IMG/VR virus record: IMGVR_UViG_3300045257_000140
Span: 1 to 44,684 of that record
Length of the DNA: 44,684 nucleotides
Origin: a virus
Reading direction: 5' to 3' (one strand)
The position numbers were made by a program, and so were the translations under genes. Below, piece by piece: positions 1-44,684 of this stretch. The notes beneath the pieces were generated by a model. The model was not told where the DNA came from, made no database searches, and saw only the letters and a program-made list of their open reading frames with translations. Positions within the stretch are counted from its first letter, which is position 1, and each line of letters begins with the position of its first letter.

Positions 1-342
1 GCCACCAAAAGGAACGAATCGTGTTTTCTCCGGATGCTTTTCTAGCAGCCCGGCGTCGTGCGTCAAGAGCATGTCCAGCTCCGGAAGTAGACTTTCGGCG
101 ATGAGGTAATTCTTCGGCCGGTACTCGCGGCATTCGAGTAGCCATCCGATCGTCACCTTGCTTTCGAGGACGGAGAGGACGTTGCTGTTGCACAGGAGAT
201 CGTCCGTGATGAGCGTCACGCCATGCCATGTCAGGCGGTTGCGGACATACTGAACCCGGCGAGCCGTCTTGCCATGAACGCTGGAGCCAGCGCCGCCTAG
301 ATTGTGGCTGAACGCCGAGTCAAATAAATTGCAGGTCATCAT
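1..342 (-). CDS. GT10-like fucosyltransferase, N-terminal part (runs off the window)
   Basis: The first 114 codons of a glycosyltransferase, cut by the window edge. The protein is nearly the same as the N-terminus of the complete GT10-like gene at 43303-44133, with changes concentrated in the first ~15 residues. Its ATG (342) overlaps the stop of the ColD-like gene in an ATGA arrangement, so the two are probably translationally coupled. If the contig is circular, the gene continues at 43794 and this is an allele of the same locus rather than a second gene. Confidence 0.75.
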   Translation of the reverse strand, partial: MMTCNLFDSAFSHNLGGAGSSVHGKTARRVQYVRNRLTWHGVTLITDDLLCNSNVLSVLESKVTIGWLLECREYRPKNYLIAESLLPELDMLLTHDAGLLEKHPEKTRFVPFGG

Positions 343-768
343 GGCCTGAACTCGCGCAAGACTTCCGGAAGCAGATCGATCTGCTCCGGCGTCATCTGCG
401 GATGGATGCCGACATAGCACGCATGGTCGTGCAGGAAATTCGCTCCCGTCAGCGGTCCGGCGATGCGATGCTTGATCTTCTGCAAGGCGGGCTGTCGCGC
501 CATGTTCCCGGCGACGAGCGGCCGATTCTCAATGCCGTGCGCTTCGAGGTGCGTCAGGAGCTTCGCCTTGAAGTCGCCGCGGCAGACCAGCGGGAAGGCG
601 AACGGGACGGCGCCCGGCTGCCACTTGATCGGCTGGAAATGGTCCTGGTTGAGCGCCGCAGTCCAGATCCGCGCGATGGACCGGCGCGCATGAACCCACG
701 GTTCGCGCTTGGCGAACTGCACCAGGCCGATAGCCGCGCGCACATCATCTCCGCGCAAGTTATAGCCG
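1..768. repeat. Left copy of imperfect terminal repeat
   Basis: This stretch is repeated at 43795-44684. The first ~120 bases match almost perfectly and the ColD-like part (339-768) aligns without gaps, with scattered mostly third-position differences. The right copy is longer by about 122 bases because a 42-codon ORF lies between the two shared genes. The arrangement fits a circularly permuted or circular genome whose two contig ends come from variants, or a true tandem duplication. Confidence 0.9.
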
Positions 769-1607
769 ACCTCGCCGAACAGGAAGCGCGGATCGATGGA
801 GGGATTCGCGGCCTCTAACTGCTTGCGCATTTCCGGCAACAGGTCACGACTCAAGCCGTGAGACCGGATAGAGCGTAGCCGCGAGGCATCCTCTGCATCT
901 CGGCAGAGCACCATGCCGCCTTCAATGGTCGTGATGTGGTGTGAGATATAGAAAGAGAAGGTGCCGAAGCGGCCGAAGGTGCCGACTTTCTGGCCGCCGA
1001 TGTCACTATCCAGGGCTTCGCAGCAATCCTCGAAGGCCCTATCCCGACAGGCGCCCCCCAGCGTTGTGGTAATGGTCCCCGGTGGGTCATCGATGAGCCT
1101 GCGGAAATTATGATTCCCCAAGAGATAAACCAGGACTACCCCACCCACGGGATGATCGATTCGCTGATATGCAACGCATAGCGTCTCCGGGTCGACATCG
1201 GCGATAACGGGAATGATCCCATGCTGCGCCATGGGCCATATGGTCGTCGGCCAGCCCACTGCTGGGACCATCAAATCGTCTCCCGCCTTCAGTCCTAGAC
1301 CGGCCATCGCCAGTAGATTCGCCGAGCTGCCGCTGTTGCAGAAGACGGCATCCGCAGAGCCATGCGCCTTGGCAAAGGCATCCTCGAATGCCCGCACGCG
1401 CCAGCCCTGCGTCACCGGCCCGCAGATGAGCGCCTCCAAGGCCGCAGCGATCTCCTCGACGCCTAGGGCCTCTGGGCTCACCAGCGGCAGGCGATATTTG
1501 CTCGGCTGGATGGGATAGGCATCACGGAGCCGCTGGGCGGCTTGCAGAAAATCGGGGTGGCCGATCAATCTGGCGCCCCGCCAAAAACGCGACCACACTT
1601 GAGGCAT
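339..1607 (-). CDS. ColD/RfbH-like PLP-dependent sugar 3-dehydratase (DegT/DnrJ family)
   Basis: A fold-type I PLP enzyme of the DegT/DnrJ/EryC1 family (422 aa from ATG 1607). It has the phosphate-binding stretch NSGSSANLL, the GDD..VPAVGW region and EDCCEAL. At the place where aminotransferases carry the Schiff-base lysine (SFHxxK) it reads SFYISHHITTIEGG, so lysine is replaced by histidine. That swap defines the 3-dehydratases ColD and RfbH/E1, which remove the C3 hydroxyl of a nucleotide-linked 4-keto-6-deoxy sugar. The C-terminal GIENRPLVAGN and GYNLRGDD motifs also fit ColD. The open frame extends to 1703; ATG 1607 overlaps the preceding small gene by 43 bp, and a TTG at 1568 (TTGA overlap) is an alternative start. 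Family is secure; the exact substrate (GDP- or CDP-sugar) is inferred. Confidence 0.85.
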   Translation of the reverse strand: MPQVWSRFWRGARLIGHPDFLQAAQRLRDAYPIQPSKYRLPLVSPEALGVEEIAAALEALICGPVTQGWRVRAFEDAFAKAHGSADAVFCNSGSSANLLAMAGLGLKAGDDLMVPAVGWPTTIWPMAQHGIIPVIADVDPETLCVAYQRIDHPVGGVVLVYLLGNHNFRRLIDDPPGTITTTLGGACRDRAFEDCCEALDSDIGGQKVGTFGRFGTFSFYISHHITTIEGGMVLCRDAEDASRLRSIRSHGLSRDLLPEMRKQLEAANPSIDPRFLFGEVGYNLRGDDVRAAIGLVQFAKREPWVHARRSIARIWTAALNQDHFQPIKWQPGAVPFAFPLVCRGDFKAKLLTHLEAHGIENRPLVAGNMARQPALQKIKHRIAGPLTGANFLHDHACYVGIHPQMTPEQIDLLPEVLREFRP

Positions 1608-1741
1608 CGGAAACAACCGTGGCGATCCAGCGCCCCGTCGAGGCCGACACTCAGCGAATCGCCGAAATAAATTCGCTCCGAATGCCGAGTATTCCACCAA
1701 CACTTGATCGTCTTCCAGGTTTGACGCCCGGCTCGTTTCAT
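1565..1741 (-). CDS. Small CxxCxxC-type protein (58 aa)
   Basis: Starts at ATG 1741, which overlaps the stop of the GT11 gene (ATGA) and has a clear GGGAGG upstream. The C-terminal segment CFRCLKCGRVF looks like a half zinc ribbon; the N-terminus is basic and aromatic. It overlaps the start of the ColD-like gene. No family recognised. It may be a small zinc protein of the many carried by this phage. Confidence 0.6.
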   Translation of the reverse strand: MKRAGRQTWKTIKCWWNTRHSERIYFGDSLSVGLDGALDRHGCFRCLKCGRVFGGAPD

Positions 1742-2475
1742 AGAACCTCCCAAGATTCAGGGCAGAGATCTGTCGTGTCCCAGCCGGCCTTGGCTGGGCC
1801 GAACCATCTGCGAGGAAAGATCACCCGCTTGGCAGGATTCGGATTCAGCCACGCCCCCCACCAGCTATAGCTTGAATTCGCTATTATGTTGTGATCGCAG
1901 AGGATCATCCTCTGGAGATCCCGGTCTGGGCTGAACCCTTCCGAGAACTCCACATCCTTGCCGGCGAGATTCGCCCTGCACCACTCGATGTCATCGGAGA
2001 ACACAATGAAGTGGGCACCGGGGAACTGCGCCATCGCTTGTCGGTAATACTCAACCGAGCAAGGCGGGTGATGATGCGGGAAGGTCAGATAGTCTCCGCG
2101 CCTGACATGAATGGAGACCCAGTCCTTGAACCGAGGCCACCCGACAGGATCGCGGAAGGTGAACTCCTGTCTGATCTGCTCGGCATAGGGCGCGAAATAC
2201 TTTTCGGACTGGAAATAGCCAGAGAGGAGCGTCCAGTCGGGCAGATCCCAAAACTCAGGGGCGAAGTGAAAATGGGGCTCCTCGAACCACTTGCTCGATG
2301 GAATGGCCATCACCGGTTCACTGAGGGCATGCAGATTGAATATCTGATGCAGGTCCGGCTTATTCCTCGGGAAGGCGCAATCGACTCCGCGATGCAAGCT
2401 CAGCGCCTTCGTGGCCGCGTATTGGAAAAGTTCGTTCCCCAAGTGGCCATAATATCCGGGCCGATAGGCGATCAT
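1738..2475 (-). CDS. GT11-family alpha-1,2-fucosyltransferase-like glycosyltransferase
   Basis: 245 aa from ATG 2475, which overlaps the upstream stop as ATGA. The N-terminal GHLGNELFQYAATKAL, the central SIHVRRGDYLTF and the late SSYSWWGAWL and VIFPRRWFG motifs are the standard GT11 set (O-antigen alpha-1,2-fucosyltransferases; some bacterial members transfer colitose instead). The longer open frame up to 2586 lacks family similarity and was not used. It sits upstream of a ColD-like 3-dehydratase, which makes a fucose- or 3-deoxyfucose-type donor likely. Family assignment is firm; donor and acceptor are inferred. Confidence 0.88.
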   Translation of the reverse strand: MIAYRPGYYGHLGNELFQYAATKALSLHRGVDCAFPRNKPDLHQIFNLHALSEPVMAIPSSKWFEEPHFHFAPEFWDLPDWTLLSGYFQSEKYFAPYAEQIRQEFTFRDPVGWPRFKDWVSIHVRRGDYLTFPHHHPPCSVEYYRQAMAQFPGAHFIVFSDDIEWCRANLAGKDVEFSEGFSPDRDLQRMILCDHNIIANSSYSWWGAWLNPNPAKRVIFPRRWFGPAKAGWDTTDLCPESWEVL

Positions 2476-2693
2476 TCGTGGGCGCAGTGGAAGTAACAGA
2501 CCCCATCGATCTGGCAGGTATCCACCAGCGGCGAGCAGATGACCTTCGCCTCTCCATGTCCGGTCCATGGGTAGCAAGTCTGGCAACCTTGCTGATCCAT
2601 GACGCTCGGCAGCGGTGAATTGTCCGAATCGTGATGCCGACCTGAGCAGGCAAGGGCGAGAACTGAAATCAGCAGAACCGCGATCGTCTTCAT
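2472..2693 (-). CDS. Small secreted or lipoprotein-like cysteine-rich protein (73 aa)
   Basis: Starts at ATG 2693 with a strong GGGAGGAAAC ribosome-binding site. It begins with a short charged end and a hydrophobic stretch, MKTIAVLLISVLALACSG, which looks like a signal peptide with an imperfect lipobox (LALAC). The mature part has six further cysteines, including CQTC and CYFHC, as in a small disulfide-bonded exported protein. It leads directly into the GT11 gene (ATGA). Function unknown; a surface-exclusion or envelope role is possible. Confidence 0.65.
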   Translation of the reverse strand: MKTIAVLLISVLALACSGRHHDSDNSPLPSVMDQQGCQTCYPWTGHGEAKVICSPLVDTCQIDGVCYFHCAHE

Positions 2694-2827
2694 GTTTCCT
2701 CCCGAGGCTTCCTCTTCCTCCAGCGAGCGTTCACGGCATCCCGCATCAGACGCGAGCGCTCTTCCTTCGGCACGTCTTTCCACCGCTTCCTGCCAAGCAC
2801 CCGGGCGGCGCGATCCTTCTTCTTCAT
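2690..2827 (-). CDS. Small basic protein (45 aa), LGRKxW...EERSRLMRDAVNARW type
   Basis: A short ORF from ATG 2827 whose stop overlaps the next start (ATGA). The segment LGRKRWKDVPKEERSRLMR followed by NARWRKRK resembles the small basic proteins or domains with LGRKGG..LTPEERSE..ARKAA.ARW found in many phages and plasmids, whose function is not established. It has no clear Shine-Dalgarno, but a good promoter places the predicted transcript start at or within two bases of the ATG. Confidence 0.55.
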   Translation of the reverse strand: MKKKDRAARVLGRKRWKDVPKEERSRLMRDAVNARWRKRKPREET

Positions 2828-3119
2828 ACGACCGCACGTTAAGCCATACAAGCGGACGTGTCAACGGAATTTTTATGTTATGATCCCGCTGCCTCCGCAG
2901 CACGGAAGGACGTGCCGCACATGAGGGGTTGGGGCTCCCTTCAGTTGAGCCTCTGGCCGGCCCTAACTCATGGAGCGTGGGGATTCCAAAGCCGGATATC
3001 GAGGCCGGCCGGAGGTTCATAAATCCGCCTCCGGTGTCCATCTGTCACGCTGTATGGTAGTGGGTCAGTTTGAAATCGCCCACCTTGACCCCCTCGCAGG
3101 GGCGCAAGCGGAGGTCGCC
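2828..3119. other. Divergent intergenic region (292 bp)
   Basis: Contains the leftward promoter at 2864-2836 and, on the plus strand, a -10-like TATGAT at 2879-2884 with no convincing -35. A small hairpin (GCACG 2900-2904, CGTGC 2911-2915) and a GGCCGGCC pair follow. No ORF with coding character seen until ATG 3120. Confidence 0.5.
2836..2864 (-). promoter_or_regulatory. Sigma70-like promoter of the glycan operon
   Basis: Reading leftward, TTGACA (2864-2859), 17 bases, then TAACGT (2841-2836). The expected start point is about 2828-2829, next to ATG 2827, so the message would be nearly leaderless. CACGT and ACGTG arms flank the spacer (2835-2839 and 2856-2860), a possible operator. Confidence 0.55.
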
Positions 3120-3548
3120 ATGGTGGTCAGCCCGCCCGTAAGAAAGGCTATCGAAGCAGAGATCGCGCATCTTGAAGCGCAACGTCAGAAACTCGACCTA
3201 AAAATCGAGGCGCTGCGAGAGATGATCATGCCGACGACCGCCCCCACGCAGCCGAAGGGGCGCAAGGTGTCGGCGGTTCGTCATGCGACGCCCGAAAAGG
3301 AAGTCGCTGGGGGCAACGGGCATGGACCTGGGCTTAGGGCGATGCTCGTCAATGCCCTCTCACTGGCTCCGCATGGGCTCAATCTCGACGGCGCAGTTCA
3401 GAAAATTGAAGGGATGGGGTTCCGGCCCAACGGGACGACTCCCGTTCGCGTGCGAATCACGGCCGAGCTGTATCGCCTGAAAAGAGAAGGCAAGGTGATC
3501 AAGAAGGGACGGGATTTCAGACTTCTGGAGGCGACAGCCTCCCAATAA
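3120..3548 (+). CDS. Hypothetical protein with coiled-coil N-terminus and wHTH-like C-terminus (142 aa)
   Basis: Start at ATG 3120, six bases after GGAGG. Residues ~8-35 form a charged helix (EAEIAHLEAQRQKLDLKIEAL) that looks like a coiled coil. A low-complexity linker follows, and the last ~65 residues (LRAMLVNALSLAPHGLNLDG through ELYRLKREGKVIKKGRDFRLL) look like a winged helix, with KREGKVIKKGRDF as the wing. It is a lone gene between a divergent promoter and a hairpin, so a regulator role is plausible but inferred. Confidence 0.65.
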   Translation: MVVSPPVRKAIEAEIAHLEAQRQKLDLKIEALREMIMPTTAPTQPKGRKVSAVRHATPEKEVAGGNGHGPGLRAMLVNALSLAPHGLNLDGAVQKIEGMGFRPNGTTPVRVRITAELYRLKREGKVIKKGRDFRLLEATASQ

Positions 3549-3554
3549 CGCAAA

Positions 3555-3599
3555 AGCCCCGGAGCGCCTCTCTTAGCAGGAGGTCGGCGCCCCAGGGCT
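3555..3599. terminator. Terminator-like hairpin after the 142-aa gene
   Basis: AGCCC (3555-3559) and GCGCC (3564-3568) pair with GGCGC (3586-3590) and GGGCT (3595-3599). There is no U-tract on the plus strand; read leftward the stem is followed by TTTTGCG, so it would terminate better from the right. Confidence 0.45.
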
Positions 3600-3720
3600 C
3601 AATGTCGGAGGACCCGTGAAAGGCCCTCAGAGCGGCCGGAATATACCACCCTCTCTGTCTGTCTGCAATAGGGGAACGTGGTATCCGCAGCCGCCTACCC
3701 GTCCACCGCCATGAAACACA

Positions 3721-3770
3721 AAGGGCTTAGCGGTCCGGCTTTGCCGTGCTGCCCGGACTGCTAAGCCCTT
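3721..3770. other. Perfect 18-bp stem hairpin just before the tRNA
   Basis: The 50 bases form an 18-bp stem (one G-U pair) around a 14-base loop: AAGGGCTTAGCGGTCCGG against CCGGACTGCTAAGCCCTT. It lies 8 bases upstream of the tRNA and no U-tract follows. It may be a terminator, an RNA-processing signal or a regulatory RNA. Bases 3600-3720 show nothing else recognisable. Confidence 0.6.
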
Positions 3771-3778
3771 CCTGTGTC

Positions 3779-3863
3779 GCGGTGGCTCGCCTATTGGTGT
3801 AGGCAAGCGGCTGTTAACCGCCTCTCCTGACCGAGATTGCGGGTTCGAATCCCGTCCACCGCG
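3779..3863 (+). tRNA. tRNA-Asn (GTT) with a long variable arm
   Basis: A 7-bp acceptor (GCGGTGG 3779-3785 with CCACCGC 3856-3862), D arm GCCT/AGGC with GG in the loop, anticodon loop CTGTTAA (3811-3817, anticodon GTT) on a GCGG/CCGC stem, and T arm GCGGG-TTCGAAT-CCCGT. The variable region is 16 bases (3823-3838) and can pair TCTC with GAGA. Asn tRNAs normally have a short variable loop, so this one has a class II shape. Positions 8-9 are also unusual. CCA is not encoded. Confidence 0.8.
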
Positions 3864-3948
3864 CGCACGGGACCGTTCCGGCGGAAATCATACGCACAGA
3901 ACTGCGGAAAGCAACAAGAGCCTTGCGCCAGATTGACGCATGGAATAC

Positions 3949-3976
3949 TTGACACAGCGCCAAAAAGGCGTATAAG
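3949..3976 (+). promoter_or_regulatory. Strong sigma70-like promoter for the late (virion) genes, with internal palindrome
   Basis: TTGACA (3949-3954), 16 bases, TATAAG (3971-3976). The spacer contains CGCC-AAAAA-GGCG, a perfect inverted repeat in the place where a repressor or activator could sit. The first gene downstream is the putative small terminase at 4024. Confidence 0.7.
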
Positions 3977-4023
3977 CCTGTCTGTGAGAGTTACAAAAGG
4001 TAACGCTCGCCGGTGGGTTACGA

Positions 4024-4644
4024 GTGGAAGAGCCTCCCGACAGCCCCTCCGCGCCGCCTGAAGAGCCGCAGCCGCAGACTCCCGCGCCGAAGGTCTATGA
4101 AGGCAAGCCGGTGCCGCGCGAACCGAATGGCCGCGTGGCCCGCACGGCGCCGGTCCCTGAAGGCGAGACCATCGGAACGCCGGAACAGATCACGGCGCTG
4201 ACCATTCGCTTGGCCGAGATTAATTGCCAGCCAATGACGCCCGCGAACAAAAAACTCCGCAAGCTCGTGAATATGGAAAGAACCCGCCTGATGCGCCGGC
4301 GGCATCGCGCCTATCGCGACAAGCTAAAATTGCGCCTCATAAAAGCCCAGACCGCCGAGAAGGTTGCCCGCAGATCGATCGATGAAGCAGCGGCGGCCGT
4401 TGATGGCACAGCGAAGATCATGGGGCGTTGCCTGGAGAGGCTAGGCAAGGTTGCAGTTGATGAACTGATCCCATTCCTCGCCGAGAAACTCAAATCCGAG
4501 GACAAGAAGGAAGCATTCCAGTCGTCGGTTCTGCTCTGCGATCTCACCAAGGGAATGCTTGAACTAGCCAAGCGCGGCTCCGAGCAGAAGCGGAAGGCAG
4601 AGAAGGTCATCGCTAGCTGGCCCGAAGAAGGGGCTAAGTCGTAA
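4024..4644 (+). CDS. Putative terminase small subunit
   Basis: 206 aa from GTG 4024, following GGTGGG; no ATG is available in frame. The first ~60 residues are proline-rich and disordered. The middle is basic (LRKLVNMERTRLMRRRHRAYR), and the last ~90 are helical, with DEAAAAVDGTAKIMGRCLER. No textbook helix-turn-helix was recognised. The call rests on position: it is the first gene after the late promoter and its TAA overlaps the ATG of the large subunit (TAATG). It would bind the packaging site and regulate TerL. Another DNA-binding packaging factor is possible. Confidence 0.55.
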   Translation: MEEPPDSPSAPPEEPQPQTPAPKVYEGKPVPREPNGRVARTAPVPEGETIGTPEQITALTIRLAEINCQPMTPANKKLRKLVNMERTRLMRRRHRAYRDKLKLRLIKAQTAEKVARRSIDEAAAAVDGTAKIMGRCLERLGKVAVDELIPFLAEKLKSEDKKEAFQSSVLLCDLTKGMLELAKRGSEQKRKAEKVIASWPEEGAKS

Positions 4645-5849
4645 TGGAAATCCAACTCCCCGCCCTCTGGCCGCACCAAAAAGCCTTCGTGGACGATCCG
4701 GTTCAGTTCACTGTCTGCAAGAGCGCCACGAAGTGCGGAAAGACGACCGCTAGTTCCTGGTGGCTTGCGCGCGAGGCAATGCAGAAACCCGGCGGCCTCT
4801 TCTGGTGGGTGGGGCCTACGAACGACGTGGGCCTCATCGGATACAAGACGGTGCTCCACCTTCTTTCCGCGGCCATCGTCAAGAAGCAAGAACGGCCTTG
4901 GAAGTTCTACATCGAAAACGGCTCATGCATTGCTCTCAAGAGCGCGCAGGAACCGGAGCACCTGATGGGCGCTGGCGTGAATGGTGGCGTCCTCGATGAA
5001 GCCGGCCTGAAGGAATACGACAAGGCATGGCCGAACATCAAGACAACGATCTCAGCTACCCGCGCGCCCCTGAAGATCATCGGGAATCCCGGCGATGCCG
5101 GTCAGTTCATGGACCGCGCCGAGCGGTGGGGCCTCGATCCTTCGATGCCGGAGTGGTCTTTCCATCGCTGGAAGTTCCTCGATCGGCCCACGGCGACGGA
5201 GTCGGATCTCGATCAGGCGAAGCGCGAACTCGGCGAGGATTCGACGGAATATCGCCGCTACTATCTCGGCGAGACGATCCATGGCTCCGGTTCCTTCTTC
5301 CATAACCTCGATGCGGTTTCGACCGGAACGATCGAGGAGCCGAAGCCGGGCCGCCAGTATCTCCTCGGCGTTGATCCCTGTATCCGCTCTGACTTCTTCG
5401 TCGCTTCGGTCTGGGATGTGCAGGCACGTCGTCAGGTCTATTACTCGCGGCACAAGGGAACCCCGCCCGAGCAGCAGGAAGAGGAAACGAACCGGGTCGC
5501 GCTGCTCTATAACAATGCCGCGATCGTGATCGAAGTGAACGGTCCAGGCGGTCCGATCGCCCGCAGCCTCATGATCCGTGGCCGCGCGGTCTATCCCTTC
5601 GAGACCACCGGCAAGAGCAAGCCGGAATGCCTCTACGAGTACCGCTCCGACATCGCGCATGGCACCGTGACGCTGCTCGCTGATGAATACCAGAAGCAGG
5701 AGCACATCGCCTATCAGATGCGGACTACGCACATCGGCACCGTGAAGTTCGGATCTCCCCATGGCGGTTTCGATGACATGGTGATGGCGAACGCCATCGC
5801 GAATAATGGCCTCAAGCGCGCAGTCGTGCCGAGCGTGACATGGCTCTAG
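4644..5849 (+). CDS. terL: Terminase large subunit (packaging ATPase and nuclease)
   Basis: 401 aa. N-terminal ATPase with Walker A SATKCGKTT (residues 27-35, K33) and Walker B GGVLDEA (D118, E119). The C-terminal RNase H-like nuclease has acidic residues in LLGVDP (D244), IVIEVN (E297) and GGFDDM (D377/D378). It drives DNA into the prohead through the portal and cuts the concatemer. At ~400 aa it is at the short end for the family but has all motifs. Its stop overlaps the portal start by 10 bp. Confidence 0.93.
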   Translation: MEIQLPALWPHQKAFVDDPVQFTVCKSATKCGKTTASSWWLAREAMQKPGGLFWWVGPTNDVGLIGYKTVLHLLSAAIVKKQERPWKFYIENGSCIALKSAQEPEHLMGAGVNGGVLDEAGLKEYDKAWPNIKTTISATRAPLKIIGNPGDAGQFMDRAERWGLDPSMPEWSFHRWKFLDRPTATESDLDQAKRELGEDSTEYRRYYLGETIHGSGSFFHNLDAVSTGTIEEPKPGRQYLLGVDPCIRSDFFVASVWDVQARRQVYYSRHKGTPPEQQEEETNRVALLYNNAAIVIEVNGPGGPIARSLMIRGRAVYPFETTGKSKPECLYEYRSDIAHGTVTLLADEYQKQEHIAYQMRTTHIGTVKFGSPHGGFDDMVMANAIANNGLKRAVVPSVTWL

Positions 5850-7954
5850 GCGAGCGTCTCCGTGCCGCGCTTCACGCCATGACCGCCCCGGTGGCGCAGA
5901 AGAGCGCCGGCAGTCAGGCCGCCTGGAACTCCATCTTCACGACTGGGATGGATCGCTTCTTCGGCGCGAATGCACTTGTGCAACCCTATGCGCAGCATCC
6001 GACCGTCCATGCCGCCGTCTCGGCCATAGCAACCGCTATCTCGGCCTTGCCGCTGGAGATGTTCACCGATTCGCCCACGGAAAACGAGGACGCCGAAGTT
6101 CGGGTTTCTGACTCGATTGTCGGTGATCTCCTTGAGAACCCCGGACCCGACATGGACGGTCCGCAACTCATTCAGGGAACTGTTACCTTCATGCAGTTGT
6201 ATGGAGAGGCGTTCTGGTTCATGGACGGATTCGCCCGCCGCGAGCCAAAGGGGCCGCAGTTCCCGACCAGCCTGACGCTGTGGAATCCACTCCAGGTCAA
6301 GGCCGTGACGAAGGGCGGTGCTCTCATGGCCTGGGAATTTCAGGACGGGATGCAGGGAGATGTGTTCCGCGCCTCCCTTGAGCAGGTCATCCAGTTCAAG
6401 TTCTTCAATCCCTATGACACGGTACGCGGCCTGCCGCCCTTGGGTGCGGCGAAGATCGCGGCGACGGGCGGCTATAAGGCCCTTCTCTATCAGGATGCCT
6501 TCTTCGATAATAATGCCGTGCCCTATGGGCTCCTCACACCGAAGGAAGGATCGATCATTCAGCCGGAGGCCATGGTTCGCCTTCGCGATGAATTGGAAGC
6601 CCGCCAGATGGGCGCGCCGAAGCATGGCCGGATCGGTGCTTTGAACACGAACGTTGACTTCAAGGAACTCGGGATGAGCCACAAGGACATGGACTTCCCG
6701 ATCTGGCTCGATTCGGCGACAGCCTTCATCCTGATGGTTTTCAAGGTTCCGCCCTCTGTAGCAGGGATTCAGAAGGACGCGAACTATAACGAATCGATCC
6801 ACCAGAGCAAGCGATTCTGGTACAACCATCTCCCGCTCGTTCACTATCTCGAACGCCGCATCGAGAAACGTCTCTGTGAGCAGTTCGGCATCCCCGAAGA
6901 GCCCTATTTCCAGACCGAGATGATTAAGGAATTGACCGAGGATCAGGAAGCCCTCGCCCGCCGCGCCCGAGACTACTGGAATATGTGTGTTCCGTTCGCC
7001 GAGATTAATCGACGGTTCCAGCTCGGCTTCAATGTGACTGGCCTGTCGGCGAAAACCCCATGGGTTCCATTCAGCATGGTTAATGCGGACGACCAGGCAG
7101 AGGCCATTCCATCGCGCGAGCAGGTTAGCGGGCAACCAGGGCAGGGCGATCAGAACAAGCCAGGCGATCAGCCAACGCAGACCGCTCCCGGTGCCGGCAA
7201 GGCCATGCAGACCAGCCGCGAATTGGTGCGCAAGATTTCCTGGCGCACCCTCATCTCGAAGGTGCGTGACGAGGAAGAGGCTTATGCGCGTGCCGTGCGA
7301 TCGCACTTCTTTGCGCTGAAGAATGAAACGCTCATGCACTTGCGCGCCCGCAAGGGGCTGAAGTTGGCCGGTGATGTCAATGTCGAGGCCGCCATGTTCG
7401 ATGAGGACAAGGCCGCCAAGGACATCGAGAAGAAGACTGAGCCGCTCTACAAATCGGCCATCGAAAAGGGCGCCGAGACGGTCATCGGCGAGCTTCAACT
7501 GACGATCGACTTCGATTTCCTCTCTCCGGGAGTCGTCAAATTCCTGCACGAAAAGATGTTCGAGATCGCCGATCTTGTTGATGGGCCGCTTCGGGATGCG
7601 CTGCGCTATCAACTTGAGGAAGGCGTGCGCTTGGGTGAGTCGGTGGACAAGATAGCGGCGCGTGTGGCTGAAGTGTTCGACACGCAGCGATTCCGCGCCT
7701 ATCGCATCGCGCGAACGGAGGTCGCCGAGTCGTTCAACAGCGGCCGATTCGCCACCATGAAGGAGGCCGGCGTCGAGCGCATCGAGTGGTTGTCGGCTAG
7801 GGATGATCGGGTGCGCGATTCCCATGAAGAGGTCGATGGAGAGGTCATCGTCCTAGGCGACAAGTTTAGCAATGGGCTGCTCTATCCGCTCGACCCGGCT
7901 GGCCCGCCGGAGGAGATCGTTAACTGCCGCTGCGTCAGCGTTCCGGTGGCCTAG
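5840..7954 (+). CDS. Portal protein fused to a MuF-type head morphogenesis domain
   Basis: 704 aa. Residues ~1-420 are an HK97-type portal (for example LVQPYAQHPTVHAAVSAIA, MQLYGEAFWF, VPPSVAGIQ, and NYNESIHQSKRFWYNHL near 330-350), the dodecameric DNA gate. A Gln/Gly/Pro-rich linker (~425-450) follows. The last ~250 residues end in a MuF (SPP1 gp7/Mu F-like) domain with IARTEVAESFNSGR, WLSARDDRVRDSHEEVDGE and the terminal PPEEIVNCRC. Portal and MuF proteins are separate in most phages; here a single uninterrupted frame joins them. Confidence 0.9.
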   Translation: MALGERLRAALHAMTAPVAQKSAGSQAAWNSIFTTGMDRFFGANALVQPYAQHPTVHAAVSAIATAISALPLEMFTDSPTENEDAEVRVSDSIVGDLLENPGPDMDGPQLIQGTVTFMQLYGEAFWFMDGFARREPKGPQFPTSLTLWNPLQVKAVTKGGALMAWEFQDGMQGDVFRASLEQVIQFKFFNPYDTVRGLPPLGAAKIAATGGYKALLYQDAFFDNNAVPYGLLTPKEGSIIQPEAMVRLRDELEARQMGAPKHGRIGALNTNVDFKELGMSHKDMDFPIWLDSATAFILMVFKVPPSVAGIQKDANYNESIHQSKRFWYNHLPLVHYLERRIEKRLCEQFGIPEEPYFQTEMIKELTEDQEALARRARDYWNMCVPFAEINRRFQLGFNVTGLSAKTPWVPFSMVNADDQAEAIPSREQVSGQPGQGDQNKPGDQPTQTAPGAGKAMQTSRELVRKISWRTLISKVRDEEEAYARAVRSHFFALKNETLMHLRARKGLKLAGDVNVEAAMFDEDKAAKDIEKKTEPLYKSAIEKGAETVIGELQLTIDFDFLSPGVVKFLHEKMFEIADLVDGPLRDALRYQLEEGVRLGESVDKIAARVAEVFDTQRFRAYRIARTEVAESFNSGRFATMKEAGVERIEWLSARDDRVRDSHEEVDGEVIVLGDKFSNGLLYPLDPAGPPEEIVNCRCVSVPVA

Positions 7955-7962
7955 GAGAAGAC

Positions 7963-8847
7963 ATGGATCTTCAGAACTGCGTGCAGCACATGATGAAAGT
8001 CGGTCTCAAGGAGCCGGTGGCGACTGCGCTTTGCCAGATTCTGATCGATGTCGCTCCTGGCGATGGGCCGCTGCCCGACACGGTTGACGGGGCTGCCGCT
8101 GCTGCGATTGAGGCGCTGGCCGAGCCCGCCGTCGAGGCAGAAGCCGCGGCGGATTTGATCGTGAAATCGATCGAGAATGCCATCCCCGCCCGTCAGGCGA
8201 TCCGCAAGTCCTACGTCGGTGAGATGAAGGCGCTAAAGAATGGTGACATCGAAGCCTATGTCTCGACGGAGGCCGTCGATCGCGTCGGCGATGTCATCAA
8301 GGCAAAGGGCTGGTCACTCGACAATTTCAAGCGCACCGGAGCGCCGGTCCTCTTCTCGCACGATTATGCGCAGCCGCCGATCGGCAAGGCTGTCGAGATG
8401 GAGGTCCAGCGCAAGGGCCTGTGGAGCGTGACGCGCTTCCATGAGAAGACGCAGATGTCACGCGATTTGGCGAAACTCGCCCGCGATGGCGACATGCGCT
8501 CATGGTCGGTCGGCTTCAACCCGCTCGAAGATCCCGAGATGCGCAAGGACGATAAGGGGAACTTCGCCGGCTACATCTTCAACAAGTCAGAGCTTCTGGA
8601 ATATAGCCTTGTCGCCGTTCCGGCCAACCCTGAGGCGGTGAGCAAGGCGATCAAACTCGCGCAACGCGGGATCATCAGTCATCAGATGGCCGTCATCATC
8701 GCCGGCCCCTCGCCTATGGCGGACCAGGGCATCGCGGAGACCTTCGCGGCCAACGCGCAGCGAACGCAGCACGAGCGGGACGCCATTCAGGCGAAGACGC
8801 TCGCTAACAAGTTCATGAAAGGAATTCTCAATGTCCGACGTGGATAG
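7963..8847 (+). CDS. Prohead maturation protease (HK97/S78 family)
   Basis: 294 aa. Residues ~90-235 hold the protease: AYVSTEAVDRVGDVI, VLFSHDY (His133), SWSVGF (Ser182) and LLEYSLVAVPANPEA. This is the His/Ser layout of the S78 self-assembling protease that cleaves scaffold and capsid delta domains. An Ala/Glu-rich N-terminal ~80 residues precede it. The 3' end overlaps the capsid gene by 17 bp in another frame. Confidence 0.92.
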   Translation: MDLQNCVQHMMKVGLKEPVATALCQILIDVAPGDGPLPDTVDGAAAAAIEALAEPAVEAEAAADLIVKSIENAIPARQAIRKSYVGEMKALKNGDIEAYVSTEAVDRVGDVIKAKGWSLDNFKRTGAPVLFSHDYAQPPIGKAVEMEVQRKGLWSVTRFHEKTQMSRDLAKLARDGDMRSWSVGFNPLEDPEMRKDDKGNFAGYIFNKSELLEYSLVAVPANPEAVSKAIKLAQRGIISHQMAVIIAGPSPMADQGIAETFAANAQRTQHERDAIQAKTLANKFMKGILNVRRG

Positions 8848-10204
8848 CGTTGCCGAACAGATCGACAAGGGGTTCAAGGGCCTGGAGGCGCAGCAGGAAG
8901 AGGCGAAGAAGGCGATCGATGCCGAGTTCGAGGTTCTCAAGCGCCGCCTTGCCGGCGTCGAGGGCATCGGCTCCGAGCTGAAGCAGACCAAGGAATGGCT
9001 CACCGATGTCGAATCCAAGGTCAACACGGCCCGCACGCATGGGCCCGGCAAGGACAATCTGATCGCCGCCATTCCGCAGGAGTATCGCAAGCAGATCGAG
9101 ATCGCCGAGCGCAGCGGATACAAGGACCCGGTGGACAAGACCGCCAAGGGCCTGTGGTGGTATTTCAACTTCAAGGCAGCCGAGTCGCTCCGTGGACAGA
9201 CCGGCAAGAGCGCCCAGGAATGGGTCAAGCTCGCAGAGGACATCGAAAAGGGCTGGGGCTACGACCCGGCCCAGAAGCACGAGATCAACAAGGCGGCTCT
9301 CGGTGAAGCGGCTGCGGGTGGCGGCAGCATCATCGCCACTCCCGTCGAGGCGGAAATCATGCGCCTCATCTCTGACAACACGATCATTCGCCCGCTGGCG
9401 ACGAAGATCGTCATGACCTCGCTGACCCACCAGATCCCGGTGGAGAACAGCAACGTCATCGCCTACATCATGGTCACGGATGGAACGGTCATCACCGATT
9501 CCATCCCGGCGACGAACTTCGCCTCAAAGCCGCTCACGGCCAGGGGATTCGTCGGACTGGCGACGGTCTCAAATCAGCTGATCCAGGACAACATTGTCGG
9601 GTTGAACGACTACATCCTGACGGCCGTTGCCGAGCGGATCGGCATCCTCGAAGACATTCACGCGCTCGAAGGCGGCTATCCGACCACGACCAACTTTTCG
9701 GGCGTGGCCCTGGCCGCTGGCGTCAATTCCTTCACCATCGGTTCCACCACGGTGACCGGCGGGAACTATCCGACCTATCAGGAGCTGATCCAGCTCGTCT
9801 ACACCGGCCAGCAGACAGCGACTCGTCGCGGCGCCGGGTTCTTCATGCTCCCCCAGGTGTTCCGCGGCGTCGTCGGCTCCGTTGATACCAGCGGCCAGCC
9901 GATCTTCAGCTTTGCCAATGTGCCCGGTGCTATCCCGAGCTTCATCGGCGGATACCCGGTCTACCTGGTGTCGAGCCTCTCGACGCAGTGGACGCAGGGC
10001 AGCAACGGATCGTCGTCAAGCAACGTGTATTACGGTCCGCCTTCCAAGATAATTTTTGGTGACTTGACTGGCATGTCGTTTGACATCGATCCGTATGGCC
10101 TGTTCGACAAGGTCCAGACCCGGATGCGTGTGTACAAGAGGACGGCCATTCAAGTGCCCGTTGGTTCATACTTTACTTTCGCGCGTAGCGCGAAAATGAT
10201 CTGA
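8831..10204 (+). CDS. Major capsid protein (HK97 fold)
   Basis: 457 aa, start ATG 8831 after GAAAGGA. The first ~110 residues are a charged coiled coil (EQIDKGFKGLEAQQEEAKKA), the delta-domain scaffold removed by the protease. The rest matches HK97-type capsids: IRPLATKIVMTS, KPLTARGFVGLATVSNQL, QDNIVGLNDYILTAVAERI, LPQVFRGVV and the late KIIFGDLTGMSFDIDPYG and VYKRTAIQVPVGSYFTF. It ends in a hairpin and is followed at once by an HNH gene, a common homing-endonuclease position. Confidence 0.95.
   Translation: MSDVDSVAEQIDKGFKGLEAQQEEAKKAIDAEFEVLKRRLAGVEGIGSELKQTKEWLTDVESKVNTARTHGPGKDNLIAAIPQEYRKQIEIAERSGYKDPVDKTAKGLWWYFNFKAAESLRGQTGKSAQEWVKLAEDIEKGWGYDPAQKHEINKAALGEAAAGGGSIIATPVEAEIMRLISDNTIIRPLATKIVMTSLTHQIPVENSNVIAYIMVTDGTVITDSIPATNFASKPLTARGFVGLATVSNQLIQDNIVGLNDYILTAVAERIGILEDIHALEGGYPTTTNFSGVALAAGVNSFTIGSTTVTGGNYPTYQELIQLVYTGQQTATRRGAGFFMLPQVFRGVVGSVDTSGQPIFSFANVPGAIPSFIGGYPVYLVSSLSTQWTQGSNGSSSSNVYYGPPSKIIFGDLTGMSFDIDPYGLFDKVQTRMRVYKRTAIQVPVGSYFTFARSAKMI
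10177..10195 (+). terminator. Short perfect hairpin at the 3' end of the capsid gene
   Basis: TTTCGCGC-GTA-GCGCGAAA, an 8-bp stem and 3-base loop inside the last codons. There is no U-tract, so it may stall polymerase partially or protect the capsid transcript 3' end, or mark where the HNH gene entered. Confidence 0.4.
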
Positions 10205-10214
10205 GGAGGGATCA

Positions 10215-10784
10215 ATGAAGCCATGCGGACGATGCAAACAAGTTCTCTCTCGGAATGAGTTTTCATCGTCCGCATGGAAATATCTTTCCGGGTGGTGTAA
10301 TTCATGCCGTCATTATTATGCGAGAGATAGAATGCGTAAGGTTCGATCCGGCACATGGACAATAACTAGGAAATTTGTTCCTCGTACTGAATTCCACAAG
10401 GGAACTGAGGCTTATAAGAAGCGCGAAGCAGAAAGAATGCGGCGCCAAAGAAAAGAATTTCCAGAAATACGACGCGCGCTAGAAATGAGCAATTACAGAA
10501 AACACAGGAATGCCGCGCTGGATTTCTTTGGAAGAGAGTGCGCCTGCTGCGGAGAGGCCGAGCCGTTCATGCTCAATATCGACCACATCAACAACGATGG
10601 CAAGGAGCATCGCGCCAAGCATGGAACTCAGCGAGCATATCTGAAATCAATGATCACCGATCCAGGTGCGCGCTCGAAATATCGCACGCTTTGTCGTAAT
10701 TGCAATTATGGTCGCCAGGCTAACGGCGGGGGTCTTTGCCCGCATGAGGTAGCGCGAATGGCGGCCTTCGCGCTGTGCGCATGA
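10215..10784 (+). CDS. Free-standing HNH endonuclease (putative homing)
   Basis: 189 aa, start ATG after GAGGAGGG. It has an N-terminal CGRCK...CNSC pair and a C-terminal HNH core: CACCGEAE, NIDHINNDGKEHR and LCRNCNYG...GGLCPHE. The DNA is visibly less GC-rich than its neighbours, a sign of separate origin. It sits between capsid and downstream head genes, a typical homing site. A second HNH gene of similar design is at 40861-41400. Confidence 0.85.
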   Translation: MKPCGRCKQVLSRNEFSSSAWKYLSGWCNSCRHYYARDRMRKVRSGTWTITRKFVPRTEFHKGTEAYKKREAERMRRQRKEFPEIRRALEMSNYRKHRNAALDFFGRECACCGEAEPFMLNIDHINNDGKEHRAKHGTQRAYLKSMITDPGARSKYRTLCRNCNYGRQANGGGLCPHEVARMAAFALCA

Positions 10785-11026
10785 AAATCAACGTCATCCG
10801 GAATCTGACGATCGCCTGTTCGGATGGAGCCGTTCGCTATTGCAAGCCGGGTGATGTCATCTCTGTGTTCCATGTCAATGGGCGGCGACTGCTCTATAGC
10901 CGGATGGCGTCCTGGGTTGCGCGCGAGACTTTCGATCCCATCTGGGACCCTCCGGAAATCATGAAAGCCGCAGTTCCACAGCAGGACAAGATGATGCGCG
11001 GGATGTTGAACAAGGGGGCCGCATGA
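10781..11026 (+). CDS. Hypothetical structural-module protein (81 aa)
   Basis: Starts at ATG 10781, overlapping the HNH stop (ATGA), and ends overlapping the next start (ATGA). A GTG at 10775 is possible. The sequence (VRYCKPGDVISVFHVNGRRLLYSRMASWV) suggests a small beta-barrel. Its place after the capsid gene suggests a head-associated or completion role; not recognised. Confidence 0.6.
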   Translation: MKINVIRNLTIACSDGAVRYCKPGDVISVFHVNGRRLLYSRMASWVARETFDPIWDPPEIMKAAVPQQDKMMRGMLNKGAA

Positions 11027-11481
11027 CCGTTCGAGGGCTTGAGGGATGCGGGATCGGGCAGTTCGTCTCCGCGCTTGTATCGAGCACGGCCTTCACAACT
11101 GCCGGGAACAGCGCCAATCTGGATGCCGGAGGGTACGCCTCGCTTCAGGCGGTGGTGGTCTGCTCGACGGGAACTGGCAGCCTGTTCCGCCTTTGGATGC
11201 AGGGCAGCTACGACGGCGGGACATCCTGGTACAACCTGCCGCTGACGAACATCGGGAAGGTCTGCAGTGCCGCGCTCGGGCTGAACGAGACGAACGTCGT
11301 TTTCACCAGTAACGCCATGTCCATCATCGCCGAGGCTGGGCCATTCACAGCGACGACCATCTTCGTGGCCGCCGTGAACGCCCCGCCGCCGCTGGTGCGC
11401 GCGGCCTGGAACATCAACGGCACCAGCCCATCGCAGACGTTCGGGATCACCTGCATTCTGTCAACGACCCAGATCAACTAA
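11023..11481 (+). CDS. Putative capsid decoration protein A (152 aa)
   Basis: A beta-rich, Ser/Thr/Ala-rich protein. It contains LFRLWMQGSYDGGTSWYNLP, the 'GSxDGGTSW' motif common in phage head or tail surface proteins. The same motif occurs in the 132-aa protein two genes downstream (LQGSSDGGTSWFDL), so the two are probably paralogues. The genes flank a glycosyltransferase. Decoration of the capsid is inferred. Confidence 0.55.
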   Translation: MTVRGLEGCGIGQFVSALVSSTAFTTAGNSANLDAGGYASLQAVVVCSTGTGSLFRLWMQGSYDGGTSWYNLPLTNIGKVCSAALGLNETNVVFTSNAMSIIAEAGPFTATTIFVAAVNAPPPLVRAAWNINGTSPSQTFGITCILSTTQIN

Positions 11482-11495
11482 CCGGGGGAGGAATC

Positions 11496-12398
11496 GTGGA
11501 CGAAAAGAATGTGAATGCTCCGCAGGAAATGCAGACCAGCGGCGAGTTGGACGAGATCTCGCGCGAGTTCCTGAGCAAGAAGACCGGCATCTTCGTCGCT
11601 GTCCCGAACATGGGCGGCATGATCAACACACCGCTCTCGACGTGGATCAACTGCCTGGCCTATCGGACGATCGATGCCGAGAATCCATACTTCTTCAAGA
11701 TTTATGCGCCGACCGATCTCGCGCCTGTGGAGTATGCAAGGAACGAATGCGTCCGCGAATTCCTGAAGGACCCATTCTACAAGAAGCTCTGGTTCGTCGA
11801 TGCGGACATGGTGCCTCCGGTCAATGCGTTCGATCTGCTCGACCATGACGAGGACATGGTCTCCGGGATGACCTACATCTGGAACAGTGGCATGGTCGAT
11901 CGAGAAGGGCACTATGTCCCGCCGAAGATGAAGATCAATGCCTTCGACTTCCGTCCGGGTCATGAGGACTTCATCAGCAAGATTCCCTATCCAGACAATC
12001 GCTCGTTCTACTGCGATGCGGCCGGCGCGGCCTGCATGGTCTTGAAGCGGGAACTTCTGGAGAATATGCCGGAGCCGTGGTTCCGGACGGTGCGCGATCC
12101 CTATGGTGCAGGGCTGCGCGGAGAGGATCTGGACTTCTGCAAGCGGGCGAAGGATGCGCTGGGGACGAAGGTGCTCTATATGCCTTCGGTTCAGTTCGGG
12201 CACATGAAGCGGATCGATCTGTCCGAGGTCACGAAGTATGGGCTGGCCTCCATGCGCAACATCATCGATCAGGTTAAGAAGATGGACCCGGCGAAGATCA
12301 AGTCCGATCTGCCAGATATTCACTTCCAGGGCGAAGTCAGGGCTCCGGAAGAGGCGAGCATGCCGCGCGACTTCAAAGTCGTCGGGGGTAACGGATGA
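11496..12398 (+). CDS. GT-A fold glycosyltransferase within the head gene cluster
   Basis: 300 aa from GTG 11496, four bases after GGGGGAGGA. GT2-like features: IFVAVPNMGGM at the N-terminus of the fold, the DxD motif in LWFVDADMVPP (~residue 107), EDMVSGMTYIW, and GLRGEDLDFCKRAKDALG with KVLYMPSVQFGHMK (the acidic ED and late His of family-2-like enzymes). It lies between two paralogous putative decoration genes and is co-transcribed with virion genes. A virion protein, rather than a host polymer, is therefore a reasonable acceptor; this is inference. Confidence 0.8.
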   Translation: MDEKNVNAPQEMQTSGELDEISREFLSKKTGIFVAVPNMGGMINTPLSTWINCLAYRTIDAENPYFFKIYAPTDLAPVEYARNECVREFLKDPFYKKLWFVDADMVPPVNAFDLLDHDEDMVSGMTYIWNSGMVDREGHYVPPKMKINAFDFRPGHEDFISKIPYPDNRSFYCDAAGAACMVLKRELLENMPEPWFRTVRDPYGAGLRGEDLDFCKRAKDALGTKVLYMPSVQFGHMKRIDLSEVTKYGLASMRNIIDQVKKMDPAKIKSDLPDIHFQGEVRAPEEASMPRDFKVVGGNG

Positions 12399-12793
12399 GC
12401 AAGACGCGGTTCTCTATTCTGGCGAGTGCGGCGCAGACGGCCAGCGCGCAGGGCGGGGCCGTCTCGGTGTCGGGGATCAAGAATCTTTGGTGCGCCGTCG
12501 ATGTGACGGCAGTGTCCGGTTCGCTGACGGCGGTCTATCTTCAGGGATCGAGCGACGGCGGAACAAGCTGGTTCGATCTCATCGCCGAGCAGTATGGCTT
12601 CACGACCGCCAGCGGGACCGGTGGTACTTCCGGGACCTATAATCGGAACATCATCTACAACCTGACGACCGGCACGGTTCTGAAGGCCGCGGCCGTCTAT
12701 CGCGCCCTGCCGGATAACATTCGGGCCGCGTTCGTTATCGCCGGTTCAGGGCCATCCTGCACATTCTCCGTTCTTGGGGTCGGCGAGAACTGA
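12395..12793 (+). CDS. Putative capsid decoration protein B (132 aa)
   Basis: A beta-rich protein with AVYLQGSSDGGTSWFDLI, matching the motif of the 152-aa protein at 11023. ATGA overlap with the glycosyltransferase upstream; its stop abuts the connector gene start (TGATG). Rich in Ser/Thr/Gly, so a candidate target of the adjacent glycosyltransferase. Role inferred from position and composition. Confidence 0.55.
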   Translation: MSKTRFSILASAAQTASAQGGAVSVSGIKNLWCAVDVTAVSGSLTAVYLQGSSDGGTSWFDLIAEQYGFTTASGTGGTSGTYNRNIIYNLTTGTVLKAAAVYRALPDNIRAAFVIAGSGPSCTFSVLGVGEN

Positions 12794-13356
12794 TGTCCAG
12801 CCTGGCGACGATCGATCAACTCAAGGAGTATCTCGGTGACGTTGCCGACAAGGACGATACCTTGCTTACCAGGATCGTCGCTGCGGCTTCGGACATGATC
12901 GAGAACTACTGCGGGCGCACCTTCGGATCGACAGCCTATGCCGAGTTCTATGACGGCACCGGAACGAAGACGCTTTATCTGCGGAACTTTCCGATCATCG
13001 GGACGCCGATCATTCTTGAGAATGGCGGTGCGCTCTCCGTGGGAACCGATCCGACGACATCTCCGGATGTGCTGATCTATCCAGAACTAGGCCGCCTGGT
13101 GCGTCCATGGATCATGTGGTTGCCATATCGAAACTGGTACAAGGTAACATATACCGCCGGATTCGCCGCAATTCCTCCCGTCATCCTTCAAGCTTGCCTA
13201 GATGTGTCCGCTCTTATGTTGCGAGAGAAGGAGCATGTTGGCCTCTCACAGAAGACAAGCGGCACCCAGACCGTGACCTACATCCGCAAGCTCCCTGAGC
13301 AGATCCAGCGCGGGCTGGATGGCTACTCGGATCTCATTCTGGGGAGCCCGAACTGA
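12793..13356 (+). CDS. Head-tail connector (HK97 gp6-like)
   Basis: 187 aa. The N-terminus LATIDQLKEYLGDVADKDD, then LLTRIVAAASDMIENYCGRTF, is the hallmark helical start of gp6-like adaptor proteins; a beta insertion and VTYTAGFAAIPPVILQACLD follow. It forms the ring under the portal. Stop and next start overlap (TGATG). Confidence 0.88.
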   Translation: MSSLATIDQLKEYLGDVADKDDTLLTRIVAAASDMIENYCGRTFGSTAYAEFYDGTGTKTLYLRNFPIIGTPIILENGGALSVGTDPTTSPDVLIYPELGRLVRPWIMWLPYRNWYKVTYTAGFAAIPPVILQACLDVSALMLREKEHVGLSQKTSGTQTVTYIRKLPEQIQRGLDGYSDLILGSPN

Positions 13357-13889
13357 TGCCCGGGCTTCGGATCATGCTCATTGGGAACGAGGCTGCGCAG
13401 GCGAAGATGGCGGCCATGCCGGAGCGCGTCTCGAAGGCGCTCGATCAAGCGATGGGGCGATCGCTGAATATCATCTACCGCCGGGTCATGCAGAACCTTA
13501 CTGGCGATGTTCTGCACGTAAAGTCAGGACGGCTCCGGCAGTCTGTCGCCACCGGACAGAAACTTTCGGACCATTCCGGGTTCATCGGATCGAACGTCGA
13601 GTATGCGGCCATTCACGAGTATGGAGGGCAGACCCGACCGCATCAGATCCTCCCGCATGGGAACGCGCTGCGATTCGCCGATCCGCGCTTCGTGGGCCCG
13701 ATTCGCAGGACGAAGGCCGGCAAGTTCTTCAAGCGCCAATCGGCGGGAATGGTCTTCGCCAGGTCCGTCAACCATCCCGGCTCGACTATTCCGCCGCGCC
13801 CCTACATGCGCCCGGCCCTGCGCGACTCGCAGCCGGAGATCGTCGAAGCCTTCCGCAAGGGCATGGCCGCCGCTCTGGGTGCGAAGTGA
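13356..13889 (+). CDS. Head-tail joining protein (HK97 gp10-like)
   Basis: 177 aa. Typical HK97 gp10 features: MPERVSKALDQAMGRS, TGRL-like VKSGRLRQSVA, NVEYAAIHEYGGQTRPH and the C-terminal IPPRPYMRPALRDSQPEIVEAF. It completes the head-tail interface. The stop overlaps the next GTG start (GTGA). Confidence 0.88.
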   Translation: MPGLRIMLIGNEAAQAKMAAMPERVSKALDQAMGRSLNIIYRRVMQNLTGDVLHVKSGRLRQSVATGQKLSDHSGFIGSNVEYAAIHEYGGQTRPHQILPHGNALRFADPRFVGPIRRTKAGKFFKRQSAGMVFARSVNHPGSTIPPRPYMRPALRDSQPEIVEAFRKGMAAALGAK

Positions 13890-14359
13890 CCGGGCCGCGC
13901 GAGACCATGTTCGCGGCCATTGCCGCGAAGCTGCTCGACGTGCGCATCGAGAATGGCTATCAGGCTGACGTGGATGCCGTCTACCGCCTTGACGTGGTTC
14001 CGGATGAGATGCCCTCTTCGGTGCGCCGGGCTCTCTTGGTGCTGGAATCCCTGACGCCGGAGTCCTGGCAGTTCCTAGATGGCGGTCCATCGGGCGGCCA
14101 GTATTGCACCTCTGTCATCACGATCGCCGGCGTGGTTCGGCAGGGAACGACCGATCTCAAATCGAGCGAGCGGCACACCGAACTCAATCAGCTCATCGAG
14201 AGCGCGGCCCGCGCTCTCATGCTCGACCCAACTTTCGGCGGTGCAGTCAAGGAATCTAAACTCTCTGGGCCGGTGGCTTTTGTGGACACGGACAAGGGCG
14301 AGGCTCTCTTCAATATGAGCCTGCATGTCATCTATGCCTTCAACTGGAGCAGCCTATAA
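13886..14359 (+). CDS. Putative tail terminator/completion protein
   Basis: 157 aa from GTG 13886 (GTGA overlap); ATG 13907 is an alternative. The frame is open far upstream, but that part is a shadow of the neighbouring genes. An alpha/beta protein with VLESLTPESWQFL, SVITIAGVVRQG and LFNMSLHVIYAFNW. Its position between the gp10-like protein and the tail tube matches the tail terminator (gpU-like) slot. Sequence similarity was not recognised, so the call is positional. Confidence 0.6.
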   Translation: MTGPRETMFAAIAAKLLDVRIENGYQADVDAVYRLDVVPDEMPSSVRRALLVLESLTPESWQFLDGGPSGGQYCTSVITIAGVVRQGTTDLKSSERHTELNQLIESAARALMLDPTFGGAVKESKLSGPVAFVDTDKGEALFNMSLHVIYAFNWSSL

Positions 14360-14371
14360 AGGAGACGCATC

Positions 14372-14914
14372 ATGGCCGGAACGACCGCGAATGTTCTCGT
14401 AGGGGGGGCCTCGAAGGTCGAGATCGCGGCCTATCTTGCCTCCAAGGTTGTCTCATCGACCTACAGCGATATCGGCTACACAGTGGGCGGCGTCGTCATC
14501 GACCCGAAGGTCGAACTCTATAATGTCGAGGTCGATCAGGCTCTCGGCATTCTGGCGGCCATTCCGAAGAAGCGCGACTTCGCCGTCAAGTTTCGCTTCG
14601 CGGAGAGCACGCTCGACAATCTCCGGCTCGCCCTCTCCATGCCGACATCGGCACTCGTCACGAGCGGCACCGGCGGGACGCTCTCCATCACTGCTTCGGC
14701 GGGCGAGCAGTATTACCAGATGCGAATCACCGGCAAGGGTCTCGGCACGACTGGAGTGCGCACGGTCCTCCTCTGGCGTGCAGTCCCGAAGGACATCGGG
14801 ACGGTCATCTTCAAAAAGGATGACATGCAGCCGCCGGAAGTGACCTTCCAGGTCTGCGAAGACACGAGCGGCACGAACACCACGGCGACCTACGGAACGA
14901 TCAACGACGCCTAG
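14372..14914 (+). CDS. Major tail tube protein
   Basis: 180 aa, start ATG 14372 after AAAGGAGACGC, one of the best ribosome-binding sites in the cluster, as expected for an abundant protein. Beta-rich with VELYNVEVDQALGILAAIPKKRDF, which is characteristic of tail tube proteins of this kind. Position after the terminator and before the tape measure agrees. Confidence 0.85.
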   Translation: MAGTTANVLVGGASKVEIAAYLASKVVSSTYSDIGYTVGGVVIDPKVELYNVEVDQALGILAAIPKKRDFAVKFRFAESTLDNLRLALSMPTSALVTSGTGGTLSITASAGEQYYQMRITGKGLGTTGVRTVLLWRAVPKDIGTVIFKKDDMQPPEVTFQVCEDTSGTNTTATYGTINDA

Positions 14915-14916
14915 TC

Positions 14917-15441
14917 ATGAAAACTGCCGAAGCGCGGCTGTGGCGATTCCTCCCGCCATTCACCCGGACGGTCACGCTTCGGCAGATTTCCGTCCAGGGC
15001 TTTATGGATATGGTGCGCGGCTGGATTCTGACCGGCGGGCCGCTCGGCCTTGAGCATTTCATAGCCCGCGCCGTTCCCTTCACGGCCGACATGACGGACC
15101 GCCAGTTCGCGCGCTGGTCCACGCGCCGGAATGCTGAGCGGGTCGTCACGGCCGCGACGACGATCCATAACTGGCCGCGCCTCTATGGCTGCCTGAACCT
15201 GACCGGCAAGCCCAGGAAGGGCGCGGGCATCTGGGACGATGTGATCTCGATGGCGCAGATGTGGGCCGTGAGTCCCGAGGTCATACTTCAGTGGCCGATG
15301 GAGCACTTCCTGAATGTGACTGACTCACTGGTTATGAAGGCCGAGCGCGCCATGCGTTCCGAGGATCCTACGCTTGACCCTGATGCTGACCCGATGCCGC
15401 TTCAGCGAGTTGGGCTCCAGGGTCTAGAGGTCATTCACTGA
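14917..15441 (+). CDS. Putative tail assembly chaperone
   Basis: 174 aa in the slot between tail tube and tape measure, where siphophages keep their assembly chaperones (lambda gpG/GT). Helical, with WSTRRNAERVVTAATTIHNW and a PDADP-type acidic end. No slippery sequence or second overlapping frame was seen; the stop is fused to the tape measure start (TGATG), so only a single chaperone form is evident. Confidence 0.6.
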   Translation: MKTAEARLWRFLPPFTRTVTLRQISVQGFMDMVRGWILTGGPLGLEHFIARAVPFTADMTDRQFARWSTRRNAERVVTAATTIHNWPRLYGCLNLTGKPRKGAGIWDDVISMAQMWAVSPEVILQWPMEHFLNVTDSLVMKAERAMRSEDPTLDPDADPMPLQRVGLQGLEVIH

Positions 15442-16970
15442 TGGCCGACGATCTTAGGCTTCAACTCGTCGTCCAGGCCATCCTCGACGCCAAGGGCTTC
15501 GATGATGCCAAGGCTGCGCTCGGCGCCATGGCCGAGGCGAGCAAGAAGGGCGGCGATGGAACAGACGCGTTTTCTACCGCCCAGAATGTCAGCCGCCGCG
15601 AGGTCCGTCTCGCCACGGCTGAAATTCTGCGATACTCGGGCGTCACGCAGGAGGCTGGCCTCATCGGCCGTCTTGCTGCCACGGGATTCGTGGCATTCGG
15701 GGATGCGGCGGAGGTCGCGAACTTCGCCATCGTCGGAGCGACGGTCGGGCTCTCCGTCCTGATTCCGCTCATCATTCAGTGGATGAAGGGGACGGACGAT
15801 GTCAGCAAAGCCCAGGAAGCCCTGACGAACACACTTGAATCTCAATATAACGTTCTGAAGCCATTCCTCGAAACCCTCAAGGGGACGAACGCGCAGTATG
15901 AGGCATGGGCCAAGCATGCGCGCGATCTGGAACTTGACAAGAATGAGAAGGAACTCGTCGGTCTTCTGCATACCGTCGATGAACTGAATGCGAAGCTCAA
16001 GAACCTGGCCGACATCAGCGAAGACCCGACGCTCTACGGATGGATTCGCAATCTGTTCCGCGGCAACGACACGGTCGAGACCCTGAATAAGTCACTGGCA
16101 GATGCGAAGATCCGGATCGAACAGCTCAATCTGGCCCTGGGCCGTGGCATTCCGGTCGAGGATATGCTGTCGGGCAAGGTCAAGGATGGGACGAAGGCCT
16201 TGGAGGCGAAGAAGAAGGCGATCAAGGAAGTCATGGAGGACGAAAAGCGCGCAGCCGATTTCCAGAAGAAGCAATCAGTAGATGCCGAGCTGGACATCGT
16301 GACCTTCGGTCAGAAGCAGACGAAGGCATGGAAGGATGAAACAAAGGAACTCGGGAAGCATGTCAGCGATGTTCTAGATGCAAAGCGGGCATGGACACGA
16401 GAAGAGGAGCGGCTCTCAAAGGAAAGGATCGCGCAGGCCGACGCCGAACAGGCCGCGAAAGAAGAAGCCGCGAACGCCGAGATTTCCTATATCGGCCAGA
16501 CCGCGACCGCGCTCTCGGCAGCCTTCGGGCACAACAAGGCGCTGGCGATCGCGGGGGCCATTGCCGACACCTGGGCAGGAGCGACGAAGGCGCTTGCGAC
16601 TGTTCCATGGCCGGCGAATCTCGCGGCAGCGGCCAGCGTGGCAGCGACCGGGCTCGCTCAGGTAGTCAATATCGAAAAGGCTTCGGCATCTGGATTCGAT
16701 GATCCGCTGAACGATCTGCTGGCTCGCCAGCGCGGGACCAAGTGGGCGCGCGATCTTCTCAATAATGTCGATCTCGGATTCAATCGTGGTCTAGCTGCGG
16801 CTGGCAGTGGCCCCGCCGGATCTAGCAGCACGACGATCGATCGGAGCCTGCACTTCCACGGTGGCGTTCATCTAGGCGGCTTCTTCGGCGGGAACAAGAA
16901 CGAACTTCTCACGCAGATGAGCCGCGACCTGAACGTCATCGCGCGCAAGGAAGGCCGGGCGACCCTGTGA
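15441..16970 (+). CDS. Tape measure protein
   Basis: 509 aa. A helical N-terminus, a hydrophobic segment near residues 90-115 (FAIVGATVGLSVLIPLIIQW), long charged coiled-coil regions, and the typical late stretch NKALAIAGAIADTWAGATKA and LAAAASVAATGLAQVVNIEK. It sets tail length and is injected ahead of DNA. It is short for the family and, at the usual ~0.15 nm per residue, predicts a tail near 75 nm (inference). Confidence 0.87.
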   Translation: MADDLRLQLVVQAILDAKGFDDAKAALGAMAEASKKGGDGTDAFSTAQNVSRREVRLATAEILRYSGVTQEAGLIGRLAATGFVAFGDAAEVANFAIVGATVGLSVLIPLIIQWMKGTDDVSKAQEALTNTLESQYNVLKPFLETLKGTNAQYEAWAKHARDLELDKNEKELVGLLHTVDELNAKLKNLADISEDPTLYGWIRNLFRGNDTVETLNKSLADAKIRIEQLNLALGRGIPVEDMLSGKVKDGTKALEAKKKAIKEVMEDEKRAADFQKKQSVDAELDIVTFGQKQTKAWKDETKELGKHVSDVLDAKRAWTREEERLSKERIAQADAEQAAKEEAANAEISYIGQTATALSAAFGHNKALAIAGAIADTWAGATKALATVPWPANLAAAASVAATGLAQVVNIEKASASGFDDPLNDLLARQRGTKWARDLLNNVDLGFNRGLAAAGSGPAGSSSTTIDRSLHFHGGVHLGGFFGGNKNELLTQMSRDLNVIARKEGRATL

Positions 16971-19444
16971 GCACCGAGGCTTCGGACTTCCGCTTCGAGA
17001 TCATCCAGGCACCGCCGCGCACGTTCGCCGTGTCGGGCGGCCCCACGCCGATCGATCTCACGCTGCCACTTCCGGGGCGCGTATCGCTAGACGGATTCGG
17101 CCAGATTAACCGGGCGATCGATCGCAACCTCCTGACGTTCAAGACCGGCGATGTCACATTGCAACTGATCAACCGGGACGGATACTTCGATGACTTGTTC
17201 GCCTTCCTAGGTCCGACAGACCGTTGGACGCTGCGGATCTTCCGGCGCGACCTCCTGCAATTCACCGGCACGATCATGGGGCTCGGGAGCATTAGGTATG
17301 ACAGGGATACGAAAACCGTCGAGTTGACAGCCTATGGCGCCTCCCGGGCTCTAGCGGATGCGAGCGGAGCGCGTGTCGCGCGTGGACCGATCGGCATCCT
17401 GCCGAACGGTGCTCCAATCGATGGAAGCGGGACCGAAACGCTCATGGTTGATTCGATCGGCGGTTTCGTGGTCGGCGACATTCTTGATGCCTTTGATGGG
17501 ACGACCGAGTTTCAGACGAACCTGATGCGGATCACTTCGCCCAACCTCCTGGGCGTTCAGCCGGGTTCCCTTTCCATTCTTTCTCCCGGGGCTCAGGTCT
17601 ATCGCATCACGCGGCCGATGACGATCACGTCCACCAGCGGCACGACGCTGACGCTGAACACGACCCAGGGTCTCCTGCCGGGCGATGTGTTTCACCTGAC
17701 CGATCAGGTCAACTCCGAGGATGTGACGGTCAAGCAGGTCACCTCCGCGACGGTGATAACCACAACGGCGACGATCGCGCACTCTTATGCGGCCGGATCG
17801 GCGGCAACGCTCTCGACGCCGTTCTACAGATACAAGGCGATCGACCCGCTGGCCCGCGAGTTGTTCAATGCGGCGGGGATCAGCGTCGCGGAAGTGAAGC
17901 TGCAGAATAGTCAGTTCTCGAATCTCGGGCCATCGCCTGTCAACCCGACCGGCCTGCCGACATTCTCTGGACTGAACCCGGCCTATACCTGTCCGGCGCA
18001 GCGGAATGGACGTGAATACCTGACGCTACTCGTCGACGGCACGCACTATCAGGCCAGCCCGGATGTTGCATGGGTGAAGGAAGATGCGACGATCCGCGCC
18101 TGGGTGGATTGGTCTCCCTACTTCGTCCAGGCGAGCGCCGGGCCGGCCATCGTCCCGCGGACACCATCGGCCGCTGAGGCCAACAATACGACCGACGCCG
18201 ACCCGCACATCTGCGGCTGGGATCTGCGCGGCGCGACCATGTTGATGTACCGGATGCAGGGTGCTGGCGCTGGGCATCTGCGCTATACCGGATCGACCGA
18301 CGGGACGACATGGGCGACCCCGGCCGACTCGGACGTGGCGCTCAATCCGGCGATCCCGGGCCTGAATGCCCGCACCAACAATGACGATTGGGGCGTCGAG
18401 TTCGATCCGGTCAGGAATCAGGTGCTCGCTTGGAACACGAACGGTTCGCCAGACACCCTGCAGTTGTATGACGTCGCGACGGGCGTCTGGACGAACCTTC
18501 TCCTGGCGGACGACACCGGATATGTTCACGGTGGATTCCGTTATTGCGCCGATCTGGATCTGTTCATCGGCTTGCGCTCGACGGCAGCGAAGGGTCCGGC
18601 GTTCCAGGTGATCGCCTACCGCGGCGCGGCCCGCCAGTGGGTGCGCGCGTTCCCGACGTGCCTGATCCAGACCGGCCCTGGCGTGCTGAACTACCCGACC
18701 CACTCTCTGCGCTATGTGAATGGCTCGCTCTACTGCGTTCTGATCGCCGATGGGAACGCACAACTCCTGCGGACCTCCGATCAGTTCCGGTCCTTCGTGA
18801 TACGCCCTATCATGTCGCCTTCAACAAATGCGCGAACCTTCGGGGGCCGGGTGAACGGCGCCTATCAGATCGCGGCCTATACCGCCGCTCCGAATTGGGC
18901 GCCGCACATCGCCGCCCCTTTCTACGCCGGGGTCATCCCATATGCCGACTTCACGGGCCTGTCAGTCTCGCAGGCGCTACAGAATCTCGCGGTCCTCACG
19001 AATGCGGTCGCCTGGGTCGATGACGACATGCAGGGGCACTTCGTCGCCCGCGACCTCCTGCCAGTGGGGCCGCTTTTGGCGATCGACGATCGGGTCAACC
19101 AGCGGATCGATGTTCACCTCTGGGATCAGGCGAACCAGTACGTCACGGTCTCAGGTGGTCAGGTGCAGGCAAGCGCGGGCGTGGCGGACTTCTCGCGCAA
19201 TGGTCTCTCGGTCAACTCGCCGCTGGTGCCGAACGCTGCCTTCGCTCAGGCGCTCGCGGATTCCTACTATGCCTTCTACAGCAAGCAGCGGCGGATGCTC
19301 GAGACCGTTCTGGCCGACAGGGATGGGACGATCTACCAGGGCCTCGATCGGGTGACGCTCGACGGTATCCGCTATATGGTCTACGAGAGCAACCACGACC
19401 TCACGGGCGACCAGGTGAGCGTTCAGCTTCTGGAGGATGTGTAG
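16967..19444 (+). CDS. Tail hub/tip protein with an inserted repeat domain
   Basis: 825 aa from GTG 16967 (GTGA overlap). The N-terminal ~130 residues resemble a tail hub-type domain (LTFKTGDVTLQLINRDGYFD, TLRIFRRDLLQFTGTIMGLG), and the C-terminal part returns to hub-like sequence (VSQALQNLAVLTNAVAWVDD, YYAFYSKQRRMLETVLADRD, LDGIRYMVYE). Between them (~330-640) lies a large insertion with W/Y-rich blade-like segments (HLRYTGSTDGTTWATPAD, VLAWNTNGSPDTLQLYD) that looks like a beta-propeller. It would join the tail tip to host-binding parts. Confidence 0.7.
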   Translation: MSTEASDFRFEIIQAPPRTFAVSGGPTPIDLTLPLPGRVSLDGFGQINRAIDRNLLTFKTGDVTLQLINRDGYFDDLFAFLGPTDRWTLRIFRRDLLQFTGTIMGLGSIRYDRDTKTVELTAYGASRALADASGARVARGPIGILPNGAPIDGSGTETLMVDSIGGFVVGDILDAFDGTTEFQTNLMRITSPNLLGVQPGSLSILSPGAQVYRITRPMTITSTSGTTLTLNTTQGLLPGDVFHLTDQVNSEDVTVKQVTSATVITTTATIAHSYAAGSAATLSTPFYRYKAIDPLARELFNAAGISVAEVKLQNSQFSNLGPSPVNPTGLPTFSGLNPAYTCPAQRNGREYLTLLVDGTHYQASPDVAWVKEDATIRAWVDWSPYFVQASAGPAIVPRTPSAAEANNTTDADPHICGWDLRGATMLMYRMQGAGAGHLRYTGSTDGTTWATPADSDVALNPAIPGLNARTNNDDWGVEFDPVRNQVLAWNTNGSPDTLQLYDVATGVWTNLLLADDTGYVHGGFRYCADLDLFIGLRSTAAKGPAFQVIAYRGAARQWVRAFPTCLIQTGPGVLNYPTHSLRYVNGSLYCVLIADGNAQLLRTSDQFRSFVIRPIMSPSTNARTFGGRVNGAYQIAAYTAAPNWAPHIAAPFYAGVIPYADFTGLSVSQALQNLAVLTNAVAWVDDDMQGHFVARDLLPVGPLLAIDDRVNQRIDVHLWDQANQYVTVSGGQVQASAGVADFSRNGLSVNSPLVPNAAFAQALADSYYAFYSKQRRMLETVLADRDGTIYQGLDRVTLDGIRYMVYESNHDLTGDQVSVQLLEDV

Positions 19445-19446
19445 CC

Positions 19447-20034
19447 ATGCCCAAGATGATCGGCGACCCGTCCGGTCCCGGCGCTGGTGGATTCATGGCC
19501 CCCTCTCCTATAGGTGGCGTCGGAATCGGCGTCTCCTACAACCCGGACCTGAACAGACAGACATTCTCGATCGCGCTCGGCGGCGCGGCCCGTCAGGTCC
19601 TCGCCAGCGGCGGCCCAGGCAACGATCCGGTCCTTCTCACGCCGATCCCAGAGAACATCCCGATTCTTGCCCCGCCAGCTCTCATGGTGTGGGCCGTGCC
19701 GCTGCTCCTAACGGAACTCTCGGCCCTGACGGTGAACCGGGTGAAGGCCGACCTGACCGGGGCGGTCCAGGCGCGGCTGGTGGCCCGGGTCGCCATCGCC
19801 GGCCTCGGAGGTTCCGAACTGCGGGCGCAGTATTCGACGGACGAGGCGACGTGGAACTACCTCGACGGCGCCGCTGGACCGGCCTGCTCGCTGACCGCCA
19901 TCGGCACGATCGCGTCGGGATGGGTTACAATGGCGGCCGGTGCCATCGCCGATGTGTTCCTGCGGATCGTCGGGATCAATGGCAACGGCATCGCCGCCGC
20001 CTCTCTCGGAAACATCGTCCTTCAGGTGCGTTGA
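19447..20034 (+). CDS. Minor tail-module protein (195 aa)
   Basis: A Gly/Pro-rich N-terminus (MPKMIGDPSGPGAGGFMAPS), then a compact beta-rich domain (ARLVARVAIAGLGGSELRAQ) that looks like a jelly-roll or decoration fold. It overlaps the next gene (TGATG). Not recognised; a tail tip component by position. Confidence 0.55.
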   Translation: MPKMIGDPSGPGAGGFMAPSPIGGVGIGVSYNPDLNRQTFSIALGGAARQVLASGGPGNDPVLLTPIPENIPILAPPALMVWAVPLLLTELSALTVNRVKADLTGAVQARLVARVAIAGLGGSELRAQYSTDEATWNYLDGAAGPACSLTAIGTIASGWVTMAAGAIADVFLRIVGINGNGIAAASLGNIVLQVR

Positions 20035-20501
20035 TGGCGCCATATTCCTACAGCCTCGCGGCCCGGTTCACCCCTCCGGCGGGCGCCCCTATTGTGATCG
20101 ACTTCTCGACCTTCAGCGCCGTTTCGATCGTGGAGCCGATCGACGCGATCGTGATGAATGAACTCGTGACGATCCAGCGGTCGCGGATTCCAGTCCTCTA
20201 TGGCTGGTGGCGCGATGTGCAGATTCAATGCATCGTGAGCCAAGGATCGGCGGATGACACGAACTTGGCGACGATCCGCCGATATATGGTCCATGATGAA
20301 ATCGGCCAGGAAATCACGCTGGATTATTCGGATGGCGCCGCGGCCGTCTGGCGCCCCGGCTACTTCTCCTCTGCAACGCGCCAGAAGCTCGATGGAAAGA
20401 ATATCGGTGCGCTCTATGACCTCTATTTCAAGTGTCAGGATCTCCTCCGCGATCTTCCGGCCGGCGATCTGGCTGGGCCGCCAATTATGACGGGGCCATG
20501 A
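20034..20501 (+). CDS. Minor tail-module protein (155 aa)
   Basis: Start ATG 20034; the same frame is open upstream only as a shadow of the previous gene. A beta-rich protein (IVMNELVTIQRSRIPVLYGW, then WRPGYFSSATRQKLDGKNIG). Unknown family; tail tip component by position. Confidence 0.55.
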   Translation: MAPYSYSLAARFTPPAGAPIVIDFSTFSAVSIVEPIDAIVMNELVTIQRSRIPVLYGWWRDVQIQCIVSQGSADDTNLATIRRYMVHDEIGQEITLDYSDGAAAVWRPGYFSSATRQKLDGKNIGALYDLYFKCQDLLRDLPAGDLAGPPIMTGP

Positions 20502-20520
20502 CAATCGATAAGGGACGGCG

Positions 20521-21345
20521 ATGAGCCTGACGGTTGTCTGCTATCCGGTCAGCGACCTCGGACCGAATGACGGGGTCCGCTTCGGTGCCGCCACGGCGTT
20601 CGATTGCCTCGCGCAGGATCCGCATGACGGCGACACGACGCGCATCAAATACAGCGCCTCCATGCAGCAGAATGTGTGCGGCGTGGACTGGTCGGCTATT
20701 CCGACTGATGCCCATGTCGTATCCGTGACTGTGCGCTGGACTGAGGCAGGCACATCAACAAGCTCGCAGGCGCAGGGGGGCTTGCGGGATATCGTGGTCG
20801 GCGATAATAATTATGGTCCGCTCCGCTCGCTCTCTCCGCACAGCTATAGCCAGTTCAATGAAACCTTCTCCGTCAACCCGGAATCGGGCCTCGGGTGGCG
20901 GCGCTCGGACCTCGATAATCTCGCATTGGCACATCTGCAAGGCTCGCTAGATTCAGAGCTTCAGTATCCGCGCTTGACAGCGCTCGTGGCTGTCGTGATT
21001 TATGACCCGGCGCCGGTCCATGATGAAGGCTCCGCGGAATCGCTTGGGGTCGCGGCATCCGCATCCGGCGGACCTCCCCATGCCGCCGCCATAGGGAATG
21101 CTCCGGATGCCGCGGCTTCATCTCTCGCACAATCAGGGTCAGGATCCGGCCAGGGCCAGGATGCCGCGGCCCAATCGCTGGCGCCCTCCGGTGCCTCTTC
21201 AGGCCAGGGAGCGCGCGGTGCCGGGACAAGCATTCAGGGTTGCACGGCCATTGCCGCTTCGCTTGCGCCCATCGGCGAATGTGCGCCTCTGTCTCCATCG
21301 GCGTCGGCCGTCTGGCTCATTCCAGAAATCGGAGACGCGCAATGA
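20521..21345 (+). CDS. Minor tail protein with Ala/Ser/Gly-rich C-terminus (274 aa)
   Basis: Start ATG 20521 after AAGGGACGG. Residues 1-165 form a beta-rich domain (TTRIKYSASMQQNV, VSVTVRWTEAGTS, LTALVAVVIYDP). Residues ~170-250 are a repetitive linker (AAASSLAQSGSGSGQG, AAAQSLAPSGASSGQ), as in spacer arms of tail fibres. A fibre or adaptor is likely; the specific role is inferred. Confidence 0.55.
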   Translation: MSLTVVCYPVSDLGPNDGVRFGAATAFDCLAQDPHDGDTTRIKYSASMQQNVCGVDWSAIPTDAHVVSVTVRWTEAGTSTSSQAQGGLRDIVVGDNNYGPLRSLSPHSYSQFNETFSVNPESGLGWRRSDLDNLALAHLQGSLDSELQYPRLTALVAVVIYDPAPVHDEGSAESLGVAASASGGPPHAAAIGNAPDAAASSLAQSGSGSGQGQDAAAQSLAPSGASSGQGARGAGTSIQGCTAIAASLAPIGECAPLSPSASAVWLIPEIGDAQ

Positions 21346-23165
21346 GCAGCCTGATCGGGCTGACGGTCGATCCGAATACCTATGACATCACGATTCTGCG
21401 TGGCGACGATCAGACGGTGCGGTTCACTGTCACGACTTCGACGGGCGCAGCGCAGGATGTGACTGGGTGGTCGTTCAAGTTTACCGTCAAATCCAGCCTG
21501 GATGATGCGATCGGATTGGCTCTATTTCAGAAGACGACGGGCGGCGGCGGAATTGTTTTGACGACTCCGGCCAGTGGGATTGTGGATGTCAGCCTGTCCG
21601 CATCCGACACGCAAGCGATGTCCGGAAAGTATTTCTATGACTTGCAGGGAGTCGATCTGACCGGCCTGACGAAGACTGTTCGCGCCGCCATTTTTTATGT
21701 CAGAAAAGACGTGACAACTCCCGGCGTGGCCGGCCTGCCGGCGCAGTTCCTTTTCACAGCACAGGGCAGCACGGGAAGTGCCTCTATTTATTCAACGCTT
21801 CAGGCCGCAATGACCTATGCCGGAACACAGGCGAGTGCCGCGAATCCCTGGACAGTTAAGATGCTCCCGGGCGTCTATTCGATGTCGGCCGTCCTGAATT
21901 GCGCGAATCTTTCCTATGTGACGCTTCAGGGCTCCGGCATCGAGAATACGTTGCTGCTACGCTCCACCGCGCTGACGGATTCCGGCGGAAGTATTCGCTT
22001 GCTTGATCCTGTTGTGGATTTCAGCGGTTCAACGCGCTGTGCCATTGCTGATATGACTATCGAGCATGATGGAACGATGGGCGCGAATGCTCATCCCTGC
22101 GGCCTTGTCATCAGCAACTCGACCGGATTCCGCGCGACGAATCTCCGCATTCTGTCCAGCTATGTCGGAGTCGAGGCACAGAACACTGTTCCGCCGAGCG
22201 GCGGGAATGATGCCACGCAGAACACCTTCACCGGCTGCAAAATTGTTGTTGTGAACGCGGGCGATGGCAATGCCGATACTTTTTATACGACGAAGTGTGA
22301 CATCCACTTTTACAACTGTTATATGGAGATGTCCGCTACTGCTAATGGCCCGGACTGCCTTTTTGCCGGAGCGAACGAGCGAATCGTCATCATCGGCTGC
22401 GAGTTCGTCAGGCGTCAGACTGGGGGGGCGGCGGGAATCGGCCGCGTCATGGTTACGCAACCGGTCAGCAGCGGGAATGCCACGAAAATCTACGCAGTCG
22501 GATCGCGCTTCTATAATGACTGGAGCGCCGGAGACATCAATTCGGCGACGGGCGACTGCACGGTCATCGATATTACCGGAGCCGGAACGGCGGACACGGA
22601 TATTTCATTCGACGGCTGCAAGATCGATTATGAGAGCGGAGCCCTCACGAGCGCGCGTACCCTGTGTGGTCTTCAGGTCGGGCAGGGTGGCGGATCGGGG
22701 ACGGCCTTTACTGTGCGATTGAATGGGACGGAGATCCGCGATCTAGGCGGCTCTGGCGCCACGAATCGCAAGGACATCATGATTCTTGTGAGCGCCAGTG
22801 GCGGGGTCAAGCAACCGAAGGCCATCTATGTGACAGGCGGCAAGGTGTCATCCTGGGGATATCGCTCGAACTTCGGGACGCCCGCTGTCTCGCATACTTC
22901 GATGGTGGTGCGTGAGCCGACCGCAAATTATCAGACCGGCTCGGCAACGCTGAATGCCGGGACGCCAGCTACCGTTGCCGTCACGCTTCCGGTGGCCTAT
23001 CCGACCATGAGCACGGCCGTCGCGGATTACAACGTCATCTTGGAATTCCCGACGAACCCAGGCACGGAGAGCTTCTGGGTCAGCGGCAAGACGAACACGG
23101 GCTTCACGATCAACTCGACTCTGAATGGATCGACAACGGTCATTCGCTGGACGGTCCTGCGATGA
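21342..23165 (+). CDS. Tailspike/fibre with BppU-like N-terminus and right-handed beta-helix
   Basis: 607 aa from ATG 21342 (ATGA overlap, GGAGA upstream). Residues ~1-125 look like the BppU N-terminal fold that plugs receptor-binding proteins into baseplates (ITILRGDDQTVRFTVTTSTG, WSFKFTVKSS). Residues ~145-520 look like a pectate-lyase-type right-handed beta-helix: AAMTYAGTQAS..PWTVKMLPGVY, YVTLQGSGIENTLLL, CAIADMTIEHDG, FRATNLRILSSYVGV, NTFTGCKIVVVN, DISFDGCKIDY. A beta-rich tip follows. Such spikes bind or cleave host surface polysaccharide; catalytic residues cannot be assigned by eye. Confidence 0.82.
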   Translation: MSSLIGLTVDPNTYDITILRGDDQTVRFTVTTSTGAAQDVTGWSFKFTVKSSLDDAIGLALFQKTTGGGGIVLTTPASGIVDVSLSASDTQAMSGKYFYDLQGVDLTGLTKTVRAAIFYVRKDVTTPGVAGLPAQFLFTAQGSTGSASIYSTLQAAMTYAGTQASAANPWTVKMLPGVYSMSAVLNCANLSYVTLQGSGIENTLLLRSTALTDSGGSIRLLDPVVDFSGSTRCAIADMTIEHDGTMGANAHPCGLVISNSTGFRATNLRILSSYVGVEAQNTVPPSGGNDATQNTFTGCKIVVVNAGDGNADTFYTTKCDIHFYNCYMEMSATANGPDCLFAGANERIVIIGCEFVRRQTGGAAGIGRVMVTQPVSSGNATKIYAVGSRFYNDWSAGDINSATGDCTVIDITGAGTADTDISFDGCKIDYESGALTSARTLCGLQVGQGGGSGTAFTVRLNGTEIRDLGGSGATNRKDIMILVSASGGVKQPKAIYVTGGKVSSWGYRSNFGTPAVSHTSMVVREPTANYQTGSATLNAGTPATVAVTLPVAYPTMSTAVADYNVILEFPTNPGTESFWVSGKTNTGFTINSTLNGSTTVIRWTVLR

Positions 23166-23458
23166 TGGCTGCCCTCATTCTCTCTTGGCTCCCGGTGGCG
23201 CTCGACTGCGCGGGCCATGCCGAGTTGTCCGTGACCTATTCCGTCTGGACCGAGGCCATCGTCAAGACTGGAACGCAGACCGATGCGGACGGCAATACCT
23301 GGAATGTGGAGCGCCGGGATTTTCTCGCCGCCGTGACATCGAACGCAAGTATGATGCTTGCCGAACCGGCAGAGGGCGGCGGCATCTTCTGGCGTGACCC
23401 GGTCGCGGTGGACGCATCCGGGAATCGGTCTGACGACCCAGGGGGGTGTTCACCATGA
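23162..23458 (+). CDS. Small Fn3/Ig-like tail-associated protein (98 aa)
   Basis: ATGATG start overlapping the spike stop. An N-terminal hydrophobic stretch, then a beta-sandwich-like sequence ending DPVAVDASGNRSDDPGGC, where 'D-x-SGNxS' is typical of the last strand of fibronectin-type domains. Likely a structural or exported accessory protein. Confidence 0.55.
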   Translation: MMAALILSWLPVALDCAGHAELSVTYSVWTEAIVKTGTQTDADGNTWNVERRDFLAAVTSNASMMLAEPAEGGGIFWRDPVAVDASGNRSDDPGGCSP

Positions 23459-24045
23459 AGCGTTTCGCGTTGCCGCTCGCCATTGCCGCCATGTTCGCCG
23501 TCAACTCCATTCCCGCCCCGACGCAGGGAGACGGAGGCGGGGGAGGCGGATGCCCGTCCGGTCACCTCGCATTCTCCCAGGAGATCGCAGTCTGCGCGCC
23601 CTACCCGTTCTTCTACCTGGAACAGGAGACACATGATGTCCCGATGTGCGTCGGCGGGGACATCTGGGTCTACCTTTTGGCGTCAAGCAGCGCGGCGGGC
23701 CATCTCGACTGGAACCCGCAGGCTGACTCATTCGGCGGCGAGATCACCTATGACGCGACGCACCTAAGCTTCATCGGCTACAGCCTCGGGTACGTCGGGC
23801 CCTACTCGTCGCTGACCTATACCAGCCCTGGACACTTGGCCGTGTCGATCTCGGGCGGCATTCCTCCCGAGCCGCTCCAGATCCTCGCGCTCCACTTCTC
23901 CAAGATCGGCACGTCAATCCCGAACTCGCGCGTGGACATCAACCTGTTCCCCGTCATGTGCTACTACCCGAACGGCGACTATCTCAGTTGCTCGGGCCTG
24001 GAGCAGTTCTGCGAGGCGGGCGGGACGGTGCGACAGACGCCATGA
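23455..24045 (+). CDS. Secreted cohesin-like protein (196 aa)
   Basis: Start ATG 23455 (ATGA); GTG 23446 is possible. A signal peptide (MKRFALPLAIAAMFAVNSIP), then a Gly-rich patch and a domain that reads like a cohesin/CBM-type sandwich: IWVYLLASSS, SFGGEITYDATHLSFIGYS, HLAVSISGG and ILALHFSKIG. Several cysteines suggest disulfides outside the cytoplasm. A signal-bearing protein next to the lysozyme gene is unusual for a phage; the cohesin assignment is tentative. Confidence 0.6.
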   Translation: MKRFALPLAIAAMFAVNSIPAPTQGDGGGGGGCPSGHLAFSQEIAVCAPYPFFYLEQETHDVPMCVGGDIWVYLLASSSAAGHLDWNPQADSFGGEITYDATHLSFIGYSLGYVGPYSSLTYTSPGHLAVSISGGIPPEPLQILALHFSKIGTSIPNSRVDINLFPVMCYYPNGDYLSCSGLEQFCEAGGTVRQTP

Positions 24046-24563
24046 CTCAATTCGATCTCGACGCGCAGGCGGCCTTGACAGAGGCCATCGGGGCCTATGC
24101 CCCGAACCTCCACGCGCCGACCGGGATTGACGCCGTGGCCCTCCTGCGTGCCTTGGCGGCTCAGGAAGTCGGCAACGCCTCGCGTTCTCTGGCCTGCCGC
24201 CATGAGTCGTCCTACTGCTATGGCGGGAAGTATCACACTGATGCCGTCAAGCAGGCCGAGTGGCGCTATGGATGCGCGGCGCATTGCTCCTGGGGGCCGT
24301 GGCAGATTATGTATCCCACCGCCACCATGCGCGGGTATACGGGCGACCCTGTGGGTCTCCGCGACCCGATGGTCTCCGGTGAATATGTCGTGTCGCAGAT
24401 CAACTACCGAGTATTCGACATGATCGTCAGGCCGACCCTGAACGACGTCTTCGACGCCTGGAACAGCGGCACGGCTCGTGACGGATTGGTCCCGGCGGTC
24501 TACATCGAACAGGCGATGGCGCACTATGTCAGGTTCGCCGGGAGCGGGGATGCTGCGGCATGA
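24042..24563 (+). CDS. Lysozyme-like/lytic transglycosylase endolysin
   Basis: 173 aa from ATG 24042 (ATGA). It has the lysozyme-superfamily pattern: LLRALAAQEVGNAS (candidate catalytic Glu), RHESSYCYGG, HCSWGPWQIMYPTAT and a helical C-terminus. It would cut the glycan strand of peptidoglycan at lysis. No signal peptide, so it needs a holin; candidates follow downstream. Confidence 0.75.
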   Translation: MTQFDLDAQAALTEAIGAYAPNLHAPTGIDAVALLRALAAQEVGNASRSLACRHESSYCYGGKYHTDAVKQAEWRYGCAAHCSWGPWQIMYPTATMRGYTGDPVGLRDPMVSGEYVVSQINYRVFDMIVRPTLNDVFDAWNSGTARDGLVPAVYIEQAMAHYVRFAGSGDAAA

Positions 24564-24963
24564 AGATGATGGCCGTCCGCCGCTACGGTGCCCGAAATGT
24601 AAGTGCCGGAAGCTCCTCATTTCAGCCGGTGCCCTACGGTGCAGCAACCGGAAGTGTGGGAGCCTGATTCGTATCTGTCCGGGGAATTGGCGCAAGCCGC
24701 CTTACCCCGTGGTCATAGAAGGAGCCGAACATGAAGAAGAAAAAGAGCAAGGTGGTTACTTCAGCACAGCGAATGGCCCGGTTGATCGCCGGGCTGCTCG
24801 ATGGGCTGGAGGGCGTAGACGAGAAGATCAACGCGCTGGCGGTCCTCGTTGCTGGTGGTGCGGTCGTGCCCCCCGGGAGCCTGGACAAGATTCTGGCCCG
24901 CATCGCGCTCATCGGAACGGCGGCCGATCCGCTGAAGGCCGAGCCGACTCCGTTGCTTCCTAA
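24550..24963 (+). CDS. Zinc-ribbon protein (Cys4), 3' half overlapping another gene
   Basis: ATG 24550 follows GGGAGCGGGG. The first ~60 residues carry a clean Cys4 ribbon: LRCPKCKCRKLLISAGALRC then SNRKCGSLIRICPG. This is the Com-like ribbon often found near phage lysis genes. The frame stays open for 233 bp inside the next gene (24731-24997), whose codons look genuine, so the C-terminal half may be meaningless sequence or a true overlap. Confidence 0.55.
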   Translation: MLRHEDDGRPPLRCPKCKCRKLLISAGALRCSNRKCGSLIRICPGNWRKPPYPVVIEGAEHEEEKEQGGYFSTANGPVDRRAARWAGGRRREDQRAGGPRCWWCGRAPREPGQDSGPHRAHRNGGRSAEGRADSVAS

Positions 24964-24997
24964 GCCGCCGCCGGAGGTGCCCCATGTCGCACCATAA
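24731..24997 (+). CDS. Hypothetical helical protein (88 aa)
   Basis: Starts at ATG 24731 after AAGGAG. A lysine-rich start (MKKKKSKVV), a helical hydrophobic middle (MARLIAGLLDGLEGVDEKIN, ALAVLVAGGAVV) and a proline-rich end. Third codon positions are strongly G/C, supporting this frame over the overlapping zinc-ribbon frame. Function unknown. Confidence 0.65.
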   Translation: MKKKKSKVVTSAQRMARLIAGLLDGLEGVDEKINALAVLVAGGAVVPPGSLDKILARIALIGTAADPLKAEPTPLLPKPPPEVPHVAP

Positions 24998-25505
24998 GCA
25001 TGGGCACCGCTTCCCGCAGCCGCAGGAGAGGCATGTACCATTCCACTGTTCGTTCTGTTGCCCGGAGAAGAAGGACGAGCATCACATCCACTTCACGCTT
25101 GGCCCTGTCGCTCCGAAGGACGGGGTAAATCTCGGGTCGAAGGGGCAAGCGTCCCGCCGACACTCTCAAGGAGACGTTTCGATGATCCTCAGCAACACGC
25201 AGAAGGTCAGCATCAAGCTCAACCCCAAGGGTCCGTCGGGCCGCACCGCCAAGATCGACGGCGTCCCGGTCTGGAAGAACACGGACGAGACGCTCGGCAC
25301 CCTCGTCGTGGCCACCGATGGTCTGTCGGCCGTCTACACCACGGTCGATGGCGCCTCCGGCAATTCTCAGGTGATCGTCGATGCCGATGCCGATCTCGGC
25401 GCGGGCGTGACGGACATCACCGGCCTGCTCGACATCAATGTCGTGGCGCCCGAGGAGCAGGCGACCACGATCGAGATGGTCGCCGGCACGCCGGAGCCGA
25501 AGTAG
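24984..25505 (+). CDS. Ig-like structural protein, possibly with two starts
   Basis: 173 aa from ATG 24984. The N-terminal 66 residues are His- and Cys-rich (HHKHGHRFPQPQERH, FHCSFCCPEKK). The C-terminal 107 residues are a separate beta-sandwich (MILSNTQKVSIKLNPKGPSG, VWKNTDETLGTLVVATDG, VIVDADADLG) and start at their own ATG 25182 with a strong AAGGAG. Both long and short products may be made, or the short form may be the only real one. Confidence 0.6.
   Translation: MSHHKHGHRFPQPQERHVPFHCSFCCPEKKDEHHIHFTLGPVAPKDGVNLGSKGQASRRHSQGDVSMILSNTQKVSIKLNPKGPSGRTAKIDGVPVWKNTDETLGTLVVATDGLSAVYTTVDGASGNSQVIVDADADLGAGVTDITGLLDINVVAPEEQATTIEMVAGTPEPK
25168..25184 (+). promoter_or_regulatory. Strong internal ribosome-binding site
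   Basis: AAGGAG (25168-25173), eight bases, ATG 25182. It is better than the site of the upstream ATG 24984 and decides between a 173-aa and a 107-aa product. Confidence 0.6.
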
Positions 25506-25509
25506 GCAC

Positions 25510-25950
25510 ATGGAATCGCGGCGCCTTGCGCTTCTGGCGTTAACAATCGCCATTGGGAGCGCCCGTGCGTGGGGCGCCGCGAATCCTGTTCCTGCCGACA
25601 TTCCGCCGCCGTGTCCCTACAAGATCAAGGCGCTGGAGATGCCGGTATCCGACGCGGTCAAGGCCGTCGTGCTGAAGCGCGCCGGAGTCGCATGGTCCGA
25701 CCGTGGCAAGTATGTGTTCGACTCGACGATTCCGCAGGAGTGGGGTGGCTCGCCGGATATCGACAATGTGACACTGATGAGCAAGGACGAGGCGGCGCGC
25801 AAGCACAAGGTCGAGGAGTCCCTAGCCGAGTGCATTTGCATCGGGCAGACGAACCTCGCGACGGCGAAGTCGGCGGTAACGAACTGGCGCCGGGCCTTGA
25901 GCAAGGAACTGCCATTCGATGCCGATGGGCGCTGTCCGGTGCGGCCGTGA
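25510..25950 (+). CDS. Hypothetical exported protein (146 aa)
   Basis: Begins with a signal-like stretch (MESRRLALLALTIAIGSARA). The rest is mixed, with a Cys pair in ECICIG and a C-terminal Cys. It lies within the lysis/membrane gene group and ends in a GTGA overlap. No family recognised. Confidence 0.55.
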   Translation: MESRRLALLALTIAIGSARAWGAANPVPADIPPPCPYKIKALEMPVSDAVKAVVLKRAGVAWSDRGKYVFDSTIPQEWGGSPDIDNVTLMSKDEAARKHKVEESLAECICIGQTNLATAKSAVTNWRRALSKELPFDADGRCPVRP

Positions 25951-26252
25951 GCGAGAGCACGCTGGTCTGGATCGCGATTGGCCTGATCTTCCTCTACTTG
26001 GTGGTCAGTGGCCTAGAGAAGGCAGGGCGGAGGTGGGTGATGACCTTCACGCCCGACGAGTTGGATTTCCCTGACGGGACCGTCTACCAGAGCTATGCCA
26101 TCTCAGGCGACTGGATAGTCTCGACCACGCCGACGATCACGATCCCCGACCCGCCCCTCGACAGCGCGGTGATGTGGTGGACGCCGATCTTCCACAACGC
26201 CGACCATAGCCAGAGCGCCATCGGCTGTGCTGCTGGCGCTTCGGTGTACTGA
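25947..26252 (+). CDS. Small membrane-anchored protein (101 aa)
   Basis: GTG 25947 (GTGA overlap). One N-terminal membrane helix (TLVWIAIGLIFLYLVVSGL), followed by a beta-rich, probably periplasmic, domain (DELDFPDGTVYQSYAISGDW). It may belong to the lysis set; unknown. Confidence 0.55.
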   Translation: MSESTLVWIAIGLIFLYLVVSGLEKAGRRWVMTFTPDELDFPDGTVYQSYAISGDWIVSTTPTITIPDPPLDSAVMWWTPIFHNADHSQSAIGCAAGASVY

Positions 26253-26653
26253 TGGCTGACGAATCGCACGGCGAGCGTCTCGCGGTTGTCGAGCATCGAA
26301 TCACCGATGACGTTGCCGGGCTGCGCTATGACCTCGACCGCGAGATCCGTCACGTCAAGGAACTCACCGCCAAGGACTTTGAGGGCGTCGAGAAGGCGCG
26401 ACAGATTCAGTTCACGGAATGGATGCGGCGCCTCGATGCCCTAAATGGCGAAGCCGGTCGCCTCCGTGAGATGCAGGCCGAGTATGTCTCGCGGGAGAAG
26501 TTCGATGGAAAGGTCGGCGAACTGGAGAAGTCGATCCGGACGCTCGACAACTTCCAATCGAACATGACGGGCCGCATGGCGATGGTCGGAGGCGGCATCG
26601 GACTGGCTTCTGGAATTCTCGCGGCGATCGTGACCCACTTCCTAGGAAAGTAG
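26252..26653 (+). CDS. Coiled-coil protein with C-terminal membrane helix (XhlA/holin-accessory-like)
   Basis: 133 aa. Residues ~10-105 are charged and helical (HRITDDVAGLRYDLDREIRH, FDGKVGELEKSIRTLDNFQS). Residues ~108-130 form one membrane span (MAMVGGGIGLASGILAAIVT). This is the layout of haemolysin XhlA-type and phage holin-associated proteins. Function inferred from layout and position. Confidence 0.6.
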   Translation: MADESHGERLAVVEHRITDDVAGLRYDLDREIRHVKELTAKDFEGVEKARQIQFTEWMRRLDALNGEAGRLREMQAEYVSREKFDGKVGELEKSIRTLDNFQSNMTGRMAMVGGGIGLASGILAAIVTHFLGK

Positions 26654-26663
26654 GAGGCCGGAA

Positions 26664-26732
26664 ATGCTCTCTCTCGTCCTGACCCTGGTCGTGATCGGCA
26701 TCCTGTCCCACGAGTCCATTGATGGACGATGA
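26664..26732 (+). CDS. 22-aa membrane micro-peptide
   Basis: ATG 26664 follows AGGAGG at ideal spacing, one of the best ribosome-binding sites in this group. The peptide is almost entirely a hydrophobic helix (MLSLVLTLVVIGILSHES). It overlaps the next gene's start by 11 bp. It could be a mini-holin, antiholin or leader peptide. Confidence 0.45.
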   Translation: MLSLVLTLVVIGILSHESIDGR

Positions 26733-27057
26733 GCGGGTCAAAACACGCTGGCGCCTCGGGTGGCCGGCCGTCTCCGCCATCGTTGCTGTGATCGGCACAT
26801 GCTCCCTTGGCGGAGGCTACCTCGCCGGGCGTGATGCGACCGTTGCCGAAGCGGCCGTTGACCGGAAGCGCCTGGCTGACGTAGAAACAAAAGCCACCGC
26901 CGGCGCCGATGAGATTGGCAGGCGCGTGGTGGCCGATGCTGTTCAGGATTCCAGACTGGCTGAGTTGGAACGGCAGCACGAGGAGCTGATCCGCCGCCTG
27001 AACGCCCTGATCGACATCATGTGGAAGGATCAGATTGCACGAGAGAAGCGGCAGTGA
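26722..27057 (+). CDS. Inner-membrane spanin-like protein (111 aa)
   Basis: ATG 26722. One N-terminal membrane helix (WPAVSAIVAVIGTCSLGGGY), then a long charged helix (RKRLADVETKATAGADEIG, LAELERQHEELIRRLNALID). The type II membrane plus coiled-coil layout fits an i-spanin; no outer lipoprotein partner was found nested in it. Alternative: haemolysin-like lysis accessory. Confidence 0.5.
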   Translation: MDDERVKTRWRLGWPAVSAIVAVIGTCSLGGGYLAGRDATVAEAAVDRKRLADVETKATAGADEIGRRVVADAVQDSRLAELERQHEELIRRLNALIDIMWKDQIAREKRQ

Positions 27058-27395
27058 ACCTGCGTCAGATGTGGGGTCTCTGGCGCCTTTACCGAAAGGC
27101 GGTGCCGAAGATGGGAGCCCTGGTAGCACTCGGGCAGTATGCTGGCCTGTTCACGTTCGGCCTCGGTCTGCTGAACGACCTGACGCAGTATTTCCCAACC
27201 CTGGCGAGCAATCACTGGTTCGTCGCCTTCTACAACATCATGGGAATCGTGGCGACGTTCCTGCCGGGCTACAAGGGCATCGTCCACAAGATGACCTTTG
27301 GCGAGGTCCAGAACCCCGCCGAACGCTCGGCTGCGGCGCCCACAGCGCCGGCCACCGGGGTCGGACAGCCCATCCCGGAAGGCGCGGCGAAGTAG
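27054..27395 (+). CDS. Putative holin (two membrane spans, 113 aa)
   Basis: GTG 27054 (GTGA overlap); ATG 27069 is an alternative. Hydrophobic segments near 22-40 (ALVALGQYAGLFTFGLGLL) and 58-76 (WFVAFYNIMGIVATFLPG), with a positively charged start and an Ala/Pro-rich soluble tail. It is the last late gene before the convergent terminator. Confidence 0.55.
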   Translation: MNLRQMWGLWRLYRKAVPKMGALVALGQYAGLFTFGLGLLNDLTQYFPTLASNHWFVAFYNIMGIVATFLPGYKGIVHKMTFGEVQNPAERSAAAPTAPATGVGQPIPEGAAK

Positions 27396-27410
27396 GCCAT
27401 TCGCCACCGA

Positions 27411-27458
27411 CCCGGCCGGATTCCAGTTATCGGCCGGGACATTTGTTCTATGTAGAAC
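27411..27458. terminator. Convergent terminator region (two hairpins)
   Basis: CCCGGCCG (27411-27418) pairs with CGGCCGGG (27431-27438) and is followed by ACATTTGTTCT. A second perfect repeat, GTTCTA-TG-TAGAAC, lies at 27445-27458. They sit exactly between the ends of the rightward late genes and the leftward early operon. Confidence 0.65.
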
Positions 27459-27474
27459 GGACGGCCTTAGAGCA

Positions 27475-27837
27475 TCACGCCGATTCAATCGCCCCGACCA
27501 TCACTTCGGTTCTGGCGGGCTTCTCGAATCTCTTGGTTGCGACGATGCTCAGGACCTGAGAGTCGTCGTTCCATGCCAGCCCGTTCAACGCATCCATCAC
27601 GAGCTTGACCATATTATCGAGGTCCTTGCGGCGTCTGGTGCCAACGCAAAAGAGCATCCCGATCTGGACCGGTTCGGCGAGCGGCTTCCCGTTGGCTCCG
27701 GCCGCCTCGCGATAGGCCCAGCCGATGGCCTTCTCGGCCTGGCGTGTTTTGGCATCGGTGTATGGGATGCCTTTCCGCAGCATGCGCGGCCTGCCCTTGC
27801 AGACAGGCTCCCCTGGCAGCGCGAACCGGACGCTCAT
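27475..27837 (-). CDS. rusA: RusA-family Holliday junction resolvase
   Basis: 120 aa from ATG 27837 after GGGGGAG. Canonical RusA sequence: LPGEPVCKGRPRMLRKG, YTDAKTRQAEKAI, and the catalytic acidic cluster RRKDLDNMVKLVMDALNG then WNDDSQV. It resolves branched replication and recombination intermediates before packaging. It is the last gene of the leftward operon. Confidence 0.92.
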   Translation of the reverse strand: MSVRFALPGEPVCKGRPRMLRKGIPYTDAKTRQAEKAIGWAYREAAGANGKPLAEPVQIGMLFCVGTRRRKDLDNMVKLVMDALNGLAWNDDSQVLSIVATKRFEKPARTEVMVGAIESA

Positions 27838-28013
27838 CGAAAGAGCTCCCCCTGCTCCTTCGGAGCCGGGCACTCCGCTCCCTTGTGGTAGAACGGGCAG
27901 CCGGGATGCTGGTGCCAGTTGCCGTCCTTGCGCTCGTGCCAGTCCTTGCCGGCGCCCTCGAAGATATCGTCGGTGCTGGCCTTCGGGCAGGGGCAATCGC
28001 AGGTGCCGCTCAT
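27834..28013 (-). CDS. Small Cys/His-rich protein (59 aa)
   Basis: Found by reading the minus strand from ATG 28013 (GGTGGG upstream); its stop overlaps rusA (ATGA). It begins MSGTCDCPCPKAS and continues with WHQHPGCPFYHKG and ECPAP, so seven or eight metal-binding type residues. Probably a small zinc protein; unknown role. Confidence 0.55.
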   Translation of the reverse strand: MSGTCDCPCPKASTDDIFEGAGKDWHERKDGNWHQHPGCPFYHKGAECPAPKEQGELFR

Positions 28014-28051
28014 CCCACCATCCCCACGGCGCAGAGAGCGAGACGGATCAT
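28010..28051 (-). CDS. 13-codon micro-ORF bridging two genes
   Basis: ATG 28051 overlaps the stop of the methyltransferase gene (ATGA) and its own stop overlaps the next start (ATGA). It encodes only MIRLALCAVGMVG. It may exist to carry ribosomes to the next gene rather than make a product. Confidence 0.25.
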   Translation of the reverse strand: MIRLALCAVGMVG

Positions 28052-29121
28052 GCGGTGGCCTCCATGAATGCCCTTACGAACTCCGCCGCGACTTGCGGAA
28101 CAATGGCATTGCCGTAACCGCGCAGTCGTCCCACTCTGGCGGGAACCCCATGAGCCAGCGGGAATGTGCCGGATTCAACGCGCCTCTGCTTCCCGTCGGC
28201 GCAAGGAAGCAGGTCGCTTGGTTGCCAAGCGTCAGGCCAAATCCGTTCCCGTTGTTGTGGCGCGCCTTGCACTCCGCTTGGCGCTCTTTGATTCGCTCGG
28301 CGCTCATCGTTCGCATCTCGGCTGCGCTCGGTGTCGCCCATCCGGCCACCGTTTGCAAGTTCTCCCCGCCCTCGCCGCGCGTCCCAGTTCCGGTCACATT
28401 CGATGCCTTCGGAGAGGGCCAACCCATTGGGAAGTTCCCGTGACTGTCTGGCTCGCCCCACTTGTTCGCAAGGGGGTTCGGCCAGCCGCTCAACTGCGCC
28501 GCTGCCGCCAGCGTCAATCCCGCCCCGTTCCCATTCTTCCATTTCGCCTTCGCTCTGTCGCGCCGCGCTTGGTTCGACTCCGGCGATTGCCCGTCGTTGA
28601 TCTCCGTTGCGCTTGGCGTCGGCCACCCAGTAGAGCCGCTGCCTGATGTGCGGCGCCCCGACGCCCGCAACGCACAGATCGGCGGCCCCGACGGCATATC
28701 CCAATGCTTCCAGGTCAGCGCATATTCCGGCGAGCCATTCACGTCCAGCCTTGCTCGCAACCTGCTCTCCAAAGATCGTTGGAGGTCGGCACTCGCTGAT
28801 GAGCCTGAGCCACTCGGGCCAGAGGTGGCGGGCGTCGGCGGTTCCGAGGCGCTTCCCGGCTGCGCTGAACGGCTGGCAGGGGCAAGAGCCGGTCCAAACG
28901 GGTCGGTCTGCTGGCCACCCGGCGAGCGCGAGCGCATACGGCCATCCTCCGATCCCGGCGAAGAAGTGCGAGCGGGGCGAACAGTCATCGGGTTGCACCT
29001 CGATAATGGAGCGGGCATCAACGTCGCCGGATTCGATCAGCTCGCGGGCGATCAGTTCGCGCAGCCATGCGGCAGTCTTTGGATCGTTCTCATTGTAGAG
29101 AGCGAGACGGAGGCGGGTCAT
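28048..29121 (-). CDS. DNA cytosine-5 methyltransferase
   Basis: 357 aa from ATG 29121 (ATGA overlap upstream). C5-methyltransferase motifs: FFAGIGGWPYAL (motif I, ~54), GSCPCQPFSAAG with the catalytic Cys (motif IV), FGEQVAS (motif VI), HIRQRLYWVADA (motif VIII) and LRGYGNAIVPQVAAEFV (motif X). The ~120-residue variable region between motifs VIII and X is low-complexity and would recognise the target. The likely job is protection against host restriction or control of phage genes. A second open frame lies inside it (28074-29021). Confidence 0.92.
   Translation of the reverse strand: MTRLRLALYNENDPKTAAWLRELIARELIESGDVDARSIIEVQPDDCSPRSHFFAGIGGWPYALALAGWPADRPVWTGSCPCQPFSAAGKRLGTADARHLWPEWLRLISECRPPTIFGEQVASKAGREWLAGICADLEALGYAVGAADLCVAGVGAPHIRQRLYWVADAKRNGDQRRAIAGVEPSAARQSEGEMEEWERGGIDAGGSGAVERLAEPPCEQVGRARQSRELPNGLALSEGIECDRNWDARRGRGELANGGRMGDTERSRDANDERRANQRAPSGVQGAPQQRERIWPDAWQPSDLLPCADGKQRRVESGTFPLAHGVPARVGRLRGYGNAIVPQVAAEFVRAFMEATA
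28074..29021 (-). other. Possible dual-coding frame inside the methyltransferase gene (315 codons)
   Basis: This minus-strand frame is open for 315 codons. It contains ATSGPSGSGSSASADLQ, GSPEYALTWKHWDMPSGPP, ICALRASGRRTSGSG, four GW[PA][TNS]P repeats and the end LNPAHSRWLMGFPPEWDDC. I recognise these motifs from proteins annotated in many phages as methyltransferase-like. GC-rich DNA opens spurious frames easily, so it is listed as a candidate only. It has no clear ribosome-binding site of its own. Confidence 0.35.
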
Positions 29122-29336
29122 CGGGCGGGCGCCTCCCGGTCGTAGATCGCCTTGATGCGCGGACTCACGCCGCGCCGATTCAACTCCACATCGCAGAGAT
29201 AGGCGGCGGTCACCTTTCCGCGCCGGGCGAGTTCGCGCAGCCCGAGGCCGGCCTTCTTCCTACGGGCGCGCAATTCGTCGCCGGAATATTCGCGATAGCC
29301 ACGGCCATCGCACATCCCACACGGCACGCGTTTCAT
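29118..29336 (-). CDS. Small CxxCxGxG plus XRE-type HTH protein (72 aa)
   Basis: ATG 29336. The start reads MKRVPCGMCDGRGYREYSG (a DnaJ-like half zinc motif), followed by an XRE-like helix-turn-helix: LRARRKKAGLGLRELARRG then VTAAYLCDVELNRRGVSPR. A DNA-binding regulator is likely. It is a candidate for binding one of the palindromes in the switch region (inference). Confidence 0.65.
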   Translation of the reverse strand: MKRVPCGMCDGRGYREYSGDELRARRKKAGLGLRELARRGKVTAAYLCDVELNRRGVSPRIKAIYDREAPAR

Positions 29337-29377
29337 ACTTGCCCCACGAAGCACACGAGCCTGCGCCAGAGGGTCAT
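29333..29377 (-). CDS. 14-codon micro-ORF bridging two genes
   Basis: ATG 29377 lies three bases after the stop of the 56-aa gene, and its stop overlaps ATG 29336 (ATGA). Encodes MTLWRRLVCFVGQV. Likely a ribosome relay if translated. Confidence 0.22.
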   Translation of the reverse strand: MTLWRRLVCFVGQV

Positions 29378-29380
29378 GGG

Positions 29381-29551
29381 CTACTCGCGCTCGCGGTCGA
29401 TGCGGCGTGCCACCGAGTTAAGGATCGCCTGCATCTGCACCGCCGAATAGTCGGATGCGATGGGCCGCAGCATCCGGACGATCCTGTCGGTGATGGCCGC
29501 CCGCTTCCTGAGCCTCGTGATTCGTGCGACTTCCTCTTTTGTCAGTTTCAC
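29381..29551 (-). CDS. Small helical protein, copy 1 of a duplicated gene (56 aa)
   Basis: GTG 29551 after GGAGGGAAA, overlapping the upstream stop (GTGA). Helical and basic: MKLTKEEVARITRLRKRAAI, IVRMLRPIASDYSAVQMQAI. Nearly identical in DNA and protein to 34738-34908; only the last few residues and a few silent sites differ. Function unknown. Confidence 0.65.
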   Translation of the reverse strand: MKLTKEEVARITRLRKRAAITDRIVRMLRPIASDYSAVQMQAILNSVARRIDRERE

Positions 29552-29832
29552 TTTCCCTCCCCTTCCGCCTTCGCGGGTGACTTGTGGGCCTCCTCAAGCC
29601 ACACCTCGTAAACACCGGGACCGACTCGCTTATTCTGGATGTTGTAGGACACGCCATTCACGAAAAGCGGCACGGGCTGACCAAGCATGAGGGCCTTACA
29701 ATCCTTCGTTGTAACGCGCTCGCGGCGAATGCCGGGATACCCGTCGAGCCCGACGCGCCTGAATAGAACGCCCCATGATTCAGCATCTCGGGCAGTCACG
29801 GCCGTCCCCCTCTCCATGAATCGGGCAGTCAT
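29548..29832 (-). CDS. Hypothetical protein (94 aa)
   Basis: ATG 29832 after AAGGAG (ATG 29817 is an alternative that reduces the overlap with the preceding gene). Beta-rich with VLFRRVGLDGYPGIRRERVT and GVSYNIQNKRVGPGVYEVWL and a Lys/Glu-rich end. Unknown. Confidence 0.55.
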   Translation of the reverse strand: MTARFMERGTAVTARDAESWGVLFRRVGLDGYPGIRRERVTTKDCKALMLGQPVPLFVNGVSYNIQNKRVGPGVYEVWLEEAHKSPAKAEGEGK

Positions 29833-30082
29833 ATCGATCCGTCTCCTTCGCGGGCGACTGTTGGAAGCAACGGGGGTCACGCCAAGGATGCTCGCCCGCC
29901 GTATAGGCACAATGCGGCCCATCGCAGACATGACAGCGACAGTCGGCCACATGCCCGAACTCGCGGAGGAGAGTGGCCGCGAAGCTCGCCAGCCCATCCT
30001 CGGTGAACGTCCACAGCCACGGATCGCCATGCATCTCTCCGTGTTCGGTCGCCAAGTTGATCACCTTGTCCCGGTCAATCAC
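29780..30082 (-). CDS. Cys-rich protein with two zinc-knuckle-like clusters (100 aa)
   Basis: GTG 30082 after AAGGAGG. Helical N-terminus (DRDKVINLATEHGEMH), then DCRCHVCDGPHC in the middle and CPIHGEGDGRDCPRC at the end, two likely zinc sites. It overlaps the next gene by 53 bp. Unknown function. Confidence 0.6.
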   Translation of the reverse strand: MIDRDKVINLATEHGEMHGDPWLWTFTEDGLASFAATLLREFGHVADCRCHVCDGPHCAYTAGEHPWRDPRCFQQSPAKETDRYDCPIHGEGDGRDCPRC

Positions 30083-30284
30083 CTGTCCTCCTTGCCGGGC
30101 GCGGCGGCTTCCAGTCAATCTCGCCCGCCCCATTACAGTTTTCGCAGCACGGGCAGCCCGGACCGTGCGTGTCGCTTTCACTAAGGCCGCAAGCGCGACA
30201 AGGCGATGCGTCAGCGGCGCACCCCTTTCCACGACAGACCGGACACTTCACCGCGCCCTCCGGCAACTCCACGCGGGTCGTCAT
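30075..30284 (-). CDS. DnaJ-type zinc-finger mini-protein (69 aa)
   Basis: ATG 30284. Contains VKCPVCRGKGC, PCRACGLSE and CPCCENCNGAGE, i.e. CxxCxGxG repeats like the DnaJ zinc domain but without a J domain. Overlaps both neighbours by a few bases. Role unknown. Confidence 0.6.
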   Translation of the reverse strand: MTTRVELPEGAVKCPVCRGKGCAADASPCRACGLSESDTHGPGCPCCENCNGAGEIDWKPPRPARRTGD

Positions 30285-30676
30285 GGCTTCGTCTCCTCGA
30301 TGGCGGCGCGGGCCTCTTTGACGGCGTTCATCAGGCAGGCGTAATTCGTATTACCGCCGACTTCGCGAAACAGGACTTCCCAGTGTTCCCAAGACGCGGC
30401 TTCTCTGGCGAGTCGCGTGAGCGCATCACGATACCTCACGCGCTCGGCCTCGGCCTTCTCGGCGCGCGTCAATACTTCCTGCCATTCGGTTCGCATCGCA
30501 TTCCAATACTTGTCCCTCTCAGCCCTCGCCTCATCGCACTCCCGCTTCATCTCCTCGGTCGCCGCAGCCAGGGCGCGAGAGTGGGCGGCACGAACTAGAT
30601 CGATAGCGTTCTGTAAGCCAATTCCTGTACCAACGGTGTTAAGCGCCTCCTCGAACGTGAACGTCTGCTCACTCAT
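30281..30676 (-). CDS. Coiled-coil protein (131 aa)
   Basis: ATG 30676 chosen because AAGG precedes it; the frame is open to 30721. The bulk is a long charged helix (LAAATEEMKRECDEARAER, LTRAEKAEAERVRYRDALT). Ends overlapping the next gene (ATGA). Unknown. Confidence 0.55.
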   Translation of the reverse strand: MSEQTFTFEEALNTVGTGIGLQNAIDLVRAAHSRALAAATEEMKRECDEARAERDKYWNAMRTEWQEVLTRAEKAEAERVRYRDALTRLAREAASWEHWEVLFREVGGNTNYACLMNAVKEARAAIEETKP

Positions 30677-30893
30677 CGCCGCCTTCTGACTCCGCGCGCT
30701 TCTCCGCATCTTCTCGCGCATCTTCTAGAACCCGAATAGCATCATCTGCGTCGATTCTCCACGACTGCGCGGTTGTCCACCTACCACAGCACTTGCTGCC
30801 CGTAATGCGAGTCGAGGTTCCGGCATTCGCGCCTATGGCAATCGCGCGAAACTTGTGCGTCGGGCATTCGAGAAGCTCAAGCAGCACCTTCAT
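30669..30893 (-). CDS. Hypothetical protein (74 aa)
   Basis: ATG 30893 after GGGAGG. N-terminal beta/alpha segment with a CC pair (GSKCCGRWTTAQSWRI) and an acidic helical end. Unknown; part of the small-gene operon. Confidence 0.55.
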   Translation of the reverse strand: MKVLLELLECPTHKFRAIAIGANAGTSTRITGSKCCGRWTTAQSWRIDADDAIRVLEDAREDAEKRAESEGGDE

Positions 30894-31267
30894 GTCGCCT
30901 CCCGGATTCTCTCGTTGAGCGACATCTCCTCAAGCCGGTCGAGCAGCCATGTAGTCTCATGGTCTGGCTTCTCTGGGTCGATGAGGCGCGCCACTTCCTC
31001 CAGCGTCCTCCGGCGCTCCTGCCGGGCGGCGTCGGCGCGCTCGGCAGCGACTAGCCCATCGACGGCTTGGAGCACATCGGGAAGCGACTGTGCGCCATCC
31101 TGAACGGTGTCGAAGAATATCCGCCGTGCCCTTTCCAACTCGCCCTCCGGCGCGGGCTCCTGCGGGCCATCGCCACACGCTTCACACAGACCACCGCCGT
31201 GACACATAGCGCAGGTTACGACCTTCCACGTTTTCGCCTTCCCCCTCGTCGCGCGCTTCGACTTCAC
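30890..31267 (-). CDS. Cys-rich and helical protein (125 aa)
   Basis: GTG 31267 after GGAGGTAACTG. Basic start (MKSKRATRGKAKTWK), then CAMCHGGGLCEACGDG, a likely zinc knuckle, then a helical domain (RRTLEEVARLIDPEKPDHE). Unknown function. Confidence 0.6.
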   Translation of the reverse strand: MKSKRATRGKAKTWKVVTCAMCHGGGLCEACGDGPQEPAPEGELERARRIFFDTVQDGAQSLPDVLQAVDGLVAAERADAARQERRRTLEEVARLIDPEKPDHETTWLLDRLEEMSLNERIREAT

Positions 31268-31449
31268 CAGTTACCTCCATAAGTCTCGGCCTCACCGAAT
31301 GTGCAGGGGCCGCAGAGCCCGGTGTGCGGCACGATTGGCGTATCGCCGCACTGGCATCGCTTCGTCCAGTCCGGCTCCCACATCGGGCACGGGAGTTCTC
31401 CATGCGCTTTCGGATTCTCGCAGCACTCGGAGCGCTTCGGCTTGGCCAT
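31264..31449 (-). CDS. Zinc-ribbon-like mini-protein (61 aa)
   Basis: ATG 31449 after GGAGGA. Cysteines in SECCENPKAHGELPCP, RCQCGDTP and GLCGPCTFGE give two possible metal sites. Both ends overlap neighbours (TGATG, GTGA). Confidence 0.58.
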   Translation of the reverse strand: MAKPKRSECCENPKAHGELPCPMWEPDWTKRCQCGDTPIVPHTGLCGPCTFGEAETYGGNW

Positions 31450-31646
31450 CAGTCCTCCTCCGGCTGGTCCGAGTTGTCGTGCTCCGCGCAGCGGACGTGT
31501 TCGGCGTCGTCGGCACAGTTTTCCGGACAAGAACATTCGCCGTCCTCTTCTTCGCACGCGCCCTCATGCTCGACTAGGAAGCAGCCAGAACAGATCGGAC
31601 AATGCCTGTCGTCGGGCGGCTCCAGAAGGTGATCCGGCACGCTCAC
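31449..31646 (-). CDS. Acidic Cys-rich mini-protein (65 aa)
   Basis: GTG 31646. HCPICSGCFLVEHEGAC, ECSCPENCADD and an acidic end (EHDNSDQPEED). A small metal-binding protein or DNA mimic are possibilities; neither is shown. Confidence 0.55.
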   Translation of the reverse strand: MSVPDHLLEPPDDRHCPICSGCFLVEHEGACEEEDGECSCPENCADDAEHVRCAEHDNSDQPEED

Positions 31647-31852
31647 GGCCGCCCCGATGCCACAGTCTGAATCCTGGTCCCGAACGGCGTCCGCTCGGTG
31701 ATCACCGTCCGCCCGGAACGCTGGTCGAAGCTCGTCCCCATAAGAACCTTCCGCTCCCGCGCCAGGTTGATGTAATACGAAAACCTCCAGATGAGGCAGT
31801 CATCGCATGGGTCGCAGGTCGCCGGGCCTTCGTGGACCGCGCACCAGGTCAC
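31643..31852 (-). CDS. Small protein with CxxCxxC motif (69 aa)
   Basis: GTG 31852 has an excellent GGAGGAAGAGG upstream. The start MTWCAVHEGPATCDPCDDC carries the metal motif; a basic helix and a beta segment follow. The longer open frame to 32275 is a shadow. A later ATG (31741) could give 32 aa. Confidence 0.55.
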   Translation of the reverse strand: MTWCAVHEGPATCDPCDDCLIWRFSYYINLARERKVLMGTSFDQRSGRTVITERTPFGTRIQTVASGRP

Positions 31853-32184
31853 CCCTCTTCCTCCATTCCCGGCAGATCCTTCTGCGACCGCGTGAGCTTC
31901 ACTGTCGTGCCGACCAGCGAGTCGAGGTCGCGCGCCCCCTTGACCTTCGCCTGCGCCTCGCGCTTCCCGGCCTTGTCCTTCACCGAGAACGCGACCATCT
32001 TCCCGAGCATCTTCTTCGTGCCGTTCTCCATCACGACCGCCGAACCGATCAGGCGTTCCAGGGCCTTCTGCGTGCCGACGATCGTGACCGTCGCCTCCGC
32101 TTCTCCGGTGTCGAGCACCTTGACGGCGGCGGAGCAGACGTAGGAGCCGATCGTTTCGGTGGCCTCGATTTCTTTTTCCTTCAT
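31849..32184 (-). CDS. Hypothetical protein (111 aa)
   Basis: ATG 32184 after AAGGGAG; the longer open frame to 32520 is not supported. An alpha/beta domain (YVCSAAVKVLDTGEAEATVT, VVMENGTKKMLGKMVAFSVK) with a basic C-terminus (VKLTRSQKD). It lies between the recombination genes and the zinc mini-genes. Unknown. Confidence 0.6.
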   Translation of the reverse strand: MKEKEIEATETIGSYVCSAAVKVLDTGEAEATVTIVGTQKALERLIGSAVVMENGTKKMLGKMVAFSVKDKAGKREAQAKVKGARDLDSLVGTTVKLTRSQKDLPGMEEEG

Positions 32185-32381
32185 GCGCGCTCCCTTGTGT
32201 TGTGCGCGTCGGAACTCCCGCGCAGCGAATGGACACCGGTGTCCTTCTCGACAACCGCGAGATCGAGCAGGGCAAGCACGGCGCCCAGGACGCGGATCTG
32301 ATCGGCCCGGTCCAGCTTGTCTATGACCTTGCGGATCGACTTCTCGGCGCGGTGCAGTTCCATGAAACTGGCGGTTGGCAT
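32181..32381 (-). CDS. Small helical protein (66 aa)
   Basis: ATG 32381 after GGGAGGA. Helical (MELHRAEKSIRKVIDKLDRA, IRVLGAVLALLDLAVVEK). Overlaps the next start (ATGA). Unknown; could be a partner of the nuclease upstream. Confidence 0.55.
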   Translation of the reverse strand: MPTASFMELHRAEKSIRKVIDKLDRADQIRVLGAVLALLDLAVVEKDTGVHSLRGSSDAHNTRERA

Positions 32382-32390
32382 CGGTCCTCC

Positions 32391-33134
32391 CTAGAGATTG
32401 GTTGCTTTCCAGTACGACAGGAGCGCCTCGAACTGGCGCCATCCACGGTTCAAATCCTCCGGCTTGTGCATCCGCAGGAGCGCGACCGGAGCATCGCGCG
32501 AGATGAACATGTTCCCGCACTCGGCGTTCGAGACGCCGAGCCCGACCCGGTAGGCCGCGAGCTGCATGAAGTGCTCGTCATAGCACTCCACGCCAGCCAG
32601 ATCGCCGTCTTTCGACTTGAAGTCGATCACGGTCCCAGCGCCGTCGGCGTCCCACAGATCCACCTTGCCGCCGAAGCCGAAGAGGTTGTCCGCAAAGGAC
32701 CGTTCGGTGCCCCAGTCCTTCCCGCCTGGCAGAACCCCCCAGACGGCCTTGACCCACGGCCGGAACTCGTCCTCGATGAACTCGCCGCGAAACGACTTCT
32801 CGATAGCCGCATGGATCGCCGTGCCGCGGGCCGCCGCCTTCTTTGCCTGCTCGCGTGAGTCGGCCACGAGGCGGGCGACGAACGCCTTGTCGGCCTCGCC
32901 TTCGATGCGTGGCATCGTGAGCGCCGCGAGCATGACCTGTTGCTGCTTCCAGATTTCTAGCCCCGGCCTTGCGGCGAGTGCGGTGATCGTCGTGACGGAC
33001 GGGACGAGATCCAGGGCGCGGGCGTCACGGATATTCGTCGCGCGCATCCCGCCCTTCTTCGCCGGGACCTCATAGCAGGGCGATCCGTCGCGGTGATACC
33101 AGTGGCCCGACTCCGCGGCGAACGGAGACTTCAC
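32391..33134 (-). CDS. RecB/Cas4-like PD-(D/E)XK exonuclease
   Basis: 247 aa from GTG 33134 (GTG 33146 also possible). Features of phage RecB-like nucleases: VPSVTTITALAARPGLEIWK, RGTAIHAAIEKSFRG (motif I region), FGGKVDLWD and TVIDFKSKDG, giving the D-x(n)-D-x-K catalytic set, then HFMQLAAYRVGLG. It follows a putative annealing protein, so the pair may act as a phage recombination (exonuclease plus annealase) unit. The annealase link is inferred. Confidence 0.8.
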   Translation of the reverse strand: MKSPFAAESGHWYHRDGSPCYEVPAKKGGMRATNIRDARALDLVPSVTTITALAARPGLEIWKQQQVMLAALTMPRIEGEADKAFVARLVADSREQAKKAAARGTAIHAAIEKSFRGEFIEDEFRPWVKAVWGVLPGGKDWGTERSFADNLFGFGGKVDLWDADGAGTVIDFKSKDGDLAGVECYDEHFMQLAAYRVGLGVSNAECGNMFISRDAPVALLRMHKPEDLNRGWRQFEALLSYWKATNL

Positions 33135-33136
33135 GG

Positions 33137-33937
33137 CTACTTCCACTCTTCCACCGCCTTGACGATCTTCTCGTACTGGCTGCGGCTCACCTCCTTGGTG
33201 TGCTCGTAGCCGAACTTTCCGAGGATAGACTTGATCGTGTCGTTCGTGAGCCCACGGCTCTTGGCGATGGCGAACAGCCGCTTCGCCTGCGGATCGCTGA
33301 TGGTGTGGTCCGATCGCGGCGGACCATCGTTCGACCCCGGCTCGTCCTGCGGCGGCTCCTCCTGCGTGGGCCGCTGATCGTCGGATTCCGCGCTCGGGGG
33401 TGGCGCGTCCTCCATGTCCTGCGTGAAGAAGTCGCTCGTCCTCGTCGCGGTGAGAACGGCATCGATGAAGGCGCGCTTCTTCGCCATCTTCATGATCGTG
33501 TTCTCGGCGTCGTCTGGATCGACCGAGAGATACTTCCGCTCCCAGTTGTTGCAGGTCCCGACCCCCTCTCCGACCTTGGCCTCGCCCTTGATGAGCGAGC
33601 AGCGGAAGGAATACTTGACCAGGCCCGTGGTCGTGCGGTCCTTGCCGTACTTGTCCTTCCATTGCTTCACGGCCGCGCGGTCGCTGACGCGCTCGGTCTC
33701 CACGAACTCCGGATGCAGCCCATGGATGTTCGTGAGCAGCTCGGCGCCGGCCTTGAGCAGCGTCATCTTCCCGTTCGTGCCGGGGATCTTGCCGTAGTGG
33801 GTCCCGACCGCCATCTGGCCGGCGACGAACTCCCGCATGAGCTGAAGCCGCTGCGCCTCGAACTGCATCCGGTCCTTGAAGTCGGACACGGCGAGCGCGA
33901 CGGACGATGAATCCTGCTTTGCGATTGCCTCGGTCAT
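33137..33937 (-). CDS. Putative single-strand annealing-type recombination protein
   Basis: 266 aa from ATG 33937. The middle resembles a common phage protein family thought to work in recombination: GTHYGKIPGTNGKMTLLKAG, YSFRCSLIKGEAKVGEGVG, then MKMAKKRAFIDAVLTATRTS and FFTQDMED. A disordered Pro/Glu linker leads to a C-terminal helical domain (SDPQAKRLFAIAKSRGLT, ILGKFGYEHTKEV) also found at the end of several phage annealing proteins. Adjacent to a RecB-like exonuclease. Exact family is not certain. Confidence 0.6.
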   Translation of the reverse strand: MTEAIAKQDSSSVALAVSDFKDRMQFEAQRLQLMREFVAGQMAVGTHYGKIPGTNGKMTLLKAGAELLTNIHGLHPEFVETERVSDRAAVKQWKDKYGKDRTTTGLVKYSFRCSLIKGEAKVGEGVGTCNNWERKYLSVDPDDAENTIMKMAKKRAFIDAVLTATRTSDFFTQDMEDAPPPSAESDDQRPTQEEPPQDEPGSNDGPPRSDHTISDPQAKRLFAIAKSRGLTNDTIKSILGKFGYEHTKEVSRSQYEKIVKAVEEWK

Positions 33938-34191
33938 ATCCTCTCGCCTCCGTGGCTGAATAGGGCGTTGAACTCCTCGTTCCCGACCGGATTCCGCGAA
34001 CGCAGACAGCGGCCCGTCATGTGACCATAGAGGCGCCAGTCCTGGGCTGTGGTCACCGTGGATCCACATGAGCCGCACTTTCCGTGAGCGTGCGCGACCA
34101 GGCGGCGATGCAGCTCGTCGGGCTTTTCGTGGTGCAGAGACTGGCGCTCTGCGAGCGCGGAGAACTCGGCGGATGTATAGGCGCGGGTCAT
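33934..34191 (-). CDS. Small protein with CxxC motif (85 aa)
   Basis: ATG 34191; stop overlaps the next start (ATGA). GKCGSCGSTVTTAQDWR with a later His and Cys (YGHMTGRCLRS) could bind zinc. Unknown. Confidence 0.55.
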   Translation of the reverse strand: MTRAYTSAEFSALAERQSLHHEKPDELHRRLVAHAHGKCGSCGSTVTTAQDWRLYGHMTGRCLRSRNPVGNEEFNALFSHGGERI

Positions 34192-34517
34192 CGGTTCGCC
34201 TTCGGCGGTGTCTTGAAAACCAGCGAGCGCATGTCATCGAGGTGCCGCTCGGTCGCCGCGAGGCTGCCCGCGCTTCCCGCTCCATTCGTGGGCCTCACGC
34301 CACAGTCCCAGAGTCCATCGACGAGGGCTTGGGCTTCATCATGGCGGAGCCGGAGGAATGGCCGTGATACCTGGCTCTCCGGCTGTTCGGTGAAGGTCAA
34401 CTCATTCGCTACCGCCAGCCGCTCCGGCGAGATGCAGGCGGCGAACAGATCGATTCGCGTTTCTAGAAATGGCTCAGACCTCTGAACAATGATTTTCGGA
34501 TCGCGCAAGAAGCTCAC
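34188..34517 (-). CDS. Hypothetical protein (109 aa)
   Basis: GTG 34517 (GTGA overlap) starts MSFLRDPKIIVQRSEPFLET. Later HDEAQALVDGLWDCGVRPTN matches a short motif (EAQ.L.D.LW..GvRP..G.GSaG...A...HL.DMR) common at the C-terminus of phage structural/early hypothetical proteins of unknown function. The frame is open to 34727 but that part is unsupported. Confidence 0.6.
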   Translation of the reverse strand: MSFLRDPKIIVQRSEPFLETRIDLFAACISPERLAVANELTFTEQPESQVSRPFLRLRHDEAQALVDGLWDCGVRPTNGAGSAGSLAATERHLDDMRSLVFKTPPKANR

Positions 34518-34735
34518 GGATGCGTCCCCTTCCAGCCGAACACCAGCGCCCGCATGGCCAGTACGAAACCGGCGATGACCAGCAGCCAGAGCCAGAAAGG
34601 AGGACGGTAGGATGGACGTTCGTTCCATCGGTCCAACAGCCGCGTCGTGCTGCGCTTGTAGAATTGCGCTTCCCGCACCAGACGCTTCGTCTTGTCGTTC
34701 AGATGCGGAGGGTCGTTGCGGCCCCAAATGAGCAC
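34514..34735 (-). CDS. Small membrane protein (73 aa)
   Basis: GTG 34735 after GGGGAA. A basic N-terminal helix (KTKRLVREAQFYKRSTTRL) and one C-terminal membrane span (FWLWLLVIAGFVLAMRALV). Possibly an early host-membrane effector; unknown. Confidence 0.55.
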   Translation of the reverse strand: MLIWGRNDPPHLNDKTKRLVREAQFYKRSTTRLLDRWNERPSYRPPFWLWLLVIAGFVLAMRALVFGWKGTHP

Positions 34736-34737
34736 GG

Positions 34738-34908
34738 CTATTCCCCGTCTCGCTGAAGCCGACGCGCTACAGAGTTAAGGATCGCCTGCATCTGCACCGC
34801 CGAATAGTCGGATGCGATGGGGCGCAGCATCCGGACGATCCTGTCGGTGATGGCCGCCCGCTTCCTGAGTCTCGTGATGCGCGCGATTTCTTCCTTCGTC
34901 AGTTTCAC
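34738..34908 (-). CDS. Small helical protein, copy 2 of a duplicated gene (56 aa)
   Basis: GTG 34908 after GGAGG. Almost the same protein as 29381-29551 (MKLTKEEIARITRLRKRAAI here). The copies lie about 5.4 kb apart in the same operon. They differ by V/I near the start and in the last four or five residues. Confidence 0.65.
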   Translation of the reverse strand: MKLTKEEIARITRLRKRAAITDRIVRMLRPIASDYSAVQMQAILNSVARRLQRDGE

Positions 34909-35030
34909 TTAACCTCCGATGTTGGCGACGGCTGGCCGAGCCGATCGGCAAAAGCCAGCCGCCGCCCTTTCGCCGGTTGGCCAGGAGAGTCGGTCTCCGG
35001 CCCGTCAGAGGACGCCCGGCGGCGTCCCAT
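34905..35030 (-). CDS. Basic 41-aa micro-protein bridging two genes
   Basis: ATG 35030 is fused to the stop of the DUF6745-like gene (TGATG) and its stop overlaps GTG 34908 (GTGA). MGRRRASSDGPETDSPGQP, then KGRRLAFADRLGQ. It fills the gap exactly; whether the product matters is unknown. Confidence 0.35.
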   Translation of the reverse strand: MGRRRASSDGPETDSPGQPAKGRRLAFADRLGQPSPTSEVK

Positions 35031-36325
35031 CACGTCTCCACCTGCGGCTGGTACTTCTCCGCGTCCATCCCGAACGTCCAGGCCACGGCCTCGCGCGGCA
35101 TTTTCATCTGCGGCGGCACGCGCAGGAAGTAGATGTGCCGCGAGCCGTCCGCCTCCGGCGTCGAGTTCACGACGCGCACCATCACGAGCGGCTCATCGTT
35201 CGGAATCTCTTTCCGATACAGCTCGCCGAACTGGTCCTCGCCGATCTTCTCGGCCTTCGATTCGAGCAGGTACTTCGTCTGTCCCATCCGCTCGATCATC
35301 ACGCGCCGGACCTCGGCATTCGTCTCGGTCTCTATGTGCTTGACCGTGATCCATTCCGGCCGGACGATGACGAAGGCCGGCACCATGACGCCGTGCCAGA
35401 AGTAGAGATTCTCGATGTCGGACTCCAGCGCGGCATAGCGGTCGTTGTGCAACCGGCGCGTGTTCGGCGTCGGATCCTTGTGCACGGTAGGCTTCGCGAC
35501 CCAGTAGAGCGCGTCGGACGTCCAGTGCAGCAACCAGACTCCGGAGAGGAATGCCTCGAGGAGAGGCCCGCTCCAGCGCTGCACGGCGGCATCCTTCCGC
35601 TCGAGCGCGCCGAAGTGCGTCGTAACGATCCAGGAGATCTCCCACCGCCAGGTCCACCAGCCAGATGACTGGATGCACCAGGCCGCGAATCGATGGAGCG
35701 ACGCCTGCAGGGCCTCGATCGGGGCGTCGCGGGCGTCAAGGGCGTTGCGGGCGTTGCGGGCGTCGATGGCGTCGCGGGCGTCGCGGGCGTTGCGGGCGTC
35801 GATGGCGTCGCGGGCGTCGCGGGCGTTGCGGGCGTCGATGGCGTCGCGGGCGTCGAGGGCGTCGATGGCGTCGCGGGCGGCGAGGGCGTCGAGGGCGGCG
35901 AGGGCGTCGATGGCGTCGCGGGCGGCGAGGGCGTCGAGGGCGGCGAGGGCGGCGAGGGCGTCGCGGGCGTCGAGGGCGGCGCGGGCGTCGCGGGCGTCGA
36001 GGGCGGCGCGGGCGTCGAGGGCGTCGATGGCGTCGCGGGCGTCGCGGGCGTCGCGGGCGTCGATGGCGTCGCGGGCGGCGAGGGCGTCGAGGGCGGCGAG
36101 CCTCCGAGGATCGCCTTTCACCCACTCATCGAGGATCTCTCGAATCTGCCGGTCGATGCTCGGATGGTCGGCCAGGCTCCAGCCAGACGGCAGCCGGACG
36201 ATCTTCCGCTCTACATCAAGCGCCGCCAGGTACTCACCGAGGCTCTTCTCAACGGCTGCCTCATCGAGCGTCGCCGGGTAGTCGCAGGCCGCCTTATAGC
36301 GATCGAGCAGATCAGTCTGCGACAT
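35030..36325 (-). CDS. DUF6745-like protein with an internal tripeptide repeat
   Basis: 431 aa from ATG 36325. N-terminal ~105 residues are helical and acidic (SQTDLLDRYKAACDYPATLD, EILDEWVKGDPRR). A block of about 42 tripeptides [L/R/I]-[D/A/N]-A follows, then a Trp-rich region (WCIQSSGWWTWRWEISW) and a conserved C-terminus: NLYFWHGVMVPAFVIVRPEW, ETNAEVRRVMIERMGQTKYL, RVVNSTPEADGSRHIYFLRV, AVAWTFGMDAEKY. The C-terminus matches what I know as DUF6745, a family of unknown function. The stop of the 110-aa gene upstream overlaps by 14 bp, and that pairing recurs in other genomes as far as I recall. Confidence 0.8.
   Translation of the reverse strand: MSQTDLLDRYKAACDYPATLDEAAVEKSLGEYLAALDVERKIVRLPSGWSLADHPSIDRQIREILDEWVKGDPRRLAALDALAARDAIDARDARDARDAIDALDARAALDARDARAALDARDALAALAALDALAARDAIDALAALDALAARDAIDALDARDAIDARNARDARDAIDARNARDARDAIDARNARNALDARDAPIEALQASLHRFAAWCIQSSGWWTWRWEISWIVTTHFGALERKDAAVQRWSGPLLEAFLSGVWLLHWTSDALYWVAKPTVHKDPTPNTRRLHNDRYAALESDIENLYFWHGVMVPAFVIVRPEWITVKHIETETNAEVRRVMIERMGQTKYLLESKAEKIGEDQFGELYRKEIPNDEPLVMVRVVNSTPEADGSRHIYFLRVPPQMKMPREAVAWTFGMDAEKYQPQVET
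35723..36100. repeat. Tandem 9-bp repeat tract (378 bp) in the DUF6745-like gene
   Basis: About 42 nine-base units of the type GGCGTCGCG/GGCGTCGAG/GGCGTCGAT/GGCGGCGAG. Near the low-coordinate end they form longer 36-base units repeated about three times (12-residue DARDAIDARNAR-like period). Unit length is a multiple of three, so copy-number changes keep the frame. All six frames are open here, which explains the spurious ORFs on the plus strand. Confidence 0.92.
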
Positions 36326-36644
36326 TCCGGATCTCCTCCGGGCTGTATTCCCGCTGCCGCGTGACCTCGTAATTCCCAGTCGGCAGATCGATTGCGCCGT
36401 GCTCCTCGTGCCGAATGGACGTCGGGCTCGGCACCTCGAGGAAGCGGCGATCGCCGAGCGCGAGCAGCCTGGCATCGACATCTGTCGCCGGGTCCGCGAC
36501 GGCGATGGCGTGGGCGTGACCGGTCGCCTCGCCATAGGCCAGGACGATCCGCCCGCCTTCGAGTTTCACCGGCTTCGCTCCCTTCGGGACGCGGTTGATC
36601 TTCCTGATGAGCACGTCACCCTGTCGGAACATCTTCGGCTTCAT
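36312..36644 (-). CDS. Conserved partner of the DUF6745-like protein (110 aa)
   Basis: ATG 36644 after GAGGAGG. A beta-rich protein with MFRQGDVLIRKINRVPKGA, IVLAYGEATGHAHAI, RRFLEVPSPTSIRHEEHGAI, then LPTGNYEVTRQREYSPEEIR. The histidine-rich motifs (GHAHAI, HEEH) could bind metal. I recognise it as a widespread small protein of unknown function that is often next to DUF6745-type genes. It precedes that gene here with a 14-bp overlap. Confidence 0.75.
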   Translation of the reverse strand: MKPKMFRQGDVLIRKINRVPKGAKPVKLEGGRIVLAYGEATGHAHAIAVADPATDVDARLLALGDRRFLEVPSPTSIRHEEHGAIDLPTGNYEVTRQREYSPEEIRNVAD

Positions 36645-36664
36645 GGTGTGGCCTCCTCTTTTGA

Positions 36665-37723
36665 TTAGTTAATGAATCGTTCCACCTTGTGCCCCGCCGC
36701 CTCATGGGAATCGCGGACCTCCCGCCAGTAGATCCGCACATGGCACAGGCGGCAGAATGCGATGGCCGTGGACGGCAGGGGTTCTTGCTCCGCGACCACG
36801 GCGGGCGGCTTGCCTTGCATGTGCAGCGGCGGCGGCTCCGGCTTGGTTGTGCAGATTGGACAGCGCGAATCGAAGGTCTCGTGGAGTTTGCAGGCGGGCG
36901 GCTGCGGGGCGGGCGACAAGTCGCGCGCCGACTGGCCCCGCTTCATGATGGTTAACGGGCAGGCGACGCAGCGGGTGACGGATCGGGGCGCAGGAGACGG
37001 CGGACTTCCTGCATCGCTACCGCGTCGAAAGTGGACTTGTTGCCGTGATGAACGAATGTGGCCGCGGTTATTCTTTCGACGGCCAGCTCCAAGAGAAGGC
37101 GGCCGCGAGTCGTCATGTCTGGTCCCAGAATGTTGCTGATTTCCTGGTCGCTGATGGGGCTGTGATTTGCTTGCACGGCTCGGCACCTCCATTGATGGGT
37201 TGGTTGAACGCGAGCGCACCTCAAAGCATGCACCACACGGCGAAGCGTCGTTGCTGTTAGGATAAGCGCACCGACAGGAACCGCGACACCAAATCGTCTC
37301 CTCTCGACGCGCACATGGGCACTCCGCGACCACGGCGAGCGGCTTGTCGCACCCCTCGCAATCGCATGGCGTCGGCTTGCCAGAATCCACCAACGTCAGG
37401 GGTTCAAGGCAAGCGAACATGCTGTGATACGGATGCGCGCACGTCGTACACGCGGCGGGCGGCTGCGGGGCGGGCTTGCGCGATATCGGGGTTTCATTTG
37501 ACGACCCGTGCCGCTTGTCGGGACAGGAGCAGACGCGTACGGTTGTCATTCCCTCGGGCAGACCGGCATAGAGATCAACCGCATCAGGACATGACCAAAT
37601 CGCCAAGCGCAGATCGTGGCGCTCGTATCCACGCTCACCAGCGCGCAAGATTGGCCGTCCATGACAGGTATAGCACTGTGTCGCCTGGAAGGTCTGCGGC
37701 TTCGTCGTCTGTGTCATGGGCAT
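36665..37723 (-). CDS. Cys-rich open frame, possibly two genes fused by loss of a stop (352 codons)
   Basis: ATG 37723 is best spaced from AGGGGAGG. Residues ~1-160 are Cys-rich with CYTCHGRP, VCSCPDKRH, CTTCAHPYHSM, CDCEGCDKP, CPCARREE and CRGSCRCAY...CGACFEVR, so many zinc sites. From ~residue 165 to 255 the sequence looks non-coding because another gene (36952-37176) uses a different frame. The last 93 residues (ATG 36946 onward) again look genuine: SRCPICTTKPEPPP and FCRLCHVRIYWREV. Either one long protein or two genes whose separating stop is missing. Confidence 0.55.
   Translation of the reverse strand: MPMTQTTKPQTFQATQCYTCHGRPILRAGERGYERHDLRLAIWSCPDAVDLYAGLPEGMTTVRVCSCPDKRHGSSNETPISRKPAPQPPAACTTCAHPYHSMFACLEPLTLVDSGKPTPCDCEGCDKPLAVVAECPCARREETIWCRGSCRCAYPNSNDASPCGACFEVRSRSTNPSMEVPSRASKSQPHQRPGNQQHSGTRHDDSRPPSLGAGRRKNNRGHIRSSRQQVHFRRGSDAGSPPSPAPRSVTRCVACPLTIMKRGQSARDLSPAPQPPACKLHETFDSRCPICTTKPEPPPLHMQGKPPAVVAEQEPLPSTAIAFCRLCHVRIYWREVRDSHEAAGHKVERFIN
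36952..37176 (-). CDS. Small helical protein nested in another frame (74 aa)
   Basis: GTG 37176 after GGAGG. A plausible helical protein: ISDQEISNILGPDMTTRGRL, LLELAVERITAATFVHHGNK, AMQEVRRLLRPDP. Its frame differs from the long Cys-rich frame around it. It ends five bases before ATG 36946. Unknown. Confidence 0.55.
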   Translation of the reverse strand: MQANHSPISDQEISNILGPDMTTRGRLLLELAVERITAATFVHHGNKSTFDAVAMQEVRRLLRPDPSPAASPAR

Positions 37724-37750
37724 CGCCATTCCTCCCCTTGTGACAGTTTC

Positions 37751-37779
37751 AATCTACGCCCGGCCGAAGGGGCTGTCAA
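37751..37779 (-). promoter_or_regulatory. Sigma70-like promoter of the leftward early operon
   Basis: Reading leftward: TTGACA (37779-37774), 17 bases, TAGATT (37756-37751). The start point near 37744 leaves a short leader with AGGGGAGG before ATG 37723. It would drive roughly 10 kb of tightly overlapping genes to rusA. Confidence 0.72.
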
Positions 37780-37783
37780 GAGG

Positions 37784-37805
37784 AATTATCCGAAATCGGA
37801 TAATT
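37784..37805. promoter_or_regulatory. Perfect 22-bp palindrome (operator candidate)
   Basis: AATTATCCGA-AA-TCGGATAATT, with 10-bp arms, four bases upstream of the -35 of the early promoter. It is AT-rich in a GC-rich genome and sits where an activator or repressor dimer would act. The phage XRE-like protein (29118-29336) or a host regulator are candidates. Confidence 0.65.
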
Positions 37806-37812
37806 TTACAAA

Positions 37813-38040
37813 CTATCCAGCAAGACGAGCGGAGGGAGGCGTCAGGAGCCAGTCCCGGCGGGCGTTCAGGAGTGACGCCAGAGACCGCCCCTCCCGGCGC
37901 TCCCGATGAATCCACTTGTAGCAGCGCACGCAGAGGGGCGGGGCTGCGTCGGCCTTCCTGAACTTGCTACGGTTCGTGCCGGGATAGAGAGCGGGAACCT
38001 CCTGACGGTGGGGCATGGAGCACATCCGTTTTGTCCTCAT
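37813..38040 (-). CDS. Small Cys/His protein with HNH/NinG-like fragment (75 aa)
   Basis: ATG 38040 has no ribosome-binding site but begins at the predicted transcript start. MRTKRMCSMPHRQ and the later APPLCVRCYKWIHRERRE suggest a zinc site, as in recombination NinG-type or HNH-related mini-proteins. It lies just downstream of the divergent promoter and upstream of the early operon. Family not certain. Confidence 0.5.
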   Translation of the reverse strand: MRTKRMCSMPHRQEVPALYPGTNRSKFRKADAAPPLCVRCYKWIHRERREGRSLASLLNARRDWLLTPPSARLAG

Positions 38041-38047
38041 GGAGCGG

Positions 38048-38076
38048 ATCGTACCGCGCGGGCTACTGTCCGTCAA
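38048..38076 (-). promoter_or_regulatory. Leftward sigma70-like promoter with leaderless start
   Basis: TTGACG (38076-38071), 17 bases, TACGAT (38053-38048). The expected start at about 38040-38041 coincides with ATG 38040. Confidence 0.6.
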
Positions 38077-38086
38077 GGAATACTTC

Positions 38087-38115
38087 TTGACAGTTGGGAA
38101 TTAGGGGCATAGGTT
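38087..38115 (+). promoter_or_regulatory. Rightward sigma70-like promoter of the replication genes
   Basis: TTGACA (38087-38092), 17 bases, TAGGTT (38110-38115). Its -35 lies 10 bases from the divergent leftward -35, so the two may compete. AGGAGG and ATG 38137 follow. Confidence 0.65.
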
Positions 38116-38136
38116 GCGGGGCGGATAGGAGGCCGC

Positions 38137-38391
38137 ATGCTCACCGACACGCCCGCCATCGTCCCGCCGATCGAAACGCAGCCGGAGACGAATCTCTGGT
38201 TCACCGCCAAGGAGTTGCGATGCCTGCTCGCCGGGCTAGAGCGTCTCATGACGGAGGTCTCGCCGATGCACGTCGATCACCGCGATTACGAATTGCTCGT
38301 CGAGCGCGTGAATGTCGCCATCGCCCGCGTCGAAAGGATCGCGACGAAGAAGAACCGCAAGGCTCTTGACGAGGCCGAGCCGGAGGCATAG
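38137..38391 (+). CDS. Hypothetical protein (84 aa), first gene of the replication operon
   Basis: ATG 38137 after AGGAGG. Helical: LWFTAKELRCLLAGLERLMT, YELLVERVNVAIARVERIAT, ending acidic. Unknown; an early regulator is possible from position. Confidence 0.6.
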   Translation: MLTDTPAIVPPIETQPETNLWFTAKELRCLLAGLERLMTEVSPMHVDHRDYELLVERVNVAIARVERIATKKNRKALDEAEPEA

Positions 38392-38421
38392 AAGGTCTCA
38401 CGTCGGACGGGCTCCTTTCCC

Positions 38422-38459
38422 GGCGGGGAGCCTCGGGCCTCACCCCGTAGCTCCCCGCC
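38422..38459 (+). promoter_or_regulatory. Strong hairpin in the replication-operon leader
   Basis: GGCGGGGAGC (38422-38431) pairs perfectly with GCTCCCCGCC (38450-38459) around an 18-base loop. No U-tract follows. It lies between the 84-aa gene and the 49-aa gene and may attenuate or stabilise the transcript. Confidence 0.5.
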
Positions 38460-38483
38460 CCGCCCTGTGAGGAGGGCACGATC

Positions 38484-38633
38484 ATGAGGAACTTCTGGCG
38501 GAGGCTCGATCGCCTCCGTCGCGTCAAAGCGATCCTCGAGCGCAGGATCGACGCCGGTTGGAACCCCATCCTCAGTCGCCGCCTCGATAGAATCCATGCC
38601 CTAATAGACCAGCTCGTCGAAAGCCACAAGTGA
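38484..38633 (+). CDS. Small basic helical protein (49 aa)
   Basis: ATG 38484 after GAGGAGG. MRNFWRRLDRLRRVKAILER, then LSRRLDRIHALIDQLVESHK. The stop overlaps the primase GTG (GTGA). A small nucleic-acid-binding peptide is plausible; unknown. Confidence 0.5.
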   Translation: MRNFWRRLDRLRRVKAILERRIDAGWNPILSRRLDRIHALIDQLVESHK

Positions 38634-40297
38634 CGCTCGATGACCTCCTCGGGCGCTTCCAGAGCGTCCAGCGCCGGGGAGTCGGCGCCGTCTGCATCTG
38701 CCCAGCCCATGACGACAAGGTGCGCTCCCTATCGGTGAGCCCAGGCGATGAGGGCGGCTTGGTGCTCAAGTGCTTCGCCGGCTGCGCGGCCGGCGACGTG
38801 GTGTCGAAGGTCGGCCTGACACTCAAAGACCTGATGCCGAACGGGAATGGCAACGGGCAGGAGCAGCGCATCATCGCGACCTACGACTACCGGGCCGCAG
38901 ATGGGTCGCTGGCCTATCAGGTCGTACGGTACTGGCCCAAATCGTTCAAGCAGCGCCGACCGGACAAGATGGGCGGCTGGATCTGGAACCTGGCCGCGGT
39001 GGACCGCCTCCTCTATCGGCTCCCGGAACTCCTGGCCGCCGACCCGGCCGGGCCCGTCTGGTTCGTAGAAGGCGAGAAGGATGCCGACCGGCTGGCCAAC
39101 CTCGGCCTCATCGCCACGACGACAGTCGGCGGCGCATCCACCAAGTGGGATGATCGGTGGTCTCCGGCGCTCAAGGGCCGCCGCATAATCGTCATCCCTG
39201 ACAACGACGAGCCGGGTAGGCGCCATGCTCAGGCCATCGCCAAGGCCCTGGATAGGGTGGCGGCGGAAACGCGCATCCTGGGGCTTCCTGGCGTGCCTGA
39301 TAAGGGCGATGTTTCGGACTTCCTCAAGAAGAACACGAAAGACGACCTCCTGGCCTTGCTTGATGAGCCAGCCAAGACGCTGGCGATCGACAGTTACGAG
39401 TCCGCGTTCGCCGCGGCTTCCGAGCCCGTCCAGTGGTGCGTTGAACCGCTCACGACGAACCGCTCGATTACGATGATGTCAGGACTTCCAGGGGCCCGCA
39501 AGTCCATGTTCTCCATGCTGTTCGGGCTCTTGGCCGTGACCGGGCAGCGGGTCGGAGACCTGCAATCAGGCGGCGGCCACACGGTCCTATGGATCGATGC
39601 CGAGAACTCGGCATCGTCCTGGTGGCGCAAGATGTTCGCCATCGCCAAAGTGCTGAAAATAGACCTCTCTGGCCTCGTCGGAACCCGCATCCTGCGGGCT
39701 GGCGCGAGGCGCTTCTTCCTCGATGACCCGGCCATCGTCCAGCTCGCGCTCGATACCATCAAGCAGGCCCAGCCGACCATCATCGTCATCGACTCTCTGA
39801 CCGCCGTCCACCGTCTGGACGAGATCAAGGCGGGGCCTATGCGTCATCTGTTCGACGGGGCCATCAACGATCTTCGGGAAGGCGGCCTTTGCTCTGTCCT
39901 GGTCCTGCACCATGACCGTAAGCCAGACCGCGAAGGCAAGGACGATCCGGACCACTCCGCCCGTGGCTCATCAGACCTCAAGGGCGCTGTCGAAATTGCC
40001 ATGCACTGGCACCGTGACGCCACCGACAGAGACCTCCACGTCATCAAGGTCACCAAGAACCGCGAAGCTCCAATCGAACCAACGCTAGGGGTCAGGTTCG
40101 AGATGCGCGACGGCGAGCTCGTGAGCATCACTACGGAGCCTATTGACCGCGGCAGGAAGCCGCAGAAGCGCACCAGCGCCATCGAAGTAATAGCCGCGTT
40201 AGATGGGCCAACATTCGCTTCCGCTGTGGCTGCCTGTGAGGCCGCTGGAATCTCCCGTAGGACCGCCATCAGAGCATGGAAAGAGGTCTCAGAATGA
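38630..40297 (+). CDS. Primase-helicase (zinc ribbon, TOPRIM, RecA-like ATPase)
   Basis: 555 aa from GTG 38630. N-terminal zinc ribbon (ICPAHDD...LKCFAGC, C24, H27, C48, C52), TOPRIM (VEGEKDAD, E147/D151, then VIPDNDEPGR, D191/D193), and a RepA-like RecA domain with P-loop SGLPGARKS (285-292) and Walker B IIVIDSL. The C-terminus ends in a small HTH-like helix pair (AACEAAGISRRTAIRAWKEV). It primes and unwinds DNA for a host polymerase. In the P-loop the Gly before Lys is Arg, an unusual change. Confidence 0.9.
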   Translation: MTLDDLLGRFQSVQRRGVGAVCICPAHDDKVRSLSVSPGDEGGLVLKCFAGCAAGDVVSKVGLTLKDLMPNGNGNGQEQRIIATYDYRAADGSLAYQVVRYWPKSFKQRRPDKMGGWIWNLAAVDRLLYRLPELLAADPAGPVWFVEGEKDADRLANLGLIATTTVGGASTKWDDRWSPALKGRRIIVIPDNDEPGRRHAQAIAKALDRVAAETRILGLPGVPDKGDVSDFLKKNTKDDLLALLDEPAKTLAIDSYESAFAAASEPVQWCVEPLTTNRSITMMSGLPGARKSMFSMLFGLLAVTGQRVGDLQSGGGHTVLWIDAENSASSWWRKMFAIAKVLKIDLSGLVGTRILRAGARRFFLDDPAIVQLALDTIKQAQPTIIVIDSLTAVHRLDEIKAGPMRHLFDGAINDLREGGLCSVLVLHHDRKPDREGKDDPDHSARGSSDLKGAVEIAMHWHRDATDRDLHVIKVTKNREAPIEPTLGVRFEMRDGELVSITTEPIDRGRKPQKRTSAIEVIAALDGPTFASAVAACEAAGISRRTAIRAWKEVSE

Positions 40298-40303
40298 GCC
40301 TAA

Positions 40304-40460
40304 GTGCCATAAGTGCCAGAAGCCTGTTTGGCACCCCTGGAGCCAAGGGCGTATTTTGGTGCCAAAATGGGCCCCTCTTGGGGGCCCCATTGGCACCTGG
40401 CACTAGGCGGCAATTCTGTCACCGCGATTTCGAGCGTTTAGTGCCACGACGATTTGGCAC
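40304..40460. repeat. Iteron-like cluster of GTGCCA/TGGCAC (origin candidate)
   Basis: Eight copies of the hexamer GTGCCA or its complement in 157 bp: 40304, 40313, 40329, 40359, 40391, 40398, 40441 and 40455. Some sit in larger palindromes (TTTTGG-TG-CCAAAA at 40354-40367). It lies immediately after the primase-helicase gene, a usual place for a phage origin. An 86-codon frame (40294-40554) crosses it but looks non-coding. Confidence 0.7.
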
Positions 40461-40464
40461 TAAA
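40437..40464. other. Perfect inverted repeat in the iteron region
   Basis: TTTAGTGCCA (40437-40446), eight bases, TGGCACTAAA (40455-40464). Each arm contains one iteron. It could be a terminator of the primase message or a protein-binding site at the origin. Confidence 0.6.
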
Positions 40465-40823
40465 GGTGTTGGCTATGCCCAGCCAGCACATGCAGTCCAT
40501 CTGGATTGCTACCGAATGCCGAGCAGGCATGTGATAAAAGCGTGTCAATCTTGACACACTGTCCGGAAATGGGATTCGAACTCAACGACATTAACAGCGC
40601 CATTATGACGCACTTAGCGCCCGATAATAAGTCTTATGTCAACTAGTGGCTAAGTGACTGTGCCTATTAGACTTGCGCAGACAGGCGAAAAGTAGACGCA
40701 AGTCGTTGCGTGTCAACACATGCGGAGGATTGGCCCATGCAGGAGCGTCCCGGTAGGATGGCATCCGGTCGAGAATTCATGAGGACTTCCCGGGGCATAG
40801 TACTTACCCATGCCCTAGCCGAC
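40465..40823. other. Non-coding region between origin candidate and HNH gene
   Basis: Contains a perfect palindrome GTGTCAA-TC-TTGACAC (40542-40557) with two back-to-back -35-like hexamers but no good -10, and a tRNA 3'-half-like fragment (40562-40603). No ORF with coding character was seen. Confidence 0.5.
40562..40603 (-). other. tRNA-like remnant (anticodon plus T arm)
   Basis: Read leftward, an anticodon-loop-like CTGTTAA (40597-40591) on a wobble-paired stem is followed by a T-loop-like TTCGAAT (40580-40574) and CCCATTTCCGGA. No matching 5' acceptor or D arm is present. It resembles the 3' end of a tRNA gene as used in attP sites, or a decayed phage tRNA. Confidence 0.35.
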
Positions 40824-40852
40824 TTGATTTTCACTGATATTTGCGGTATGAT
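40824..40852 (+). promoter_or_regulatory. Promoter of the second HNH gene (leaderless)
   Basis: TTGATT (40824-40829), 17 bases, TATGAT (40847-40852). The predicted start is about 40859-40861, at the ATG. Confidence 0.6.
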
Positions 40853-40860
40853 TGCTCATT

Positions 40861-41400
40861 ATGGGACGAAAAAACATAGTCGCTGCCTGTGTCGGGCTGA
40901 AGTCCGGAACGACGGCTTATCGGCGCGCGTATCGGCTGGCGAATTTGGAGCATTTGAGATCGATAGAAAAGGTTTGGCGCGCAAGGCAGATGTCATCGGC
41001 ATCTGGAAGAAAAAGGCTTTCGGATATGGCGAACACGCGTCGCAGGCTGCTGCGCGCAACCCCAGAAGGGCTGGAAAAGAATCGCGCTCAGGCCAGGGCC
41101 TCGATGGAGAAACTTCGTCGGGAGATGTTTCTGGCGCTGGGTTCGATCTGCGCTTGCTGCGGAGAGTCGGAGCAGAAATTCTTGACCTTAGAGCATTTAC
41201 GATCCGATGGAGCGGAGCACAAAAAGAGGCTTGGGATGAAATTCAAGTCGGGGCGCGCAGGACCGGCCCAGGTTATACGAGATTTGAGGCGCCGCGGGTG
41301 GCCGAAGGATGAGGCGGCTATTCTCTGCTGGAACTGTAACTGCGCGAAGTATTACCGCGGCGGGTGTCCGCATGCAGATATCGGCCGTGCCGGCATTTGA
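40861..41400 (+). CDS. Free-standing HNH endonuclease 2
   Basis: 179 aa from ATG 40861 (a TTG at 40852 is not needed). A basic helical N-terminus (SGTTAYRRAYRLANLEHLRS, GRKRLSDMANTRRRLL) and a C-terminal HNH core: CACCGESE, LTLEHLRSDGAEHKK, then LCWNCNCAKYYRGGCPH. It shares the CACCGExE, [DE]H and CxNC...GxCPH pattern with the gene at 10215. Here the first His of the DH pair follows Glu (LEHL). Lower GC around its start suggests separate origin. Confidence 0.8.
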   Translation: MGRKNIVAACVGLKSGTTAYRRAYRLANLEHLRSIEKVWRARQMSSASGRKRLSDMANTRRRLLRATPEGLEKNRAQARASMEKLRREMFLALGSICACCGESEQKFLTLEHLRSDGAEHKKRLGMKFKSGRAGPAQVIRDLRRRGWPKDEAAILCWNCNCAKYYRGGCPHADIGRAGI

Positions 41401-41512
41401 ATCACGGCGCACCTGGCGTGAGAAGCGCCTGATGGCTATGTCAGAGGCAGAACTAGAGCGCTATTTCGATGAGTTGACGGCGCTGGTGCTGTGCGATGGA
41501 GCGGAGAATTAG
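41372..41512 (+). CDS. Possible small ORF after the HNH gene (46 aa)
   Basis: ATG 41372 overlaps the HNH gene by 29 bp; ATG 41432 would give 26 aa. The end (SEAELERYFDELTALVLCDG) looks like a real acidic helix. It meets the leftward genes at 41509. Weakly supported. Confidence 0.25.
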   Translation: MQISAVPAFESRRTWREKRLMAMSEAELERYFDELTALVLCDGAEN

Positions 41513-41772
41513 CGATGCGATACCTCAGGACGCGGGCCGCACCATCTCGGGCCGGCCACGAGAGCCCTGGTATCGCCATCGCTTCCGCCGAAGTGGGCCG
41601 GCGATCGCACGTCAAAATGATCTTCCATCCAGGCCATCGTCTCGAACATCTGGCTTACAGAGGCTGGCGGCAGGCGTCGCAGAACGGCTAATTCGGTAAA
41701 TGGTTGTGACGCGAAGACGATGGAGCGGGTAACCGGGTGCCAGTCGTCGCCAGAGAATTCAGCGCGTTTCAT
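41509..41772 (-). CDS. Hypothetical protein at the end of the glycan operon (87 aa)
   Basis: ATG 41772 overlaps the stop of the FkbM-like gene (ATGA). FSGDDWHPVTRSIVFASQPF and SQMFETMAWMEDHFDVRSP. Unknown; position suggests an accessory role in the glycan pathway. Confidence 0.5.
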   Translation of the reverse strand: MKRAEFSGDDWHPVTRSIVFASQPFTELAVLRRLPPASVSQMFETMAWMEDHFDVRSPAHFGGSDGDTRALVAGPRWCGPRPEVSHR

Positions 41773-42317
41773 TTTCTGTCCCACCGTTCCCAGACGAACG
41801 GATCTCGCCAGGTGAGGGAGTGGGTGAGTGTGAGGCCGCGCTTGATGGCGAGGTATTTCTCGCCAAAGTCTGGGATGAAGGTATGGAACTGGATGATGAG
41901 TGTGCCAATTTGGCGCATCTTGTTGCAGGCGATCAGGCGGTCGAGGACTTGGTATTCGGCGCCCTCGATGTTGAGCTTCATGACGGCGAGGCGCTGATCG
42001 GCGAGGATGGCTGAGGCGTCGCGGAGCTGGATTTTCTGCTTGCCGATGCCGGCATGGCCCATTTCAAATACGGAGGAGCGGTCCCCGGCGATAGTGATTT
42101 CAGGTTCATGGTCGAAATCGGATAGGCCATACTGCTCGACATCGAGGCCGCGCTTCTTGAGCGTTCTTGCGTAGGTGGGGACAGGCTCAAACACCTTGAG
42201 TCTAACGAATGGTTCGATCACCAAGATGTCAGCCGCCCAACGGCCCTCGAAGCCGCCCACGTCCCAGACTAGGTCACCTGGCTTGATGTCCAGGTCAGCG
42301 GTCAGGCGTGGTTCCAT
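41769..42317 (-). CDS. FkbM-family SAM-dependent methyltransferase
   Basis: 182 aa. SAM-binding VWDVGGFEGRWAADI (motif I), VFEPVPTYARTLKKRG (the acidic post-I residue) and the FkbM signature LAVMKLNIEGAEYQVLDRLI. FkbM enzymes O-methylate sugars or other small groups, often capping surface glycans. The gene overlaps the GT2 gene by 16 bp. Confidence 0.85.
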   Translation of the reverse strand: MEPRLTADLDIKPGDLVWDVGGFEGRWAADILVIEPFVRLKVFEPVPTYARTLKKRGLDVEQYGLSDFDHEPEITIAGDRSSVFEMGHAGIGKQKIQLRDASAILADQRLAVMKLNIEGAEYQVLDRLIACNKMRQIGTLIIQFHTFIPDFGEKYLAIKRGLTLTHSLTWRDPFVWERWDRK

Positions 42318-43117
42318 TCCACCCTCTTGCAGGTTTTATCCCACGGAAGTAAATCGGAAATGATCTTGATCTGCGGCTTGTCCTGCATGACGACGTTGAT
42401 CGCTGATGCGCGCCCATGCTTGTTGACCATGAGGGTGCGATTCAGGCCGACGCGGTAGTCGGTCCAGTAGCCCTGGCTGGCATTGTTGCCGGTGAAGGCC
42501 CGCTCGTGGCTCTGATGGACCCCGGAGAAGCGGTCATCGAAGACGAAGTCCAGGCCATGTTTCCAGAGTCGGGCGGCCAGGTCGTCATCCTCGTAGCAGA
42601 CGCCGAGCTGGAAGGCTTCGTCCCAGCCGCCAATGGCCCGCAGCGCCTCAGTTGGGTAGGCGGTGAGGAACGTCATGGGGCGGGTATTGTCGGAGCCTTG
42701 GAGGATGGGCCCGGCATGGCCGGCACCTTTGCAGAGTTCCGGGTCGCTCTCGATCACGCGGCCGAACAGCACCGAGTTGGGCCGCTCGAGGAAGTGCTGG
42801 CGCACGATCTCGATGTTGCCAGCGGCCTGCACCACGTCGCTCGGGTTGTAGATGGTAATGTCTGCCGTCACCTTGGCAAGTCCGGCATTCGCGGCGATGC
42901 AGGGGGAGCGCCAGCCGGGGCGGCCGGAGAGAATAATCGGATTGCGGGCCATGTCTAGATTGAAGGCTCGGAAAAGTTCCGCAGATGGCCTATCCCAGAC
43001 GGACCGGATTGCATCTGTATCGAACTGGCCGCGGATGGAATTGAATACCGCTTCGATGACTTCGATCGGCTTGTCATGGATCGGCACCAGCACCGCGACA
43101 GTCGGCGGCCTATTCAC
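42302..43117 (-). CDS. GT2-like glycosyltransferase
   Basis: 271 aa from GTG 43117. VAVLVPIHDKPIEVIEAVFN at the start of the GT-A fold, ITIYNPSDVV in place of the classical DxD region, GGWDEAFQLGVCYEDDDLAARLW (the family-2 GW..F....EDxDL motif) and DFVFDDRFSGVHQSHE. DxD replaced by NPSD is unusual and may signal a different metal mode. Acceptor unknown. Confidence 0.82.
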   Translation of the reverse strand: MNRPPTVAVLVPIHDKPIEVIEAVFNSIRGQFDTDAIRSVWDRPSAELFRAFNLDMARNPIILSGRPGWRSPCIAANAGLAKVTADITIYNPSDVVQAAGNIEIVRQHFLERPNSVLFGRVIESDPELCKGAGHAGPILQGSDNTRPMTFLTAYPTEALRAIGGWDEAFQLGVCYEDDDLAARLWKHGLDFVFDDRFSGVHQSHERAFTGNNASQGYWTDYRVGLNRTLMVNKHGRASAINVVMQDKPQIKIISDLLPWDKTCKRVEWNHA

Positions 43118-43286
43118 TTTTGACCTCGAACACCGCGACGTGGCTCCATTCTCCGGGGGCAAAGATATTGACGATTTTCCTTGAAGGCGATCGGACTTCT
43201 AGGACGCCATGATCGACCTTAACCTCCACATCATCCCCGTCCGCATTGATCGAGCCAAAGGACCGGAATACCGTCGTCCGCATCAT
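43110..43286 (-). CDS. Small beta-rich protein (58 aa)
   Basis: ATG 43286 follows GAGGAGG. MMRTTVFRSFGSINADGDDV, then KVDHGVLEVRSPSRKIVNIF. Overlaps the next gene by 8 bp. Unknown. Confidence 0.5.
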   Translation of the reverse strand: MMRTTVFRSFGSINADGDDVEVKVDHGVLEVRSPSRKIVNIFAPGEWSHVAVFEVKSE

Positions 43287-43302
43287 GGCGTTCCTCCTCG
43301 AG

Positions 43303-44133
43303 TCATTCAAGCTCCCTCAGCACATGCTGATAAATCCAATCGTCCGTGACCTCGAACTCCCGCATCCGCTCCATGTTCTCCTTCGCCGCCTTGATGTGTC
43401 GCTGATACTCGCAGCCCTTAAGAATGAGCGGGATGTCCGCGGCGGTGTCGAATGTGATCACGCCGTCCATGTTGAACCACTTGCCGAGATTCGGGCAGCC
43501 CCAATAGATCGGGATCGTCCCGGTGGCGAAGCAATCGAGGAGCTTCTCCGTGAAGTAGTTGTCGGCGCGGCTGTTCTCTATGGCGATGGAGAACCGGTAC
43601 TCATCGAGCCCTTCCTCTTTGCGTTCGATTGGGTGCGCGCTCCCGCGGCCGAAGAGATCGATATCCTTGAACGCGAGCAGGGTGGCCTCCGCGACCCGAT
43701 GCCTGAGACGATGCCCCGGCATGAAGGTCTTTCCCGAGTAGATCATGGAGGCATGCTTTGACTTCTGGCGCATCGAGATCGTCTTCACCCAGGAGCCACC
43801 AAAAGGAACGAATCGTGTTTTCTCCGGATGCTTTTCTAGCAGCCCGGCGTCGTGCGTCAAGAGCATGTCCAGCTCCGGAAGTAGGCTTTCGGCGATGAGG
43901 TAATTCTTCGGCCGGTACTCGCGGCATTCGAGCAGCCATCCGATCGTCACCTTGCTTTCGAGGACGGAGAGGACGTTGCTGTTGCAGAGGAGACCGTCCG
44001 TGATGAGCGTGACGCCCTGCCAGGTCAGGCGGTTGCGGACATATTGGACATGGCGGGCGGTCTTGCCGTGAACGCTGGAGCCGGCACCGCCCAAGTTATG
44101 GGCGAATGCCTGATCGAAAACGTTGATGATCAT
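43303..44133 (-). CDS. GT10-family alpha-1,3/4-fucosyltransferase-like glycosyltransferase
   Basis: 276 aa from ATG 44133 (ATGA with the 42-aa ORF; the frame is open to 44163). The donor-binding GT10 signature is clear: EYRFSIAIENSRADNYFTEK, LLDCFATGTIPIYWGCPN, followed by DGVITFDTAADI. GT10 enzymes transfer fucose from GDP-fucose. Together with GT11 and the ColD-like enzyme this points to fucose-type decoration. Its N-terminus is allelic with 1-342. Confidence 0.85.
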   Translation of the reverse strand: MIINVFDQAFAHNLGGAGSSVHGKTARHVQYVRNRLTWQGVTLITDGLLCNSNVLSVLESKVTIGWLLECREYRPKNYLIAESLLPELDMLLTHDAGLLEKHPEKTRFVPFGGSWVKTISMRQKSKHASMIYSGKTFMPGHRLRHRVAEATLLAFKDIDLFGRGSAHPIERKEEGLDEYRFSIAIENSRADNYFTEKLLDCFATGTIPIYWGCPNLGKWFNMDGVITFDTAADIPLILKGCEYQRHIKAAKENMERMREFEVTDDWIYQHVLRELE

Positions 44134-44258
44134 GCGACCCATTTTGTCGAACACTTCATGCATGTTCTGACGGTGCGCAGTTGTCCCTTACGGATGCCGA
44201 CAGCCTGATCTAATCTTGACCATCGCCAGTGAAATATCCAGCAAATGATCAGTCTCAT
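44130..44258 (-). CDS. 42-aa small ORF present only in the right copy
   Basis: ATG 44258 overlaps the ColD-like stop (ATGA), and its own stop overlaps GT10 ATG 44133 (ATGA). It carries a CxxC motif (RTCMKCSTKWV) and a hydrophobic start (MRLIICWIFHWRW). In the left copy the two flanking genes join directly by one ATGA, so this ORF has been gained or lost as a clean unit. Confidence 0.5.
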   Translation of the reverse strand: MRLIICWIFHWRWSRLDQAVGIRKGQLRTVRTCMKCSTKWVA

Positions 44259-44684
44259 GGCCTGAACTCCCTTAGCACTTGCGGAAGTAGATCGATCTGC
44301 TCCGGGCTCATCTGCGGATGGATGCCGACATAGCAGGCATGGTCGTGCAGGAAGTTGGCTCCGGTCAGCGGCCCAGCGATGCGATGCTTGATCTTCTGGA
44401 GCGCCGGCTGTCGCGCCATGTTCCCGGCGACGAGCGGCCTATTCTCAATACCGTGGGCTTCGAGATGCGTCAGGAGCTTGGCCTTGAAGTCACCGCGACA
44501 GACCAGCGGGAAAGCGAACGGGACGGCCCCTGGCTGCCACTTGATGGGCTGGAAGTGATCCTGATTCAGGGCAGCAGTCCAGATCCGCGCGATGGACCGG
44601 CGCGCATGAACCCACGGTTCGCGCTTGGCGAACTGCACCAGGCCGATAGCCGCGCGCACATCATCTCCGCGCAAGTTATAGCCG
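44255..44684 (-). CDS. ColD-like 3-dehydratase, C-terminal part (runs off the window)
   Basis: The last ~143 residues of a second copy or allele of the enzyme at 339-1607. The protein differs from it at only two or three residues (for example QMSPEQ against QMTPEQ, LPQVL against LPEVL) although many silent changes are present, which shows selection for function in both copies. Confidence 0.8.
   Translation of the reverse strand, partial: GYNLRGDDVRAAIGLVQFAKREPWVHARRSIARIWTAALNQDHFQPIKWQPGAVPFAFPLVCRGDFKAKLLTHLEAHGIENRPLVAGNMARQPALQKIKHRIAGPLTGANFLHDHACYVGIHPQMSPEQIDLLPQVLREFRP

Follow-up and report, generated by a model that had tools for sequence, protein, structure and literature searches.

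The window analysed here is the whole of IMG/VR record IMGVR_UViG_3300045257_000140 (positions 1-44,684), a metagenome-derived genome of an uncultured virus. Minus-strand genes at its two ends encode, in leftward order, a Cys-rich lipoprotein, GT11, a 58-aa ORF, a ColD-like enzyme, GT10, a GT2-like enzyme, FkbM and a 91-aa ORF, and adjacent genes mostly overlap at their stop/start codons. The five enzyme genes named in an earlier note on this DNA (GT11, ColD-like, GT10, GT2-like and FkbM-like) are all present; the upstream lipoprotein gene and the downstream 91-aa ORF extend the operon beyond that list. A close relative in IMG/VR, L004 (capsid protein 96% and portal 95% identical to the window), carries the same operon genes uninterrupted on a single contig.

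2472-2693, minus strand: predicted lipoprotein of 73 aa, rich in Cys, whose N-terminus MKTIAVLLISVLALAC matches a PROSITE-type lipobox; first gene of the operon, overlapping the start of GT11.
1738-2475, minus strand: GT11 (fucosyl/colitosyltransferase family), ATG start at 2475; PF01531 1.2e-27, phrog_2644 1e-59.
1565-1741, minus strand: 58-aa ORF with a CxxC..C stretch, read from the sequence; overlaps both neighbours at stop/start codons.
339-1568, minus strand: ColD-like PLP/PMP 3-dehydratase, TTG start at 1568, active site SFYISHHITTIEGG; PF01041 2.5e-56, PDB matches, alignments and tree.
1-342, minus strand: 5' part of GT10, variant A, which goes on at 43794-43303 across the contig ends.
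43303-44163, minus strand: GT10 alpha-1,3-fucosyltransferase-family gene, variant B 5' copy, start likely near 44133; PF00852 2.4e-9.
44255-44684, minus strand: the 3' end of the ColD-like gene again, as the other strain variant, overlapping 339-768 at 92% identity.
43163-43302, minus strand: short gap between GT10 and GT2, at the position where L004 has an Fcl-like GDP-fucose synthase gene.
42302-43162, minus strand: GT2-like glycosyltransferase with motif YEDDDLAARLWKHG, whose start is probably close to 43117; PF02709, TIGR03965 and EpsD match it below threshold, and it is conserved in L004 and two further relatives, L018 and L019.
41769-42317, minus strand: FkbM-type methyltransferase; PF05050 5.8e-5, TIGR01444 2.3e-8.
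41509-41784, minus strand: 91-aa ORF, a possible gene, which overlaps the FkbM end and has no Pfam match.

The start of the ColD-like gene is here corrected, probably to TTG 1568; the 454-aa ORF that opens at 1703 overlaps the small ORF at 1741-1565. The 58-aa ORF was not seen in L004, and promoter and terminator scans gave nothing above chance.

Self-alignment of the window shows that its first 768 bases are ~92% identical to its last 890 (43795-44684), the two copies being near-identical at their outer ends with divergence and an indel inside. We interpret the record as a circular map that was unrolled to include a variable stretch in both of its strain variants. Because the map passes twice through this region, the operon is continuous across the record ends. 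Reading across the join gives a complete GT10 protein of 277 aa that aligns collinearly with the GT10 of L004, whose gene is unbroken. The single leftward run that had been predicted on joining the ends is thus borne out by the terminal overlap, the read-through GT10 and the unbroken L004 copy.

Rightward from ~4 kb the window encodes a large terminase, a portal/MuF fusion, an HK97-type capsid, a protease, and head-tail and tail proteins, so that the co-directional nucleotide-sugar and glycosyltransferase genes lie on a phage genome. The phage belongs to a group of small (~44 kb) tailed phages with HK97-type capsid genes that are seen only in metagenomes. No integrase was found among the genes tested, and PADLOC gave no defence-family match. 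A host was not found: the capsid protein had no match among GTDB contigs, and across the Azospirillum class (385 genomes) its matches were of 22-26% only.

Family searches agree with the GT11 and GT10 assignments made earlier. GT11 scores 97.4 bits against PF01531 (cut-off 23.9), carries the HxRRGDY motif as HVRRGDY and is 52% identical to its L018 counterpart. GT10 is likewise above the PF00852 cut-off, with a PDB match to H. pylori FucT (6.5e-11), the motif IENSRADNYFTEKLLD...IPIYWG, and the GT10-type EN..(Y/F)xTEK motif as IENSRADNYFTEK; it is 84% identical to GT10 of L004 and 45% to that of L018. The GT2-like protein has glycosyltransferase matches below threshold only (PF02709 4.5e-4; EpsD 1.7e-6; TIGR03965) and is 65% identical to the L018 protein. 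FkbM lies just above the PF05050 cut-off (23.7 bits against 22.7) and below that of TIGR01444 (34.6 against 37.7), which its L018 orthologue passes at 42.9; its identity to the proteins of L004, L018 and L019 is 54-68% (55% to L018). Neither GT2 nor FkbM of the window had a match among the phage records searched. Three of the four phages (the window, L018 at 37% identity and L019 at 21%) have the lipoprotein gene inside the cassette; L004 lacks it. The lipobox of the L018 protein is atypical.

The ColD-like protein is a member of the sugar aminotransferase (DegT/AHBA) family, and its nearest PDB structures are ColD (2gms, 1.5e-46; 32% identity) and E1 (3bcx, 3.2e-46). Its active site aligns with SSFYSHHIATMEGG of ColD, the first His occupying the position of the aminotransferase Schiff-base lysine, and none of the four E1 [2Fe-2S] cysteine columns holds a Cys in the alignment (0/4). 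ColD-type enzymes act on GDP-4-keto-6-deoxymannose with a glutamate-regenerated PMP. We reject an aminotransferase because of the His-for-Lys site, and the ColD-type active site proposed in the earlier note is supported both by this residue and by the missing E1 cysteines. ColD itself uses this His without an FeS cluster, which E1 and SpnQ possess (PMC8987622). Membership of E1/RfbH is unsupported, since the FeS cysteines are missing; RfbH is the best NCBIfam model, far below its cut-off. His replaces the lysine in the viral homologues examined, as HH in L018, L010 and the Synechococcus phages ACG-2014f and S-CAM7. Homologues from cellular contigs were fetched with an HH-containing pattern, so that the cysteine result, and not their His conservation, is independent evidence.

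The three nearest cellular homologues (two from Myxococcota, one from Acidobacteriota) are 50-51% identical to the window protein and, in a tree, cluster with it and L004 (SH-aLRT 100), while the proteins of L018 and L019 fall elsewhere. In all three, GMD lies immediately downstream, followed by an SDR 31-35% identical to Fcl. Because GMD and Fcl-like genes adjoin these homologues and occur in related phages, GDP-4-keto-6-deoxymannose, as had been suggested, is the likely substrate, and one cassette sugar would then probably lack the oxygen at carbon 3, as colitose does.

The relatives range from complete to reduced cassettes. L018 (portal 79% identical) carries ColD-like, GT11, GT10, lipoprotein, GMD, an HTH/sigma-region-4 protein, Fcl-like, GT2 and FkbM genes followed by terminase. 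In L019 (portal 62%) the enzymes are those of L018, and an HNH-like ORF takes the place of the HTH/sigma-region-4 regulator. The GMD proteins of both phages, at 432 and 475 bits, exceed the curated gmd cut-off of 415. L004 has no GMD, and its Fcl-like gene lies between GT10 and GT2 (match to PDB GDP-L-fucose synthase, 4.3e-87). The Fcl-like SDRs of all three are closest to Fcl, yet score 265-356 bits against a curated cut-off of 500, and for this reason fucose and colitose products are indistinguishable. In the window, tblastn found neither GMD nor an Fcl/ColC homologue anywhere, in accord with the earlier view that precursors have to come from outside. Since GMD and the Fcl-like reductase are both encoded by L018 and L019, this lack is a trait of the window genome and not of the cassette type, and the window phage represents a reduced version.

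A comparison of the two strain copies gives dN/dS values of 0.036 for the C-terminal part of the ColD-like gene and 0.15 for the N-part of GT10. Against L004 the values are 0.155 for ColD-like, 0.115 for GT10, 0.19 for GT2 and 0.23 for FkbM, compared with 0.02-0.05 for structural genes. The cassette genes are maintained by purifying selection, yet change faster than the virion genes.

Several larger phages carry comparable gene sets. In S-CAM7 and ACG-2014f (Kyanoviridae), genes for GMD, GDP-fucose synthase, a His-type 3-dehydratase and GT11 follow one another, so that the same 3-dehydratase and GT11 classes stand side by side as in the window, and the E1 cysteines are absent from the ACG-2014f enzyme. 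Unlike the window phage, their genomes are ~215 kb, and their ColD homologues are 29-30% identical to that of the window. His-type ColD homologues adjoin GMD and Fcl in the unrelated viral lineages of ACG-2014f, S-CAM7 and L010. S-SRM01 carries GMD, Fcl, GT10, FkbM and two GT11 genes, with no 3-dehydratase in that stretch. For S-SCSM1, which encodes GMD, GDP-L-fucose synthase and fucosyltransferases, modification of the host surface has been proposed (PMC9602691, 2022), and LPS gene clusters were noted in cyanophages when their function was unknown (PMC3037559). The surface/LPS clusters of S-SCSM1, S-SRM01, S-SSM7 and P-SSM2 resemble the window in their GDP-fucose pathway or LPS genes and in GT10/GT11/GT2/FkbM members, but belong to much larger genomes; the window set is compact and reduced. 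A full-text literature search combining phage, colitose and GDP-fucose returned nothing on phage colitose synthesis; the one paper naming all three concerns E. coli pangenome markers. The earlier note had proposed a glycan remodelling set of a kind unfamiliar from phages. Its GT10 and GT11 assignments, ColD-type site, likely substrate and missing Gmd/ColC stand, while the novelty does not, given the gene sets of S-CAM7, ACG-2014f, S-SRM01 and S-SCSM1.

The GDP-colitose pathway of E. coli O55 and Yersinia (GMD, ColD, ColC, WbgN) shares with the window the ColD-type active site and a GT11-type transferase, and with its relatives GMD and an Fcl-like gene; it differs in that the window lacks GMD and ColC. 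Polymerase, flippase, initiating transferase and other O-antigen assembly genes were likewise not seen in the window. WbgN, the colitosyltransferase of E. coli O55, also accepts GDP-fucose (PMC12723683). Serotype-converting phage modules are similarly phage-borne and encode enzymes that alter host surface glycans. Those of PMC12373910 are glycosyltransferases and acetyltransferases in prophages, whereas the relatives of the window add sugar-nucleotide synthesis; benefits of receptor masking, for lytic phages included, are discussed there.

On this basis we propose, with a probability of roughly 0.55, that the cassette fucosylates or colitosylates a host envelope glycan and thereby blocks re-adsorption or superinfection. 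In the full form (L018, L019), GMD would make GDP-4-keto-6-deoxymannose, from which the ColD-like enzyme would remove the C3 hydroxyl, and the Fcl-like epimerase/reductase would yield GDP-fucose and/or a GDP-colitose-type sugar. The deoxy sugars may then be transferred by GT11 and GT10, with the GT2-like enzyme adding another residue and the FkbM enzyme methylating the glycan. Because GMD and the Fcl-like gene are both missing, the window phage would have to import GDP-4-keto-6-deoxymannose and reductase from the host or a co-infecting phage. The acceptor is most likely a glycan of the host envelope, either LPS or capsule, and the exported Cys-rich lipoprotein might act alongside the glycan change, so as to keep progeny from sticking to debris and rival phages from adsorbing. 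The sequence itself shows gene content, joined ends, active-site residues, conservation and context; donor sugar, acceptor and purpose are inferred. We count against this proposal the missing lipoprotein in L004, the atypical lipobox in L018, the dependence on unproven external precursors, the sub-cut-off scores of the Fcl-like SDRs, the lack of a polymerase, flippase or initiating transferase among the genes seen, and a GT-A-like gene in the head module that could indicate virion glycosylation.

The main rival, which we regard as unlikely, is glycosylation of the virion: a glycosyltransferase of the head module would attach the initial sugar to a protein of the capsid or tail, and this sugar would be extended by the operon enzymes with a GT2 sugar, a fucose or 3,6-dideoxy sugar and methyl groups, shielding the particle or aiding adsorption. 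Such a role would suit a GT-A-like gene with a DADM motif (11496-12398) that stands directly behind the gene for the major capsid protein and, with a dN/dS of 0.024, is under as much constraint as that gene, and virion glycosylation by phage glycosyltransferases is established in mycobacteriophages (Freeman 2023, cited in PMC12619734). The head-module assignment, however, comes from weak matches; AlphaFold pLDDT is low for the GT2-like and head-module proteins (37 and 31), and a profile search of both against PDB gave nothing convincing. Moreover, the lipoprotein in three of four cassettes suggests the cell envelope, and the cassette is a separate, invertible block that evolves faster than the structural genes.

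More doubtful still is the view that only ordinary fucosylated glycans are made, the ColD-like enzyme being a passenger or acting on another substrate (e.g. a CDP- or dTDP-sugar, as E1 does). The near-equal PDB matches to E1 and ColD, the RfbH model and the annotation of the S-CAM7 homologue as a CDP-sugar dehydrase would fit it. The absence of FeS cysteines, the adjacency of GMD in phages and beside the nearest cellular homologues, and the strong purifying selection on the C-terminal part of the ColD-like gene argue against it, as does the lack of a recognised CDP-glucose 4,6-dehydratase or E3-type partner in the cassettes. That the operon is decaying or accessory stuffer DNA without function in the window phage, an idea raised for cyanophage LPS genes (Sullivan et al. 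2010) and suggested by the loss of the GMD and Fcl-like genes of L018/L019, is very improbable, as the remaining frames are all intact and tightly overlapping in the window and L004 and are under purifying selection between strains and species.

Modification of the host envelope thus remains our preferred reading. The window phage and its relatives extend glycan-building cassettes, so far described mainly from large cyanophages, to a group of small phages with HK97-type capsid genes. Sullivan et al. (2010) left open whether phage sugar-nucleotide genes are functional; with cassettes graded from the complete set of GMD, ColD-like and Fcl-like genes down to reduced ones, both this and the choice between host envelope and virion as target become testable.

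More tentatively, and with somewhat less than even odds, these ~44 kb phages may build a true 3,6-dideoxyhexose (colitose-type) glycan cap, having exchanged the ColD-like gene for one of a distant ColD lineage and inverted the block, some shedding the early pathway genes and using precursors of the host or a co-infecting phage. The ColD-like protein is the least conserved enzyme shared by the window and L018 (31% identity, against 45% for GT10, 52% for GT11, 55% for FkbM and 65% for GT2). The tree places the L018/L019 gene apart from that of the window lineage, but AU tests gave mixed outcomes (88 rows, p=0.169; 39 rows, p=0.028), and its replacement or independent acquisition is no more than suggested. 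The cassette runs with the terminase genes in L018 and L019 and opposite to them in the window and L004, which suggests an inversion of the whole block.

A GT-A-like protein with a DADM motif is encoded a little downstream of the capsid gene, and has counterparts in L015 and in the related phage L004.

window 11496-12398, + strand, GT-A-like protein

Its gene has a dN/dS of 0.024, a constraint equal to that of the capsid gene, and the glycosyltransferase matches of the protein are weak ones only. The product is a candidate virion glycosyltransferase.

The glycan cassettes of the window and of two related phages, L018 and L019, encode small, Cys-rich predicted lipoproteins of one family, which are possibly receptor-masking or exclusion proteins. 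The L018 cassette includes a further gene, whose product is a possible regulator of the cassette.

window 2472-2693, predicted lipoprotein
L018:3523-3780, predicted lipoprotein
L019:3849-4121, predicted lipoprotein
L018:4742-5362, HTH_3 (N-terminal) and sigma-70 region 4 (C-terminal) protein

Consecutive GT10, Fcl-like, His-type ColD-like and GMD-like genes are found at L010:168-4018, in a separate viral lineage.

The ends of the window record (1-768 and 43795-44684) overlap and have diverged in sequence; such an overlap would escape exact-repeat detection. The record possibly covers a full circular map, about 43.8-43.9 kb long, in which two strain variants are represented.

Other genes of the window include the following.

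3779-3864, + strand, tRNA-Asn (GTT), with the glycan cassette on one side and the terminase genes on the other
21240-23165, + strand, long protein of the tail region
28048-29121, - strand, C5 cytosine DNA methylase (PF00145, 4.4e-15)
35030-36535, - strand, DUF6745 protein (PF20530, 2.7e-39)

At its C-terminus, the long tail-region protein shows a weak similarity, under the cut-off (E=0.003), to the C-terminal domain of K1 capsule lyase.

Follow-up and report, generated by a model that had tools for sequence, protein, structure and literature searches.

In M.HhaI-type enzymes, the target recognition region (TRD) and motif IX are parts of the small domain. In M.EcoHK31I, the small gene, which encodes a beta polypeptide of about 176 aa, lies within the large gene in a different frame. 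M.EcoHK31I (YGGCCR) is a two-polypeptide DNA cytosine-5 (C5) methyltransferase in which motif IX is found on the small polypeptide (PMC3404938). Its large subunit contains motifs I-VIII and X and the predicted TRD (PMC3404938). M.AquI (CYCGRG) is a C5 methyltransferase that is naturally split into two chains (PMC3404938). No paper on dual coding in the phage family described here was found in the open-access literature searched. A different case is the ShiLan element, in which an HNH gene lies out of frame within a phage methylase (PMC11855218).

The window analysed here is a complete IMG/VR virus record of 44,684 bases. At the methyltransferase locus, two frames are present on the same (minus) strand, as had been predicted. 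The alpha frame (frame 1, 28048-29121, minus strand) starts with ATG and encodes an m5C methyltransferase catalytic polypeptide of 357 aa. The beta frame (frame 2, 28074-28988, minus strand) is nested within it, at +1 relative to alpha, and encodes 304 aa. The motif patterns quoted in the original prediction, TWKHWDMPSGPP..CALRAS, the GW-type pattern (GWPTP, GWPNP, GWPSP and GWATP) and LNPAHSRWLMGFPPEWD, were all found in frame 2. Codon position 2 of frame 2 is position 3 of frame 1, so nearly all silent changes in frame 1 alter frame 2. A RusA-like Holliday junction resolvase (PHROG_140) is encoded directly downstream of the methyltransferase (27475-27996, minus strand). Among the scanned ORFs, none was identified as a restriction enzyme gene. 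Elsewhere in the window, an aminotransferase-like protein (PHROG_3139, E=8e-48) is encoded near the end of the record (339-1703, minus strand). A 659-aa ORF (5846-7825, minus strand) is found opposite the portal protein gene (5840-7954, plus strand), in antisense orientation, and is probably a chance ORF of GC-rich DNA.

Alpha matched PHROG_363 (E=7e-72) and, over residues 77-171 only, PF00145 (56 bits, cut-off 22). The PF00145-type catalytic motifs were located on the minus strand: motif I (FFAGIGG, 28945-28965), motif IV (SCPCQPFS, with the PCQ triplet and the catalytic Cys, 28864-28887), motif VI (GEQVAS, 28753-28770, where EQV replaces the usual ENV) and motif VIII (HIRQRLYW, 28627-28650). 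They are conserved in A1/A5. Motif X (GYGNAIVPQ, 28093-28119, minus strand) overlaps the beta C-terminus. The m5C-methyltransferase motifs of alpha are I-VIII and X, and this catalytic chain has neither motif IX nor a conserved TRD. Structures were predicted using AlphaFold2 with an alignment built without the loci from annotated records. The alpha model has a confident catalytic fold, with M.HhaI as best PDB match (Foldseek, E=3e-9) and a C-terminal helix carrying motif X. Residues 182-296 (28234-28578, minus strand) are predicted to be disordered (pLDDT 34-48) and the remainder folds.

Homologues were gathered from viral contigs and genome contigs with frame 1 as the sole query, which yielded 170 full-length sequences. 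Stop codons were compared with a null obtained by shuffling synonymous codons gene by gene, so that both the frame 1 protein and its codon usage are preserved. In these homologues, 43 stops were observed in frame +1 for 545.5 expected (a 12.7-fold depletion), and this frame was fully open in 136 of them (6.5 expected). No effect was seen in the control frame +2 (1946 stops, 1868.6 expected). When one sequence was kept per 85%-identity cluster (n=139), 39 stops remained in frame +1 for 457.8 expected. The depletion held in every GC tercile, and nothing comparable was found in 351 flanking ORFs (2172 frame +1 stops, 2235 expected). In 164 of 167 homologues, no stop interrupts beta between codon 48 and motif IX; the other three have one ahead of motif IX. 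The second frame is a real coding sequence.

An untranslated frame 2, conserved as a by-product of the frame 1 protein and of GC-rich codons, would make the annotated frame 2 proteins artefacts. Long alternative ORFs are indeed common in GC-rich genes, and the GC-rich gene of the record itself, with no frame 2 stop for 1.5 expected, is mildly unusual and has a small statistical weight alone. Such a by-product is nevertheless extremely improbable, given a depletion of this size at fixed protein and codon usage, its absence from the flanking ORFs and a distant homologue in the AT-richer phage Lily (locus 43% GC) that stays open. The start signals and the conservation of the TRD, given below, also argue against it. 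In two homologues (L035 and L057), one indel shifts both frames together; in L035, the result is a beta N-terminus and TRD that continue into alpha motif X. A sequencing error, a pseudogene or a real rearrangement are possible alternatives for these two loci.

Frame 2 stops occurred at the expected rate up to about residue 46 of frame 1 and were nearly absent beyond (1 at residue 47 for 27.4 expected, 0 at residue 57 for 15.3). Frame 2 ATG codons were in excess at residue 41 (86, 46.5 expected) and at residue 45 (55, 30.1 expected). A Shine-Dalgarno (SD) match of at least 5 nt preceded the residue-41 ATG in 36 cases for 4.7 expected, and one of at least 4 nt preceded the residue-45 ATG in 29 cases for 17.2 expected. 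This enrichment at the beta starts is a further point against an untranslated frame. Residue 35 was rejected as a universal beta start: it is an ATG in only 77 of 170 homologues, and the stop profile and SD matches favour residues 41 and 45. In the record, the residue-45 ATG is at 28988 and is preceded by the Shine-Dalgarno-like GAGGTG (28996-29001, minus strand) with a 7-nt spacer. Frame 2 had been predicted to extend to 29021. The open frame does reach from an upstream TTG at 29021 down to the stop at 28074 (28074-28076), while the start, judged from these sequence signals, is likely the ATG at 28988 and not this TTG.

Selection was analysed on pairwise ungapped nucleotide blocks, in which isolated differences were sorted, frame by frame, into silent and non-silent. 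These blocks were located by nucleotide similarity and hence are not biased toward either frame. The OLGenie-like count used two estimators (NN/NS and SN/SS, given in this order below), with a transition weight fixed at 2 and no correction for saturation. Intervals were obtained by bootstrap over loci and are too narrow because the sequences are related. Ahead of the overlap (codons <38), frame 2 dN/dS was 2.42 and 1.47, so this frame is unconstrained there. It was 0.69 and 0.72 for codons 75-105, 0.18 and 0.61 for codons 105-135, and 0.18-0.30 over motifs VI-VIII, where frame 2 is constrained. The values were 0.14 and 0.30 in the first 12 codons past motif VIII, 0.17 and 0.17 in the TRD middle (a strong constraint) and 0.16 and 0.47 under motif X (x-14 to +8). 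Frame 1 was strongly constrained in the catalytic region (0.06-0.15, first estimator), gave 0.09 and 0.26 at motif X and was neutral in the TRD middle (1.21 and 1.27), which is the middle of the stretch predicted to be disordered in alpha. Both frames are thus constrained over the catalytic motifs and motif X. Amino-acid identity in the TRD middle was 71% for frame 2, 44% for frame 1 and 47% for frame 3. Together with the dN/dS values, this indicates that frame 2 carries the protein selection in that region, and a frame 2 better conserved than frame 1 is not what an untranslated frame would give. The original prediction had left a choice between true dual coding and systematic mis-annotation. 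The former is borne out by the stop depletion and by purifying selection on the second frame (dN/dS of 0.14-0.30 for the recognition region and of 0.16-0.47 under motif X, compared with 2.4 and 1.5 upstream of the overlap).

Selection alternates between the frames along the gene in the sequence expected of a single-chain enzyme, a pattern that programmed ribosomal frameshifting would also produce: one chain would be catalytic in frame 1, pass by +1 into frame 2 for recognition and perhaps come back for motif X. Two shifts would be required, and frame 1 stays open across the entire TRD. The constraint on frame 2 extends to either side of the TRD (over motifs VI-VIII and under motif X) and beta has its own ATG with an enriched SD, which makes frameshifting less likely. 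We consider it quite unlikely.

Motif IX was defined as the pattern W/E-L-M-G-F/Y/L-P at no more than 45 codons from motif X. This pattern was found in frame 2 of 151 of the 168 homologues and in frames 1 and 3 of none (0/168); most homologues outside the 151 have near-variants, e.g. WLMALP. Alpha is therefore without motif IX and beta has a motif IX-like block. The main frame had been credited with all cytosine-5 motifs, which is contradicted by this count and by the short PF00145 match; this mistake conceals why the second frame probably exists. In the record, LNPAHSRWLMGFPPEW (28131-28178, minus strand) was read as motif IX on account of the pattern, of its position just ahead of motif X and of single-frame relatives. 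In these relatives, Gordonia phage JKSyngboy and Mycobacterium phage Chanagan, the motif IX-like block and motif X are in one frame. Their frame +1 yet holds LPTP-type modules over part of the TRD, and they are possible intermediates between the single-chain and two-frame forms. In Synechococcus phage Yong-M2-251 and Pseudomonas phage Marin, motif IX is in frame +1 and motif X in frame 1. Residues 121-270 of beta (28179-28628, minus strand) consist of GWPTP-type repeated modules, a variable part of the protein, and are the presumed target recognition region.

The beta protein of the record matched PHROG_1008 (E=9e-29) and also PHROG_31772, both named DNA methyltransferase. In a profile test, these two families were matched by all the beta proteins tested (116/116). 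No matching model was found for beta in Pfam and NCBIfam, and a beta profile had no match in PDB sequences up to E=10. The AlphaFold2 model of beta alone is weak (pLDDT 64, pTM 0.32); it shows a helix-hairpin over residues 63-111 and helical segments at the motif IX block. Searched against the PDB, this weak model gave no match at E <= 0.001 and no solved methyltransferase domain was matched; its best VIA-align Z of 2.9 is not meaningful. With a model of this quality, the result points neither to a new fold nor to a missing TRD. Since no fold or family of tested function was found for beta, frame 2 could encode a separate protein with its own job (e.g. anti-restriction or regulatory) inside a methyltransferase gene. 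This is unlikely in view of the motif IX-like block that beta has and alpha lacks, of a frame 1 that is neutral exactly where the TRD is expected, of the relatives in which motifs IX and X share one frame, and of the M.EcoHK31I precedent.

Neither frame is complete alone, and alpha and beta together hold every C5 methyltransferase motif. A single DNA cytosine-5 methyltransferase made of two polypeptides, similar in kind to M.EcoHK31I and with a nested beta subunit, is very probably encoded at this locus. Beta expression, subunit assembly, methylation activity, specificity and the biological role are inferred. Alpha would supply the catalytic domain (motifs I-VIII) and close it with motif X. 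Its central 115 residues or so would form a disordered linker that stays open chiefly because translation has to pass through it on the way to motif X. Beta would start independently inside alpha and supply the presumed target recognition region and motif IX. By analogy with the alpha and beta chains of M.EcoHK31I, the two polypeptides may assemble into a site-specific methyltransferase, which would most likely shield phage DNA from host restriction. If so, either annotated ORF cloned alone should yield an inactive enzyme. The two frames answer for separate domains of one presumed enzyme, so that the locus allows the evolution of overlapping genes to be followed region by region. It is an unusually clear same-strand dual-coding gene and occurs in contigs from many bacterial phyla.

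Mis-annotation, the other branch of the original prediction, also holds: public records name alpha only, both frames or beta only, and the annotated frame 2 homologues do overlap a methyltransferase frame. Alpha alone is annotated in N15, Gungnir39 and RcCWillis. The records of phages K1H, fTaEco03 and Xanthomonas PhiXhv-5 carry annotations for both frames; in K1H, an Mte8-like ORF is nested at +1 within a C-specific methylase. In Mycobacterium phage Bipolar (NC_028823), the annotated DNA methyltransferase (CDS 1433-1984) is a beta-type frame, and the catalytic alpha frame (GGFPCQPFS..., FGNAVVPQ) lies unannotated in another frame of the same DNA. The large phage protein family whose members are recorded as distinct or spurious genes probably corresponds to the missing enzyme subunit. 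This would give a role to common orphan phage proteins (PHROG_1008, 'Mte8-like') and would account for the many annotated phage C5 methyltransferases that seem to be without recognition domain and motif IX. It is reasonably probable that obligate alpha/beta pairs make up very many of the C5 methyltransferases of phages and prophages, with the specificity domain encoded solely at +1 and the catalytic frame drifting neutrally through it. In that case, specificity could change through the exchange of a beta module while the catalytic chain is little affected, and public annotation, in which these genes are modelled as single-chain, would be wrong for a whole class.

Compared with proteins already in the records, the Mte8-like, PHROG_1008 and PHROG_31772 proteins correspond to the beta frame; they are annotated as methyltransferases and have no catalytic motifs. 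In Paenibacillus phage Lily, g62/g63 is a distant alpha with a nested +1 ORF that has LPTP and MGFP motifs and is annotated 'g62 internal gene'. This locus differs from that of the record in being AT-richer (43% GC) and shorter, with only about 43% identity over 98 aa. As in M.AquI, a C5 methyltransferase is divided between two chains. The split of M.AquI is sequential, with motifs I-VIII and part of the variable region followed by the rest and motifs IX-X, whereas here it is interleaved: motif X belongs to alpha, and the overlap of the frames is almost complete. With M.EcoHK31I the locus shares a motif IX placed in the small polypeptide, the other motifs being in the large one, and a small-subunit gene contained in the large one in a different frame. 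It differs in that beta is longer (304 aa, against about 176 aa) and in the position of the recognition region, which is predicted in the large subunit of M.EcoHK31I and which selection and AlphaFold2 seem to place in beta here.
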